Positions 1 through 64,000 of a stretch of DNA of 64,000 nt are shown here, in pieces (position 1 is the first letter of the stretch; every line of letters begins with the position of its first letter). A program made the position numbers and the translations under genes. The notes under the pieces were generated by a model. The model had not been told where the DNA came from, did no database searches, and saw only the letters and a list, made by a program, of their open reading frames with translations. The DNA is from Brachycybe producta (taxonomy: Eukaryota > Arthropoda > Diplopoda > Playtdesmida > Andrognathidae): contig JAUPFP010000049.1 of NCBI GenBank assembly GCA_036925085.1, forward strand, positions 434,001 to 498,000, written 5' to 3'.

Positions 1-234
1 TCGAACAAAATGTTTTGTTTCGACCAATGGGTAAGCGGACTAAGGAAACCAATGTTTCGCACAGATTGCATACTTTTTTATCGTTTCATTTTAAACAAAT
101 CTAGAACTAAAATAATTTTTTTAAAAAACTTATTAACATAAATTTCAATTTAAGGAACTAAATTTCTGAAGACATCAAATTTTTTTTTTGTCTTTATACT
201 TTACACTATATAATGATGTTAAAAGTTGGTTTCA

Positions 235-551
235 TCACAAAAGTTCACACTGATTTGTTCTGTCTCGTAAAGCCGCCTTACGTACAAGTTCCCAATCTTC
301 GATACGAGGCACGCACATGACGACAGGTGAATCCAACATCATTCGTCCCATAAACAGGAAGTGACCGCCTCCATGTTTGGCGCCACAACTCAAAGGAAGA
401 TGGACAGTGCCATACATTCCACGGAAGTCTAGTTCTTCTTCTGGATGGAACACTTGGTTGTTCTGTCGAATAACACGCGATGCTCGAACCATCACTTCCG
501 TTCGAGACAATTCTTGGTTCTCGTAGATTCCAGAAATGGTTCCTTTAGCCA
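235..551 (-). CDS. metrnl: Meteorin-like protein, exon 4 (C-terminal coding exon)
   Basis: This is the last coding exon of a secreted meteorin/meteorin-like protein, a family of small cysteine-rich secreted factors acting in glial/neurite development and, for METRNL, as a cytokine/adipokine in vertebrates. The minus strand shows a pyrimidine tract and a CAG acceptor (AG at 553-552). The reading frame then runs 317 bases to a TGA at 237-235. It starts with the last two bases of a codon (phase 1), matching the donor phase of the 7183-7239 exon. Family hallmarks include AKGTISGIY, VRASRVIRQ, LSCGAKHGGGHFLFMG, MCVPR and a final NQCELL, collinear with the METRNL C-terminal half (GTI.., CG..PG.G.FLF.G, CAPR, NPCE). 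Three of the ten conserved cysteines are here. No AATAAA is visible on the minus strand between the stop and the window edge. Family assignment is from motif comparison by eye, so METRN versus METRNL cannot be separated. Confidence 0.9.
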
Positions 552-907
552 CTGTACATTCAGAAACGAGAGAAGAAAAAAAAACAACAAAATGAATGAC
601 ATGTCCACACATTTCAAGAAAGTGAGGAAATCAACACCGAAAGAGTGAACCGTCTCTCACAATCACTATAGTACCATCCAGTACTTGTTAGTAACTTATT
701 TAGCGGCCCTTTCAACATGGCGGACATTATGGGCCATACAAGTCAATTCACAACCAGTTCAATCAAGTCCTAAGTTCGAATCAAACACATCAATATTCAA
801 AAGCCAATTAATTGGCAATCAATTCACACAGATAGCTATACCGAGGGCTCGGCAATTAAAGCACGTAGATTCGGTTCGGTTCTACCATTCGCCACTTCTA
901 ACTGTTG

Positions 908-1013
908 TGCTGCGCAAATCTGCTAATGCATATTGGGAACCGGTTCTGTTCAATTCATCGATGTTGACGAACCGGTTCAAACGCATTAGCAAATTTGCGC
1001 AGATGTATGTGCT
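908..1013. repeat. Short foldback around GAACCGGTTC
   Basis: The left arm (about 911-945: TGCGCAAATCTGCTAATGC, ending in GGAACCGGTTC) pairs with the right arm (about 969-1001: GAACCGGTTC, then GCATTAGCAAATTTGCGCA) around a loop of about 20 bases. A related motif (GGTTCNGTTCTACC followed by GCCACTTCTA) occurs at about 870-900 and again at 1206-1236, so this may be the middle of a larger decayed element. The open frame across it looks like a by-product. Confidence 0.6.
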
Positions 1014-1611
1014 ACGTAACATACTGCAATGCTACACAAATGAAGTGAATGTTTGTTGATGATGATGAGTCATAGCACTAGAGACTTCCCCTTTCAGAAG
1101 TTTAACCCATTTTAACCCACGAAAACCAGGGCAAACCTGGTTTAAGCCAGTGGGTGGGCTGTGCTAAATAAGTAAAACCTGCGTTTTTGCCAACCCTGGA
1201 TTGAAACGGTTCAGTTCTACCCTTTGCCACTTCTATCCAAACCGACTTCTAATTATTAGATAGGTTGGAAAACAAGACTGAATCTGTTCGTTTATTAGCT
1301 TTTATTATCCGAGCATGGGAATGGTGCTGCTATACTGAAGAACAGTGGAAAGGAAGTTTGAATTCTACACATCTAAACAATGTATTTTAGCCTACTTGAA
1401 ATAGAAAGTTTATAAATTATCGAAGGCCTGTAAAACTTACAACTTAATGCATTAATAAAAAATATTTAAATCAGTGACTTTTTTAAAAAAAATACACTAT
1501 ACATTTAAATCACTGTGATTTAAATGAATAAACAACCCCCTGTTGCTAACCTACTTTTTGCTTGGAGTATTATTTAGGTATAAATTCATGACATGGCAAA
1601 TTATTACTGAA

Positions 1612-1965
1612 CTAGTGGGGTAACCCGTCATAAATGACGGGAGCAAAATTCACAGGCAATTGTGCGCAAGCGCGACGTTTTTTCCTTTTTTTTACTCCTT
1701 TCATTTCAATTTCAGTCACCCCCTCCCACGTTTCTCTCTGTCTCCCCCTTCTACACTTTCCAACCTTTTCCCCTCACCCCCTCCCACTTTTCTCTCTTCC
1801 CCCCTTCTACACTTTCCAAAGGGAGAGTGTTCAACATATGTTGACCTTGAGAAAAAAAAAACGGTTCATTTATTCAAATTTAGATAAATTCCGACGTGCT
1901 TCAATGGTTTTTGTTACTCCACACACACATACACACACAGACCTGGGATATTATATATATAATGA
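1612..1965 (-). mobile_element. Non-autonomous mini-Helitron (reverse orientation)
   Basis: Read on the minus strand, the element ends with the hairpin CCCGTCATTTATGACGGG (plus 1624-1641), eight bases and then CTAG (plus 1612-1615). The host base beyond it is T (A1611 on plus). A hairpin shortly before a CTRR end, with insertion between A and T, is the classical Helitron 3' signature. The body has a pyrimidine-rich region, a segment TTGAGAAAAAAAAACGG then TTCATTTATTCAAATTTA, and a distal (CA)n/(TA)n tract. All of this is shared with the copy at 63466-63871 and partly with 23845-24300. The 5' end is not exactly placed. No Rep/helicase coding is present. Confidence 0.7.
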
Positions 1966-2222
1966 TTGCTGGAGTTAATCCGAGTAACTTTGGAATCGCT
2001 GAATTCACCCTGTAACATAATAGCACGTGCAACTCTGGAGTCTCACATGGCTCTTAATAAACAAAAGTTTAACCAACAAGGTGGCTAAAGAGTAGATTGG
2101 AAGCAAAATCTTACAGGAAGTTCAACTTAACAGGAAGTGGCACAACATTATTTAACCACAATTATATTGTTTCTAAATGGAACCACACCAAAGTAGGCCT
2201 TTAAAGCTAACTACACTGAACA

Positions 2223-2429
2223 ACAGGCATTTAGAAAGTCGAGAAGAACATAAATTGGCTCCGCCCTTTTTATGAAGACCGGCAACTTCTAATTGGTTTG
2301 TTGTGTGGTTCGACGTTGAACAGGGCGGAGCATGTAACGTCAGACTACATAACCAACCAATTAGAAGTTGCCAATCGTCATAAAAAGGGCGGAGCCAACT
2401 TATGTTCTTCCCGATTTCCAAATGCCTGT
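2223..2429. mobile_element. MITE family B copy 1 (Mutator-like, 9-bp TSD)
   Basis: This is a 207-bp, almost fully palindromic element starting ACAGGCATTTAG and ending AAATGCCTGT. It is flanked by perfect 9-bp direct repeats CACTGAACA (2214-2222 and 2430-2438). The long terminal inverted repeats contain GGCTCCGCCCTTTTTATGA and CAACTTCTAATTGG. A 9-bp target duplication with long TIRs fits the Mutator/MULE group; the superfamily is an inference. It has no coding capacity. Confidence 0.85.
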
Positions 2430-4263
2430 CACTGAACATGATTATTCTAAGGTTCTAACTGCAGTGAGAAAACCGCTGTGCCGACAAGTTCATAACATGC
2501 TATAGTGGAATATTTATATGAATGTTATCATATCTAGATTAACACTGAATGATTTCATTCCTTTTACCTAACAAAATACCGGTAACGGACATTTCTTTCA
2601 ATTGAGAAATTTGTGTGAAAATTACAACTCAAATATTTGTTTGATTCAACACATTACACACCTTCAAACACACCCCACCCACCTTTTCAATATAGCAAAT
2701 ACTGATATAATTGAAATTTAAAACATCCCCACAAATGGTTTCTATTTACACTGGAGAGAATGTACAATTGCTTTTTTTCCTACAGGATCAAACAAGGCCA
2801 CAATTACAAAAGAAAAATAGAAAGAAAAAAAAACAAAATACCCAACCTACTCTACCAGAGTTTCTAGAAACTAATTGAAAGATCTCCAAATTTATATAAA
2901 AAAGCGCCCTTGAATAAAAAAAGATAACAATATTTAAGAATAAATAATAAAAGTCTAGTTGTTAATTATGCAATAAAAAACAACCCTTATTTTTGTCATG
3001 AATTTTTATGTGATAAATGAAAGTTCTCAAAAATAAATATAATAAGACAGTAAAACGATATCATTTCTACATTTTACGACAAGAATAGTAGAATTTTTCT
3101 ACTTTTTTTCTTTTCTTTTTTCTTCAGTTCAAATTAACAGCAATGACATTTTATGTGTCCGTGGCAAAACAAAAGTAGCCATTGGGGGACAGTCAAATTG
3201 GAAAACCAATTTGGAATTTATGAGTCTGTTTTCAAATAGACTGGGTGAAGGGGGGGGGGAGAAAAATAAGTATGGAGAGAGAGAGAGAGAGAGTGAGACA
3301 ACAAGGAAATTCCTTGTTGAGCCCCACCCCCTTCACATATAAACACATGGCACTTGAAATCATCTTTCATTTCTACCCTCCTCCACCTCCTTCTCCCTAC
3401 TTTGTCAATAGGATATTTTTGTTAAAATGTACATTGCAATAATGGAGGAGGAGGGGGAGAGTCCCGGGAAGATGTTTATATGGTGGCCATATGTATTCGT
3501 TTAGTTTTCAAATAGGATACAATTTCACTCTTTATAGCTCTATATGGACATCATTATTCTATAATTCAAGTAAAACACATGAAAAAAACATCAGGAGGGA
3601 TCGACAAAAAACAAATATATTTTCTTTAATATTTCTCCACAACATTGATGATGATGATGATGAGACAACATCAATGATGACTCAAATGAAAATTGTCAAC
3701 AGTATATTTTATTATGTAATAACTTAATAACTTATAAAAGTGTGGCGCCTCATGTAAATTGAATTAGAACTTCACAAATAAAGCAAAAAAAAACATGCTC
3801 TTTTGAAATAAAAAAAACTTGTTTAGAGGCTAGTATCATCCTCATTGACAGTTTATCAAAATTCATAAATTAACCAAGAGTAGATTTTAGCCTCTTAACA
3901 TGTCTTTTTTGATTGTAAAAAAAAGCAGAATTTTTTTTTTTCGTCATATCCATGAAATTTTAGGGTGAGTCCGTTTTTAACAAAAAAGGTTCCCCCCTCG
4001 AAAGTGGTACAAATTTACTCAAAACTGTCCGTTTACAGAAATGAGACTCACATACTGTAGGGAAGGGGGAGGACATTCCTTATTTTGACAAGATTGACTC
4101 GAACTTTCAGAGAGCGCGAGACAATCTAGAGTGTGCTCAGTTCTGCTCATCAAAAATGGCATCGACAATTACTGATATAATTGAAATTTAAATGAAGACT
4201 TGAATGATCAACAAACACATGTGTGTTTAGGGTGTTATTTTAAGGGTACTGTGGGGAGGTAGA

Positions 4264-4470
4264 AACAAGCAATTAGAAAACGGGATGAACAGAAGTTGGC
4301 TCCGCCATTTTTATGACGACCGGCAACTTCTAATTGGTTGGTTATGTCGTCTGACGTCACACGCTCCGCCATTTTCAACGTCGAACCACACAACAAACCA
4401 ATTAGAAGTTGCCGTTCGTCATAAAAAGGGCGAAGCCAACTTCTGTTCATCCCGTTTTCTAATTGCCTGT
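4264..4470. mobile_element. MITE family B copy 2
   Basis: About 207 bp, from ACAAGCAATTAG to CTAATTGCCTGT, with the same internal order as the 2223 copy: CTCCGCCATTTTTATGACGA, CAACTTCTAATTGG, a TCTGACGTCA centre, then the inverse. The flanks (GGAGGTAGA-like left, GGAAGGAAG right) do not give a clean duplication. This may be an older copy, or the right flank, which leads into a G/C-rich simple tract, may have slipped. Confidence 0.8.
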
Positions 4471-4586
4471 GGAAGGAAGGAAGGAGGGGTACCACGGTAC
4501 CTACCAGTACTACCCCCCCCCCCCCCCCACCTACGGTGACCTACCCACTAGCCGGGTGTCACTTAAGGGTAAGGGAACATGATAAT

Positions 4587-4716
4587 GTTCAGATCTTTCA
4601 AAATAAAACTTTTTATAGACAAGCATTTCTCGTCTACTCGCATAAAAAATTATTTTGAAAGATATCAACATCAAATTACCCGTTAATTGACTGAGCTACT
4701 TTTCTAGTTTCTAAAT
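4587..4716. mobile_element. MITE family C fragment (TAGAAACTAG family)
   Basis: This segment contains ATCTTTCAAAATAAA, TTTTGAAAGATATCAACATC and the terminal TTCTAGTTTCTAAA. All recur in the same order in copies near 6485, 34262, 35826 and 59636. The left terminus is degraded. Confidence 0.5.
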
Positions 4717-4999
4717 CACATCATGTGTCAAGTTTCTCTTCACTTCGCAGCTGAAAGACAGAATGAATAATTAAGAGTTCGAGAGGCATTTACACTTTAA
4801 AAATACTAACTTATGAAAGAATTTCGAGATTTACTTCAATTTATGACGATATCTTTTAAAATAAACATTGAATGGCAATGACTCTAAGGAGAAGGAAATG
4901 ATCAAACTTGAAATTTATTTCAATGGAAAGAAAAAGATAAATGCGAGGCTATGTTCCCGATGCAATATAAATAAGCCCTCAAGAGGTCAACGCTTACTT

Positions 5000-5205
5000 A
5001 CAGGCATTTAGAAATCGGGAAGAACTTCAATTGGCTCTGCCCTTTTTATGACGACCGGCAAATTCTAATTGGTTAGTTATGTAGTCTAACGTCGTATGCT
5101 CCGCCCTTTTCAACGTCGAACCACACAACAAACCAATTAGAAGTTGCCAGTCGTCATAAAAAGGGCGGAGCCAACTGAAGTTCTTTCCGATTTCTAAATG
5201 CCTGT
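5000..5205. mobile_element. MITE family B copy 3 (9-bp TSD)
   Basis: This is a 206-bp palindromic element, ACAGGCATTTAGAAATCGGG at the left and AAATGCCTGT at the right. It is flanked by perfect 9-bp duplications CGCTTACTT (4991-4999 and 5206-5214). It matches the 2223 and 28819 copies internally. The exact duplication and close similarity suggest fairly recent mobility. Confidence 0.88.
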
Positions 5206-5689
5206 CGCTTACTTAGACTGGTCAGTAGATTATCATTAAAGTTTAATGAAAGAAAACTATGAAAAACTACTTGTTTAATTATGCTGATCTTTGATGAAAT
5301 AAGTTTGAAATTCCCACAAAAAACAGTCATTTTTTCTTCCCGATTTTTGTATATTTTTCAACCTAAAACCTCTCTCTCTCCCTGGTTTCCGAAATTCTTA
5401 GCCTTGCTAATTACTAATTAGACAGTAAAATACTTAAGAAGGAGGGCGCATTCGCAAAGCTCTTCCCTTTCCTTCGGTTGGCTAATTATCTCCATTGTGT
5501 ATCTTCTTCTTCTCCTCACCACTTAAGTGTGAAGAAATAATAAATACAACACCCTTGATAAATTACGGAAAAAGTAAATAGCTAAAATCTAATCAATGAA
5601 AAACTAAATTTTCTCACGATCTATTTCAATAGAAAAACAAGATGGTTCAAAAGTAACATAAGAATGTGTAGAAACACGTATCTTTGCGG

Positions 5690-6266
5690 GACTGGCTCAC
5701 TACAGCTACTAGGGTCACTACAGCTACCAAAAAGAAAATATAGACCTTTTTTTCATCAAAAGGGTCACTACAGCTACCGAGGGTCACTACAGCTACCAAA
5801 AAATATAGGCCTTTTTATTTATCAATATGTTTAGTTTAGATTACATTCGGTTCAGTTAGATTTCATTATGTTCGGTAAGGTTTGGTTAGGATCGGTTAGG
5901 TTTGGTTAGGATCGGTTAGGTTCATTTAGGTTTGGTTAGGATCGGTTAGGTTTGGTTAGGATCGGTTAGGTTCGGTTAGTATCGGTACTTTTTGGTTAGG
6001 ATCGTTAAGGTTCGGTTAGGTAAGGTTTGGTAAGGTTTTATTAGGTAAGGTTCGGTTATTTTAGGGAGAAAGGGTTATTTTTTTAGCTGTAGTGACGAAA
6101 AAGTGATAAAAAAGGTCTATATTTTGTCCCCCTATTTTTTGGTAGCTGTAGTGACCCTTTTGATGAACAAAAGGTCTATTAATTTTTTTGGTAGCTGTAG
6201 TGACCCAAGTAGCGGTTCTCCCCCTAGTAGCGCTTGTGAGCCTTGGTAGCTGTAGTGACCCCCAAC
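5690..6266. repeat. Foldback element with tandem GGTCACTACAGCTACC arms and a TTAGG-like core
   Basis: The left part (5690-5820) carries several copies of GGTCACTACAGCTACC separated by AAAAAATATAGGCCTTTT-like spacers. The right part (6085-6266) carries the reverse complement GGTAGCTGTAGTGACC several times with the complementary spacers (AAAAGGTCTAT). Between them (about 5870-6060) lies an imperfect array of GGTTAGGATC/GGTTAGGTTT units. No transposase is visible. The same layout (inverted arms built of short repeats around a GGTTAGGTT core) recurs with unrelated arm sequence at 29140-30212. Confidence 0.75.
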
Positions 6267-6484
6267 CATCTTTGCTTATGTATAATTTAGATTTTCTACC
6301 CAAATTCTACGTGATGAAAGCTTTCCTATGATCTTATCTTCTAAAACGATCCATTTTAAATGTTTTTTTGTGTTAACATACACTTTAAATAATAAGTCTT
6401 ATTTAAAATTAACCTTTAAGGTGGATGAATAAATATTTATTATGTGATTTTCAAGAGAAACAGCATTACAAAAAAATCCAAAAT

Positions 6485-6600
6485 GTTTTAGAAACTAGAC
6501 TAGTTAGTTGGTGATGCAGTTTTTAAAAAATCTGTCATGATTACTGACTGATATCTTTCAAAATAAACTTTTTCTGACAATTTCAAAAAGTCGAAAACGG
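6485..6600. mobile_element. MITE family C fragment
   Basis: Starts with TTTTAGAAACTAGACTAG and continues to GATATCTTTCAAAATAAACT, matching the order in the 35826-36028 copy. The right end is not found. Confidence 0.5.
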
Positions 6601-6678
6601 TTTATATCATGAAATATCAACAGAAAAAGAAACCCAAAACCGGATCATTTTCAAACATTTTCCTTATTTTATAAGGGT

Positions 6679-6994
6679 AGATCCAGACCGAAACAGAACA
6701 CCGTTCGCGAACAGTGTGGACGGTTTTCTCCGTACATAACAAATTTTGTTCGGCTCGATCCACAAGTTGTCGGTTTTTTGCTCCTCACATTAAATAATGT
6801 TCGAGTTAGGGTCAGTATTAGTTTGGACGTTACAGCGAACATTTTCCCGAATTCAGTCATTGGCGGCGGCGGCTGTGCTTTCCAACTGGGAACACGTTGC
6901 GAACACACGTTCCGTTCAAATTTAAGACATTCCTACCACAGCGAACAGAACAACGAACATGTTCCGTTCGTTGTTCTGTTCTAGTCTGGATCTA
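6679..6994. mobile_element. TIR element, TAGATCCAGAC ends
   Basis: The left end TAGATCCAGACCGAAACAG, then AACACCGTTCG, is inverted at the right end as GTTCTGTTCTAGTCTGGATC plus TA. The interior is rich in CGAACA/TGTTCG motifs. It resembles a MITE of about 316 bp. No clear target duplication was recognised, so the superfamily is open. The short open frames on both strands inside it are by-products. Confidence 0.6.
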
Positions 6995-7182
6995 GATCCC
7001 TCCCCCCCTCCCTCAAGGAAAATTCTATAAACCTGCATCCCTATCAATTCCGCAAAAATGTAAGTCTCCCTAAAAAAACTTTGTTTAATAATATTGGGAA
7101 TCTGTAAATCAGTTGTTAGTAATTAACACATTTAAAAAACACAATTTTTAATTCAAAGGGCAAACTGAATAGGCCTACTTAC

Positions 7183-7239
7183 AAAAATCGGCTGTGCAAT
7201 AGAAACGTAGTAATTCAGCTTCACTGCAAGGTCGGCAAT
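7183..7239 (-). CDS. metrnl: Meteorin-like protein, exon 3 (57-base micro-exon)
   Basis: The minus strand reads TTAAAG, then 57 coding bases, then the consensus donor GTAAGT (7182-7177). The translation, with split codons at both ends, is CRPCSEAELLRFYCTADF. This is the diagnostic CRPCSD.E.LLA.CTSDF segment of meteorins that joins the N-terminal part to the C-terminal NTR-like half. Phase is 1 on both sides: the first two bases complete an Asp codon begun in exon 2, and the last base starts a Leu codon completed in exon 4. Three of the ten cysteines lie here, including the CxxC pair. It is far too short to appear as an open reading frame, so it was located by motif and splice signals. The match of motif, phase and both splice sites makes chance very unlikely. 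Confidence 0.92.
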
Positions 7240-7493
7240 CTTTAACGAAAAATAAAACAAAAATTAATTTAACGAAAAGAAATAAATTCTGAAAAATTAA
7301 GCAACTTGTATAGAAGATTCAATTTTAATTATTCTAATCTAAGAATAAAACTTAGAACACGTTTTCATCTTTATTATAAGGAAGTAATAATGTTATTATT
7401 ATTTGAACAGACACATATTTACTAGGAAACTGGTGATAGAATTTATTTTTTAAATGATCATGAATAAATTACGAACTAATTATTAAATTTGAA

Positions 7494-7519
7494 GAGAGAG
7501 AGAGAGAGAGAGAGAGAGA
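7494..7519. repeat. (GA)n microsatellite
   Basis: About 13 uninterrupted GA units followed by an A-rich tail. Confidence 0.95.
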
Positions 7520-9102
7520 AGAAAAAAAAGTTAAAACTTTTAACGATTGGATTCGCCGCAAGCCGTCGTAAAAGCCTGTGGCAGCGGGACTTGTGTCGCC
7601 AACATTAAGATTCTCAAACCATTTTCCTGTTATAAATTAAACATAAACCTTAAAATACAAGTGATTTTTTTAGACTTCTGTTTAAGAAGTCTAAAAAATC
7701 TCTTGTATATTTTACTTGTTATCAAAAATCGAAAGTTAATATCCCTTATTTTAAATGAGATGCACCTAACAGCTAATGTAGTCAGTCCCTATTACTTGTT
7801 TGAAATCGTAAAAACCTAAAAACGGAAGCACAAAAAAATAAAATCTAAAGGTTTATTTATTTATTTGCACAGAAGCAACTAAATGAATAAAAATACACAA
7901 TAAAAAAATACCATTTGCTGCTACCCAAGTATTTTTTTTATATTTGCTTCTGTGCCACTGTTACTTTAATTTAATGTCAACGTGTAAGTAGTAGTGACTG
8001 AGTGATAGCCACACATTATTTATACAGTACTTAGTGTTTTGTTTTTTTTGAGGGGGATTTAATCCACTTTCTGTAGCATTTATTATACAACCCTTTTTAG
8101 GTTAATCTTCAAAAAAAATATGAAATGGGGGTCCGTGGAAGAAAAAAAAAAAAACCAAAAAAAACCACCGTTAATTTAAAAAAAAAAATGGTTTAAACCT
8201 AAAATCAAACTAAAGTTTTAAGATTCACCTTTAAGAAATGGAATTGATATCTTAAACTTTAAAAGATTTTTTTCAAAGATCAAAATAGACAGATAAGAAA
8301 AACAAAACAAACTAAAAGGTGGACATACAAGTTGTCCGACTTGTTGGAATCAAGAAGAAAAGACGGTCACCATGTCCACATACACGGGCATACATACATG
8401 TGGTACACATCTAACAATGAATTTATCATGAACAGCAGTACAAAATATCAAATTTTTTTTTATGAATTTAACCCTTGGATTTCGATATTCTAATTTATAA
8501 TTGCTCCTGATTGGCTATAAAAATTCCAACACTGTATTTTGCTGGATTGAAGTACAGAGCAGAACCTACTTTTGTTGGGGGCGATACAGGCATACACACG
8601 ATCCAATCAGTGCTGCAACTAGGAATTGTGTGCCCGGAGACTACATTACTGTGAACGCCCCTTACCTCCCCCCAAAGGCTACTCACAAATTTGAGTCGTT
8701 TGTATAGTGTGAATAAATGTGAATTTTTAGGCTTGCAAGTGAATTAGCTTAAAATCAAAAACTACTCTATTCTCTTTAGTAGGCATTGCTTATAGTAGTG
8801 CTCATAGCACTTTTTGTAAATTTTGCAAATTGCACGACGGGTTTACTAGTGCGAATAATTTGTACACTACATGAAAATGTCTAAATTAATGTGCAATAAG
8901 GAAAATAGTGGGGGAAAAAAAGTAGAATTTCAAAATTAATAAGTCTTTTTAATTTCTAAACGTTTGGCGCCCCTGTTTGTTGGCGCCCGGAGATTTACTT
9001 TCCCCCCATCCTCCTCGTTGTTGCGCCACTGGATCCAATATGTTGGTTTCAACACTGTTGATTCCAATAAATCGGACATCGTGTTTGTCCACCTTTATGC
9101 CA

Positions 9103-9525
9103 CAGTCACATTAGGCTGGTTTCCCAGCCGCTGGTTGCTGCTGGCTGGTTGTAGCGCTCTAGCAGCATAGTCTGAACTGCTACCAGCAGCTGTTTTTTCC
9201 CAGCATGCTAGTGATTTTAACAGCAGCTGGTGAAGTTGGACATGTCCAACTTTAGCAGCTACCAGCTGGTCATGTGACTCCCTTCCTGCTGCTGCCATCT
9301 AGTGTGAACGTTTTGTTGCTAGTAGTGGCACTAGTGGTAGTTGAAACTCCACTGCTTGGGTTGGTTGTTGTTAGAGTTTGTGTTTTTGCAAGACGGTGAT
9401 TGGTTGACTTGCACTGCTAATACCAGCAGTGACTGGACAAGTGTGAACCCAAAGCAGCTGCTGCTTGCTGTTGCTGCTAATAGCCAGCAGCAACCAGCAG
9501 CTTGTAAACCAGCCTAGTGTGACTG
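9103..9525. mobile_element. TIR element with CAGTCACA ends and CAGCAG-rich arms
   Basis: The left end CAGTCACATTAGGCTGGTTT is inverted at the right as AAACCAGCCTAGTGTGACTG. Further in, the arms (GCTGGTTGCTGCTGGCTGG and CAGCAGCAACCAGCAGC) also pair. The interior is rich in AGCAGC/GCTGCT. About 423 bp, non-coding. No unambiguous target duplication was found. Several short open frames on both strands come from its palindromic structure. Confidence 0.7.
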
Positions 9526-11694
9526 CCGCTTTACAGCCAAATAGAAGCCAGTACACAAATTAGAATATCCAAAGTCGAAGTTAAATTAATTTTTTTTTTA
9601 AATATTTTGCACAGCTGCAAAGATTATACGATTTTTAATCAGAATCAGAAATGAATCAGTAGATTCGGATTCATAAAAATCGATTCTACAGTGACTTTTA
9701 GCCATTGTTAAATCGCATCTCAATCATTTTTCAGAAAAAAGTTTTGCACAAAAATTAATCTTCGGATATCCCCCCCCCCTTATTTGCGGATAATAAAAAC
9801 CACCATCTAAGCAAAACACATCACTAGAATTCACATTTTTGACAAATTTTCTTAAGTTATAGAGTATATGTTTACAACCTTGAAATGAATTATTCTAAAT
9901 TATTATTGAAAAAGCTCTAAATATTTTTTTTTGTTGCTCTTTCTTCAGTAACATGATAATAAGTTGTTTCAAGGCTTCCTCGATAATATGTGAAATGAAA
10001 GGCTACAATTTGAAATTTTGACGGCCAAGGGTGTGGCGACGGCCAAAGTAGCCAGCCATTCAGATAAACATTTCGTTTTATTTTTTTGTGGTCTATATAT
10101 TTTTTTGTCTCAACCAGCCTAATTCTAGGATCATTCAAAATCCAAATCCCTCAACCAACATTGTAAACACATGCCAGGGTAAGAGAGAAAGAGAACTGAT
10201 TATACGTTGCCAGGAAACCATCTTTCTTTCTTTCTTTCTTTCATTATAATCAAGATCCTTGCAAATCGGGGTGGAAACAAAAAAAATAGTGGGATCCACA
10301 ATAATCGTCATAAGTTATCGACCCTCACAACCACCCAAAAAAGAACAAAAGATATCTTCTTGCCCTTAGGTTACCAGAACCCCCCCCCCCCTGAATGACC
10401 CACTCAATGCTAAAAAAACCTGTGGTCAAATCCTGAAAAAAAAAAAAAATTTTCTTGTTTGTAAAATGGATTTGTAGTAAATTTCAGTATGTCAGAACAT
10501 TTTAAGAAAGAAGAAATTCAAACTTAAGTTTGGACAAAAAAAAATCATGAATTTTATTTTAAAAAAATCTTTTATCCAAAAATTTCAACATTTTTAAAAT
10601 AAAATAAAATATATTTAAATGTTCTAGATTAATTTAAGTGTCAAACATTAAAAATGGGTTTAAAAATCAAACTACACAATTAGCCCCATTGTAGCTAATA
10701 TTATCGACCAATGCAAACAGGCCGTAAAACGTTCATTTTGAAAGATAAGAAATGACATTCACATAATATCGTTGCTCTTCCGGTTTCCAATAAATTTTTA
10801 ATTCTGAAAAATCAAATTTAGTCTTATTTTTAATTGAAACAAATCATATTGCAAGAAGATTTTGGAGCATTCGAGTCTATGGACCACATTTCTAAACTCT
10901 CATTTATCAGCAAAACGGTATGTCGCGCTCAGGGGGAGGGGGGCCGAGGGGAGAAAGGTCATAGCCTCCTTCTACATGTATATTGTATGTGTAATAACGG
11001 AATTATATGTTGCAGAACGTTAGGTAACAATTAGAAATTTAGGATTCAAGAATGTAGCCAGTGATTGACTAGTACCGAATTTTTAAAGCCGATTGGCACA
11101 TGCTCTGCATTACCCCTGGAGGAGGTTATATATCGTTACTATAGAATAAATCGAGGCGTGAAGGTCAAATAAATTAGGAACCATTTTAAATTATGAAGAA
11201 AGAAAAAACTGAAAAGGAACGCGGAGGTGGGTTCCCTTCCTGACCTGCTTCTTTTTTTTTTAAACTATACATTGGAAGCTATAGCTCTGTTGTTGTTTTT
11301 TCTAAAGTAAATACCGCCTGTAATTTACCAAAGAATTTCGATGCCTCAAGGAACAATAATCTTTAAAAAAAACTATCCATAAAGAATAAAAGCAAAAAAA
11401 TGACAAAAAGCAAATTCTTTCGAATTTTTTCATCTATTTTTTTTTTTACTTTCTTTCAATAAAACATCTTATCTCTATCGTTTATAATTTCTATGTTTGA
11501 GCTAAATGACCATAAAGTTAAAAAAAACATGCCATTTGCCTACTCAAGATTACTGATTGGGCTATTTTAATGAAAAGCCGGTTTCGAGCACGCATGCACA
11601 ACCCACAAAGACAAAGACTTACGACATGTATTCATCTCAGCTCCACAACATCTATCTTATGCAATGACGAGAGGCTGATTGCAAAAGGCTAGCA

Positions 11695-11815
11695 CAGTGT
11701 TTCTCAAATCTTTCCTTAATTGTGGACCACTAGATTAGTTGTTGATGCACGTGCAGACCACCCACCTAAGGTCTACTGCGCATGCACTGGTACAATTAGT
11801 CTTGAGCCAGTAATG
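11695..11815. mobile_element. hAT-like terminal fragment
   Basis: Contains CACAGTGTTTCTCAAATCTT followed by TTGTGGACCACTAG, resembling the common hAT 5' end type (CAGTGTTTCTCAAAC...GTGGACCAC). No partner terminus was identified. Confidence 0.35.
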
Positions 11816-11845
11816 GGGCACAAAAACGTTTTCCGTAGTGTTTTA

Positions 11846-12192
11846 TGGAGTCGTGAATTGGGCGAGAACACGCCCAAGTAATGCGCATGTCACACTATTT
11901 GCTTATTCGACAACCTATTTCCAGTTCACACGGAGTTCTCCAACGACCATCTATTGTTGTCGCCAAACATTCTCTCTCATTTGTGCACTATTCATTTTGT
12001 ACACCAACATTTTTCCGCTTGCCGAATTCACCACTGAAGCGGTCGTTGTCACTCCGGCAGGTTGGAGTGAGATCATGACCCCACTTTTCAAGGTCGTGTA
12101 CGACCGCCCACTACCACGACCACTAGTTCACATGAGGTAGTGATTACTACTGCTAGCATACCGGCAGTGCTCTCGCCCTATCCACGACTCCG
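11846..12192. mobile_element. Foldback/TIR element with GGAGTCGTG ends
   Basis: The left arm GGAGTCGTGAATTGGGCGAG pairs with the right arm CTCGCCCTATCCACGACTCC (one or two mismatches), giving an element of about 347 bp. It is GC-richer than its surroundings. The open frames inside (11838-12140 region) have no recognisable product and are probably incidental. Confidence 0.6.
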
Positions 12193-12354
12193 TGTAAACC
12201 CGACTTTACTCAAATATATGCAGACTCTGAGGCAATTACAACAAGAAATGACTACAGAAACAATTTTAAAACAGTAATTAACTAATTATATAAATGAAAG
12301 TATTCAGTTTGGAACTTTAGCAAACTCATTCATTTCCACTCAGTATCTTTGGGT

Positions 12355-12455
12355 ACACTCCCAATCGATAATGCTTAATGCTGCATATGGACTTTTATGT
12401 CCCTCTGCCATAGACCTATTTGGCTGCTAGCAGAGTATTAATTGTAATTGTAATG
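12355..12455 (+). mobile_element. LINE 3' tail fragment
   Basis: Shares with 13295-13395 and 18590-18715 the segment TGCTGCA..GGACTTTT.TCCCTCTGCCATAG, then GCCT..TGGCTGC and GCAGAGTA. It ends in an ATTGTAATTGTAA tail. It is interpreted as the 3' UTR of the same non-LTR family whose reverse transcriptase end precedes the 13.3-kb copy. Confidence 0.55.
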
Positions 12456-12909
12456 CGTCTTTATCCGGATTAATATCTAAGACCTTACACATTTTTTCTG
12501 GAGATTTTATCCAATCCATCCATCATCCATCTTGATTAGAAACAGCTGCACCTTGAGGATTTTCATGAACTTCGTTTTTTTCCAGGAGGTTACCATTCTC
12601 TTTGACATTGCCTTCTTTGATTTCTGAATTAATTCAAGACCAATGGGACTATAGCACCCCCCAACCTTTAGAAACGCCACAGAAGACACACTCCGTTCAC
12701 CTCATATTAGAGCTATGGAGACCATTGGGTGGTTAGATGCACGGTTTATCGTGGCCCAAACTCGACCCCAGATAACCTCCCCCACCCAGCAAATAAACCC
12801 CCAATAAAGAGACTCGAGACCCAGATGTAGATTTAAAATATAGAAGATATTAATTAAAACTCTTAAAGTGTACTAAATTTTTAAAAATAGTAATTTGTAA
12901 TTTGTGGTA

Positions 12910-13400
12910 AATATGGATATGCTGACAGTGTAACTAAAATGCTTTCAGAGCTTGGTTGGGATAGTTTACGTGCCAGACGTTCAGATTTTAGTCTTAATAT
13001 CTTTGTAATAGAATGCTAGAAGGCTCTTGCCCTAAACCTACTTCAAGTAAACTTTGCAGGGCATTATATTTGGGTAGGGTGACCACTCTAACATGGTTGG
13101 AGAGATTTTTGCACGAACAGATTCTTATTACTGGTCATTTGTTCCTAGGGCGATTCGACAATGGAACTCGCTTGCCGGGATCTCGTGCAGGGAAAACGTA
13201 TTTTATGGGAGTCATAATTTTGTTTTGTTTTGACAATGCATATATTTGCAGAATAATAAAAAAATTATTGTTGGGTTTATATCATTAGGGTTTTATATTT
13301 TCTGGTTTTGACAATGCATTCTCTATGCTGCACTTGGACTCTTGTCCCTCTGCCATAGGCCTTTATGGCTGCTTGCAGAGTAATTTTTCAAAAAAAAAAG
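12910..13400 (+). pseudogene. Decayed non-LTR retrotransposon (CR1/jockey-like) RT C-terminus and 3' UTR
   Basis: The plus strand encodes SVTKMLSELGWDSLRARRSD (from about 12928) and, after frame changes, FARTDSYYWSFVPRAIRQWN (about 13105-13165). These match the C-terminal part of non-LTR reverse transcriptase ORFs (LGW..L..RR.., then R.D.Y..SF.PRAIR.WNSL). The frame is broken between the two blocks. A 3' tail (CCCTCTGCCATAGGCC..) follows to about 13400. This is a dead 5'-truncated insertion. The exact clade (CR1, L2 or jockey) is not resolvable by eye. Confidence 0.75.
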
Positions 13401-14334
13401 TAAAGAAAACCATGTGGGGTCTCTCTCTCTCTCTCTATCTTCCAATGTCATTATTTCTTGCAACCCTATGAATTTTCATTAAAAATAATGTAAGCCAAAT
13501 CTTATATAGTAAAAAACCAAAAAAAAACATAAAAAGGTCACCTGTAAAAATTAGTGGTTAACCGACTTGTTTATGTGTGTTTGGCGTCCTTAAAGTTCAA
13601 TTATTCTTAATAAGAAACAAGTTTACCAGCAACTTATAAATGTTTTTAGAAGACAAAAAAAAAATTCGACCCCATTTTATAAAACAATTTTTTCATTGTT
13701 TAAAAAAAATTTCCATCGAATAAAAGCAATTCACACAAGACACCTTTTATTTTTTTACATTGAGAATTACACAGCAAAATTTACAACTCACGGTTTCGTT
13801 AATTAACACTTTATCAGATATCAACCTTCTTCTAAAAAAAAACAGGAGTTAAAATTTAGACCTTGGTTTATTTAATAGAAAATAAATAACAAAAAAAAAA
13901 TTGCCCGTGGCAAATTTAAGATCAATTGGGTGATTGGCACATTTTACTTGATCTTGGTGCGTCTTTTATAGCTGCTTGTTGCTAACCCTGAATAATATTA
14001 TTATATACCATGGGTTAGAAACTAGAAATAAAAAGCCGAAACCTACGTAAATAAAAAAATATGAAAAATGTTTTCAAACAAAAAATTTGCGGTTTTTACG
14101 AACATATTTAAAAACAAAAATCCCCGAAAATAATCCAAAAAATGTTCGTTTTATGCAAATGAAAATGTACATTAGGAATTTGACAAAAATTCGTACGAAA
14201 TTAAATTTGCCAACATTTATATATTTTAATTTAAATAATTTTGTTTCCGTATAGATTTCGTACTTTTGAGTTAGCGAATCAAAACTCAAAAACGAAAAAA
14301 AAATATATAATGATGACACACATGACCGAGCCGA

Positions 14335-14520
14335 GTCAGGGCCTGAGGTCGGCCAAGTGACGGTCGTCACCCGGCGGAGGAATTGTACGGTTAAATTCAA
14401 TGTGTCTGTTCTTACAACAGTGTGCCGTGACAGGACCGAGCTCAGGCACTGCCACCGAGCCAGAGTGGATATTGTCATGTTTACCTTTTCCAGGTGACGG
14501 TTCGCTCTCAGCACGCAACT
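14335..14520. other. GC-rich island of unknown nature
   Basis: This roughly 185-base block is clearly GC-richer than its surroundings (GGGCCTGAGGTCGGCCAAG, CACCCGGCGGAGG, CACTGCCACCGAGCC). It has open frames on the minus strand but no recognisable domain. A weak inverted relation exists between GGGCCTGAGGTCGG and CCGAGCTCAGGCAC. It could be a transposon remnant or an exon of an unrecognised gene; I could not decide. Confidence 0.3.
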
Positions 14521-14891
14521 GAACTAAGCTTGAACTAAGCAGGGTTTGGCAAACTACGAGCTCCTACTTGAAATTGTATTTGAAAATACAATAAAAAATA
14601 ATGTTGTGTATTTAAAAAAATACTACAAGCATGCAAAAAAAAATGTTATTCACTACAAAGTATGTATTTTCAAAATAAATTTCCGAACAACCCTGTCAAT
14701 AAGTGGGCCACTGCCAATTTTAAACTGGCTTTCAGGATATGTTGTTAGTTGTATTGGTGAAAATGAACCACATATACATTACTTTAATTATATTCCTGTT
14801 CAATGCCACGTTAAATTTGATTTTTTTGGTCGGTTTTTACCTGAATCGCCTTAACTCACCTTGTTTAAAAAGTATGATAGGCATGTGCTCT

Positions 14892-15168
14892 AATACCTTG
14901 TACACACATGAGTTAAATGAATTCAAATTAAATGTGTTTAGGTGAATTCTACGGAATCCAGTTATTAATATTTTAAATTGAAATACTAAATCAATATTTT
15001 AATGTCAATAGTTTAATCTGACTATATTTAAGTATGAACTCAATATTTTCAGATTATTAACTGAATAAATTAAATTCAATATATTGTTTGTTAGCCCTTC
15101 ACAGGGCTCTGTAGAACACAATTATTATTTAAAAATGCATTTAAATTATTAGCTGTGTTACGAGGTAT
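14892..15168. repeat. Dispersed repeat family D, copy 1
   Basis: A stretch of about 275 bases beginning ACCTTGTACACACATGAG and ending near TTATTAGCTGTGT. It is closely repeated in the same orientation at 38401-38680, including the landmarks TTTAGGTGAATT, CAATATTTTCAGATTA and CCCTTCACAGGGCTCTGTAG. The nature of the element is unknown; no TIRs or coding are seen. Confidence 0.75.
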
Positions 15169-15284
15169 TAGGAGGTGGAATAGCTATTTCCAGGATTGAA
15201 TATTCGATTGGTGTGCATTCAGAAGAGTATCGTATGGTACAAACACAGCAGGGTTCGGATTGATTTAGGCTAAGTCAACTGATT

Positions 15285-15452
15285 TTTTTACTCGCCTTTT
15301 TATTTAACTTCATAATTTGTTTATTTGTTTGTCCAATGCCACACCTTCATAAATATTTGAAACTTCAATTCACACTACACGGGGATTGAACCCATGCCCA
15401 ACATAACCATGGGCTTGACACTAACCACACTACGCCACCAAGACAAGAGGGG
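15285..15452 (-). mobile_element. tRNA-derived SINE
   Basis: On the minus strand a tRNA-like head shows an A-box-like TGGCGTAGTGTGG and, about 40 bases later, a B box GGTTCAATCCC (plus GGGATTGAACC at about 15380-15390), with CTTGGTGG ahead of it. These are internal RNA polymerase III promoter elements. Beyond the head, an unrelated AT-rich body continues to about 15285. The cloverleaf is imperfect and followed by non-tRNA sequence, so a SINE is more likely than a functional tRNA gene. Confidence 0.65.
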
Positions 15453-17169
15453 ATTACACCTTGTTTTACATTTTAGACCTTTTTTTTTTATAAAAGCGAG
15501 CAGCACCAACAAAAAACATGTTTTTTGTTTAATTTTCTTGTTTCACGTTGAAATCAACCTGATTGGATCAATGATTTAATTAAGCGAGATTGGCAATACC
15601 ATAAAAATCAAGTTGTTTTAGTTGTTTTAATCATATTTTGATTTTTTTACCGGACTTTTATCGGATTGTAATTTTCTCTCTCAATGTGCTTGCGACTATA
15701 GTTAATAAACAGATTGAACACTTCGTCATGCATGGAATTTCAGTTAATAAAAGAGCAATTTTATGCAATTTTAAAATTAAAATAAAATCCATATTTTTAA
15801 AAAAAAATCCATATTTTTTATATTTATTTAAAAATCATAATTTTTATTCACCCTTTAAGATAGTTTTACTGCAAGTCACTATCTAAAAATTGGGGTCAAC
15901 CCTTCTAGGTTCAAAACTGTCCTATCAACTGCAGTTACTGGATCTCTGCAAATCTAGCTGCAATCTCTGAAAAGCTTTATTTTCTACCAGATGTCCATTT
16001 CATATTTTAAGAAAGGAGATCATGTAGGGGGCACACTCAATACATGGTCTAAGAGCACAAGACGGACGACAGCTGTTGAGTAAAAAAAAAAAAGGCACGT
16101 GCTCCAAGGCTACTTTACTAAATTGACCAACACCACCAATATCAACATTTGAACAAAATGTGGATAACAGAAGCTGACTAAAGAAAAGAAAACTCAATTA
16201 TTTATGAACCCCAAAAATGTTAATTACCATTATTATGAATCGATATTTCGAGGTTAGAAAAAAGAACTACTATTGTTATAATTACTAACTTATACAAAAT
16301 AGAAAAGCCGAAAATGAAGGGTCCCCCCCCCCCTTTCCATAACACTTTAGTCAAGTGAATGCTAAAATAAAAAAGACAAGTTCTGTGTGAATTTAATAAT
16401 AATTTAGATTTTATGTGAAATGATGACATCAAAATTTGAGTTAAATCGATATCATTGTCGGCAAAAATTTTAATTATTTTTTTTATATGACGCAATTCTT
16501 GACATAACGCCAAATTGTTTTTTTTTAAACGCCTCCATATGTTTAACTTGAGAAAAAAAAATGCAAACAGGAAGTAAATGTTTTTCAATGGCGGGACTGA
16601 TCCTAGTTCTCATACTCGGAAATTTGTTTTGTTGAGTGTTTTTTTTTTTTAGTTCATTTCTATGTTTACACTTATGTAGAAGGAGAAGAAATAGGAGTTT
16701 TGGCCTGAATTTTTCTATAAGCGCCCTCCTACCACGAGGAAAGCCCTAAATGAGCATTTCTCACGCCCAAATACAAGGAAGACATTTCTGGCTCACATTC
16801 GTTACATTTCTGGAGCTTTATTATAGCCGACGTCTAACCAATCACCGTCGACATATATGCAGAAAAACAAGCAGAAAATAGAAAACAAAAAAACTCTAAA
16901 GTCTCAAGTTATAATTCTGCTTCTCTGGTTATATTTCTGCTTGCCTTTGCATGCAAGAGTTCTCAGACACATTACAACAGAAACGCGCCTTCCCATTGGC
17001 TGATAAATATAATTCCGCGTGGCAAGAAGAAACAATTTCACCGTTTTATTTGCATACATTCAAGCCAGATAAATGGAATAGAATTGTACAAGTTAGGCTC
17101 GTAGATAAACTCCCTATCATTACAGTATTTCCTCCACCTTTTTCCCGCAAGACGCAGGATCGGTCTTAA

Positions 17170-17521
17170 GGCCGCCGCCACACAAGGTATGTCAGTGAAG
17201 ACACGCCTGTGCAGGTCGCCCAGAGCGTGTAGATCATAAAACTGCATAGTTTCGACCTCTGCACAGGCGATCAGAGCAAATATGAAAAATCATTCCATAT
17301 GCCTGCACAAGTGTGGCCTGTGGAGGTCAACGGGAGCATGTGCAGCGATGTGGCAGGCGTCAGTTCTGGTGCCACATCGTCGCAGACGACTATACCAACG
17401 AAATGGTCAAAGTTTTACCAAAGCGTATGCACGGTGCACTACTGTCGTCCCGGGAATCTGCCTGCACAGTAGTGTCTGCACAGGCATACCCGACAGGTTT
17501 ACGAGAACGTGTGCGGTGGCC
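17170..17521. mobile_element. TTAA-type MITE with GGCCGCCGCCACAC ends
   Basis: The left end TTAA|GGCCGCCGCCACAC and right end GTGTGCGGTGGCC|TTTA form inverted repeats with one mismatch. The flanks TTAA/TTTA suggest a TTAA target duplication, as used by piggyBac- and Kolobok-type elements, with one change. The interior is rich in CTGCACAGGC and its inverse. Open frames inside on both strands are by-products. Confidence 0.6.
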
Positions 17522-18329
17522 TTTATAGGTTCTAGCTCTTCACTCCTTTCGACGTTCTTTCTACACGTTCTCGCCAATCAGAAAACAAGCTGTCATCAAA
17601 TCAATAATTACATCAAAATATTGATTGCATCAATACAAACACATATATAGTACAGTTGATCGGTCCTTTACATACATTAGGAGATTTATTATTCCTGTAC
17701 CTAACTAGGAAGCGTTGCAGACGTGAGACTAGAGCGCGTTTGCATCGCTAACCAGTAATTCTCGCCTTCGAAAAACAGCTTTTAAAAATATTTTTAATGT
17801 CTAAAGACAAATAAAAATAAAACATATCTCACAAACAAGAAAACATTAACCTACTTTCACAATTTTTTTTTGTATTCCATTAGAACGCTCAGAAAAAGAA
17901 AAAAAAAACCTTTTTTTTGCCCACCACAAATGTGCAAATTGGTTTCTTGATTTTTCCGTTAGTATTGGCCTTATTGTGGTAAACTCGGCTGTGACATCAT
18001 TATCTATTCGTGACTAGCATAAAGCCAATGCTAACCGGGGGGGGGGGGAGGAATCAAGAAATCCGGTGTAATTACTGTACGTCATTTTCCATTACGCTTA
18101 TTATTGTCAGCTTGCTTGAAAAAGCTACCGAATACGTATTTAGTTCATGATTTTATTAAATATTGAAATTATGCAAATCCACTCCCAAATTAGCTTGTCA
18201 AATCAATGCAATTTTGGACGAAATCGAGTCGGTGTTACCTTAAATAAATCAAACAAGTTCCAACCAATAATACTTCCAGTGCTATTCTAATTCATTAAAA
18301 ATTTTTTTGGAAAACTTGACAAGACCTCT

Positions 18330-18715
18330 CAAGGAAGACATGTACAGTTGTCGCACTGTAAAATGAAGCTTGTCACGGCACAGTGGTTCACCAACATGTC
18401 CGGCTTGTATCCTTTAGACGGATAGAAATGAAATAAGAGCCTTCTTCATTTTTTGTCATTTGTTTCTAGGGTGGTAAAGACAAGGGAACTCTATTGCAGA
18501 GGCAACCTTTTTTATGCCTGAAAATAAACTTCTATTGTCGAACTCTTTAATTTTCTGACAATACATTATTTCAACTCCAACAGAACACATTGATTGCAAT
18601 TGTTATTGCGTCTATGGGTTTTAACAATGCATTTCACATGCTGCTGATGCTGCAATGAGACTTTTGTACCTCTGCCACATGCCGTATTGGCAGCTTGAAT
18701 AGTAATTTTTCAAAT
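18330..18715 (+). pseudogene. LINE 3' relic (same family as the 12.9-13.4 kb copy)
   Basis: TTGTCATTTGTTTCTAGGG followed by GGGAACTCTATTGCAG corresponds, with lesions, to the SFVPRAIRQWNSLA-coding block at about 13130-13165. About 130 bases later, ACAATGCATTTCACATGCTG and CCTCTGCCACATGCC match the LINE 3' tail. The frame is destroyed. Confidence 0.5.
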
Positions 18716-19449
18716 TCCTCTGATAACACAAGTTTCAACAATTACACAAAAAAGTTTTTCAAAAAACTTTTGCTTCAATTCTGAGAATTTATTTTTATCA
18801 TGAAAAAAAAAAAATGATGAAATTATAAAAAAAAAATGGCAAACATCTAAAAAAAAAAAAAAAGATTCAGTGAGAAGTATTTTTTTAAAAATATTTATCC
18901 TTTCAATGTATAAATCTCATCTAAAACCTTTTGAACATTTGAAAAAATCTGGTCATAAGTTGTAGTTTACAGTAAACAATTTTAAAACAGGTTTTTTTGG
19001 AGATTTTTTGGTGCGCTATTTGCATCAAATATTGAAGATGTCCATCGTGTTTTTTTCTTTTTCTTTTTCCTTTTATAATATGACCTTTTTCCACTTTGGA
19101 CAATCGCTGCAAATTGCTTACCTCCCCCTTTTCCATTTTTGTGTCCAACATCAAAAGAACGTCACGTACCCACCGCACACATGTATACCATACATATATT
19201 GCTTACAAATAAAATGGCAATTCTCATAAAACAAATGCAAGATTAAAATAAATAATCATACAAGATTTTTATACAACAACATTCTTTACTATCTTCAAAT
19301 ATTACTAGCTCCTACTTCAAAATGTGATTTTTTTTTGTCTACAGAATGTCCAAATTCTACAACCAACCAACCAACCAACCACAGGTGGTTGGTGACTGTC
19401 ATTTAGATTTGGAGACTGAGACACCCCTTGTTTGCCTATGGATATTTAG

Positions 19450-19710
19450 GATGTGTGACGTTTGCTCTAAAGACACTTGCCCTACAGAAAGTTACCTTAA
19501 AGCTATTTGAAATAGAGACATTTGCCCTAAAAATGTTTGCCATAGAGACATTTGTCCTAAAAATGTTTGCCATAGAGACATTTGCCCTGAAGAGACATTA
19601 TCCCTAAAAATGTTTGCCCTAGAGACATTATCCCTAAAAATGTTTGCCCTAAAGAGACATTATCCCTAAAAATGTTTGCCCTAAAGAGACATTATTCCTA
19701 AAACAACTTT
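19450..19710. repeat. Minisatellite, ~30-bp unit
   Basis: About eight units of the type AGAGACATTTGCC, then CTAAAAATGTTTGCC. The last units carry the variant AGAGACATTATCCC. Units differ by small substitutions and an extra AAG. Confidence 0.85.
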
Positions 19711-20477
19711 CCTTTAAAAGGCCATTTGCTCCAATCAGCAGTCTAAATAAAAGTTATTTGCGCAAATGCAGAACGTATTAAACATACTACACACAGGGAG
19801 GAGAGAGGGTGCACGACCAAATAAGTTTGGAGATCCCTACTTTACAGGGTGAAGCAAAGAAATCCAGTGTACCATATTGTTTTCATGCTCACTCTGTACA
19901 ATAGTTCCAGTTAGCCTTGTGTGTGTGTATTGTGTGGTGTGAATCGTGTGATGCCATTAAAGGCGTGATGCTATATTAAGCTTCTAAATATACTTTGCAT
20001 AAATTGTATATACACATACAATAACAAATCAAGGTTCTTTGTATTTCAGTAATTTATATGACAGTTTTGTTATCGCGTTAGATGTTACACATAGCAATTG
20101 AATCTAGTGTAGATGTAGTGTAGTGAGTGGTCCTCAAAATGTGTTGTGCTGAAGCACACTTTCGTATTATCACTTACTCAGCATACTAAGTATGGAGTAA
20201 GTACTGTAAGTATAGCATTAGCAAAATAATCGTCATGTTTTTTAACCTCAACATTTTTGTGGATCTCAGCTGAGACTACTACATTCACAACTGTGGATAA
20301 TATATGCTGATAGAAATCACTATCTCCAGCTTTACATTCATAGACGTCAAACCGCATACAATATTGTATTGGGAGCGCTCAAAAAAATGTTCAAAAACAA
20401 TTGATGTGGTGTCATTCCATGATTCGAGAAAAGAAATTCAACATTTTAAACTCATAATAAAATAAGTTTTGAATTTG

Positions 20478-20540
20478 AACAATTACTCAGCAAGCAGCTC
20501 AGATAGCCTAATGGGCCTATGGCAGAGTACGGATGGCCGA
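20478..20540 (-). mobile_element. LINE 3' tail fragment (reverse)
   Basis: The reverse complement reads TACTCTGCCATAGGCCCATT then GAGCTGCTTGC, resembling the LINE 3' tail at 13330-13385. Short and isolated. Confidence 0.4.
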
Positions 20541-21291
20541 AAGTCACTAAAGGATTGATTCTTCTGAGTCTAATTGGATGATTTAATTTTGATTAAGAAA
20601 TCAGAAGAAAGAAATTACCATAGTTTCGATAACCGACATTCAACTGTTACCGAGGAATCTTCGTATACCTTTTTTCCCCAGAGAAGAAGAAGAATGTTTG
20701 TTTGGTTGAAAAATACCAACCACAAGTTCAGTTCAGATTAATTTCATATAAACTTCAAATTTTGTTTTTTAATTAGTTGTGTAATTTGATTACAATGCCA
20801 TCATTTGTAACAGCTTCTTAAAGAGCTAGAAACATTTCTACCTTTAATCTGTCAGAAGAGCCAGTTACAAAAATAGGAAACATTTTAAAGGAAAAACACA
20901 CTCAAAAAAAGGGAAAAGATTGAAGACAACCAGATTGCGTTGAAACTTTGAAGAAGAAGAAGAAAATAGCGAGAATTAAGACCACCCCAATTGTAATGTG
21001 ATGTGTGACAAGGCCAAAAAAACACACCATCTAAACAACCATTTGGTTGGTTTTCTGTTTACAACTAATTAATTCAAGTCGTGATTTCTCAATAAACATT
21101 TAGAAAAAAATCTTACAAAACAGACGATTATTTTTTTTCTCTCCCCCCCTTATTTTGTTCGTTTCCAAAGTTTCAATTTCATTTTACTTGGAATTGTCGA
21201 AACTCAAAACGATTGAGAAGAAAAACGACAAAACTAAAAAAAAAAAATGATCATGTGTCTAGTTTTTCTTGTTTCTTTTTGTATTTAAATA

Positions 21292-21338
21292 GATGATGAT
21301 GATGATGATGATGATTACAAGGACGACGACGACGACGA
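21292..21338. repeat. Compound (GAT)n-(GAC)n microsatellite
   Basis: (GAT)8 is followed by TACAAG and (GAC)5. A chance epitope-tag-like reading is discussed under rejected items. Confidence 0.95.
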
Positions 21339-22679
21339 AATAACTTTTTATATTTAGACCAGATTCGCCCAACTACTGTATAATTAAGACGAACTTAAAA
21401 ACTTCCTTTAATTTTTCTTCAGTATCAAAGAACCGAATTAAATTATAGACCGAATTCATCAAAAAAACGTCAACTTACACTGCAAACAAACTGGATACAT
21501 TTTTAAAAGACTGATGCAAAACTTAAATAAAATAGGTCCCCCTACAACAATTTCACTAAATCAACTTCTAAAAAAATTAAATGTGTAAAATCTTATAAAA
21601 CAAATTTAGTAATATTATTTTTTTTAAAAAAAAGTTTCAAATTCATTTAGTTGAATGCTTTTCAAAATTGGATGAGAAGATTAAAAACCTGAACTTGTGG
21701 ATGACGTACCACATCGTTAGGCACCTACTGAATTTTCTTCCAAATCTTATTGGATGTTTTTTTTTTTGACAAAGGGAGACGGGTTTTATCGTCTACGGAA
21801 ATTAACATGTAGGCTAGTTTCAAAATTTCTTGTAAAAAAATTAAAAGAAACATACATTTTGGTTATGCAAAACTATCAACGAAACCACAGAATATATTTC
21901 AGTGCATTTTGCACTTGAAATTACGTTTCAAGAATAACTGTGCGAGAAAAGACACGACGAAAACCGAACTCACCATGTTAACGACTATACCATGCATTGC
22001 ATCACACTTGACATGTTCTTGTAATGTCACGCCACAAAGCTTGTCCATCTACGCCCACACACGATCCACTTTAATCCACCAAAAAATTTGAAGCAAAAAT
22101 CTGGTGGAGCAGATCATCACTTCAGTCAAAATTGATGAGCAATAATTAATTAATCAAAATCCACCACATACACAATCAATCTTGGCTTTGAAATGTAAGG
22201 ATGGACAAGATAAAGAGACAATTGGGGCAAGCTGATACGATATATCATATCATATCATCTATAGATGAAATAAAATAGAAGAACGAATTACTTTACTGCA
22301 CTCTATCAGATCAGATCCGTTCGTGAATTTGTTCAGATTAGAGATTTTCAAGCGAACAGATTCATATTTTTTTCTTCTTCTGGTCATTCGCTGCTACATG
22401 ATTTATTCAACAATAGAATTCATATTAAAAACATTGTTCTGTGAAATTCATAGTTTTCTTTTTTCACAATTAATCTTAGTAGCTGAGGATAATAACAGCT
22501 GCATCAGGTCTTATTTCATAAGAGTAATTAATCAAATTCAAAATAAAACCTGATTTAAATAATGAAAATTCATTTCTTCATACAACTTTTGCCCTTAAAC
22601 AAGTTTTATATAAAATTATTAGATTAATTTTGACAAAAATATTAAAAAAAAAAAAATAAATAAAAATAGGTCTACATAT

Positions 22680-23233
22680 CAGGGTATTGGATTTGGTGAA
22701 TTTAACTGGATTGAAACAAATCCAAATCTTCATTGGACAAATCCAAATCTAACTTTCGCACAGTTTCTTAAATCCAAATCCAAATATAACATTTATCATG
22801 TAAATCCAAATCAATTAATTTTTTATTTGTCATTAATCCTCATTATACTACATTTGTTTGCCTAGGTAACGAAAATGACTCTTAATGAACGGCAGTTTTT
22901 CAAATATTTTTGGTTTTAAATTTGACCATTATTCACTAAGTATATTCCCAGCGGTTGAAAACGCCCTTTCCACACTTCCAGATGAACCAGGAATGCAAAA
23001 TACTTATTGTGCAATGCCTAGTAACATTGGGTATGTAGTTGGCATGACCAACATGACAACATTAGAAGAAGTAAAAAACTTGTACAGTGTAAACTGTGTG
23101 TACAGCACAAAGCCACAAAATACATAAAACTAACAAGTCCATTCATTTACATTACATAGAAATCCGAATTCAAATCCAAATCTGCTACATTTGTTCAAAA
23201 TCCAAATCTACAAATCCCAAATCCAATACACTG
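22680..23233. mobile_element. hAT-like non-autonomous element with AAATCCAAATC arms
   Basis: Ends CAGGGTATTGGATTTGG (22680) and CCAAATCCAATACACTG (to 23233) are inverted repeats with one mismatch, with CAG termini as in hAT elements. Both arms contain many copies of AAATCCAAATC. The centre has an 80-codon open frame (about 22885-23127) with no recognised domain, possibly a transposase relic. The 8-bp flanks do not match well. Confidence 0.55.
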
Positions 23234-23844
23234 CTGCTAAATATACACACATTTTAAGTATATTTATTTCTATAACTGAAAAAAAAAATGTATTGACCTG
23301 GATTTTCAATTTTTTTATTTTAAGTTTAAAAAAATATCGAAAAAAAAAAACCAAAAACACAAACGTGAAAATGCACCAATTAACTCATTATCAATTTTAT
23401 AAATTTTAAAATGTATATTGCTATTAATTTTTATGATCGTTTTAAATAGTTTGACAAAAACGATTTAACATAAATATTAAATGGACACCTGTTTTCACAA
23501 TCCACATAAAAAATAAACTAATTCCCCAACGACAGACTAATTAATTACCTTCGTTTCCCTCCACATTTCAGAAGAACAAAATTTATCACGAAACCAAATC
23601 GGCATTAAAATTTGACAAAAAAAAAATCACTAACTTTTTTCTTCATATTTCTCGATCTGAAATTATCTAAAAACTTTCTTCACAGGTGGCAACGTAGTTA
23701 ACTAACTGCTGAAGAGCTCTTGTTAAAAAGGCGTGTTAACTGAACTTCATTAAGATGTTTTTATTAACAGGCGATTTTTCTAACTCTGGTTGGTTATTCA
23801 GCATTTCAGCATCAACAGTGCAACACTTAATAATTATATATATA

Positions 23845-24300
23845 CTAGTGGGGTAACCCGTCGTAAATGACGGGAGCCAAATTCACAGGCAATTGTGCCC
23901 AGCATTAGAATTTCTTTTCTTCCGCCCTTTTATGACGTCAGACCAAGTAACAAACCCAATTAGAAATTGATGACATTCATAAAAGGGCTGAGCAAAAGAA
24001 ATTCTAATGCTGGGCACAATTGCCTGTGATAAATTCTAGTTTAATTTTGCTACTATTATCCCTTTGTATATTTGAAAGAGAAAATGAGTTTTTCATTTTC
24101 TCTGGTGTGCGCATGCGCGTCGTTTGTTCTTTTTTTTTTTACTCCCTTTCATTTCAATTTCAGTCACCCCCTCCCACTTTTTTCCCCTCCACATTTCTCT
24201 CTCCCCCTACACTTTCCAACCTCTTCCCCCTCTCCAATTGAGAAAAAAAGCGGTTCATTTATTCAAATTTATATAAATTCCGACGTGGTTTTTGTACAGC
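23845..24300 (-). mobile_element. Mini-Helitron copy 2 (reverse orientation) carrying a MITE-like insert
   Basis: The minus strand ends with hairpin CCCGTCATTTACGACGGG (plus 23857-23874) and CTAG (plus 23845-23848), with an A on its left on plus. The body shares with the 1612 copy the pyrimidine-rich block, TTTCATTTCAATTTCAGTCA and TTGAGAAAAAAAGCGGTTC. It differs in a 143-bp palindrome (23885-24027) and about 80 extra bases placed right after the tail. Confidence 0.7.
23885..24027. mobile_element. MITE B-related palindrome inside Helitron copy 2
   Basis: Ends ACAGGCAATTGTGCCCAGC and GCTGGGCACAATTGCCTGT are perfect inverted repeats. The core (CGCCCTTTTATGACGTCAGA, CAATTAGAA, CATAAAAGGGCTGAGC) resembles the centre of MITE family B. 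Flanking 9-mers GCCAAATTC/GATAAATTC match at 7 of 9 positions. Helitron copies 1 and 3 carry only the single end ACAGGCAATTGTGCGCA at this point. Confidence 0.6.
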
Positions 24301-25739
24301 GTTAGATCACAGACATTATCAAACACAGAAAGACGGGGCTTAAAATAAATTAATTGTACTTCAATGTATAGAGAGAGGCCTACATTTTACCTCTTTGAAA
24401 GTTGGGTCATTTTCTAATTGGCCAAAATATAAAAAAAGCTTATTTTAAAAGACATCAACATGAAAATATCCTTGTGAAGAAACTATTGCACTTTTTGTTT
24501 TGCAAACAAAACCTCAATTTTATCACTCTTAAAACATAATTAACTGTACTAGTAAACCTAATTATAACAACTGTTAGTAAAAAAAAAACATCGTTTAAAT
24601 CCCCTTTCACTTGTTTCCTTAATTCTTTTCTCATACTTATTATTCAGTTTCAGACAATATTTAGAATTTAGAACTTTTCGTAACAAAAAAAAACTAACCA
24701 GAGACAAGCAAGTCCGTCACACCTGCTATGAAATCCCAAATTACAACTAAAAGTAGCATCAATGTTTCCTATTCAACACTTGCTCACCACCAAGAAATAA
24801 GAGTAGACCTACAGCTAGCTGCTAATCATGAGCTAGTAATTAATTATTAGCCCCCATCAAAAAAAACTTTTTATTGTAACCAAGATTACAGATTCCTAAC
24901 CACAAAATTCAAAAATCCATTTGTAAATTTGAAAAAAATAAAAATAAAATATTGTTCAAAATAGTTATAAATTTATCTTTTTATCACATGATTTTGGTAT
25001 AGTAAAATTTAATATTCTATTTTAAAATAATTTATTGAACTTGAGAAATTTACAACGTAATAAATATTTTATATTTGAAGCGTTAGATTGGACTGAACAA
25101 TTTTTTTTTTAAAGTATCATTTAAAATTCATTTAAAATTTGCGATTTTGGACTTTGTGATGGCATTGCAACTAAAATAAAACCAATTTAGAAAATTCCCA
25201 ATTAATTAAATTAGGCCAGACTCGACTTGCGTTTGGTCTTCTTTCTTAAAACAAACTTTATTAATTGAAATTCCATGCATGATAAAGCACATTATTATAA
25301 GAAATTCACTTCATAAAAGATGAAAGAAAAAAAAAATCACTTTTGCAAAAAATAAATCATGATTTAAATTAATTCACCCTGTAGTTAATATTTCTAGTTT
25401 TCTGATAAGACAATTCAAACTCGAATTAAATTCGGTTTACTGCAATCACACTAACGCTTTTACACGTCCGTTGCTTTTTTCTTCAAAAAGGTCAGTTTTA
25501 AAAATCCTATTAAAACTCGGCTCCCATACAGAAATAATAATAGAAGAGAATATCAAAAAAAGACAAAAAAAAAACTTCACATCTAAAATCATGTTACTAA
25601 AATGCTGCTCCTTTGTTTCTAGATAATAATGTCACAAGTCATAACCCCAGTTAAAAGGCCAACATCTTCCATTACACAAAGAATTACTGAAACAAGAGAA
25701 CCCCGACCCCCCCCCCCCAAACAACCCTTCCAAAGAGCA

Positions 25740-25745
25740 ATGATA

Positions 25746-25783
<38 letters not shown>
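25740..25783. repeat. (ATG)n microsatellite
   Basis: About 12 ATG/GAT units. It gives poly-Met and poly-His open frames on the two strands, which are not genes. Confidence 0.95.
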
Positions 25784-25932
25784 CGGATATACACACGCAC
25801 ACCTTAAGTACCCCGTTAATAAACAATGAAAAGTTTTTCAAAACAATCAAATGACAATTACACATGGTACAGGGTGACTTCAAAATATTTAAATCACATT
25901 AGAAGAAGAAGAAAACAAAAAGACAAACTGAC

Positions 25933-26339
25933 CTTCCTGAGGATCGGAGGAATGTTTCGAAGTGGTCCTCAATTGTAGATCGTAGCTGAATTCGGCCACG
26001 TTTCTCTTTAAATGGTTCACTAAATTAACGGTTGGTTCGGCCTCAAAGTAGAGCGCCACCTGTCCGTGCTTCGAAATAAAACACCGCGGCAATTGCGCAT
26101 GTCGCCCGTCCGACGGCGAATACAATAAGTGAAGGGTTCGATACCCTTCAAGGTAAATACGCGCCCCCTGAAAGTATTTATTTCCGACTTTAAGGCAACC
26201 CTTAAAGTCCTTGCCGGAAGTGCCGTGTCTAAGTACGATACGCAGCGCCCCTCGCGGATATTTCCATTCGACGCGACCCTGAGAACAGCGCAAGTACACT
26301 GGCTGAACTCCACGATCCTCCTCCTTGTAATGCAAACCA
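25933..26339 (-). CDS. metrnl: Meteorin-like protein, exon 2
   Basis: The largest coding exon (407 bases, residues about 51-187). Acceptor: a pyrimidine-rich run ending TTTCAG (AG at 26341-26340). Donor: GAAG|GTCAGT (GT at 25932-25931). It enters in phase 2 (completing a Ser codon with exon 1) and leaves in phase 1. The protein has the N-terminal meteorin core: PVYLRCSQGRVEWKYPRGAL corresponds to vertebrate VYLRCAAGAVEWMYPTGAL. It is followed by GCLK, GARIYLEG (compare GANIYLE), RCF, QVALYFEAEP (compare GLFVEATP) and FSYDLQ (compare FQYEL). It contributes three of the ten cysteines. The longer open frame to 26446 includes intron sequence upstream of the acceptor and should not be read as an N-terminus. 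Confidence 0.93.
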
Positions 26340-26589
26340 CTGAAATTAATAAAAGAAATTAATAAAAGAAAAATAATTAATACGTTCTCAAAGTTGCCAT
26401 TTGCAAAATATGCTAATGAAAAGAACCAAAAGTCACTAGCTGGCATTTTTACTTATTTTCTTACTACATTTCTTAACTGTAGTTGATTCCAAACAAACCC
26501 CAACTACATTTACAAACGCCTCTTGTACATTGTATACAATATATTAATATGCAATTGTGCAGTGTCCTCGAATGCACCCTTACTTTAGT

Positions 26590-26727
26590 ACACAGACCAC
26601 TTTCACTGGTCGAGTTGTCCTCTTTGTGCCAAGGTCCGGCTTCTTTCCATAGCAATACATTGCAACAACAGGCCAGCCCCACATGCGACAACGTTTTGTA
26701 GCAGAAATCGACCACCAAAAGTGGTCT
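26590..26727. repeat. Hairpin with CACAGACCACTTT ends
   Basis: CACAGACCACTTT (about 26591) is inverted as AAAGTGGTCTGTG (about 26718-26730), enclosing a GC-richer segment just upstream (minus strand) of meteorin exon 2. Probably a small MITE. No product is predicted from the open frames there. Confidence 0.5.
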
Positions 26728-27218
26728 GTGTGTGCCAAGACCCGAAACTAAAACTCTTCCCATGAGATCTTAAAACTTTTTAAGTTTGAAAATGTAAATT
26801 TCCATTTTCATCCCAAAGTTCAATTTTTGAATATTTTCGTCGTTATTTGAATGAAAACGTTAAATAACAGACTTCTTAAAACGTTTATTTTTAAGCTCAT
26901 AACCATTTAACTATTCTAGTTTCTATCAACTGATTATATTAACTTCGCAATTTTTTTCATAATAAAAATGTGACATAATCGAAGTCCTAAACGTATTATT
27001 TACTATCAAAAGCTAGAAAGGAAAACTATTTTCTTTCATAAACAACAACAAATTTATGTAAATTTCTTATTTAATAAAAAAACAAAAACACGATTTAAGG
27101 AAGTCACGCGATAATGATAGAAATTTACACGAAGAGAAATAAAGGACTTCTTGACGTCACTAGCAATTATAAAACTATATAAATTCATAACTAATATAAG
27201 TATATAGTACTATAAATA

Positions 27219-28122
27219 CAGGGTGTCCCTATAGTTATGATAAAAAAATTTGAAATTCCACCAAAAAAGAAAGATATAACCAGATACAGTTTGTTTGATT
27301 TAATCACGTTTAAAATTTATAATCCCGGCCTGTACACAATTACAGCCACATCAGTCCAAAGTACAACTGTTCAGGCTGAAATGTGCAAAGGAAAGCAACA
27401 AATGGCAGAAAAAAAAATGCTTCAACATCAGTGTCAATTAATACGACTGATGTTGCTGTAATGTGTACGAGGCGTCTGTCAAAGGTCAGATGAGGATCAC
27501 TAGGATACACTATAGACAACTTCAACTAATCTTCAACTTAATTTGTGTTTGAATCGGTTGTTTTACGGAAGTGAAAAACTAACAAAAAACATTTAGCATA
27601 CGTAATTTAATTAGTACGGAGCCCTGTAAAGGACAGGCGAGATTTATTTTTAAATCTCGAAATTTCGACTTTTTCCAAAATCTCGAAATTTCGACTTTTT
27701 CCAAAATCTCGAAATTTCGACTTTAAATCTTGAAATTTCGACTTTTTTCCAAAATCTCGACATTTCGACTTTAATCTCGACATTTCGACTTTTAATCTCG
27801 ACATTTCGACTTTTAATCTCGAAATTTCAACTTTTAATCTCTTTTATTCGGTCATGTTAATTATGCCATGTTGTGCGCACCATACTCTAATAATGAAATT
27901 GATGCAAGCGCCCTCTTGTAGCAGCGATAATTTAATTATTAGAGTATGGTGCGTACAACATGGCATAATTAACATGACCGAATAAGAGAGATTAAAAGTG
28001 GAAATTTCGAGATTAAAGTCAAATGTCGAGATTCTGGAAAAAGTGGAAATGTCGAGATTTAAAAAAAATCTCGCATGTCCTTTACTTGGTGAAAGTTCCA
28101 CCAATCTAAAAAGAACACCCTG
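27219..28122. mobile_element. Tc1/mariner-like MITE, CAGGGTGTCC ends, TA flanks
   Basis: The left end TA|CAGGGTGTCC and right end GAACACCCTG|TA are short inverted repeats with TA on both sides, the target site of the Tc1/mariner superfamily. No transposase coding is evident. Most of the interior is taken up by a second foldback (27626-28085). Confidence 0.6.
27626..28085. repeat. Nested foldback with AATCTCGAAATTTCGAC tandem arms
   Basis: Ends GTAAAGGACAGGCGAGATTT and AATCTCGCATGTCCTTTAC pair. The left arm is a tandem array of about eight AATCTCGAAATTTCGACTTT-like units; the right arm has the complementary units, fewer in number. The centre (27839-27990) is a third palindrome with arms of about 60 bp (CGGTCATGTTAATTATGCCA and its inverse) around a loop carrying GCAAGCGCCCTCTTGTAGC. 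The minus-strand open frame across the arm is a repeat artefact. Confidence 0.8.
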
Positions 28123-28453
28123 TATAACGATAAAAAAGTGCCTACAGAAATAATTCGTGGATCAACAAAGTAATACTAATATTGAACGCTGCGCCGCGCC
28201 TTCATAGCATTGAAATTTGTAATTTTGTTTATTTCTTATCCAAACGAACGTGTAATTTTATAGAGAACCTTAATGGCTGTGATTAAAAATTCGACAATAC
28301 AAAATATTTCTTGATGTTTGAATAAATGATAAAGGAAAAAACTAACAAAAACGACTATAGTTGAACGTCGATTATCGGAACTGATGGCGGACAAAACCAG
28401 TTTCGACAATCAAAAGTTTATATAAACGAACTCCCATAAAAAAGACGTGCGAA

Positions 28454-28473
28454 CCCCCCCCCCCCCCCCCCCC
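28454..28473. repeat. Poly-C run
   Basis: Twenty consecutive C residues; a likely length-variable or assembly-error site. Confidence 0.95.
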
Positions 28474-28818
28474 GATTGCAAAGAAATTTCTTTTATTTCC
28501 ACAAGTAGTATTTCCAATAAAAATAAGTAAAAAATAAATTGGTTCCGATAATCGACGCTCTACGGTAGCAGCACAAATTAAAAAATTAATTCCATTTTCG
28601 AAATAAAAATTAAATTTAGAATAATCAAATAGTTTTATGTATTTTTATTATATTTTAATTAAATCCGAAAACTTCCTTTCAAAGTATTTATTTTGAAAAA
28701 TATCGTCATGTAAATTATTTTTTATGACATTCATTTTTTACAACATTCTAGTAAAAAAAAACAGCCAACAAAATTGTTATATGACAACGTTTCAATAATG
28801 CTCTAGTCATGTTTATGC

Positions 28819-29025
28819 ACAGGCAATTAGAAATCGGGACATACAGAAGTTGGCTCCGCCCTTTTTATAACGACCGGCAACTTCTAATTGGTTGGTTATG
28901 TAGTCTGACGTCACATGCTCCGCCCCTTTTCAACGTCGAACCACACAACAAACCAATTAGAAGTTGCCGGTCGTCAGAAAAAGGGCGGAGCCAACTTCTG
29001 CATGTCCCGATTTCTAATTGCCTGT
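28819..29025. mobile_element. MITE family B copy 4 (9-bp TSD)
   Basis: A 207-bp palindrome ACAGGCAATTAGAAATCGGG ... CTAATTGCCTGT flanked by perfect 9-bp repeats TGTTTATGC (28810-28818 and 29026-29034). This is the third copy with an exact 9-bp duplication, which fixes the element boundaries. Confidence 0.88.
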
Positions 29026-29139
29026 TGTTTATGCAGATTATTGTTCGACAGCTTTTACTGGCATCGAAATTACCGACGTCAAAATAATATCAAATGGGCC
29101 ATGAATAAAATAATGACATATCAAAATTTATTAATTTAA

Positions 29140-30212
29140 CAGCGTGTCCCAAAAAAATGTACACGGACTTTGGATGTAATATAATAATTGCCATTTTTAT
29201 TTTCTTAAAATTTAATTTAATAATTTATATAATTAAGATTAAATATAACAGCATTCATTGCATGTTTTATGTTTAAATGTGGCATTATCATCTCAAGTGT
29301 TTAAAATGCCGTCCAAACACATCCATGAAGGCATTGCTGCCATCGGTGAGAAAACTGATCTGATCTGCAAACATCAATTAACATATCTTTTTCTAATTGT
29401 GAGACAAATTCTCTTAGATCTCTCTTCCCGTTTACACAACTATAACAAGACATCGAAGAGAATTTGTCCCTAAAAATACACGAAATAAGGTTAATTTATA
29501 TTTGCAGATCCGTTCCGGTTCAGGATAAAAAGACGAACGAATGAACGGCATGAACATTGGGGTAACTTTAAAACCCGACACAGAATACATATAGAATAAG
29601 ATGAACACTATATCATGGATGAACACACATTTTAAAGGAATGAACAGAGAGAAATAAAAGGATGAACATACTTTAAAGGGATGAACATGGGTTTAAGGGG
29701 ATGAACATGGTTTTATGGGGTTAGGTTATGGTTCGGTTAGGTTAGGTTAGGTTAGGTTCGGTTAGGTTAGGTTCGGTTACCTAACCTAAACTAAAACCAT
29801 GTCCATCCCCTATAAAACCATGTTCATCCCTTTAAAGAATGTTCATCCTTTTATTTCTCTGTTCATCCCTTTAAAATGTGCGTTCATCCATGATATAGTG
29901 TTGATCTTATTCTATATGCATTCTGTGTCGAGTTTTAGAGTTACCCCAATGTTCATCCCGTTCATCCCTTTCATTCGTTCATCTTTTTATCCTGACCCAT
30001 CCGTTCCCTACCGCTGTCAGCAATACCTTGATGCGAATGGACGACATTTTCAACGCTTCACACAATGCCTTATTTAAACACAAAACATGTAATGTTTTTT
30101 TTATATCTAATCTTTATTGTAACCTTTTACTCTTATACAATTAAATGTAAGAAAATAAACATGGCAGTTATTAAACATACAAAGTGCGGTATAATTTTTT
30201 TGGGGGACATTG
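29140..30212. repeat. 1.07-kb foldback element with GGATGAACAT arms and a TTAGG-like core
   Basis: Outer ends CAGCGTGTCCCAAAAAAATG and ATTTTTTTGGGGGACATTG are inverted, and the similarity continues inward (CGGACTTTGGATG with CATACAAAGTGCGG; CATGTTTTATGTTTAAATG with CATTTAAACACAAAACATG-like sequence). The inner arms consist of GGGATGAACATGGTTTTA-type repeats on the left and their inverse on the right. The centre (about 29718-29790) is GGTTAGGTTAGGTTAGG and GGTTCGGTTAGG. The left arm holds an extra block of about 150 bp (about 29361-29510) that itself has inverted ends (GATCTGCAAACATC, TATTTGCAGATC). The outer ends resemble mariner-type TIRs. No transposase was found. Confidence 0.8.
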
Positions 30213-32810
30213 TATGATCTTTATATTTTAAAAGGAAATAAAGGTGTGTGCGTTTGTGTCACTCTCTATATAAGCTATTTTATCCCAATTTCGCCTAGAA
30301 ACATAATGAAACAGTCTTTAAGGGCGCCCCCGGTTTGTCAAACTAACTTTTTTTGGCAAGAAATTCTGGTGGCACAGTGCTTGTTACCCTAAAATGTCAC
30401 CAACCATCACCAAAAAGATGAAACGTTACTGAAACAGTCAGTCAGTGGCGCGAAAACCTGGCTAATTAATCTCTCTAATCATGTCAGTCCACTTCTTTAA
30501 ACTTTTTTCTGGCAACTGCATGTCTACACATACTGTATAGTTACCCAGAGCAAAAGTTCTTTGCCAGCATATTGGTGACGATATTTAAGATAATACGCAC
30601 GAATTTCACACAAAACACAAGTCGCATCTTGCCAACAAAACCCACAAAGAAAATAAATATGGATATCAAAATTGCTTTCCATTGTATAAATGTGGAAAAC
30701 AAACTTAAACATGTACTTTTTTTTATTATCACCATATTGATATAAATTGATAAGTTTGAAGAGAAACAAAAAAAAAACAGGTAGGAAACATCGACAAAAG
30801 GCAGGTGCAAAAATGACAATCTCTCTCTATTGGTATTTGATAAAACACCTAATATTTTGATCCAAATTCAAGAATGATATACTTGGCACATGGAAACTTC
30901 AACTTGAATACTCTTGAGAAAATAAGTATTCTATTTACACAGATATTCAATTAAAAAATATTAACTTATCTTGAAAACCTTCTCAGAGGATTCAAAAGTT
31001 CAAGTTTTATTAAAGTTCCTTTTTAAATCTGGGACCAAAAATAAGATGTAATTTAAAAATTATAAAAAAAGTAACACAAAAAAATGGCCATTCTATAGAA
31101 ATTCATTTATTTTCTTATTAATTATACTAGCGGCGCCCTTAGACAAAACTTGTGACGTCAGAGGGATTAAGAAAAAGAAAAAAATGATGGATTGTTTTGT
31201 CTGATTAACAAACGTTTTCAACAATTGAAAAAGGGTTCTTTGCATGCGTTTCTTATTACCCATTCTTTATAAGACAAAAAATAACTAAATCCTCAACATA
31301 CAAGATCAAGTTTGCATTGAAAAAAAGCCAGAATTGATGTTATGTACCCAGTTTTCAAAATTCCTAATCTTGGCCCACCCACGCCTCTGTCATAACCTCT
31401 GTAATGACTTCATTTCTAGACCTTTTTTTTTTTTCTCTTCCCACTCATTTCTCTCATAATATTATATTTTCACCCCATCAGAGATTGTGATAAATATCAT
31501 CGGTTGAAGACAGTAATCCATCAATCAAATGGAAGAAGAAGAAGACCAACCAATTTTAATTTCTAATTTAAGTGTGAATTTGGTCATTTTATGTCTTGGT
31601 GTTTTTTTCTTCAGCCAGAAGAAACAGCAGACAGACGCCAACCAACCAAAATGAACCAACTTGTTGTGTGTTTTTTTTTCCTTCAGAAGTTGAGAACACA
31701 TTATTTTAATAATTCACTAAAAACAAGATTAGAAGTTGAGGGAGGAGGGGATGTGAATTTTTCTTGGGATTTTAGTGAAAAGTGGACAGAGAGAGAGGAG
31801 GAGGAGGAGGAGGAGACGACGAGCATGTTGCTCTCCTTTGCTCCTACTCTCGTTTGAGTCGCCATTCATTCTTTTTGAAAAATTCCATTTCTGTCCAACT
31901 TACTCTATCATTTAAAGACCGACTAATAGACAAAATTTCATCAGTTCTAGTTCTACACATTTTAGAAATTAGAAGAAGAAAAAAAACCTAGGGGAACAAA
32001 TAAAGGGCGCGCGACAATTTTCTTCTTTGTCTCCGCCTCTAAAACATTTAAATTCCATTTCTGAACTAGTTTTTTTCTTTCCGTTTTCAAACTTTTATCA
32101 CACACAGAAAAAGAAAAAAAGTGCTCCATAAATACAGGCTTTATAATCCACCCCCTCCTCTCTCCTCCCTCAGGCTCAACCCACCACACACACAAAAAAA
32201 AGCACTTCTCAGGAATATTACATAGGAAATAAAACTACATAAATTACTAAAGAAGGCACTTTTGCAATATTCGCACCAAAGAAAGAAAAAAAGGTGCCCA
32301 TACTGCGGCGGTTACTATATTTGAACCTTTTTTTTAATCCATGGATGGATGGGATGGATGGGTTCGTAACTTCATATCCGAACCAAACAATCCAATTTCC
32401 CGGACTTTCCATGACCATCCTCGAGGTTCATTTCCCCAGACCACTTTCAATTAAGAACTATTTTAGTATTGCAATTATTATCCCGGACTTAATACTTTTA
32501 TTTTTTAAAAAAGATAAATTTTACAAGTTAAATATTATGTTTTTCAAATATTTAATTCTATTAAAAAATGAGTGATTTAAATTTATATGGCTATACTGAT
32601 GTTTGACCACATTTAAGTAGGTGCAGCTGCTGATTTAGCGCCCATTTTTCTGGCGTTTTTTTCCAGTTTGGCATTCAATTCTCGTGACATGTCAATCACT
32701 ACTAGAAACACATGATACAAATTTAAGCTGGATATAGTTGGTCAATTCTGGCTTTTCCATCCTTTGGATTTTTTTTCCTTGAAATTTTAAGAGTTAATTA
32801 ATACACTTAA

Positions 32811-33186
32811 GCCTCGTTTTCACGATGATAGTTGCTGTCATGTCTGCAGCAACTATCGCGAGAACTATCATCGTGAAGACCACATGATAGTCACTATCAC
32901 AACTATCTCGTTTGACTAGATAGTTGATAGCAGGCCTACTGTCGCAATAGTAATAGTTGTTGAGTGACCCCGCTTGTAGAAAAATATCCACTTTATAGGG
33001 AAATTTGGCTTCTGGAGAAAGAGAGAGGCAACACTGATATCTGTGGAGTAGACGTCACACTGTCATGACAGACAACGATCACGTTACTTCAAGACATGTA
33101 GACAGTTGCTATCGTGAAAGTGAACTATCACAACTTTCATGACAGCTATTCTCACGAAAGAACTATCGCCACCGTGAAAACGAGGC
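32811..33186. mobile_element. TTAA-type MITE with GCCTCGTTTTCACG ends
   Basis: TTAA|GCCTCGTTTTCACG at the left and CGTGAAAACGAGGC|TTTA at the right are perfect inverted repeats. Both arms continue with imperfect GATAGTT/AACTATC motifs. The flank pattern (TTAA left, TTTA right) is the same as for the 17170 element. Confidence 0.7.
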
Positions 33187-34261
33187 TTTATACCTCTCAC
33201 AGTCAACTTTCATAGCAGTCCCACTGCTAAACACCTCACTATGTACTGTAAATTCCAAACTAAAGTTTAAAAGACAAATAGGGTCGAAAAGACTGCTAGA
33301 AAAGAATAAGATGGGGAGGAATGGGGCCCTTTAGGGGTTTTTTTGATAAACACATTGACCACATCACAAACAGAAAAGATTTGTGTCAAAAACAGCAAAC
33401 ATTAAAACAAAAAACAAGAAAAACCTTTTTTTTGTTGTTGTTCACCCCTTATAAATGGGACCAAAATATTATCTCGTGTAAAGAAAACAAAAGAAAACGA
33501 TAAAAGTGTTTGATAATTTCCTCAAGAGATCAGAAGGGGACGAAAGTCTTAAAAAAAGAGGAGGAGGAGTAGGGGTAAAAGGGGCTTGTGGAGGTTAAAT
33601 TTTGGAGGAGGCTGTGATCGATCCTTTTGATTTCGACGGCCCATTACAATTAGCCAGTTCTTAATCTTTAACCCCCCCCCCCTCCTCCTCCTCTCGCCTT
33701 CTTTTTACACTTTCTTTCTTTCTTGTTTCACTCCCCCTTTTGTTACAAAGTGGTCAACTTTATCAATATGGACAACACACACACAAAAAGAAGACTATCT
33801 TTTCTCTTCTCTCTTCGGACAGTGGTCAGTCAAGATAAAAACACATTTAAAAGAATAAAAAAGAAAGAAAAAGAGGAGGACCCCCTTCTTCCCCCCAAAT
33901 GTATCCTCAGTCCAACAGACTTCACCCTATACCCCCTGCTTAGACCAAAAAAAAAACCCCACGTTTTTTCAACAAAATAAAACAATTTCGAAAGAAAGAG
34001 AGAGGGGGGGGGGGAGGAGAGTATTCCCACTTTCAGGTGGTAAAACAATATAAAAATCAGTTGTAAACTGAACAAAATACAAATAAAAGCCAATGGAAGG
34101 TCATCTCACAGGTCAACAGGGACTACAAACAAAAATGTTCGCAGTTAAAACAGTTGGCTGATCAATAAATTCAGTTCAAACAAACAATACCCCAACTGAT
34201 TGTAAAAACTGTATATGGTGTTTTTATGGAGATTATTGTCTTTCTGACCAAAAAAAAAAAT

Positions 34262-34822
34262 TGCTTTAGAAACTAGAAGGGTTGCTCAATCACTTAGTGA
34301 GTTGAAAAATGACCAAACTTTATGTAGAAGATATTTTTTTGTTTAAGATTTTTGTCAATAAAAAGTTTCTTTTGAAAAACATCAATCAAAACAAGAAAAC
34401 ACCTTTAAGTAGAGGTGGGGGACGAATCCTACATTTTCTTGAATCCGAATCCTAAAAGGTTCTCGAATCTCTCGAATCCTTCATAAATGAATCCCATATT
34501 ATTCATTAAGATATAAATAAATGAAATAATATTAAATATTAAATTATAAATAATTAAAAAAAAACAAGTGTAGCACTCAGGGTCGCCACAAGATGATATA
34601 TTGGTGAGATCCGGGTTGCAACAATCGCCGGTTTTTTGTCAATGGAGTTAAAACTAATTTTACCAAAGTTTTTAACAGTTTTTTTTTTAAAGTTAGGATT
34701 CGAAAGACGAAAAAAGGGCGAAGATTCAAGTTTTCGAATCTCGAATATTTTTCAAGATTCGCGGGATTCGAATGGCCCATCTCTACCTTTAAATGATTGA
34801 GTGAACATTCTAGTTTCTAAAA
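34262..34822. mobile_element. MITE family C copy interrupted by a hAT element
   Basis: The left end CTTTAGAAACTAGAAGGGT followed by GCTCAATCA, and the right end TGATTGAGTGAACATTCTAG then TTTCTAAA, are inverted repeats. The interior matches other family C copies (GTCAATAAAAAGTT, TTTTGAAA..CATCAA). The two halves are split by the hAT insertion at 34410-34785. Confidence 0.7.
34410..34785. mobile_element. hAT non-autonomous element, TAGAGGTGGG ends, 8-bp TSD
   Basis: The left end TAGAGGTGGG and right end CCCATCTCTA are inverted repeats. The flanks are CCTTTAAG (34402-34409) and CCTTTAAA (34786-34793), an 8-bp duplication with one mismatch, typical of hAT. The interior is rich in GAATCC/GATTCG motifs. 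About 376 bp, non-coding. Confidence 0.75.
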
Positions 34823-34849
34823 AAAAACACTTTGTGTTTTTCTCTTAAG

Positions 34850-35433
34850 ATGGTTTATGAACAGCTGATTTTCGAACTCTTGAAACTTTTTTTCAGAAGA
34901 GCAAAATTGAACTTTGCTCACATAAGAGGCAACAAGTGTCAACATTTGTTAACTAATAAACAAATCATGTTGCTGATACAAAGTGTCCAACATTTTACAC
35001 TGAAGTCCTTCCAACATTTGTATTCAATGTTTGTATCACAAGATCAGAAATGACTTGATCGCAAATTAACATCTCGGAACGCAGCGTGGAGCTTGTTGTA
35101 ATCAGCTTAAAAACCTCATTGTACAAGTGTTTTCGCAAGCAACTGTTACAAGACAAGTTGTATGTGGTTTTAGAAACTAGAAGAGTCAAACAACTTGTTA
35201 AGGGGATTTTTATGTGGAAATCTTTTTTTGAAAAAAAAAAGCTTTGAAAATCGCTTTTCACGAAAAGAAAAGCAAAATATTGGGACAATTGTGAAAAATT
35301 CACAAGAAGTTTATTCAAAAATGGTAAAACAACATGAAAAAACGTTTCGCCTCTTCCCATCAATCTTCTATATTCTATTACACTTTCAAATTTTTCTTAG
35401 GATGTTTTAAGAACAGCTGATTTTCGAACTCTT
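34850..35433. repeat. Pair of ~33-bp direct repeats
   Basis: GAACAGCTGATTTTCGAACT preceded by GATG.TTTA occurs at about 34850-34882 and again at about 35401-35433 in the same orientation, about 550 bp apart, with unrelated AT-rich DNA between. Could be a segmental duplication scar; too short to call LTRs. Confidence 0.55.
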
Positions 35434-35440
35434 CATTATT

Positions 35441-35835
35441 GTGTTCTGGAAACTAGAAAGTGTTTTGGAAACTACAAAGTGTTTTAGAAACTAGAAAGTG
35501 TTTTGAAAACTAGAAAGTGTTTCAGAAACTAGAAAGTGTTTCAGAAACTAGAAAGTGTTTCAGAAACTAGAAAGTGTTTTGGAAACTAGAGTGTTTTAGA
35601 AACTAGAAAGTGTTTTAGAAACTAGAAAGTGTTTTAGAAACTAGAAAGTGTTTTGGAAACTCGAAAGTGTTTTGGAAACTCGAAAGTGTTTTGGAAACTA
35701 GAAAGTGTTTCAGAAACTAGAAAGTGTTTCAGAAACTAGAAAGTGTTTTGGAAACTAGAGTGTTTTAGAAACTAGAAAGTGTTTTGGAAACTAGAAAGTG
35801 TTTTAGAAACTAGAAAGTGTTTTGGAAACTAGAAG
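35441..35835. repeat. 19-bp tandem satellite, ~21 units
   Basis: The unit is GAAACTAGAAAGTGTTTTG with A/G and T/C variants. The period is exactly 19 for almost all units, with one shortened unit near 35588. The array runs straight into the terminal repeat of the family C MITE at 35826 (GGAAACTAGAAGGGTAGC), so the satellite unit equals the MITE end. Confidence 0.92.
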
Positions 35836-36028
35836 GGTAGCTCAATCATTGAAGTGTATTTTCCTATTGATATGTTTCAAAATAAACTGTTTTATAGACA
35901 AAACTGAAGAAATATATAGCTATTAAGAGCATCTTCTGCTTAAAGTTGGGTATTATTTTAAAATTCACATCAAAAGCTTATTTCGAAAGATGCCATCAAC
36001 GTGAAAGCGACCCTTCTAGTTTCTAAAA
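35826..36028. mobile_element. MITE family C, complete copy
   Basis: The left end GGAAACTAGAAGGGTAGCTC and right end GACCCTTCTAGTTTCTAAAA are inverted repeats. The interior has TTTCAAAATAAACT...TTTCGAAAGATGCCATCAA. About 200 bp. Related copies lie at 4587, 6485, 34262 and 59636. Confidence 0.72.
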
Positions 36029-36493
36029 CAGAAGCAAGTTTTTTCTCTGAAAGAGTTTGATACGTTCAAAGTAATAATCTTTCGGAGCCACACCACTACT
36101 CTCAGGGAAGGAAGGAGGACCTTGACATGTTTGAGAGAGGCCACCCCTTTGGTGTCAACATGTCATTAAATGATCAATAGTTTAATTATTACCGTAAAAC
36201 ATTTCGAATATTTGGACATAGAAGGCGCCTCATAAGCTTCTCCAACTGTGTTTTTTTTTTAAACATCAAAATAAAAACACTAACAGAATTTTTAATTACT
36301 TCTATTTTAGATAAAATAAATCTTGTTAAGTCTCTCTCTCTATATATATATAGGTCACGGATACCAAGAAACGAAATATAAAACAGATCGATTTCAATCA
36401 ATGATTTATTTCCATCTGCATTGAATAAAATAGTGAGATCGAAATAACAGATGCGTCTGTATATGCAACCACATACTTATTAATCTCCACATC

Positions 36494-36658
36494 CACTAGG
36501 TCGGTGACGCGGCGAGGCGCTGCACGTCACCGACCTAGTGAACGCTCAGCTATCAAGAAGCTCCAGCCTTTCTCCAGAGCGGTGCCGTACCGCGCTTCCG
36601 TCCTAATGGAAGGGAGCCGTTTTTTTTCTCCTCGCCGCGCCATGTCACCGACGTAGTG
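36494..36658. mobile_element. CACTA-like mini-element with nested hairpin
   Basis: Starts CACTAGGTCGGTGACG and ends CGACGTAGTG, with GGCGAGG/CCTCGCC also pairing inside. In addition, a perfect 16-bp hairpin (CACTAGGTCGGTGACG / CGTCACCGACCTAGTG, 36494-36540) sits at the left. CACTA termini suggest the CACTA (En/Spm) superfamily, but no clear 3-bp duplication is seen, so this is tentative. Confidence 0.45.
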
Positions 36659-36721
36659 GGCGAGGAGCTTTAATCAGCTAAAAAGCAGAGAATCCTTGCA
36701 TCCGGTGTTGCTTACTCAGCG

Positions 36722-37080
36722 CCATCGGCACCAAATTGAATAAGCGTCACATTGAACAAACGCCAAGTTGAACATGCCCAAAATTAAACGCCAATCTGGA
36801 CATGCGCCAAATTCAATAAACGCCAAACTGCACACGCGCCAAATTCAATAAACGCCAAACTGCACACGCGCCAAACTGAACGCCAAACTGCACACGCGCC
36901 AAATTGAACGTCAAACCGCACACGCGCCAAACTGAATAAGCGCAAAATTGAACTTACGCCAAACTGAATAAGCGCCAAATTAAACAACAACGAAAATGTG
37001 ACAAAATTGAACACGCGCCAAACTGAACAAACACGTAAATAAAAGCTAAAAAATTGGCGTTTGTTCAGTTTGGCGCTTCT
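36722..37080. repeat. CGCCAAACTGAA/CACACGCGCC interspersed tandem repeat
   Basis: About 15 copies of CGCCAAAYTGMA alternating with TAAACGCCAAACTGCACACG-type spacers. The block ends with an inverted copy (TTGGCGTTTGTTCAGTTTGG at about 37054-37073), forming a hairpin-capable end. It lies about 130 bases inside intron 1 of the meteorin-like gene. Confidence 0.75.
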
Positions 37081-37210
37081 TCAGCGCCACCTTCATCCAC
37101 CCATCGGTTATCCCCAAAATTCAGGGTCCTCTCCCCTCTTTCCCCCAATCCGTAACCTTCACTGGTGCAATAATATTATAATAATTAGATAACGATGGAG
37201 ATTCATTCAC

Positions 37211-37362
37211 CTTCCGATCCAATCGCATCCATCGCTCGGCAACTGACTCGGTCTAGCGACGGCAAAAGGAGACAGAAACGCGGCTGAAACGAAGACAAAC
37301 AGAAAACAACGACACAACAACGACAACCTAACAACGAAATCCGATGACACAACACCAAACAT
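37211..37362 (-). CDS. metrnl: Meteorin-like protein, exon 1 (signal peptide)
   Basis: The start codon ATG is at 37362-37360, with an in-frame TAA 21-19 bases upstream, so no earlier in-frame start exists. The first 50 residues begin MFGVVSSDFVVRLS, then a hydrophobic run (about residues 14-36: LLCRCFLFVFVSAAFL..) that fits a secretory signal peptide, then GCDWIG. The exon ends AG|GTGAAT (GT at 37210-37209), a good donor in phase 2 that makes a Ser codon with the first base of exon 2. CDWIGS|GL matches the vertebrate meteorin start of the mature protein (C.W.GSGL). Total coding length with the other exons is 933 bases, i.e. 310 residues plus stop, the METRNL size. Too short to appear as a long open frame. 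Confidence 0.88.
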
Positions 37363-37705
37363 GTCCAATTTAACACGTTGTTAACATAGGGATAATAATA
37401 TCCACGTCATGTTAACCATTCGACAAGAGATAATCATGGATAGAAATCTACGTAAAACGATTGTTGAGGTCGCGGTTCACAGAAAGACTCAATCCCGCCA
37501 AAAGTTCCCATCCCGTAATCTCAATGTAGAACACGCTTGTTATCCAAGAAAAGCAGCAGACAGGAAAACACGTCCACCTCGCACAACAACCGAAAACCAA
37601 ATGCGCAAACAGGCGATGATTGCGCAGACAGCGGGAAAGAAGAGAAACGCAAGAAGAAGAAGAAAAAAAACATAAAGCGCCGCTGAAACCAGTGTTGCCA
37701 AATCT
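37363..37705 (-). promoter_or_regulatory. Likely 5' UTR/promoter of the meteorin-like gene
   Basis: Upstream of the ATG on the minus strand the DNA is visibly richer in CpG than its surroundings and lacks the repeats that fill the introns. Visible motifs: TTTTGGCGGGA (plus 37494-37505, E2F-like) and GGCAACACTG (near 37688-37698). No clear TATA box. Assignment rests on position and composition only. The open frames on both strands here are not supported as genes. Confidence 0.35.
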
Positions 37706-38400
37706 TCATTATCTTAATACTGTATCGTCACCAATAGAAAAAATACATGCAAATTTACAGTCGGTTATGGTTTTATAACGTCTTTTTCTATAAAATTAAA
37801 TTCACTTTTATATAGAAACGATTAAAGCATAAAGTTAAAACCCATTGCTAAAATTTTTATTTGTAAATTAAATTTTATACAAGCGTTTGAAATTGCCTGT
37901 TTTTCAGCCATAGACCAGAGTTGTTAAAAATCATAGTTTATAAAAAAAAATTAAAAAACAGGATTTATTTTAAATCAAATATTTTTATTTTTAAAAAAAA
38001 AAAATTTTCAAGACGAAAAAAAAATTGAGATTTTATTTATTTTTTCAAAGTGTTATTACATAATTTATATTTTACGTTAAATACATTGAACACATTGTCA
38101 CATTTGCACATTTTTTTCTGCTTTTATTTTATACCACACTTATAGCAAACTTTCAATTTTTACATTCACTGAACATAGAGTAAAAGGTAGAAAATTTTAA
38201 TATTTGTAATCAGGTTGTTGAAACTGTAGTTGTATTAAACTGGCAAATGACATAACTGAGGCATTTTTAGAGCATTTAAATATTTTTCATAGATTTAAAT
38301 TTTTAGTTTGGAAAAACTAAAATAATTTTAATTTTAAAATATATCCAGAGTTGCTTATCTACGACATAAGTGGGGTTAAATTAAATTATTGTGCATCCTT

Positions 38401-38680
38401 ATACCTTGTACACACATGAGTTAAATGAATTCAAATTAAATGTGTTTAGGTGAATTATACGGAATTATTAATATTTTAAATTGAAATACTAAATCAATAT
38501 TTTATCAATAGTTTCTATAATTATATTTAAGTATTAACTCAATATTTTCAGATTAATTAACTGAATATTTTCAGATTAATTAACTGAATAAATTGAATTC
38601 GACATATTGCTTGTTGCCCTTCACAGAGGGCTCTGTAGAACACGTTTATTATTTAAATGCATTTAAATTATCAGCTGTGT
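38401..38680. repeat. Dispersed repeat family D, copy 2
   Basis: Same sequence order and orientation as 14892-15168 (ACCTTGTACACACATGAG ... CCCTTCACAGAGGGCTCTGT ... TCAGCTGTGTAC), with a 28-base local duplication of TTTTCAGATTAATTAACTGA in this copy. Confidence 0.75.
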
Positions 38681-38778
38681 ACTAAGTATAACAACATGCG
38701 TAGGCTCCGAATTCAAGAATAAATTTTTGCACTTGAACTTCTTCAACTTGAAGTCTTGAACCATCTCAAGTTCTCAAC

Positions 38779-39430
38779 TAGAGACCTACATAAAGCCCAT
38801 TGGCCGGTGGGCATTTTCAAAAGCCCAGCCCAGCCCAACCCATGGGCTGGGCTGGGCCTGGGCCGGCATTTTTATTTTAAAGGTCCATGGGCCTGTTGGG
38901 CCTAGTGGGCTTCATGGGTTTCATGGGCCTGGTGGGCTTCGTGGGCTTTGTGGGCCACGTGGGTTTGGTGGTCTTTGTGGGCATCACGGGTTTGGAAGGC
39001 GTTTCATCATTTCTCTCATGGGGTTCTTTACAAATATATAGAACTGAACCACACATTATTTCACACATCAATAAAAGTAAAACAAATTCCTCACTGACAA
39101 ATCAATAAAATAAATATATTAAAGCCGTTAATGGGGCAGTTTCTTTTCTTGGTAAGCATGTGAACTTGTGAACCATTTAGTGTGGAAATTAGAGACCTAC
39201 ACAAAGCCCATGAGATGGTGGGCTTTTGGGCTGGGCTTGGATCGGCATATTTATGTTAAAGGCCCATGGCCTGGTGGGCTTCGTGAGCTCCATGAACCTG
39301 GTGGGCTTCGTGGGCCTGATGGGCTTCGTGGGCCTAGTGGGCTTCGTGGGCCTGGTGGGCTGGGCCCAGCATAAAGTCTCATGGGCTGGACTGGGCTGGG
39401 CTTCAAAATTTTACTCAATGTAGGTCTCTA
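38779..39430. mobile_element. hAT composite element with GTGGGCTTCGTGGGCCTG minisatellite
   Basis: Outer termini TAGAGACCTACAT (38779) and ATGTAGGTCTCTA (to 39430) are perfect 13-bp inverted repeats, flanked by perfect 8-bp duplications TTCTCAAC (38771-38778 and 39431-39438), the hAT signature. A second left terminus (TAGAGACCTACAC) starts at 39190 inside, so the element is composite or holds a nested relative. Both halves contain runs of GTGGGCTTCGTGGGCCTG-type units, which give glycine/valine-rich open frames that are not genes. Confidence 0.8.
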
Positions 39431-40708
39431 TTCTCAACAGTGTTTTGAGATAAAATAGCCCGTTTTTTCAAGTATCTTGTTTTATATGTTTGCACCCTGA
39501 TTATCAGAGGGTTCAACTTAAAGTTAGAGTCGAGTTTCCTTATTAAATTTGTGCCCTAAATAACTCGGTAGATCTACACTTTAAGTCTGATTCCCACTTA
39601 TTTGAAAAAAAAACAGGTAATAGATATTGATAAAAAATTACAATAAAAAATGTCCACTCCATTTCTACTATACTAGGCGTTAAAAGGTTTTAACCCGTTA
39701 CAGTAGAAATTTATCAAGAGAAATTTTGAGTTGATAGACTAGAGTAGAAAGAATATAAAGATGAGCCATAAAGAATAATTCAACCTGAAGGATATCAACC
39801 TATTGACTCCGTGTTCAAAATGTACGGGAAGGATCACACATGCGAAAAAATAATTCCACTGAAACCCACTTTTTAAGACCATACAAATATAACTGAATTC
39901 TATTTCTGAATTTTTATTTTCTGATGATTTTTCCGCGTATGTGATTCTTTCCTAACTCCACGTGGTAGAATAGAAAAAAAAACTGAAATCATTTTATCTT
40001 TTCTAGTTTTTCTAGCTATTTTCAGCCAAATAAATGGAATAATATTATTCAAATTTGATTAATTTTTTTTTCAGTCTTACTTTTTACTGCATGTGAGATC
40101 TTGGCTTTCCTGTATGTTTGAAATATTTCATTACCCGGTAACCTATTTTTATAATAACACCAATATAAAAATTCTCTAAAATATACAAGTAAAATAATTA
40201 TATTAAGATTTATAGTGGTGTAACAATCGTCCTTAGGTTTACTCAGAATAAAAAACTTTAGAAGTTCTGAAAAAAAAAAACCTTCGAAGAATTAATAATT
40301 AGGAGGAAATGAAAGAAACACGCACACAATAATCTATACCCTATGTATAACAATTGTAGATATGTCTGCACATCTTTAGGAGTGGACAAACCTTCCTGCT
40401 TTTTATTTCTAAATCCAAGAAACATTTAAAAAAAAATACAAATGACAAGAGAAAATAACAAATATAAAGAAGTATAAATACACCTCAACCTTATATTCAT
40501 GAATAGATTTAAAAGAAATAATAAAATATAAAAACATTTCAAGAGGGTAAAAAAACTACACTAGTAGGCAAATGCATGACAATTTAGTTAACAACCACAA
40601 AAAAACCCCTATTCTAGCCACAAATTGATACACGTGTGTACCTGTTCTTTGTATAATATCATGCAAGGAAAAAAAAAATCTCAAAAGGAAATAAAAAAAC
40701 GAAATACT

Positions 40709-40829
40709 ACTTTAGCAAACTCGATGTGAAAAGAATGGCTGGAGGGAGAGTAGAATATTGTATAAGGGACATTTATGAAGTTAAGTGTTCCTTCAGGTCT
40801 TAGCTCAACAGCATGTAATTTGTGGCTGA
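40709..40829 (-). CDS. Doubtful exon-like segment, minus strand
   Basis: A strong acceptor-like tract (TTCTTTTCTTTTTTTCAG) precedes an open frame reading HKLHAVELRPEGTLNFINVP and onward to HIEFAK. A possible donor is GTAGTA. Codon choice looks protein-like, but I recognise no family. The plus strand of the same segment is also open (KYYFSKLDVKRMAGG...), so the evidence is ambiguous. Confidence 0.2.
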
Positions 40830-41046
40830 AAAAAAGAAAAGAACAAAATAAATCTAAACTTCTAAAGTGGAAGAGACACAAAAAGTGGACCTAAACCAAA
40901 AAGCCAGCTTAAAATTTTAAAAGTTTACAAATTCCAAAGCGTTACCTTAGCGACAGTTTTTTTTTTACTTCAAGATAACAAACTACAAAAAATAAAAGTA
41001 TATTATTTGTTCCTTCTTTAGTGCAACTAACTCACTTTGCTTGAAA

Positions 41047-41271
41047 CAGCAGGAGATTGTTTTTGGCACATATAAGCCTTATCCATCTCCCCCTATCTTA
41101 CCTACAGTATGTCCTCTGTTACCAATTAAACGCTTTTGTGTGGTGTCCACGATGGTTAAATGGACTGAATTGTTTGGAATACAAGAGGTTGGCTCAAAAT
41201 ACCAAACAATTCGTAGAAAAACCACGGAAACAAATAAAAAAAGTCTCACCTTAGTAAACTTAAATATCTAA
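41047..41271 (+). CDS. Doubtful exon-like segment, plus strand
   Basis: After TTGCTTGAAACAG an open frame reads QEIVFGTYKPYPSPPILPTV and later VKWTELFGIQEVGSKYQ, ending at a stop at 41271. It looks somewhat protein-like. No family recognised, no start methionine in good context and no partner exon found. It may be a relic. Confidence 0.2.
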   Translation, partial: QQEIVFGTYKPYPSPPILPTVCPLLPIKRFCVVSTMVKWTELFGIQEVGSKYQTIRRKTTETNKKSLTLVNLNI

Positions 41272-41885
41272 CCATATGTTTTCTTCATGTGTGGCCAATA
41301 AGAAAAGAAAAATACAAATCTATAATAGGAAGGGCACAAACTAGAATACAATAAATAAATATCTAATCTAGGGGCTCAACGACCTAAATGTCTGGTCCAA
41401 ACACAAGGTTTTGCTTTGTGGCAGACATTGGTCAAGCATAGGTCTATGTTGCAAACAAGAATAACTTAGAAATGTTGTACATAACTTATTAACTGTTATG
41501 TAACGTAACAGTTAACTTATTGAGGAACTGCACAAAACATAGGGTCTACTGTATATAGCAAACCAAAAACAAAATCCATACTTGTCAACTCAAGATTACT
41601 GGTTTGGTTAATTAAATGTTAATCTTTAATTGAAGTTGTAATAATGAGTAGAAATGCAACACATAATAAAATGAGAACAGTAAAAAAAAGGGCTGGTCTT
41701 ACAACAAGTTGCTGCTGATCAGTGATCACGTGCAAAAGACCAATCGGAGCTATTTGCAATAGATAGACACGTGGCTCATTTAACTAATGCAACCAGTAAT
41801 CTTGAGCTTACAAATAGTGTTTTCTGTAAATACGGACTGAATCAATGTGCCCACATAAATGTAATATTCCAGACTTATGACTGTC

Positions 41886-41903
41886 ACACACACACACACA
41901 CAC
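41886..41903. repeat. (CA)n microsatellite
   Basis: About nine CA units. Confidence 0.9.
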
Positions 41904-42289
41904 CAGAAAACTTCACATAAAAATGTTTTCATTATCTATGAGAAAAACACATAAAAAGAAAACAAGAACAATGCTTCAAATCATATTATCTAATTTTTAT
42001 TGATGATTTCATACGTCATCATACAGAATCAATATGGCGCATTATACTAATTTGACATGTGTCATTATGACTGGCACATAAAACAGCCAAATTAAAAAAA
42101 AATTTCTTATAAGGACAATTAAACGAATTAGCAAGCAAATACATGTACATTAAAAAGCTGCTCAACGAAAAAAAAAATATGTCTAAAAGAACCTTAATAT
42201 GACTGGAACTTTGTAAAGAAACAGTTCTTTGTCTGTGTACAGCAAAATATGGTTATATTTTTATGGAAAATTAAGCCCAGATGAGCTCA

Positions 42290-42296
42290 TATAAAT
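42290..42296 (+). promoter_or_regulatory. Candidate TATA box of the mucin-like gene
   Basis: TATAAAT, 112 bases before the ATG at 42402. It would place the transcription start near 42320 and leave a short 5' UTR. The assignment is by sequence and spacing only. Confidence 0.35.
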
Positions 42297-42401
42297 GAGA
42301 ATCAGTGGCACAAAAATTATTTAGTTTTCTCCATCTTTCAATAGAACACAACAAGATTTTTACTTTGCACGTTTTTCTGTAAAATTTGTGCTCAGAATAC
42401 T

Positions 42402-42446
42402 ATGAAGTTGTTCATTATTTGCAATTTTGTTTTTGCAATTTTTATT
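42402..42446 (+). CDS. Giant mucin-like protein, exon 1 (signal peptide)
   Basis: A 15-codon exon reading MKLFIICNFVFAIFI and ending at the consensus donor GTAAGT (42447-42452), phase 0. It joins in frame to the acceptor CAATCAACAG before 43295, giving MKLFIICNFVFAIFI-FSNGAPTL. This is a short positively charged start, a hydrophobic core and a plausible cleavage site around NG|AP, i.e. a classical signal peptide. This explains why the huge downstream open frame has no good methionine near its beginning. The call depends on the combination of signal peptide, consensus donor and phase; no transcript is available here. Confidence 0.75.
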
Positions 42447-43294
42447 GTAAGTTTTTCTTCTTCTTAACTAGCTAATGTATATATGAGAAAGTATAATTAT
42501 TTGTGCTCTAAGCAAATGTTTCTCAATTTGTGACAGAAATGTGATTGTGAAGTAATTGATCATCATCATTAGGGCAAGTGCAAACGATCGTTACAAGCTA
42601 GATTTCTGGTTACTATTAGTTTTCAACTATAGTTCTAGCCTTTAACCTGTGTTTTTGATTGCAAAAAACAATTGTTAAATGATCTAACAGGATTGTTACT
42701 TCATAATTGCCTCTCAGGCCACAGATTGAGAAACATTTGCTTGATATTGCATAAAAATCCGAGCCATTGTTATAATTAATACATTGAACATGTAGAAGTA
42801 ACTAAGGAAGGTACTTGACTGAAATTCGCTGTTGTTTTGGCAGCCAGCTGGCACAAGTCTTTTTGTTTGTTGCAGTCTTGCAAAAAACTCGAAATTACTG
42901 GTTAAATTATTTGAATGAGTCACATGATTATGCTAACACCAGTATGTATAGTTGGTCACTATGGTCAAGTGAGCTGCCACCTCCTACTTTTTTTATTTGT
43001 CTGTCCATTTTCTACAAACATGTGCATAAAAAACCACATTTATAAAAACCAAACTGTAATCTTGGGATGACAAAAAAGACTAAAACATAAAACTCAATTC
43101 TTCAAACACTTTATAAAAAATGAAAAGTTTCAATTTATGCTAAAATTGTCACTGAACACTCTATGCAACCTTGATTTTTATAAAGTTTTTGAACAAATTT
43201 GGCTCAAAAAAGAAAAAAAAAATCAAAATGGATATTAATCCTGTGAAAATATGAATTACATATTGATTTAAATATTTGGCTTTCCAATCAACAG
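42447..43294 (+). other. Mucin-like gene intron 1 (848 bp), with a MITE
   Basis: GTAAGT donor to CAATCAACAG acceptor. It includes a foldback at about 42510-42742, with arms AGCAAATGTTTCTCAATTTG and CAGATTGAGAAACATTTGCT plus further pairing (GTGAAGTAA/TTACTTCA). The rest is AT-rich. Confidence 0.65.
42510..42742. mobile_element. MITE-like foldback in the mucin intron
   Basis: Inverted arms of about 45 bp (AGCAAATGTTTCTCAAT.TGTG at the left, CACAGATTGAGAAACATTTG at the right). The GTTTCTCAA motif is reminiscent of hAT ends. No target duplication is evident. Confidence 0.6.
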
Positions 43295-46200
43295 TTCTCA
43301 AATGGTGCACCAACATTGAAGGAACAGAAAGTTACACTAGATAGCAATGAAGGAAGATCTACTATTAAAGATTTTGTGTCTACTGCTATTACATCATTGA
43401 ATAGCACATTAACAAAGATAAAGCAATTTATAGAATATTGCATCACTCATGGCAAAAGCAGCTCCCCTACCATATCCCCACAGAAACATACAAAAATAAC
43501 ATCCTTGGCTACAGAAACAACATCAGTGTCAACAGAGACAACTGAGACCTTTTCATCAACAGACAAGGATAGATCACCATCAACAGAGGCAACATCATCA
43601 ACAAGTATATCCTCAACTGAAATCTTACAATCAACAAATGAGGAATCATCAGCAACTGAGTCCCCATCCTCCTCGAAAGAGTTATCTTCAACAACTGAGA
43701 CAACATCATTAACCAAAGAAACTTTCTTAAAAACTGAAATGACATCATTGATAACGAAAAGATTATCAACTGAGACAACATCATTGACAACGGAGATATC
43801 ATTGCTAACCACTGAAACATCATTATCTGAGACAACACCATCATCAACAACTGAAACAAAATCAAAGTCAACTAAGACACCATCATCAACAATAGAGACA
43901 ACATCATCAACTGAAATTTCATCATCTTCTCTAGCCAAAACCACATCAGTATCAACAGAGATGCCAGTGTCATCCACAGAAACATCATCAGTAATAACTG
44001 AAACAATAGCAATGTCAACATTGACCCCACAATCAACAACTGAGGCTTTATTGTCAACAACTGAGATGATGATTTCAACTGAGACACCATTGTTTTCCAC
44101 AACTGAAGCATATTCATCATCTTCAACAGCTGAAACCACATCAGTATCAACTGAGACCCCAATGTCATCAATGAAAACATCATCAGCAAGAACTGAAAGA
44201 ACGTCAATGTCAACTGCAAAACCAAAATCAACCATAGAGGCTTTATCATCAACAACTGAGACACAAACAAATACAACAATTGAGGTATCCTCATCAACTG
44301 AATTCCCATCATCTTCCACAACTGAAACCATATCAGAATTCACAGAGACACCAATGTCATCAACAGAAACATCCTCAGCAATAACTGAAACAAAATCAAT
44401 GTCAACTGTGGCCAAACAATCAACAACTAGGGCTTTATCATCAACAACTGAGACTGTAATGTCAACTGAGACACCATCAACACCTGAAGCATCCTCATCA
44501 TCTTCAATGCCTGAAACCATGTCAGCATCAACTGAGACCCCGATGACTTCAACAGTAACATCATCAGTAATAAGTGAAACATCATTGTCAACTGAAACAT
44601 CACAATCAACAACTAAGGCTTTAATGTCAACAACTGAGACCATAATGTCAACTGAGACACTATCATCTTCTAAAACTGAAGCGTCCTCTTCATCTTCAAC
44701 AGCTGAAACAACATTGGCATCAACTGATACCCCAAAATCAACAACTGAGGCTAAATCATCATCAACTGAAACCATAACAACTGAGACACCATCATCCTCT
44801 ACAACTGAAGCATCCTCATCATTTTCAACAGCTGAAACCATGTCAGCATCAACATTAACACCAATGTTATCAACAGGAACAACATCAGGAATAACTCAAA
44901 CAATGTCAATTTCAACTGAAACAATAATGCCAACTGAGACACAAACATCTTCAACAACTGAGGAAGCTTCATCAACTGAATTCTCATTATCTTCAACAGC
45001 TGAAACCAGATCAACATACACTGAAACCCCAATGTCCTCAACAGAAACATTGTCAGCAATAACTGAAACAACAGTGTTAACTGAGACATCACAATCGACA
45101 ACTGAGGCTTTAATGTCAACAACTGAGACCATAATGTCAACTATGACACCGTCTTCTACAACTGAAGCATCCTCTTCGTCTCCAACAGCTGAAACCACAT
45201 TGGCATCAACTGAGACTCCCACATCATTAACAGGAACATCATCAGCAATAACTGAAACAACCTTGATGTCAACTGCCTCCCCACAATCAACAACTAAGGC
45301 TAAATCAACATCAACTGAGACCATAACATCAACTGAGACACCATCGTCTTCTACAACTGAAACATTCTCATCATCTTCAACAGCAGAAACCATGTCAGCA
45401 TCAACATTAACACCAATGTTATCAACAGGAAGATCATCAGTAATAACTTTAACATCATTGACAACTGAGACATCACAATCGACAACTGAGGTTTTAACGT
45501 CAGCAACTGAGACCATAATGTCAACTGACACACTAATATCTTCTACAACTGAAGCATCCTCTTCATCTCCAACAGCTGAAACCATGTCAGCATCAACTGA
45601 AACCCAAACGTTATCAACAAAAACATCATCAGCAATAACTGAAATAACATCAGTGTCAACTCAAACACCACAATTGACAACTGAGGCTATCTTGTCAACA
45701 ACTGAAACTGTATTGTCAACTGAGACACCATTGTTTTCTACAACTGAAGTAGATTCATCTTCAACAACTGAAACCATGTCAGCATCAACTGAGACCCCAA
45801 TGTCTTCAACAGGAACATCATCAGTAATAACTGAAACATCATTGTCAACTGAGACATCACAATCAACAACTGAGACTTTAATGTCAACTGAGACACCATC
45901 ATCTTCTACAACTGAAGCATCCTCTTCATTTTCAACAGCTGAAACCATGCCAGCCTCAACTTCGATTGCAACGTCAACAACAGGAACATCATCAGTAATA
46001 ACTGAAACATCAGTGTCAACTCAAACACCACAATTAACAACTGAGGCTTTAACATCAACAACTGAGAAGATAATGTCAACTGAGACACCATCATATTTTA
46101 CAACTGAAACATCGTCTTCATCTTCAACAGCTGAAACCACATTGGCATCAACTGAGACCCAAACAGCATCAACAGGAACACCATCAGCAATAACTGAAAC

Positions 46201-49200
46201 AACCTTGACATCATCAACTGAGACACCATTGTCTTTTACAACTGAAACATCCTCTTTATCTTCAACAGCTGAAACCACATTGGCATCAACCCCAACATCA
46301 GCAACAGGAAAATCATCATCAACTGATACAACCTTGATGTCAACTGCCTCCCAACAATCAACAACTGAGGCTAAATCATCATCAACTGAAACATCCACTG
46401 AAACCCCAATGTCCTCAACAGAAACATTGTCAGCAATAACTGAAACAACAGTGTCAACTGAGACATCACAATCGACAACTGAGGCTTTAATGTCAACATC
46501 TGAGACCATAATGTCAACTATGACACCGTCTTCTACAACTGAAGCATCCTCTTCGTCTTCAACAGCTGAAACAACATTGGCATCAACTGATACCCCAAAA
46601 TCAACAACTGAGGCTAAATCATCATCAACTGAAACCATAACAACTGAGACACCATCATCCTCTACAACTGAAGCATCCTCATCATTTTCAACAGCTGAAA
46701 CCATGTCAGCATCAACATTAACACCAATGTCATCAACAGGAACAACATCAGGAATAACTCAAACAATGTCAATTTCAACTGAAACAGTAATGCCAACTGA
46801 GACACAAACATCTTCAACAACTGAGGAAGCTTCATCAACTGAATTCTCATTATCTTCAACAGCTGAAACCAGATCAACATACACTGAAACCCCAATGTCC
46901 TCAACAGAAACATTGTCAGCAATAACAGAAACAACAGTGTCAACTGAGACATCTCAATTGACAAATGCGTCTTTAATGTCAACAACTGAGACCATCATGT
47001 CAACTATGACACTGTCTTCTACAACTGAAGCATCCTCTTCGTCTTCAACAGCTGAAACCACATTGGCATCAACTGAGACTCCAACATCATTAACAGGAAC
47101 ATCATCAGCAATAACTGAAACAACCTTGATGTCAACTGCCTCCCCACAATCAACAACTAAGGCTAAATCAACATCAACTGAGACCATAACATCAACTGAG
47201 ACACCATCGTCTTCTACAACTGAAGCATTCTCATCATCTTCAACAGCAGAAACCATGTCAGCATCAACATTAACACCAATGTTATCCACAGGAAGATCAT
47301 CAGTAATAACTTTAACATCATTGTCAACTGAGACATCACAATCGACAACTGAGGTTTTAACGTCAGCAACTGAGACCATAATGTCAACTGACACACTAAT
47401 ATCTTCTACAACTGAAGCATCCTCTTCATCTCCAACAGCTGAAACCATGTCAGCATCAACTGAAACCCAAACGTTATCAACAAAAACATCATCAGCAATA
47501 ACTGAAATAACATCAGTGTCAACTCAAACACCACAATTGACAACTGAGGCTATCTTGTCAACAACTGAAACTGTATTGTCAACTGAGACACCATTGTTTT
47601 CTACAACTGAAGTAGATTCATCTTCAAAAACTGAAACCATGTCAGCATCAACTGAGACCCCAATGTCTTCAACAGGAACATCATCAGTAATAACTGAAAC
47701 ATCATTGTCAACTGAGACATCACAATCAACAACTGAGACTTTAATGTCAACAACTGAGACCATAATGTCAACTGAGACACCATCATCTTCTACAACTGAA
47801 GCATCCTCTTCATTTTCAACAGCTGAAACCATGCCAGCCTCAACTTCGATTGCAACGTCAACAACAGGAACATCATCAGTAATAACTGAAACATCAGTGT
47901 CAACTCAAACACCACAATTAACAACTGAGGCTTTAACATCAACAACTGAGAAGATAATGTCAACTGAGACACCATCATATTTTACAACTGAAACATCGTC
48001 TTCATCTTCAACAGCTGAAACCACATTGGCATCAACTGAGACCCAAACAGCATCAACAGGAACACCATCAGCAATAACTGAAACAACCTTGACAACTGAA
48101 TCCATGTCATCATCAACTGAGACACCATTGTCTTTTACAACTGAAACATCCTCTTTATCTTCAACAGCTGAAACCACATTGGCATCAACCCCAACATCAG
48201 CAACAGGAAAATCATCATCAACTGATACAACCTTGATGTCAACTGCCTCCCAACAATCAACAACTGAGGCTAAATCATCATCAACTGAAACATCCACTGA
48301 AACCCCAATGTCCTCAACAGAAACATTGTCAGCAATAACTGAAACAACAGTGTCAACTGAGACATCACAATCGACAACTGAGGCTTTAACGTCAACATCT
48401 GAGACCATAATTTCAACTGAGACACCGTCTTCTACAACTGAAGCATCCTCTTCGTCTTCAACAGCTGAAACCACATTGGCATCAACTGATACCCCAACAC
48501 TATTAAAAGGAACATCATCAGCAATAATTGAAACAACCTTGATGTCAACTGCCTCCCCACAATCAACAACTGAGGCTAAATCATCATCAACTGAAACATC
48601 CACTGAAACCCCAATGTCTTCAACAGAAATATTGTCAGCAATAACTGAAACAACAGTGTCAACTGAGACATCACAATCGACAACTGAGGCTTTAAAGTCA
48701 ACAACTGAGACCATAATGTCGACTGAGACACTGTCTTCCACAACTGAAGCATCCTCTTCCTCTTCAACAGCTGAAACCACATTGGCATCAACTGAGACAC
48801 CATCATCGTCTACAAGTGATGCAACCTCATCTTCTTCAACAGCTGAAACGATATCAGCATCAACTGAGACACCATCATCGTCTACAAGTGATGCAACCTC
48901 ATCTTCTTCAACAGCTGAAACGATATCAGCATCAACTTCGACTGCAATGTCATCAACAGGAACATCATCAGTAATAACTACAACATCACTGTCATCTGAG
49001 ACATCACAATCGACAACTGAGGCTTTAACATCAACAACTGAGAAAATGATATCAACTGAGACATCATCGTCTTTTAGAACTGAAACATCCTCTATATCTT
49101 CAACAGCTGAAACCACATTGGCATCAACTGAGACCCCAATATCATCAACAGGAACATCATCAGCAATATCTGTAACAACCTTGATGTCAACTGCCTCCCC

Positions 49201-52200
49201 ACAATCAACAACTGAGGCTAAATCATCATCAACTGAAACATCCAGTGAAACCCCAAAGTCCTCAACAAAAACATCATCAACAATAACTGAAACAACATCA
49301 GTGTCAACTCAAACACCACAACTGACAACTGAGGCTTTCTTGTCAACAACTAAAACCGTAATGTCAACTGAGACACCATTGTCTTCTACAACTAAAGTAA
49401 CTTCATCTTCAACAACTGAAACTATGTCAGCATCAACTGAGACCCCGATGTCTTCAACAGGAACATCATCAGTAATAACTGATACATCATTGTCAACTGA
49501 GACATCACAATCAACAACTGAGGCTTTAATGTCAACAGCTGAGAAACTGTCTTCCACAACTGAAGCATCCTCTTCATCTTCAACAACTGAAACGACATCG
49601 GCATCAACTGAGACACCATTATCTTCTACAAGTGAAGCATCCTCATCATCTTCAACAGCTGAAACGATGTCAGCATCAACTTCGACTTCTATGTCAGCAC
49701 AAACTGAGACCCCGATGATTTCAACAGGAACATCATCAGTAATAACTGAAACATCATTGTCAACTGAAACATCACAATCAACAACTGATGCTTTAATGTC
49801 AACAACTGAGAAAATAATGTCAACTGAGACACCATCATCTTTTACAACTGAAGCATCCTCTTCATCTTCAACAGCTGAAACCATGTCAGCATCAACTGAA
49901 ACCCCAATGTCATCAACAAAAACATCATCAGCAATAACTGAAACAACATCAGTGTCAACTCAAACACCACAACTGACAACTGAGGCTTTCTTGTCAACAA
50001 CTGAAACCGTAATGTCAACTGAGACACCATTGTCTTCTACAACTGAAGGAGCTTCATCTTCAAAAACTGAAACTATGTCAGCATCAACTGAGACCCCGAT
50101 GTTTTCAACAGGAACATCATCATTAATAACGGAAACATCATTGTCAACTGAGACAGCACAATCAACAACTGAGGCTTTAATGTCAACAACTGAGGCTTTA
50201 ATGTCAACAACTGAGGCTTTAATGTCAACAACTGAGACTATTATGTCAACTGAGACTATAATGTCAACTGAGACACTATCGTCCACAACTGAAGCATCCT
50301 CTTCATCTTCAACAGCTGAAACCACATTGGCATCAACTGAGACACCATCATTTTCTAGAAATGAAGCATCCTCATCATCTTCAACAGCTGAAACCATGTC
50401 AGCATCAACTTCGACTTCAATGTCATCAACAGGAACATCATCAGTAATAACTGAAACATCACTGTTCTCTGAGACATCACAATCGACAACTGAAGCTTTA
50501 ATGTCAACAACTGAGAAAACAATGTCAACTGAGACACCATCGTCTTTTACAACTGAAACATCCTCTTCATCTTCAATAGCTGAAACCACATTGGCATCAA
50601 ATGAGACCCCAACATCGTCAACAGGAACATCATCAGCAATAACTGAAACAACCTTGATGTCAACTGCCTCCCCACATTCAACAACTGAGGCTAAATCATC
50701 ATCAACTGAAACAACCTTGATGTCAATTGCCTCCCAACAATTAACAACTGAGGCTAAATCATCATCAACTGAAACATCCACTGAAACCACAATGTCCTCA
50801 ACAGAAACATTATCAGCAATAACTGAAACAACAGTGTCAACTGAGACATCACAATCAACAACTGAGACTTTATCATCAACAACTGAGACTTTATCATCAA
50901 CAACTGAGACCATAATGTCAACTGACACACTATCATCTTCTACAACTGAAGCATCCTCTTCATCTTCAACAGCTGAAACCATGTCAGCATCAACATTAAC
51001 ACCAATGTCATCAACAAAAACATCATCAGCAATAACTGAAACAACATCAGTGTCAACTCAAACACCACAATTGACAACTGAGGCTATCTTGTCAACAACT
51101 GAAACCATAATGTCAACTGAGACTCTATTGTCTTCTACAACTGAAGTAGCTTCATCTTCTACAGCTGAAACCATGTCAGCATCAACTGAGACCCCAATGC
51201 CTGCATCAGTAACATTATCAGTAATAACTGAAACATCTTTGTCAACTGAGACATCACAATCAACAACTGAGGCTTTAATGTCAACAACTAAGACCATAAT
51301 GTCAACTGAGACACCGTCTTCTACAACTGAAGCATCTTCTTCATTTTCGACAGCTGAAACCACATTGGCATCAACTGAGACCCCAACATCATTAACAGGA
51401 ACATCATCAGCAATAACTGAAACAACCTTGATGTCAACTTCCTCCCCACATTCAACAACTGAGGCTAAATCATCATCAACTGAGACCATAACATCAACTA
51501 AGACCATATCAACTGAGACACCATCATCTTTTACAACTGAAGCATTCTCAGTATCTTCAACAGCAGAAACCACGTCAGCATCAACATTAACACCAATGTC
51601 ATCAACAGGAACATTATCAGAAATAACTAAAACATCATTGTCAACTGAGACATTACCATGGACAACTGAGGCTTTAACGTCAACAACTGTGACCATAATG
51701 TCAACTGAGACACAGTCTTCTACAACTGAAGCATCCTCTTCATCTTCAACAGCTAAAACCACATTGGCATCAACTGAGACCCCAATGTCATTAACAGGAA
51801 CATCATCAGCAATTACTGAAACAACCTTGATGTCAACTGCCTCCCCACAATCAACAACTGAGGCTATATCATCATCAACTGAGACCATAACATCAACTGA
51901 GACACCATCATCTTCTACAACTGAAGCATCCTCATCACCTTCAACAGATGAAACCAACTCAGCATCAAGATTAACACTAATGTCATCAACAGGAACAACA
52001 TCAGGAATAACTGAAACAACATTAATATCAACTGCCACCCCACAATCAACCACTGAGGCTTTATCATCAACAACTGAGACCATAATGTCAACTGAGACAC
52101 TGTCATCTTCTACAACTGACGCATCCTCTTCATCATCAACAGCTGAAACCATGTCAGCATCAACTGAGACCCCGATGTCTTTAACAGTAACATCATCAGT

Positions 52201-55200
52201 AATAACTGAAACATCATTGGCAACTGAGACATCACAATCGACAACTAAGTCTTTCTTATCAACAACTGAAACCGTAATGTCAACTGAGACACTGTCTTCT
52301 ACAACTGAAGCATCCTCTTCATCTTCAACAGCTGAAACCACATTGGCATCAACTGAGACACCATCATCTTCTACAAGTGAAGCATCCTCATCATCTTCAA
52401 CAGCTGAAACCATGTCAGCCTCCACTTTGACTGCAATGTCATCAACAGGAACAGCATCAGTAATAACTGAAACATCATTGTCATCTGAGACATCACAATC
52501 GACAACTGAGGCTTTAACGTCAACAACTGAGACCATAATGTCAACTGAGACACCACTGTCTTTTACAACTGAAGCATCCTCTTCATCTTCAATAGCTGAA
52601 ACCACATTGGCATCAACTGAAACCCCAACATCATCAACAGGAACATCATCAGCAATAACTGAAACAACCTTGATATCAACTGCCTCCCCACAATCAACAA
52701 CTGAGGCTAAATCATCATCAACTGAAACATCCACTGAAACCCCAATGTCATCAACAGAAACATTGTCAGCAATAACTGAAACAACAGTGTCAACAGAGAC
52801 ATCACAATCAAAAACTGAGACCTCTTCATCTTCAACAACTGAGACCTCTTCATCTTCAACAGCTGAAACAATGTTAGCCTCAACTTTGACACCAATGTCA
52901 TCAACAGGAACAACATCAGGAATAACTCAAACAATAATAATTTCAACTGCCTCTCCACAATCAACGACTGAGATGTTATCATCAGCTTCATCAACTGAAC
53001 TCTCATCTTCAACAGCTGAAACAACATCAACAGGCACTAAAACCCCAATGTCATCAACAGAAACAGTGTCAGCAATAACTGAAACAACAATGTCAACTGA
53101 GACATCACAATTGACAACTGTGTCTTCATCATTAACAACTGAGACCATAATGTCAACCGAGACACCATCATCTTCTACACGTGAAGCATCCTCATCTTCA
53201 ACCACTGAAACCACACCAGCATCAACTGAGACCCCATTGTCATCAACAGAAACATTCTCAGTGACAACTGAAACAACATCATTGTCAAGTGAGACCCCAC
53301 AATCTACAACTGAGGCTTCATCGTCAACAACTGAAACAAAATCATTGTCAACTGAAACCCAAGAATCAACAACTGAGGCTAAATCGTCAACAACTGTGTC
53401 TAAATCGTCAACAACTGAAACAATAATGTCAACTGAGACACCAATGTCTTCTACAACTAAAGAATCCTCATCTTCAACAACTGAAACCACATCAGCATCA
53501 ACTGAGACTGCATTGCCATCAACAGGAACATCATCTGCAATAACAGACACAACATCATTATCAACTGAGAAGCCACAATCAACTACTGAGGCTTTATCAT
53601 CAACAACTGAAACTATAATGTCAACTCAGACAAGATCCACATCTACAACAGACACATCCTCTTCACTTTCAACAGCTGAAACTACATCTGCATCAACTGA
53701 GACCCCAATGTCATCAACAGGAAAATCATCAGCAATAACTGAAACAACCCTGATATCAACTGCCTCCCCACAATCAACAACTGAGGCTAAATCATCATCA
53801 ACTGAAACATCCACTGAAACCCCAATGTCATCAACAGAAACATTGTCAGCAATAACTGAAACAACAGTGTCAACTGAGACATCACAATCAAAAACTGAGA
53901 CATCTTCATCTTCAACAACTGAGACCTCTTCATCTTCAACAACTGAGACCTCTTCATCTTCAACAGCTGAAACAATGTTAGCCTCAACTTTGACACCAAT
54001 GTCATCAACAGGAACAACATCAGGAATAACTCAAACAATAATAATTTCAACTGCCTCTCCACAATCAACAACTGAGATGTTATCATCAGCTTCATCAACT
54101 GAACTCTCATCTTCAACAGCTGAAACAACATCAACAGGCACTAAAACCCCAATGTCATCAACAGAAACAGTGTCAGCAATAACTGAAACAACAGTGTCAA
54201 CTGAGACATCACAATTGACAACTGTGTCTTCATCATTAACAACTGAGACCATAATGTCAACCGAGACACCATCATCTTCTACACGTGAAGCATCCTCATC
54301 TTCAACCACTGAAACCACACCAGCATCAACTGAGACCGCATTGTCATCAACAGAAACATTCTCAGTGACAACTGAAACAACATCATTGTCAAGTGAGACC
54401 CCACAATCTACAACTGAGGCTTCATCGTCAACAACTGAAACAAAATCATTGTCAACTGAAACCCAAGAATCAACAACTGAGGCTAAATCGTCAACAACTG
54501 TGTCTAAATCGTCAACAACTGAAACAATAATGTCAACTGAGACACCAATGTCTTCTACAACTAAAGAATCCTCATCTTCAACAACTGAAACCACATCAGC
54601 ATCAACTGAGACTGCATTGCCATCAACAGGAACATCATCTGCAATAACAGACACAACATCATTATCAACTGAGAAGCCACAATCAACTACTGAGGCTTTA
54701 TCATCAGCAACTGAAACTATAATGTCAACTCAGAGAAGATCCACATCTACAACAGACACATCCTCTTCACTTTCAACAGCTGAAACTACATCTGCATTAA
54801 CTGAGACCCCAATGTCATCAACAGGAACATCATCAGCAATAACTGAAACAACCTTGATATCAACTGCCTCCCCACAATCAACAACTGAGGCTAAATCATC
54901 ATCAACTGAAACATCCACTGAAACCCCAATGTCATCAACAGAAACATTGTCAGCAATAACTGAAACAACAGTGTCAACAGAGACATCACAATCAAAAACT
55001 GAGACCTCTTCATCTTCAACAACTGAGACCTCTTCATCTTCAACAGCTGAAACAATGTTAGCCTCAACTTTGACACCAATGTCATCAACAGGAACAACAT
55101 CAGGAATAACTCAAACAATAATAATTTCAACTGCCTCTCCACAATCAACAACTGAGATGTTATCATCAGCTTCATCAACTGAACTCTCATCTTCAACAGC

Positions 55201-57739
55201 TGAAACAACATCAACAGGCACTAAAACCCCAATGTCATCAACAGAAACAGTGTCAGCAATAACTGAAACAACAGTGTCAACTGAGACATCGCAATTGACA
55301 ACTGTGTCTTCATCATTAACAACTGAGACCATAATGTCAACCGAGACACCATCATCTTCTACACGTGAAGCATCCTCATCTTCAACCACTGAAACCACAC
55401 CAGCATCAACTGAGACCCCATTGTCATCAACAGAAACATTCTCAGTGACAACTGAAACAACATCATTGTCAAGTGAGACCCCACAATCTACAACTGAGGC
55501 TTCATCGTCAACAACTGAAACAAAATCATTGTCAACTGAAACCCAAGAATCAACAACTGAGGATAAATCGTCAACAACTGTGTCTAAATCGTCAACAACT
55601 GAAACAATAATGTCAAATGAGACACCAATGTCTTCTACAACTAAAGAATCCTCATCTTCAACAACTGAAACCACATCAGCATCAACTGAGACTGCATTGC
55701 CATCAACAGGAACATCATCTGCAATAACAGAAACAACATCATTATCAACTGAGAAGCCACAATCAACTACTGAGGCTTTATCATCAACAACTGAAACTAT
55801 AATGTCAACTCAGAGAAGATCCACATCTACAACAGACACATCCTCTTCACTTTCAACAGCTGAAACTACATCTGCATTAACTGAGACCCCAATGTCATCA
55901 ACAGGAACATCATCAGCAATAACTGAAACAACCTTGATATCAACTGCCTCCCCACAATCAACAACTGAGGCTAAATCATCATCAACTGAAACATCCACTG
56001 AAACCCCAATGTCATCAACAGAAACATTGTCAGCAATAACTGAAACAACAGTGTCAACAGAGACATCACAATCAAAAACTGAGACCTCTTCATCTTCAAC
56101 AACTGAGACCTCTTCATCTTCAACAACTGAGACCTCTTCATCTTCAACAGCTGAAACAATGTTAGCCTCAACTTTGACACCAATGTCATCAACAGGAACA
56201 ACATCAGGAATAACTCAAACAATAATAATTTCAACTGCCTCTCCACAATCAACAACTGAGATGTTATCATCAGCTTCATCAACTGAACTCTCATCTTCAA
56301 CAGCTGAAACAACATCAACAGGCACTAAAACCCCAATGTCATCAACAGAAACAGTGTCAGCAATAACTGAAACAACAGTGTCAACTGAGACATCACAATT
56401 GACAACTGTGTCTTCATCATTAACAACTGAGACCATAATGTCAACCGAGACACCATCATCTTCTACACATGAAGCATCCTCATCTTCAACCACTGAAACC
56501 ACACCAGCATCAACTGAGACCCCATTGTCATCAACAGAAACATTCTCAGTGACAACTGAAACAACATCATTGTCAAGTGAGACCCCACAATCTACAACTG
56601 AGGCTTCATCGTCAACAACTGAAACAAAATCATTGTCAACTGAAACCCAAGAATCAACAACTGAGGATAAATCGTCAACAACTGTGTCTAAATCGTCAAC
56701 AACTGAAACAATAATGTCAACTGAGACACCAATGTCTTCTACAACTAAAGAATCCTCATCTTCAACAACTGAAACCACATCAGCATCAACTGAGACTGCA
56801 TTGCCATCAACAGGAACATCATCTGCAATAACAGACACAACATCATTATCAACTGAGAAGCCACAATCAACTACTGAGGCTTTATCATCAACAACTGAAA
56901 CTATAATGTCAACTCAGACAAGATCCACATCTACAACAGACACATCCTCTTCACTTTCAACAGCTGAAACTACATCTGCATCAACTGAGACCCCAATGTC
57001 ATCAACAGGAAAATCATCAGCAATAACTGAAACAACCCTGATATCAACTGCCTCCCCACAATCAACAACTGAGGCTAAATCATCATCAACTGAAACATCC
57101 ACTGAAACCCCAATGTCATCAACAGAAACATTGTCAGCAATAACTGAAACAACAGTGTCAACTGAGACATCACAATCAAAAACTGAGACCTCTTCATCTT
57201 CAACAACTGAGACCTCTTCATCTTCAACAACTGAGACCTCTTCATCTTCAACAGCTGAAACAATGTTAGCCTCAACTGAGACCCCAATGTCATCAACAGG
57301 AACATCATCAGTGATAACTGAATCAACATCATTGTCAAGTGAGACCCCACACTCTACAACTGAGGCTTTATCATCAACTACTGAAACATTGTCAACTGAA
57401 ACCCCACAATCAACTGAGACTGCATTGTCATCAACAGAAACATCATCTGCAGTAACAGACACAACATCATTATCAACTGAGATGCCACAATCAACAATTG
57501 AGGCATTTTTGTCATCAACTGCAACATCATTGTCAACTGAAACAACATCATTTTCAACTGAAACACCACAATCGACAACTGAGGCTAAGTCATCAACTGA
57601 GACCATAATGTCAACTGAGACAACAATGCCTTCTACAACTAAAGCATCCTCATCTTCAACAACTGTAAACACATCAGCAACAACTGAGACTGCATTGTCA
57701 CCAGCAGGAACATCATCAGCAATAACTGAAACAACATGA
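43295..57739 (+). CDS. Giant Ser/Thr/Glu-rich mucin-like protein, main exon
   Basis: One uninterrupted frame of 14.4 kb (4,814 codons from the acceptor, about 4,829 residues with exon 1) ending at TGA 57737-57739. The first ~65 residues are non-repetitive (KEQKVTLDSNEGRSTIKDF, TKIKQFIEYC with the only obvious cysteine). After that come irregular repeats of about 20-30 residues of the type TETIMSTETPSSSTTEASSS, ETMSASTETPMSSTGTSS and AITETT. Ser and Thr dominate, with Glu and Pro, an ideal substrate for mucin-type O-glycosylation; Glu and sialic acids would make it strongly acidic. There is no transmembrane segment and no Cys-rich, VWD or chitin-binding domain. With the signal peptide it is most likely a secreted or matrix mucin. 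Serine is mostly TCA and threonine ACA/ACT. The TGA looks like a lesion rather than the natural end (see the next entries). No specific family name can be given. Confidence 0.8.
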   Translation, partial: FSNGAPTLKEQKVTLDSNEGRSTIKDFVSTAITSLNSTLTKIKQFIEYCITHGKSSSPTISPQKHTKITSLATETTSVSTETTETFSSTDKDRSPSTEATSSTSISSTEILQSTNEESSATESPSSSKELSSTTETTSLTKETFLKTEMTSLITKRLSTETTSLTTEISLLTTETSLSETTPSSTTETKSKSTKTPSSTIETTSSTEISSSSLAKTTSVSTEMPVSSTETSSVITETIAMSTLTPQSTTEALLSTTEMMISTETPLFSTTEAYSSSSTAETTSVSTETPMSSMKTSSARTERTSMSTAKPKSTIEALSSTTETQTNTTIEVSSSTEFPSSSTTETISEFTETPMSSTETSSAITETKSMSTVAKQSTTRALSSTTETVMSTETPSTPEASSSSSMPETMSASTETPMTSTVTSSVISETSLSTETSQSTTKALMSTTETIMSTETLSSSKTEASSSSSTAETTLASTDTPKSTTEAKSSSTETITTETPSSSTTEASSSFSTAETMSASTLTPMLSTGTTSGITQTMSISTETIMPTETQTSSTTEEASSTEFSLSSTAETRSTYTETPMSSTETLSAITETTVLTETSQSTTEALMSTTETIMSTMTPSSTTEASSSSPTAETTLASTETPTSLTGTSSAITETTLMSTASPQSTTKAKSTSTETITSTETPSSSTTETFSSSSTAETMSASTLTPMLSTGRSSVITLTSLTTETSQSTTEVLTSATETIMSTDTLISSTTEASSSSPTAETMSASTETQTLSTKTSSAITEITSVSTQTPQLTTEAILSTTETVLSTETPLFSTTEVDSSSTTETMSASTETPMSSTGTSSVITETSLSTETSQSTTETLMSTETPSSSTTEASSSFSTAETMPASTSIATSTTGTSSVITETSVSTQTPQLTTEALTSTTEKIMSTETPSYFTTETSSSSSTAETTLASTETQTASTGTPSAITETTLTSSTETPLSFTTETSSLSSTAETTLASTPTSATGKSSSTDTTLMSTASQQSTTEAKSSSTETSTETPMSSTETLSAITETTVSTETSQSTTEALMSTSETIMSTMTPSSTTEASSSSSTAETTLASTDTPKSTTEAKSSSTETITTETPSSSTTEASSSFSTAETMSASTLTPMSSTGTTSGITQTMSISTETVMPTETQTSSTTEEASSTEFSLSSTAETRSTYTETPMSSTETLSAITETTVSTETSQLTNASLMSTTETIMSTMTLSSTTEASSSSSTAETTLASTETPTSLTGTSSAITETTLMSTASPQSTTKAKSTSTETITSTETPSSSTTEAFSSSSTAETMSASTLTPMLSTGRSSVITLTSLSTETSQSTTEVLTSATETIMSTDTLISSTTEASSSSPTAETMSASTETQTLSTKTSSAITEITSVSTQTPQLTTEAILSTTETVLSTETPLFSTTEVDSSSKTETMSASTETPMSSTGTSSVITETSLSTETSQSTTETLMSTTETIMSTETPSSSTTEASSSFSTAETMPASTSIATSTTGTSSVITETSVSTQTPQLTTEALTSTTEKIMSTETPSYFTTETSSSSSTAETTLASTETQTASTGTPSAITETTLTTESMSSSTETPLSFTTETSSLSSTAETTLASTPTSATGKSSSTDTTLMSTASQQSTTEAKSSSTETSTETPMSSTETLSAITETTVSTETSQSTTEALTSTSETIISTETPSSTTEASSSSSTAETTLASTDTPTLLKGTSSAIIETTLMSTASPQSTTEAKSSSTETSTETPMSSTEILSAITETTVSTETSQSTTEALKSTTETIMSTETLSSTTEASSSSSTAETTLASTETPSSSTSDATSSSSTAETISASTETPSSSTSDATSSSSTAETISASTSTAMSSTGTSSVITTTSLSSETSQSTTEALTSTTEKMISTETSSSFRTETSSISSTAETTLASTETPISSTGTSSAISVTTLMSTASPQSTTEAKSSSTETSSETPKSSTKTSSTITETTSVSTQTPQLTTEAFLSTTKTVMSTETPLSSTTKVTSSSTTETMSASTETPMSSTGTSSVITDTSLSTETSQSTTEALMSTAEKLSSTTEASSSSSTTETTSASTETPLSSTSEASSSSSTAETMSASTSTSMSAQTETPMISTGTSSVITETSLSTETSQSTTDALMSTTEKIMSTETPSSFTTEASSSSSTAETMSASTETPMSSTKTSSAITETTSVSTQTPQLTTEAFLSTTETVMSTETPLSSTTEGASSSKTETMSASTETPMFSTGTSSLITETSLSTETAQSTTEALMSTTEALMSTTEALMSTTETIMSTETIMSTETLSSTTEASSSSSTAETTLASTETPSFSRNEASSSSSTAETMSASTSTSMSSTGTSSVITETSLFSETSQSTTEALMSTTEKTMSTETPSSFTTETSSSSSIAETTLASNETPTSSTGTSSAITETTLMSTASPHSTTEAKSSSTETTLMSIASQQLTTEAKSSSTETSTETTMSSTETLSAITETTVSTETSQSTTETLSSTTETLSSTTETIMSTDTLSSSTTEASSSSSTAETMSASTLTPMSSTKTSSAITETTSVSTQTPQLTTEAILSTTETIMSTETLLSSTTEVASSSTAETMSASTETPMPASVTLSVITETSLSTETSQSTTEALMSTTKTIMSTETPSSTTEASSSFSTAETTLASTETPTSLTGTSSAITETTLMSTSSPHSTTEAKSSSTETITSTKTISTETPSSFTTEAFSVSSTAETTSASTLTPMSSTGTLSEITKTSLSTETLPWTTEALTSTTVTIMSTETQSSTTEASSSSSTAKTTLASTETPMSLTGTSSAITETTLMSTASPQSTTEAISSSTETITSTETPSSSTTEASSSPSTDETNSASRLTLMSSTGTTSGITETTLISTATPQSTTEALSSTTETIMSTETLSSSTTDASSSSSTAETMSASTETPMSLTVTSSVITETSLATETSQSTTKSFLSTTETVMSTETLSSTTEASSSSSTAETTLASTETPSSSTSEASSSSSTAETMSASTLTAMSSTGTASVITETSLSSETSQSTTEALTSTTETIMSTETPLSFTTEASSSSSIAETTLASTETPTSSTGTSSAITETTLISTASPQSTTEAKSSSTETSTETPMSSTETLSAITETTVSTETSQSKTETSSSSTTETSSSSTAETMLASTLTPMSSTGTTSGITQTIIISTASPQSTTEMLSSASSTELSSSTAETTSTGTKTPMSSTETVSAITETTMSTETSQLTTVSSSLTTETIMSTETPSSSTREASSSSTTETTPASTETPLSSTETFSVTTETTSLSSETPQSTTEASSSTTETKSLSTETQESTTEAKSSTTVSKSSTTETIMSTETPMSSTTKESSSSTTETTSASTETALPSTGTSSAITDTTSLSTEKPQSTTEALSSTTETIMSTQTRSTSTTDTSSSLSTAETTSASTETPMSSTGKSSAITETTLISTASPQSTTEAKSSSTETSTETPMSSTETLSAITETTVSTETSQSKTETSSSSTTETSSSSTTETSSSSTAETMLASTLTPMSSTGTTSGITQTIIISTASPQSTTEMLSSASSTELSSSTAETTSTGTKTPMSSTETVSAITETTVSTETSQLTTVSSSLTTETIMSTETPSSSTREASSSSTTETTPASTETALSSTETFSVTTETTSLSSETPQSTTEASSSTTETKSLSTETQESTTEAKSSTTVSKSSTTETIMSTETPMSSTTKESSSSTTETTSASTETALPSTGTSSAITDTTSLSTEKPQSTTEALSSATETIMSTQRRSTSTTDTSSSLSTAETTSALTETPMSSTGTSSAITETTLISTASPQSTTEAKSSSTETSTETPMSSTETLSAITETTVSTETSQSKTETSSSSTTETSSSSTAETMLASTLTPMSSTGTTSGITQTIIISTASPQSTTEMLSSASSTELSSSTAETTSTGTKTPMSSTETVSAITETTVSTETSQLTTVSSSLTTETIMSTETPSSSTREASSSSTTETTPASTETPLSSTETFSVTTETTSLSSETPQSTTEASSSTTETKSLSTETQESTTEDKSSTTVSKSSTTETIMSNETPMSSTTKESSSSTTETTSASTETALPSTGTSSAITETTSLSTEKPQSTTEALSSTTETIMSTQRRSTSTTDTSSSLSTAETTSALTETPMSSTGTSSAITETTLISTASPQSTTEAKSSSTETSTETPMSSTETLSAITETTVSTETSQSKTETSSSSTTETSSSSTTETSSSSTAETMLASTLTPMSSTGTTSGITQTIIISTASPQSTTEMLSSASSTELSSSTAETTSTGTKTPMSSTETVSAITETTVSTETSQLTTVSSSLTTETIMSTETPSSSTHEASSSSTTETTPASTETPLSSTETFSVTTETTSLSSETPQSTTEASSSTTETKSLSTETQESTTEDKSSTTVSKSSTTETIMSTETPMSSTTKESSSSTTETTSASTETALPSTGTSSAITDTTSLSTEKPQSTTEALSSTTETIMSTQTRSTSTTDTSSSLSTAETTSASTETPMSSTGKSSAITETTLISTASPQSTTEAKSSSTETSTETPMSSTETLSAITETTVSTETSQSKTETSSSSTTETSSSSTTETSSSSTAETMLASTETPMSSTGTSSVITESTSLSSETPHSTTEALSSTTETLSTETPQSTETALSSTETSSAVTDTTSLSTEMPQSTIEAFLSSTATSLSTETTSFSTETPQSTTEAKSSTETIMSTETTMPSTTKASSSSTTVNTSATTETALSPAGTSSAITETT
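44700..48470 (+). repeat. Mucin higher-order repeat, two ~1.87-kb copies
   Basis: 44700-46562 and 46563-48470 are direct copies, at first offset by 1,863 bases. The offset grows to 1,884 and then about 1,899 through codon-multiple insertions of 21 and 15 bases in the second copy (for example TTETIMS added near 47750). All indels seen keep the frame, consistent with selection on the protein at the time of duplication. Confidence 0.75.
52681..57048 (+). repeat. Mucin higher-order repeat, four units alternating 1,080 and 1,104 bp
   Basis: Units start at 52681, 53761, 54865 and 55945 (same phase at TGCCTCCCCACAATCAAC), with lengths 1,080, 1,104, 1,080 and 1,104, then a partial fifth from 57049 to about 57280. 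The 24-base difference is one extra copy of the TETSSSST-coding segment (two versus three copies). Sequence between units is nearly identical. Variants also alternate: GKSSA at the end of units 1 and 4, GTSSA at the end of units 2 and 3. Confidence 0.85.
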
Positions 57740-58231
57740 ATGTCAACTGCCACCCCACAATCAACCACTGAGGCTCTATCATCAACAACTGAAACTATAA
57801 TGGCAACTGAGACAACATCATCCTTTACACCTGAAGCATCATCCTCTTCACTTTCAACAGCTGAAACCACATCAGCATCATCATCAACAGAAACATTATC
57901 AGAAATAACTGCAACAACATCATTGTCAACTGAGACACAAACATCTTCAACAACTGAGGTATCAGTAACTTCATCAACAGAAACATCATCATCATTAAGA
58001 CCTAAAGCAACCAGCATGTCAACTGAGTTATCATCTTCAACAACTGAGACATCATCTTCAACAACTGAGGACCTTTTGTCTTCAATCAAAACATCATCAA
58101 CAATATCTGAGACAACACCATTGTCAACTGAAAGTTTGCAATCAACAATTTGGTTATCTTTGACAGCAAATGTATCAACAGCATCGTCAACTGATACCCC
58201 ATCTACGACAATTGACTTTATCAACAACTGA
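57740..58231 (+). pseudogene. Mucin-like coding continuation after the in-frame TGA
   Basis: The frame continues directly after TGA 57737-57739 for 163 more codons (STATPQSTTEALSSTTETIM ... TSSSLRPKATSMST ... SLTANVSTASSTDTPST) with the same composition. It shows no other stop until TGA 58229-58231. The equivalent place in the paralogous repeat at 52012 reads ACATTAATATCAACTGCC, whereas here it reads ACATGAATGTCAACTGCC. So TTA to TGA is a single base change. Readthrough, an allelic nonsense change, a base error or true truncation cannot be separated from the sequence alone. Confidence 0.6.
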
Positions 58232-58252
58232 AACAACAACTAAAATAAGTAT

Positions 58253-58381
58253 TCAACAGAAGCACCTTTAACACCTCAGGCCCCATTATACTCACCTAAT
58301 GAGGCACCACATGAACGACCACTGAGAACACATCTACCTTCCACTGAGGAATCTCGCACAAATGAAGAAATTATTTTTTAG
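58253..58381 (+). pseudogene. Mucin-like C-terminal tail, offset by local frame changes
   Basis: In the same frame as the main exon, but after TGA 58229 and TAA 58241, the sequence reads STEAPLTPQAPLYSPNEAPH, then ERPLRTHLPSTEESRTNEEI and ends IF with TAG at 58379-58381. The segment 58217-58252 reads as mucin (LSTTETTTKIS) only in the +1 frame, so two compensating indels about 35 bases apart would explain the stops. The proline-rich, non-repetitive tail followed by a polyadenylation signal looks like the genuine C-terminus of the ancestral protein. Confidence 0.6.
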
Positions 58382-58539
58382 GTATTAAGGGTATGCATTT
58401 GTAAACAATTTCTGGAGACTATTGCATTCACAATGGAGGTGCTAAAATGGTGCTAATTATTTGCAAAAACCAAATGTCTTTTAGTGTGTTTTATATACTA
58501 AGGACTCACATGTTATGTATTTCTCAGTTTTAAAATGTT

Positions 58540-58545
58540 AATAAA
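58540..58545 (+). terminator. Polyadenylation signal of the mucin-like gene
   Basis: AATAAA, 159 bases after the TAG at 58379-58381, followed by a T-rich stretch (TAATTATTTTTTCAAAG). It is the first such hexamer on the plus strand after the coding tail. Confidence 0.6.
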
Positions 58546-58735
58546 AAAAGTAATTATTTTTTCAAAGTATTTTGTTTTTAATCATGCACAAGTACATCTA
58601 TTCTACACGTGCTATCTCATAGGCTCTGATTCATCAGTCATTGACTCATCATAACAGAATTTCACCTCTTTTCAACCATTTGTGTACTTCTACAAAAGGA
58701 GCTTACTTCAAGAAAACATGTCTTCACCATAAACT

Positions 58736-58914
58736 ATTCAAATCTGTCATCAATTCTTGAAAGTTGCATTCAACCAACTTTTGAAATACTCAAAATATAA
58801 AACTATTTGATTGTACGGTATTTTCTCGTAAATTCTTATACAAAATATAAAATGAACAACTTTCAGAAAATGAAAGGGAAAAAAATGTTGACATTGTGTG
58901 GCAACAAATTTAGT
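58736..58914. repeat. Duplicated 3' flank segment, copy 1
   Basis: TCTGTCATCAATTCTTGAAA, then GATTGTACGGTATTTTCTCG and AAAAAAATGTTGACATTGTG. All recur with substitutions and indels at 60602-60788 in the same orientation about 1.87 kb away. Confidence 0.65.
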
Positions 58915-59267
58915 TCAATGTGGAATTCTTTTCACTGAAACAACTTGTACTTGTAAAGCAGCTGTTGAGGTTCCACAATTTTAATTGACTATATCCAAGT
59001 ACGGTACGTTTACAAAAATTAGTACATAGTGTAGTTCAGTGAATTTCTGAGAAGGTTCCATCACAATGTCGTTATCACAATTTTCCAAAGTAATATTAAA
59101 TTTTATGCTTTAAATTTATTTTTCATGAACAAAGCACTTGGCAGATTTATGAAAGATTTTAGGAAAGTAAGGTGAAGCAAATTTTGTAATGTAGCTTTAT
59201 TCTTCAACTTTATTGATAAGCAGAGTAGCGGATGAAACAATTTAATTTCATTTCATTTCATTAAATG

Positions 59268-59520
59268 CACAAAATAAAAAAGATACAGCATAGGGCTACA
59301 AGATTTGTTACTGTGTAACCTTCAAGCAGGATGAACTTCAATGGAAATCACTATCAATTTTACCAAACTGTAGATCACTGTAGAGCTGAGCAAAACCTTG
59401 CTCTTCTTAAACATTTGCTAGCTCCAGAGAACAGAGTTCTGTTAGATTGAAGAAATTTGTACTAGAAACCCCTACCACAGGTAGAGATGGCCATCCAAAG
59501 CTTAAGTGTAAAAAGACAAG
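59268..59520 (+). pseudogene. Non-LTR reverse transcriptase relic
   Basis: KKIQHRATRFVTV at about 59279-59317 matches the conserved C-terminal block of non-LTR reverse transcriptases (IQRRAARFVT). It is followed in other frames by DELQWKSLSILPNCRSL and TVDHCRAEQNLALLKHLLA. Frameshifts and stops show it is dead. It may belong to the same family as the 12.9-kb relic. Confidence 0.55.
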
Positions 59521-59635
59521 TTTGGAAAAGACTGAATTTTTTTAAGACTTCATTAAAATTGGGTTTATAACACAAACGCCCCTTGAACTGTGGTTATTCT
59601 GTCTTTCCAGAGTAAAATTAAGAGAAAATAGATAG

Positions 59636-59820
59636 TGTTTTAGAAACTGAAAGGGTAACTCAATCATTTAAGGTTATTTTCATGTTAAAATATTTTAGAA
59701 TAATTTCTTTATGTCAGTTTTTTAGGCAAACGATATTTATGAAGTTTAGTCAATAAAAAGTTCATTTTGAAAGATGTCACCATGACCTACTATTTAACAA
59801 TTGTTTCTAAATTTTAAACA
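59636..59820. mobile_element. MITE family C, diverged copy
   Basis: GTTTTAGAAACTGAAAGGGT followed by AACTCAATCATTTAAGG, then GTCAATAAAAAGTTCATTTT, GAAAGATGTCACCATGA and a terminal GTTTCTAAATTTTAAACAC. This is the same order as the 35826 copy. Confidence 0.6.
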
Positions 59821-59853
59821 CACTTTCAGATTCTCCTTACTGTTGACGGAACG

Positions 59854-60279
59854 CAGTGTTTCCCAATTTTATTTGAATATGGAACCCTTTTATAATCTTT
59901 AAAATATTACAAAACCGGAATAGTACTTTTATATGGAGTGGTAAACATATCAGAAGTAGATATGGATAGAAATAATAGGCACGTAATCTTAATAAAATGA
60001 TAATTTAGGGTATCAGATTCACTTTAAATTAATAATTTAAAAAAAAAATTGCATAAAAAGTACAACACATTTTACGTCTCATTTAATTTTTGAGTTGTGT
60101 TGGAATGTCTGAAGATGGACAGGCTTTGATTAATTAAAAATGTTTTTTAAAAATTTAAGAAACTATTATAATTAGGCTATACATTTTTGCAGTGTGAAAT
60201 TTAATAATTTTCTGGCGGAACCCTTCCCTTCCCTTCACGGAACCCCAGGGTTCCACAGAACTCCATTTGGGGAACAATG
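59854..60279. mobile_element. hAT-like non-autonomous element
   Basis: The left end CAGTGTTTCCCAA and right end TTTGGGGAACAATG are inverted repeats with two mismatches, a common hAT terminus type. The interior has GGAACCC near both ends. The target duplication is not evident. Confidence 0.5.
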
Positions 60280-60601
60280 CTCTACCGTAGATTTAGAAAA
60301 TCAGTTGTTCATTAAATATCTTAATAATATAATTGACATTCAGAAAATTCAAAATTGCTTAAAAATCATTTAAAGAAGGATCCAGGTTAAAAAAAATATT
60401 TTATTTTTAAGTCTTCTTTTATTTTTTTAAAAAAAATTTCGCTTTTGCCCATGTTTGAATCAAGGCCTTTTCGCCAAAAAACGTTATATAATTCTTGTAA
60501 AATTCAATGTTGAAGTTTACAGTTTAATATAAGATGCTTGCATACTGAATAAAACTTATGCGGGCTCACGAGCTGTAGCTTGCCTATGTCTGTAATAAAC
60601 T

Positions 60602-60788
60602 ATTGAAATCCGTCATCAATTCTTATAACTTGCATTCAAAGTAACTTTAAAAATACAAACCGATTCGATTGTATTTTCTCATAAATTAAATTTCTATATT
60701 CAAATAATACAACACTCCATTATATGATCACGAAAATCCTTCAGATAAGAATGGAAAAAAATGTTGGTAATTTTGTGGCAACATTTTA
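60602..60788. repeat. Duplicated 3' flank segment, copy 2
   Basis: Counterpart of 58736-58914 (TCCGTCATCAATTCTTATAA, GATTGTATTTTCTCATAAAT, AAAAAAATGTTGGTAATTTT, GTGGCAACA). Confidence 0.65.
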
Positions 60789-61617
60789 TTATTATAATAA
60801 TTATTAGTGCATTAATTCTTTAGATTTTCCACACAAACACAACTTGTAAAGTTCTACATACATAAAATTTCTACTCAACTTTTAAAAATATGTTTTTCAA
60901 TTCTTTTCAATGTATTTCTGCTTGTTGTCACATCGTGATTTGCAGACAAGCTTTTCACAACATGTTTATTCTTTTGTTTGAAATAAAAGGGTTTTTTTTT
61001 TCGGAATAATAAAAAAGCCAACAAAAAGATTCTTAGAAGAGAAGATTGAAAAAAAAATGTTTGAAGTAAAGCAAGCAAGCAAGCAGCCAATAATGTTTAA
61101 AATTGCTTTCTTTGCTTGAATATGCATCACAGAATGAATGTTGCTGTTGTAAAAAAAAATGAATAAAGGACCAACAATAATCTATCAAACTTTCAAACAA
61201 ACACTTTTCTACACCAAATATAATGAATACTCATCATCATTTTTCAGCTTTTTTTGTAGCAAGTCATGCTTACATACATGTAATTAGCTTTTAAACCAAT
61301 TTTATCCATAAGCAACTTAAGATAGGGTGGGTTCTCTTATGGCATGGCAAAAAAAAAAGTTAATTCTACTTCGGTTATATTTTCAACCCATACACAAAAC
61401 TAATTTCAATATCATGGAATATGGATGTTTCAAAGCGAACAACATGTTGCTGAAGGATCATTTTAATTTCCTAAGAATGGCAAACACATTACGTGCAAGA
61501 AAATACAGCTGTCTAAAAATGCGAGTAGAATGCTCAGATTTCTAGAAGAAATAGCTGTAGCTTTCAGCAATTTGGGCATTGTCTTTTGATTTCGAAGTCT
61601 ATATCTCCAATTTTTAG

Positions 61618-62520
<903 letters not shown>

Positions 62521-62619
62521 ATACTGTAGATAATGACAGCCTGTAAGGGTTTAAGAACATAGAATATGACTTTAATATAGCTGTAGTGAACCTTTAAAAT
62601 GTTGTAGCTCAAGAATTAA

Positions 62620-63263
62620 GAGCCTACAGTGAAAAAAAACTTACAAAAATCTTCGCATGTAGGCGCTTCTGTAGCTGTGACGTCATCATGTGGCAAAAAA
62701 ATCAATTTTGATACACTTTTGTCCGCCATTTTCTCTCTTATCGATGGATAAAAGTGGGTATATTTTAATAACGACTCTTTTTTGGGTAAATATGCACTAC
62801 TGAAAAAAGGAAGAGCAACTTTTGATCTACAATGGTGAGTAATTTGAGTCGTATACAATTAGTGGTCAAATGTTAGGGTATCATGAAACTTATGGTTAGT
62901 TGGAAGTTTGATCCTATAAAATGTATAAACGGAGGAGCGTTTGTCGCCTATGGGATTTAACATGAGCTAAAGAAATACGAGATTTTAAAATGAAATTAAA
63001 AATAGAAAAACTAATTATAAATTTGTACCAATGTACCACTAGATGAGCAATATTGTTATGTACATATTGCAATTTGAATTTTGAAAATAACAATTTTTCT
63101 TGCAGAAAACAAAACATTTGTGTGAACCATGTATTTTTTAAAATAGGAATTTCTCTTTCTCATTGGTTTCAATGGCTTAGCTGTGGGGCGCCACTAAACG
63201 GCGAAAAGTGGAACTATAATTGTCATCTGCTAATATGCAAAATGGCGTCACACATATAGGCTC
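62620..63263. mobile_element. TTAA-type MITE with GAGCCTA ends
   Basis: TTAA|GAGCCTACAGTG at the left and CACATATAGGCTC|TTAA at the right: short inverted repeats with exact TTAA flanks (62616-62619, 63264-63267), as for piggyBac- or Kolobok-type elements. About 644 bp. The interior holds GTGACGTCATCATGTGGC and CCGCCATTTTCTCTC. The minus-strand open frame at its left part is not a recognised gene. Confidence 0.6.
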
Positions 63264-63464
63264 TTAAGAAACGAAACCAAAGCTGAAAACTCTAGAAACC
63301 TGAACAAATGTAGCTGTAATTTCTGGAGAGCTACTTTTTATCATACATTGGTTGCATTTCAGCCCGCCTTATGTTTGTTCCATTAAAAATGCTTGCATAC
63401 AATGCATAAAGTGCACAAAACGAATTATGACAGTTCCAACCTCTTTTAGGTACACTGTGATACC

Positions 63465-63871
<407 letters not shown>

Positions 63872-64000
63872 TTAAGAAATATTTAATTAAGCAATATTTC
63901 GACACGTTTTGATATCCATCAATTTATCCGACAGTGTACTAACACGGCCGTAGATAAATATGAACGTCAAGTCAAACGGTCTGGATAAGCAGTACAAGGA

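Follow-up and report, generated by a model that had tools for sequence, protein, structure and literature searches.

A family of foldback elements with a TTAGG-like core in the genome of the millipede Brachycybe producta

Positions 29140-30212 of the sequence examined here form a palindrome with telomere-like repeats at its centre, which raises the question of what kind of element this is and where its centre came from. The window, i.e. the whole 64,000-nucleotide stretch of contig JAUPFP010000049.1 that was analysed, belongs to a genome of 295.3 Mb, assembled in 442 contigs. An initial annotation, made from the letters alone, had drawn the palindrome as one 1.07-kb foldback. It had noted an unrelated foldback with the same type of core nearby and had proposed that the two possibly belong to an undescribed class of elements.

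The nested palindrome in the window

The 1.07-kb stretch is roughly palindromic over its whole length, and the GGTTAGG/GGTTCGG centre and the GGATGAACAT-type arm repeats are present as described. While the palindrome stands, the single element does not. An exact 9-bp duplication bounds an inner 482 bp, and thus the feature is two nested elements, a foldback that we call family A inside an older dispersed element whose ends are the outer ends of the palindrome. The features are as follows.

29140..29516, plus strand: older dispersed element, left part (mariner-like ends; host site of family A), copies elsewhere mostly 68-77% identical
29508..29516, plus strand: left copy of the 9-bp target site duplication ATCCGTTCC, 9/9 identical
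29517..29998, strand not assigned: family A foldback, 482 bp, a near-perfect palindrome with termini GGTTCAGG...CCTGACCC (most copies GGGTCAGG)
29517..29715, plus strand: family A left arm, which contains subrepeats of the GGATGAACAT type (~20 bp)
29719..29791, plus strand: TTAGG-like core of GGTTA/GGTTC units in forward orientation that converge at GGTTACC and CCTAACC
29795..29998, minus strand: family A right arm, an inverted copy of the left arm
29999..30007, plus strand: right copy of ATCCGTTCC, 9/9 identical
30008..30212, plus strand: older dispersed element, right part, assigned as an inverted copy of the left part (repeats I7, I8)

The right part was assigned to the older element because of its inverted similarity to 29140-29516. 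The left part matches a separate dispersed repeat, mostly at 68-77% identity with short pieces up to 85%. By eye, its ends resemble those of mariner elements. Four copies of the outer element, on C97, C23, C4, and C92, were measured from paired opposite-strand matches and span 536-588 bp. The outer element in the window is of similar length, at 582 bp once family A and one copy of the duplication are subtracted. A single element whose ends are mariner-like and whose inner arm is composite, as first drawn, would explain why the entire stretch is roughly palindromic, but this drawing can hardly be maintained: the nested 9-bp duplication rules it out, family A is found elsewhere with other flanks, and the four measured outer copies are too short to contain it. 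An assembly artefact was also ruled out, since the flanking sequence differs between copies and they have duplications of their own.

As single-stranded DNA, 29517-29998 has a predicted folding energy of -189 kcal/mol, compared with -45 +/- 4.5 kcal/mol for 100 shuffled versions (z -32). No match was obtained for the window in Rfam or in a tRNA scan, or for two window frames in Pfam. In the window, GGTTAGGTTAGG (at most one mismatch) occurs 19 times, where 0.19 are expected, and every occurrence is within one of two foldbacks, the family A copy and the second foldback, which we call family B. In a census of window positions 1-43000, we identified 14 inverted-repeat units, and TTAGG-like units were present only in those of A and B. 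Therefore, the core is a property of these two families and not of every hairpin.

Other features of the window were also recorded. An open frame of 4830 codons with Ser/Thr-rich tandem repeats, mucin-like, is at 43247-57739, and there is a strong GC skew over 44-58 kb. On the minus strand, positions 25889-26452 contain a Meteorin-like coding stretch (PDB chain 7tl6_A, E 2.9e-6), which had no Pfam match at E 0.1.

Families A and B across the genome

Family A is a repeated mobile family. With the whole element as query there were at least 229 genome matches, many copies matching on both strands, and the 23-base terminus GGGTCAGGATAAAAAGATGAACG (at most two mismatches) had 498 genome matches while its reversed control had none. 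Copies are at different sites and have matching ends, and 22 of them were examined. Among the 21 with both ends, the target site duplication is an exact 9 bp in nine, matches at 8/9 positions in three and at 7/9 in four, is 8 bp long in three, and is lacking in two. Thus 19/21 have a duplication of 8 or 9 bp in which seven or more positions match, which fits the range of the Mutator-like (MULE) superfamily, 8-11 bp and typically 9. The characters of foldback elements are all found in family A: long inverted repeats make up the bulk of the element, the arms contain short tandem subrepeats, and dispersed copies are flanked by target site duplications.

The core of family A is a run of GGTTA, GGTTC, and GGTTT units facing an inverted run. 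A TTAGG-like core was found in 22/22 copies by eye and in 21/22 by script; the script took flanking sequence of the remaining copy (L012) as its loop, and the core of this copy was confirmed by eye. The centre is GGTTACC or GGTAACC (GGTWACC) in 19/22 loops as parsed, or 20 counting L012. Summed over the loops, the units were TTA 88, TTC 37, TTT 12, and two others. One A element of 6.66 kb (L078) has matching ends and greatly expanded arm repeats, with no exact GGTTAGG or CCTAACC in it. This structure indicates that the arms can become minisatellites and that the core can be absent, and thus the core is not required for membership of the family. The same element was considered as an autonomous copy and rejected, because its long open frames contain only repeats and it has no clear target duplication. 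At C3:4203729-4207338, several kb of A-arm repeat matches are beside an A terminus, which is probably another expanded copy judging from these matches. Among the 100 of 498 termini listed, no transposase gene was found within an element bearing A's ends, and none of the exact A termini listed on C1, C2, C5, and C13 was within 100 kb of a MULE match.

The second foldback is in the window at the following positions.

5680..5687, plus strand: left copy of the family B 8-bp duplication ATCTTTGC (L028)
5688..6267, plus strand: family B foldback, 580 bp, with ends GGGACTGG...CCCCAACC and a TTAGG-like directional array in its loop
6268..6275, plus strand: right copy of ATCTTTGC (L028)

The ends of family B differ from each other (GGGACTGG vs GGTTGGGG), and TCACTACAGCTACC is the basis of its arms. 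A and B are separate families that have a common core type. The 21-base B terminus (at most two mismatches) had 584 genome matches, with none for the reversed control, and the best 29 copies apart from the window's own are 90-96% identical. Fifty loci were examined, two of which (L066, L075) are family A; some B copies are nested in other B copies, and two loci (L029, L030) have the same near flanks and are probably one event. Among the 45 loci with both ends, 33 have an 8-bp duplication, 5 a 9-bp duplication, and 7 none, a count that favours 8 because the best 8-bp match was chosen among several possible ends. Since the usual duplication is 8 bp, a MULE is not singled out as the superfamily of B. 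No transposase carrier with B's own ends was found; a B terminus ~2.3 kb from a MULE match on C1 was considered and rejected, as it faces away and is read as a mere neighbour. The loop of B is a directional array, with no inverted unit in the 30 loops parsed. Its units are TTA 284, TTC 134, TAA 113, ATC 109, TTT 90, and TTG 3. At C1:17313294-17314250, a B loop between two B arms has expanded and now comprises about 1 kb of GGTTAGGTTC-type units; such a loop might seed a satellite.

Target duplications, which the initial annotation had suggested looking for, were found around A (the 9-bp ATCCGTTCC), around B (the 8-bp ATCTTTGC), and around other copies genome-wide. The annotation had also argued that two unrelated foldbacks with one core type are beyond coincidence, unless such arrays were common genome-wide. 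The 17-mer GGTTAGGTTCGGTTAGG, which favours cores with GGTTC, has 550 exact matches in 295 Mb and its reversed control has none, and thus for this 17-mer the arrays are not so common. This result does not extend to pure TTAGG arrays, a 32-mer of which has 7640 matches. The first 100 of the 550 matches, taken in contig order and not at random, form 25 clusters on contig C1 and the start of C2. All 25 clusters adjoin an A arm (2) or a B arm (23), in agreement with that argument, while reversed sequences gave no arm matches. Arms flank the array on both sides in 18/25 clusters and on one side only in 7/25.

Family C and the MULE loci

There are 21 genome matches to the MULE domain (PF10551), and one group of them extends the common core type beyond A and B, as a third, MULE-encoding family (family C) has it too. 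Family C is represented by a 4173-bp copy at C13:545813-549985 and a second copy at C28:2720786-2724979. It has ~75-bp terminal repeats and, by eye, 9-bp duplications (8/9 on C13 and 9/9 on C28), and its 796-aa open frame contains a MULE domain with a score of 50.1 bits (cut-off 27.6). A transposase domain between terminal inverted repeats with a 9-bp duplication is the structure of a MULE. The segment between the frame and the right end contains 21-bp minisatellite units and, interspersed with them, three core blocks, GGTTAGGTTAGG...TAGTTACATAACCAAACCAAACC. The inner part of this core (at most one mismatch) has 42 genome matches, 6 of which are in the C13 and C28 copies. Three of the other 36 places were examined and have similar 21-bp repeats and cores; by eye, their ends have a common ACTAGCG and an inner GCATGC/CATTGCCATCTTATC stretch, and one of them (L104) has both ends, with an 8-bp duplication around it. 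For the C13/C28 family, the terminus had 52 matches, many of them paired ~275 or 325-330 bp apart.

Family C resembles Rehavkus, a group of MULE relatives from arthropods and annelids, in which the duplications are 9 bp long and a minisatellite immediately precedes the 3' terminal repeat (PMC6446971). The minisatellite of family C is likewise before the 3' terminal repeat. Rehavkus transposases have a PHD finger (PMC6446971), whereas the single open frame of the C13 copy had no PHD match at E 0.1.

Seven MULE loci or groups were examined in part, mostly with 1-2 kb of flank per side: C13/C28, C32, C43, C89, two on C1, and the C5/C2 palindromes. In the sequence covered, the core was seen only at C13/C28. 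The loci on C13, C28, C32, C43, and C89 and the two on C1 were rejected as the parent of A, since the flanks examined contain no A or B terminus (at most two mismatches). On C5, C2, and C38 the MULE matches come in opposite-strand pairs, which points to giant palindromes whose copies are arranged head to head. In the C5/C2 palindromes a 1088-aa MULE frame is followed by tandem-repeat arms. One CCTAACC heptamer is present in them, and neither an array nor a motif of A or B was found in the half of C5 and the part of C2 examined. The 1088-aa protein from C5 has PHD and SWIM matches below the curated cut-off. The sequences at C5:5404200-5410200 (L081) and C2:4236900-4240400 (L082) are 99.7% identical over 3.5 kb.

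A hairpin element of ~207 bp is present at window positions 28819-29025 and 5000-5205 and at the C32 locus (L094:640-846), with exact 9-bp duplications by eye (TGTTTATGC, CGCTTACTT, and GTTATAAAA). The hairpin repeats at 28819-29025 were considered as the ends of the C32 MULE and rejected. Each side of the C32 frame is a complete hairpin copy, and the two thus look like independent insertions and not like the ends of the gene. The right-hand copy has its own 9-bp duplication.

Origin and meaning of the telomere-like core

Long internally repetitive inverted ends, as in family A, are also found in Drosophila Foldback (FB). Galileo has such ends as well but belongs to the P superfamily. To our knowledge, no TTAGG-like loop has been described in FB or Galileo. 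The architecture is the same in Tm1, a Mutator/Foldback group of root-knot nematodes. The inverted ends of Tm1 are composite and contain short tandem repeats, its arms vary in length, and its duplications are mostly 9 bp long (8-10); it has short non-autonomous members, and one member encodes a MULE transposase (PMC3169594). Families A and B are similar to Tm1 in their composite inverted ends, internal tandem repeats, and duplications, and the asymmetric terminal motifs of Tm1 recall family B. The Tm1 subrepeats are 13-15 bp long, in contrast to the ~20 bp of A, and the Tm1 middle contains a histone hairpin motif or the transposase; the word 'telomer' does not occur in its text (PMC3169594). 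Tetris of Drosophila virilis is, like A, a foldback that is non-autonomous and contains tandem repeats; its duplications are 8-10 bp long, and it was placed in the Mutator superfamily from this length (PMC4079207). Most foldbacks are assigned to Mutator according to the same paper. Tetris differs in its TIR-220 subrepeats and variable middle domain, and the sole mention of 'telomer' in the paper concerns the location of a satellite (PMC4079207). A 2026 survey of arthropod MULEs contains none of 'foldback', 'telomer', 'minisatellite', or 'tandem repeat' (PMC13359780). As far as these sources go, arms with short tandem repeats and 8-10-bp duplications are thus an already described foldback/MULE architecture, and calling the elements an undescribed class was an overstatement. 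In open-access titles and the starts of abstracts, no description of a telomere-like core in foldbacks, MITEs, or terminal inverted repeats was found.

We conclude, with a probability of about 0.8, that family A is a non-autonomous foldback DNA transposon, probably of MULE type, and that its telomere-like core was inherited, exchanged, or captured. The long inverted ends of A would be recognised by a transposase that acts in trans and most probably belongs to the MULE superfamily; this enzyme would excise the element and reinsert it through a 9-bp staggered cut. We infer that a MULE transposase moves A itself from the 9-bp duplication and from the assignment of most foldbacks to Mutator. The window copy would have landed within the older dispersed element, the arms would lengthen and shorten through their ~20-bp tandem units, and the loop would be formed by an old array of TTAGG-like units that stems from telomere-type repeats.

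The telomere motif of this genome is the arthropod-type (TTAGG)n. A 32-mer of this motif has 7640 genome matches (reversed control 3), and those listed form one long, perfect array that begins at C1:5001, behind a stretch of N, whereas (TTAGGG)5 has no genome match (its reversed control has 7). The main core unit of A and B, GGTTA, is the same motif, and a direct capture of telomeric or interstitial telomeric DNA, more than once, would account for this if telomerase or break repair had added TTAGG at transposon ends or breaks. Such repeated capture seems unlikely, as the cores are rich in GGTTC and GGTTT, with GGATC and GGTAA in B, and are not pure TTAGG, and the GGTWACC centre of most A loops points to one old origin in A.

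Another reading, which we consider rather improbable, is that A and B are foldbacks that gained their TTAGG-like loops independently of each other. Microsatellites would have grown from short G-rich seeds, helped by slippage and gene conversion in hairpin loops, and the likeness to telomeres would be convergence. The degenerate core units with family-specific counts in A and B would fit such growth, and arrays do expand locally, as at the roughly 1-kb B array on C1. The order of core units was compared with permuted versions, using one hand-chosen copy per family. The order in the B core was no closer than permuted to that of A (468/2000 reach the score) or of C (1858/2000), and thus a common origin of B's array lacks support in this test; the likeness of the B core could be convergent. 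But one A core and one C-type core (L105) have a common order that only 6/2000 permuted versions reach, the main unit is the host's own telomere unit and recurs in three families, and the GTTTAGTTTAGGTTA boundary (at most one mismatch) is present in 19/22 A copies and 29/30 B copies. From these likenesses we infer a common origin or capture of the core in preference to independent microsatellite growth. Most simply, the core is an old telomere-like array that was inherited or exchanged between elements.

Selection might have acted on the core as well. Unrelated families would then have acquired the same core for a cis effect, for example the binding of a host telomere-repeat protein or of the transposase, or the stabilisation of a G-rich loop. 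The core would be a portable, selected cis module of foldback/MULE transposons, which by spreading it would have produced most interstitial telomere-like DNA in this genome, a reading that we regard as doubtful as a whole.

Chromosome fusions, break repair, and telomerase errors are the explanations commonly given for interstitial telomere-like arrays. The telomere-like arrays examined here are the loops of mobile foldback elements, and therefore transposition is a source of such arrays. Arrays that have been transposed could seed satellites, and they could mislead the mapping of telomeres by probes or in assemblies. A core type common to families with unrelated ends may be an inherited passenger, an exchanged module, or a functional cis site.
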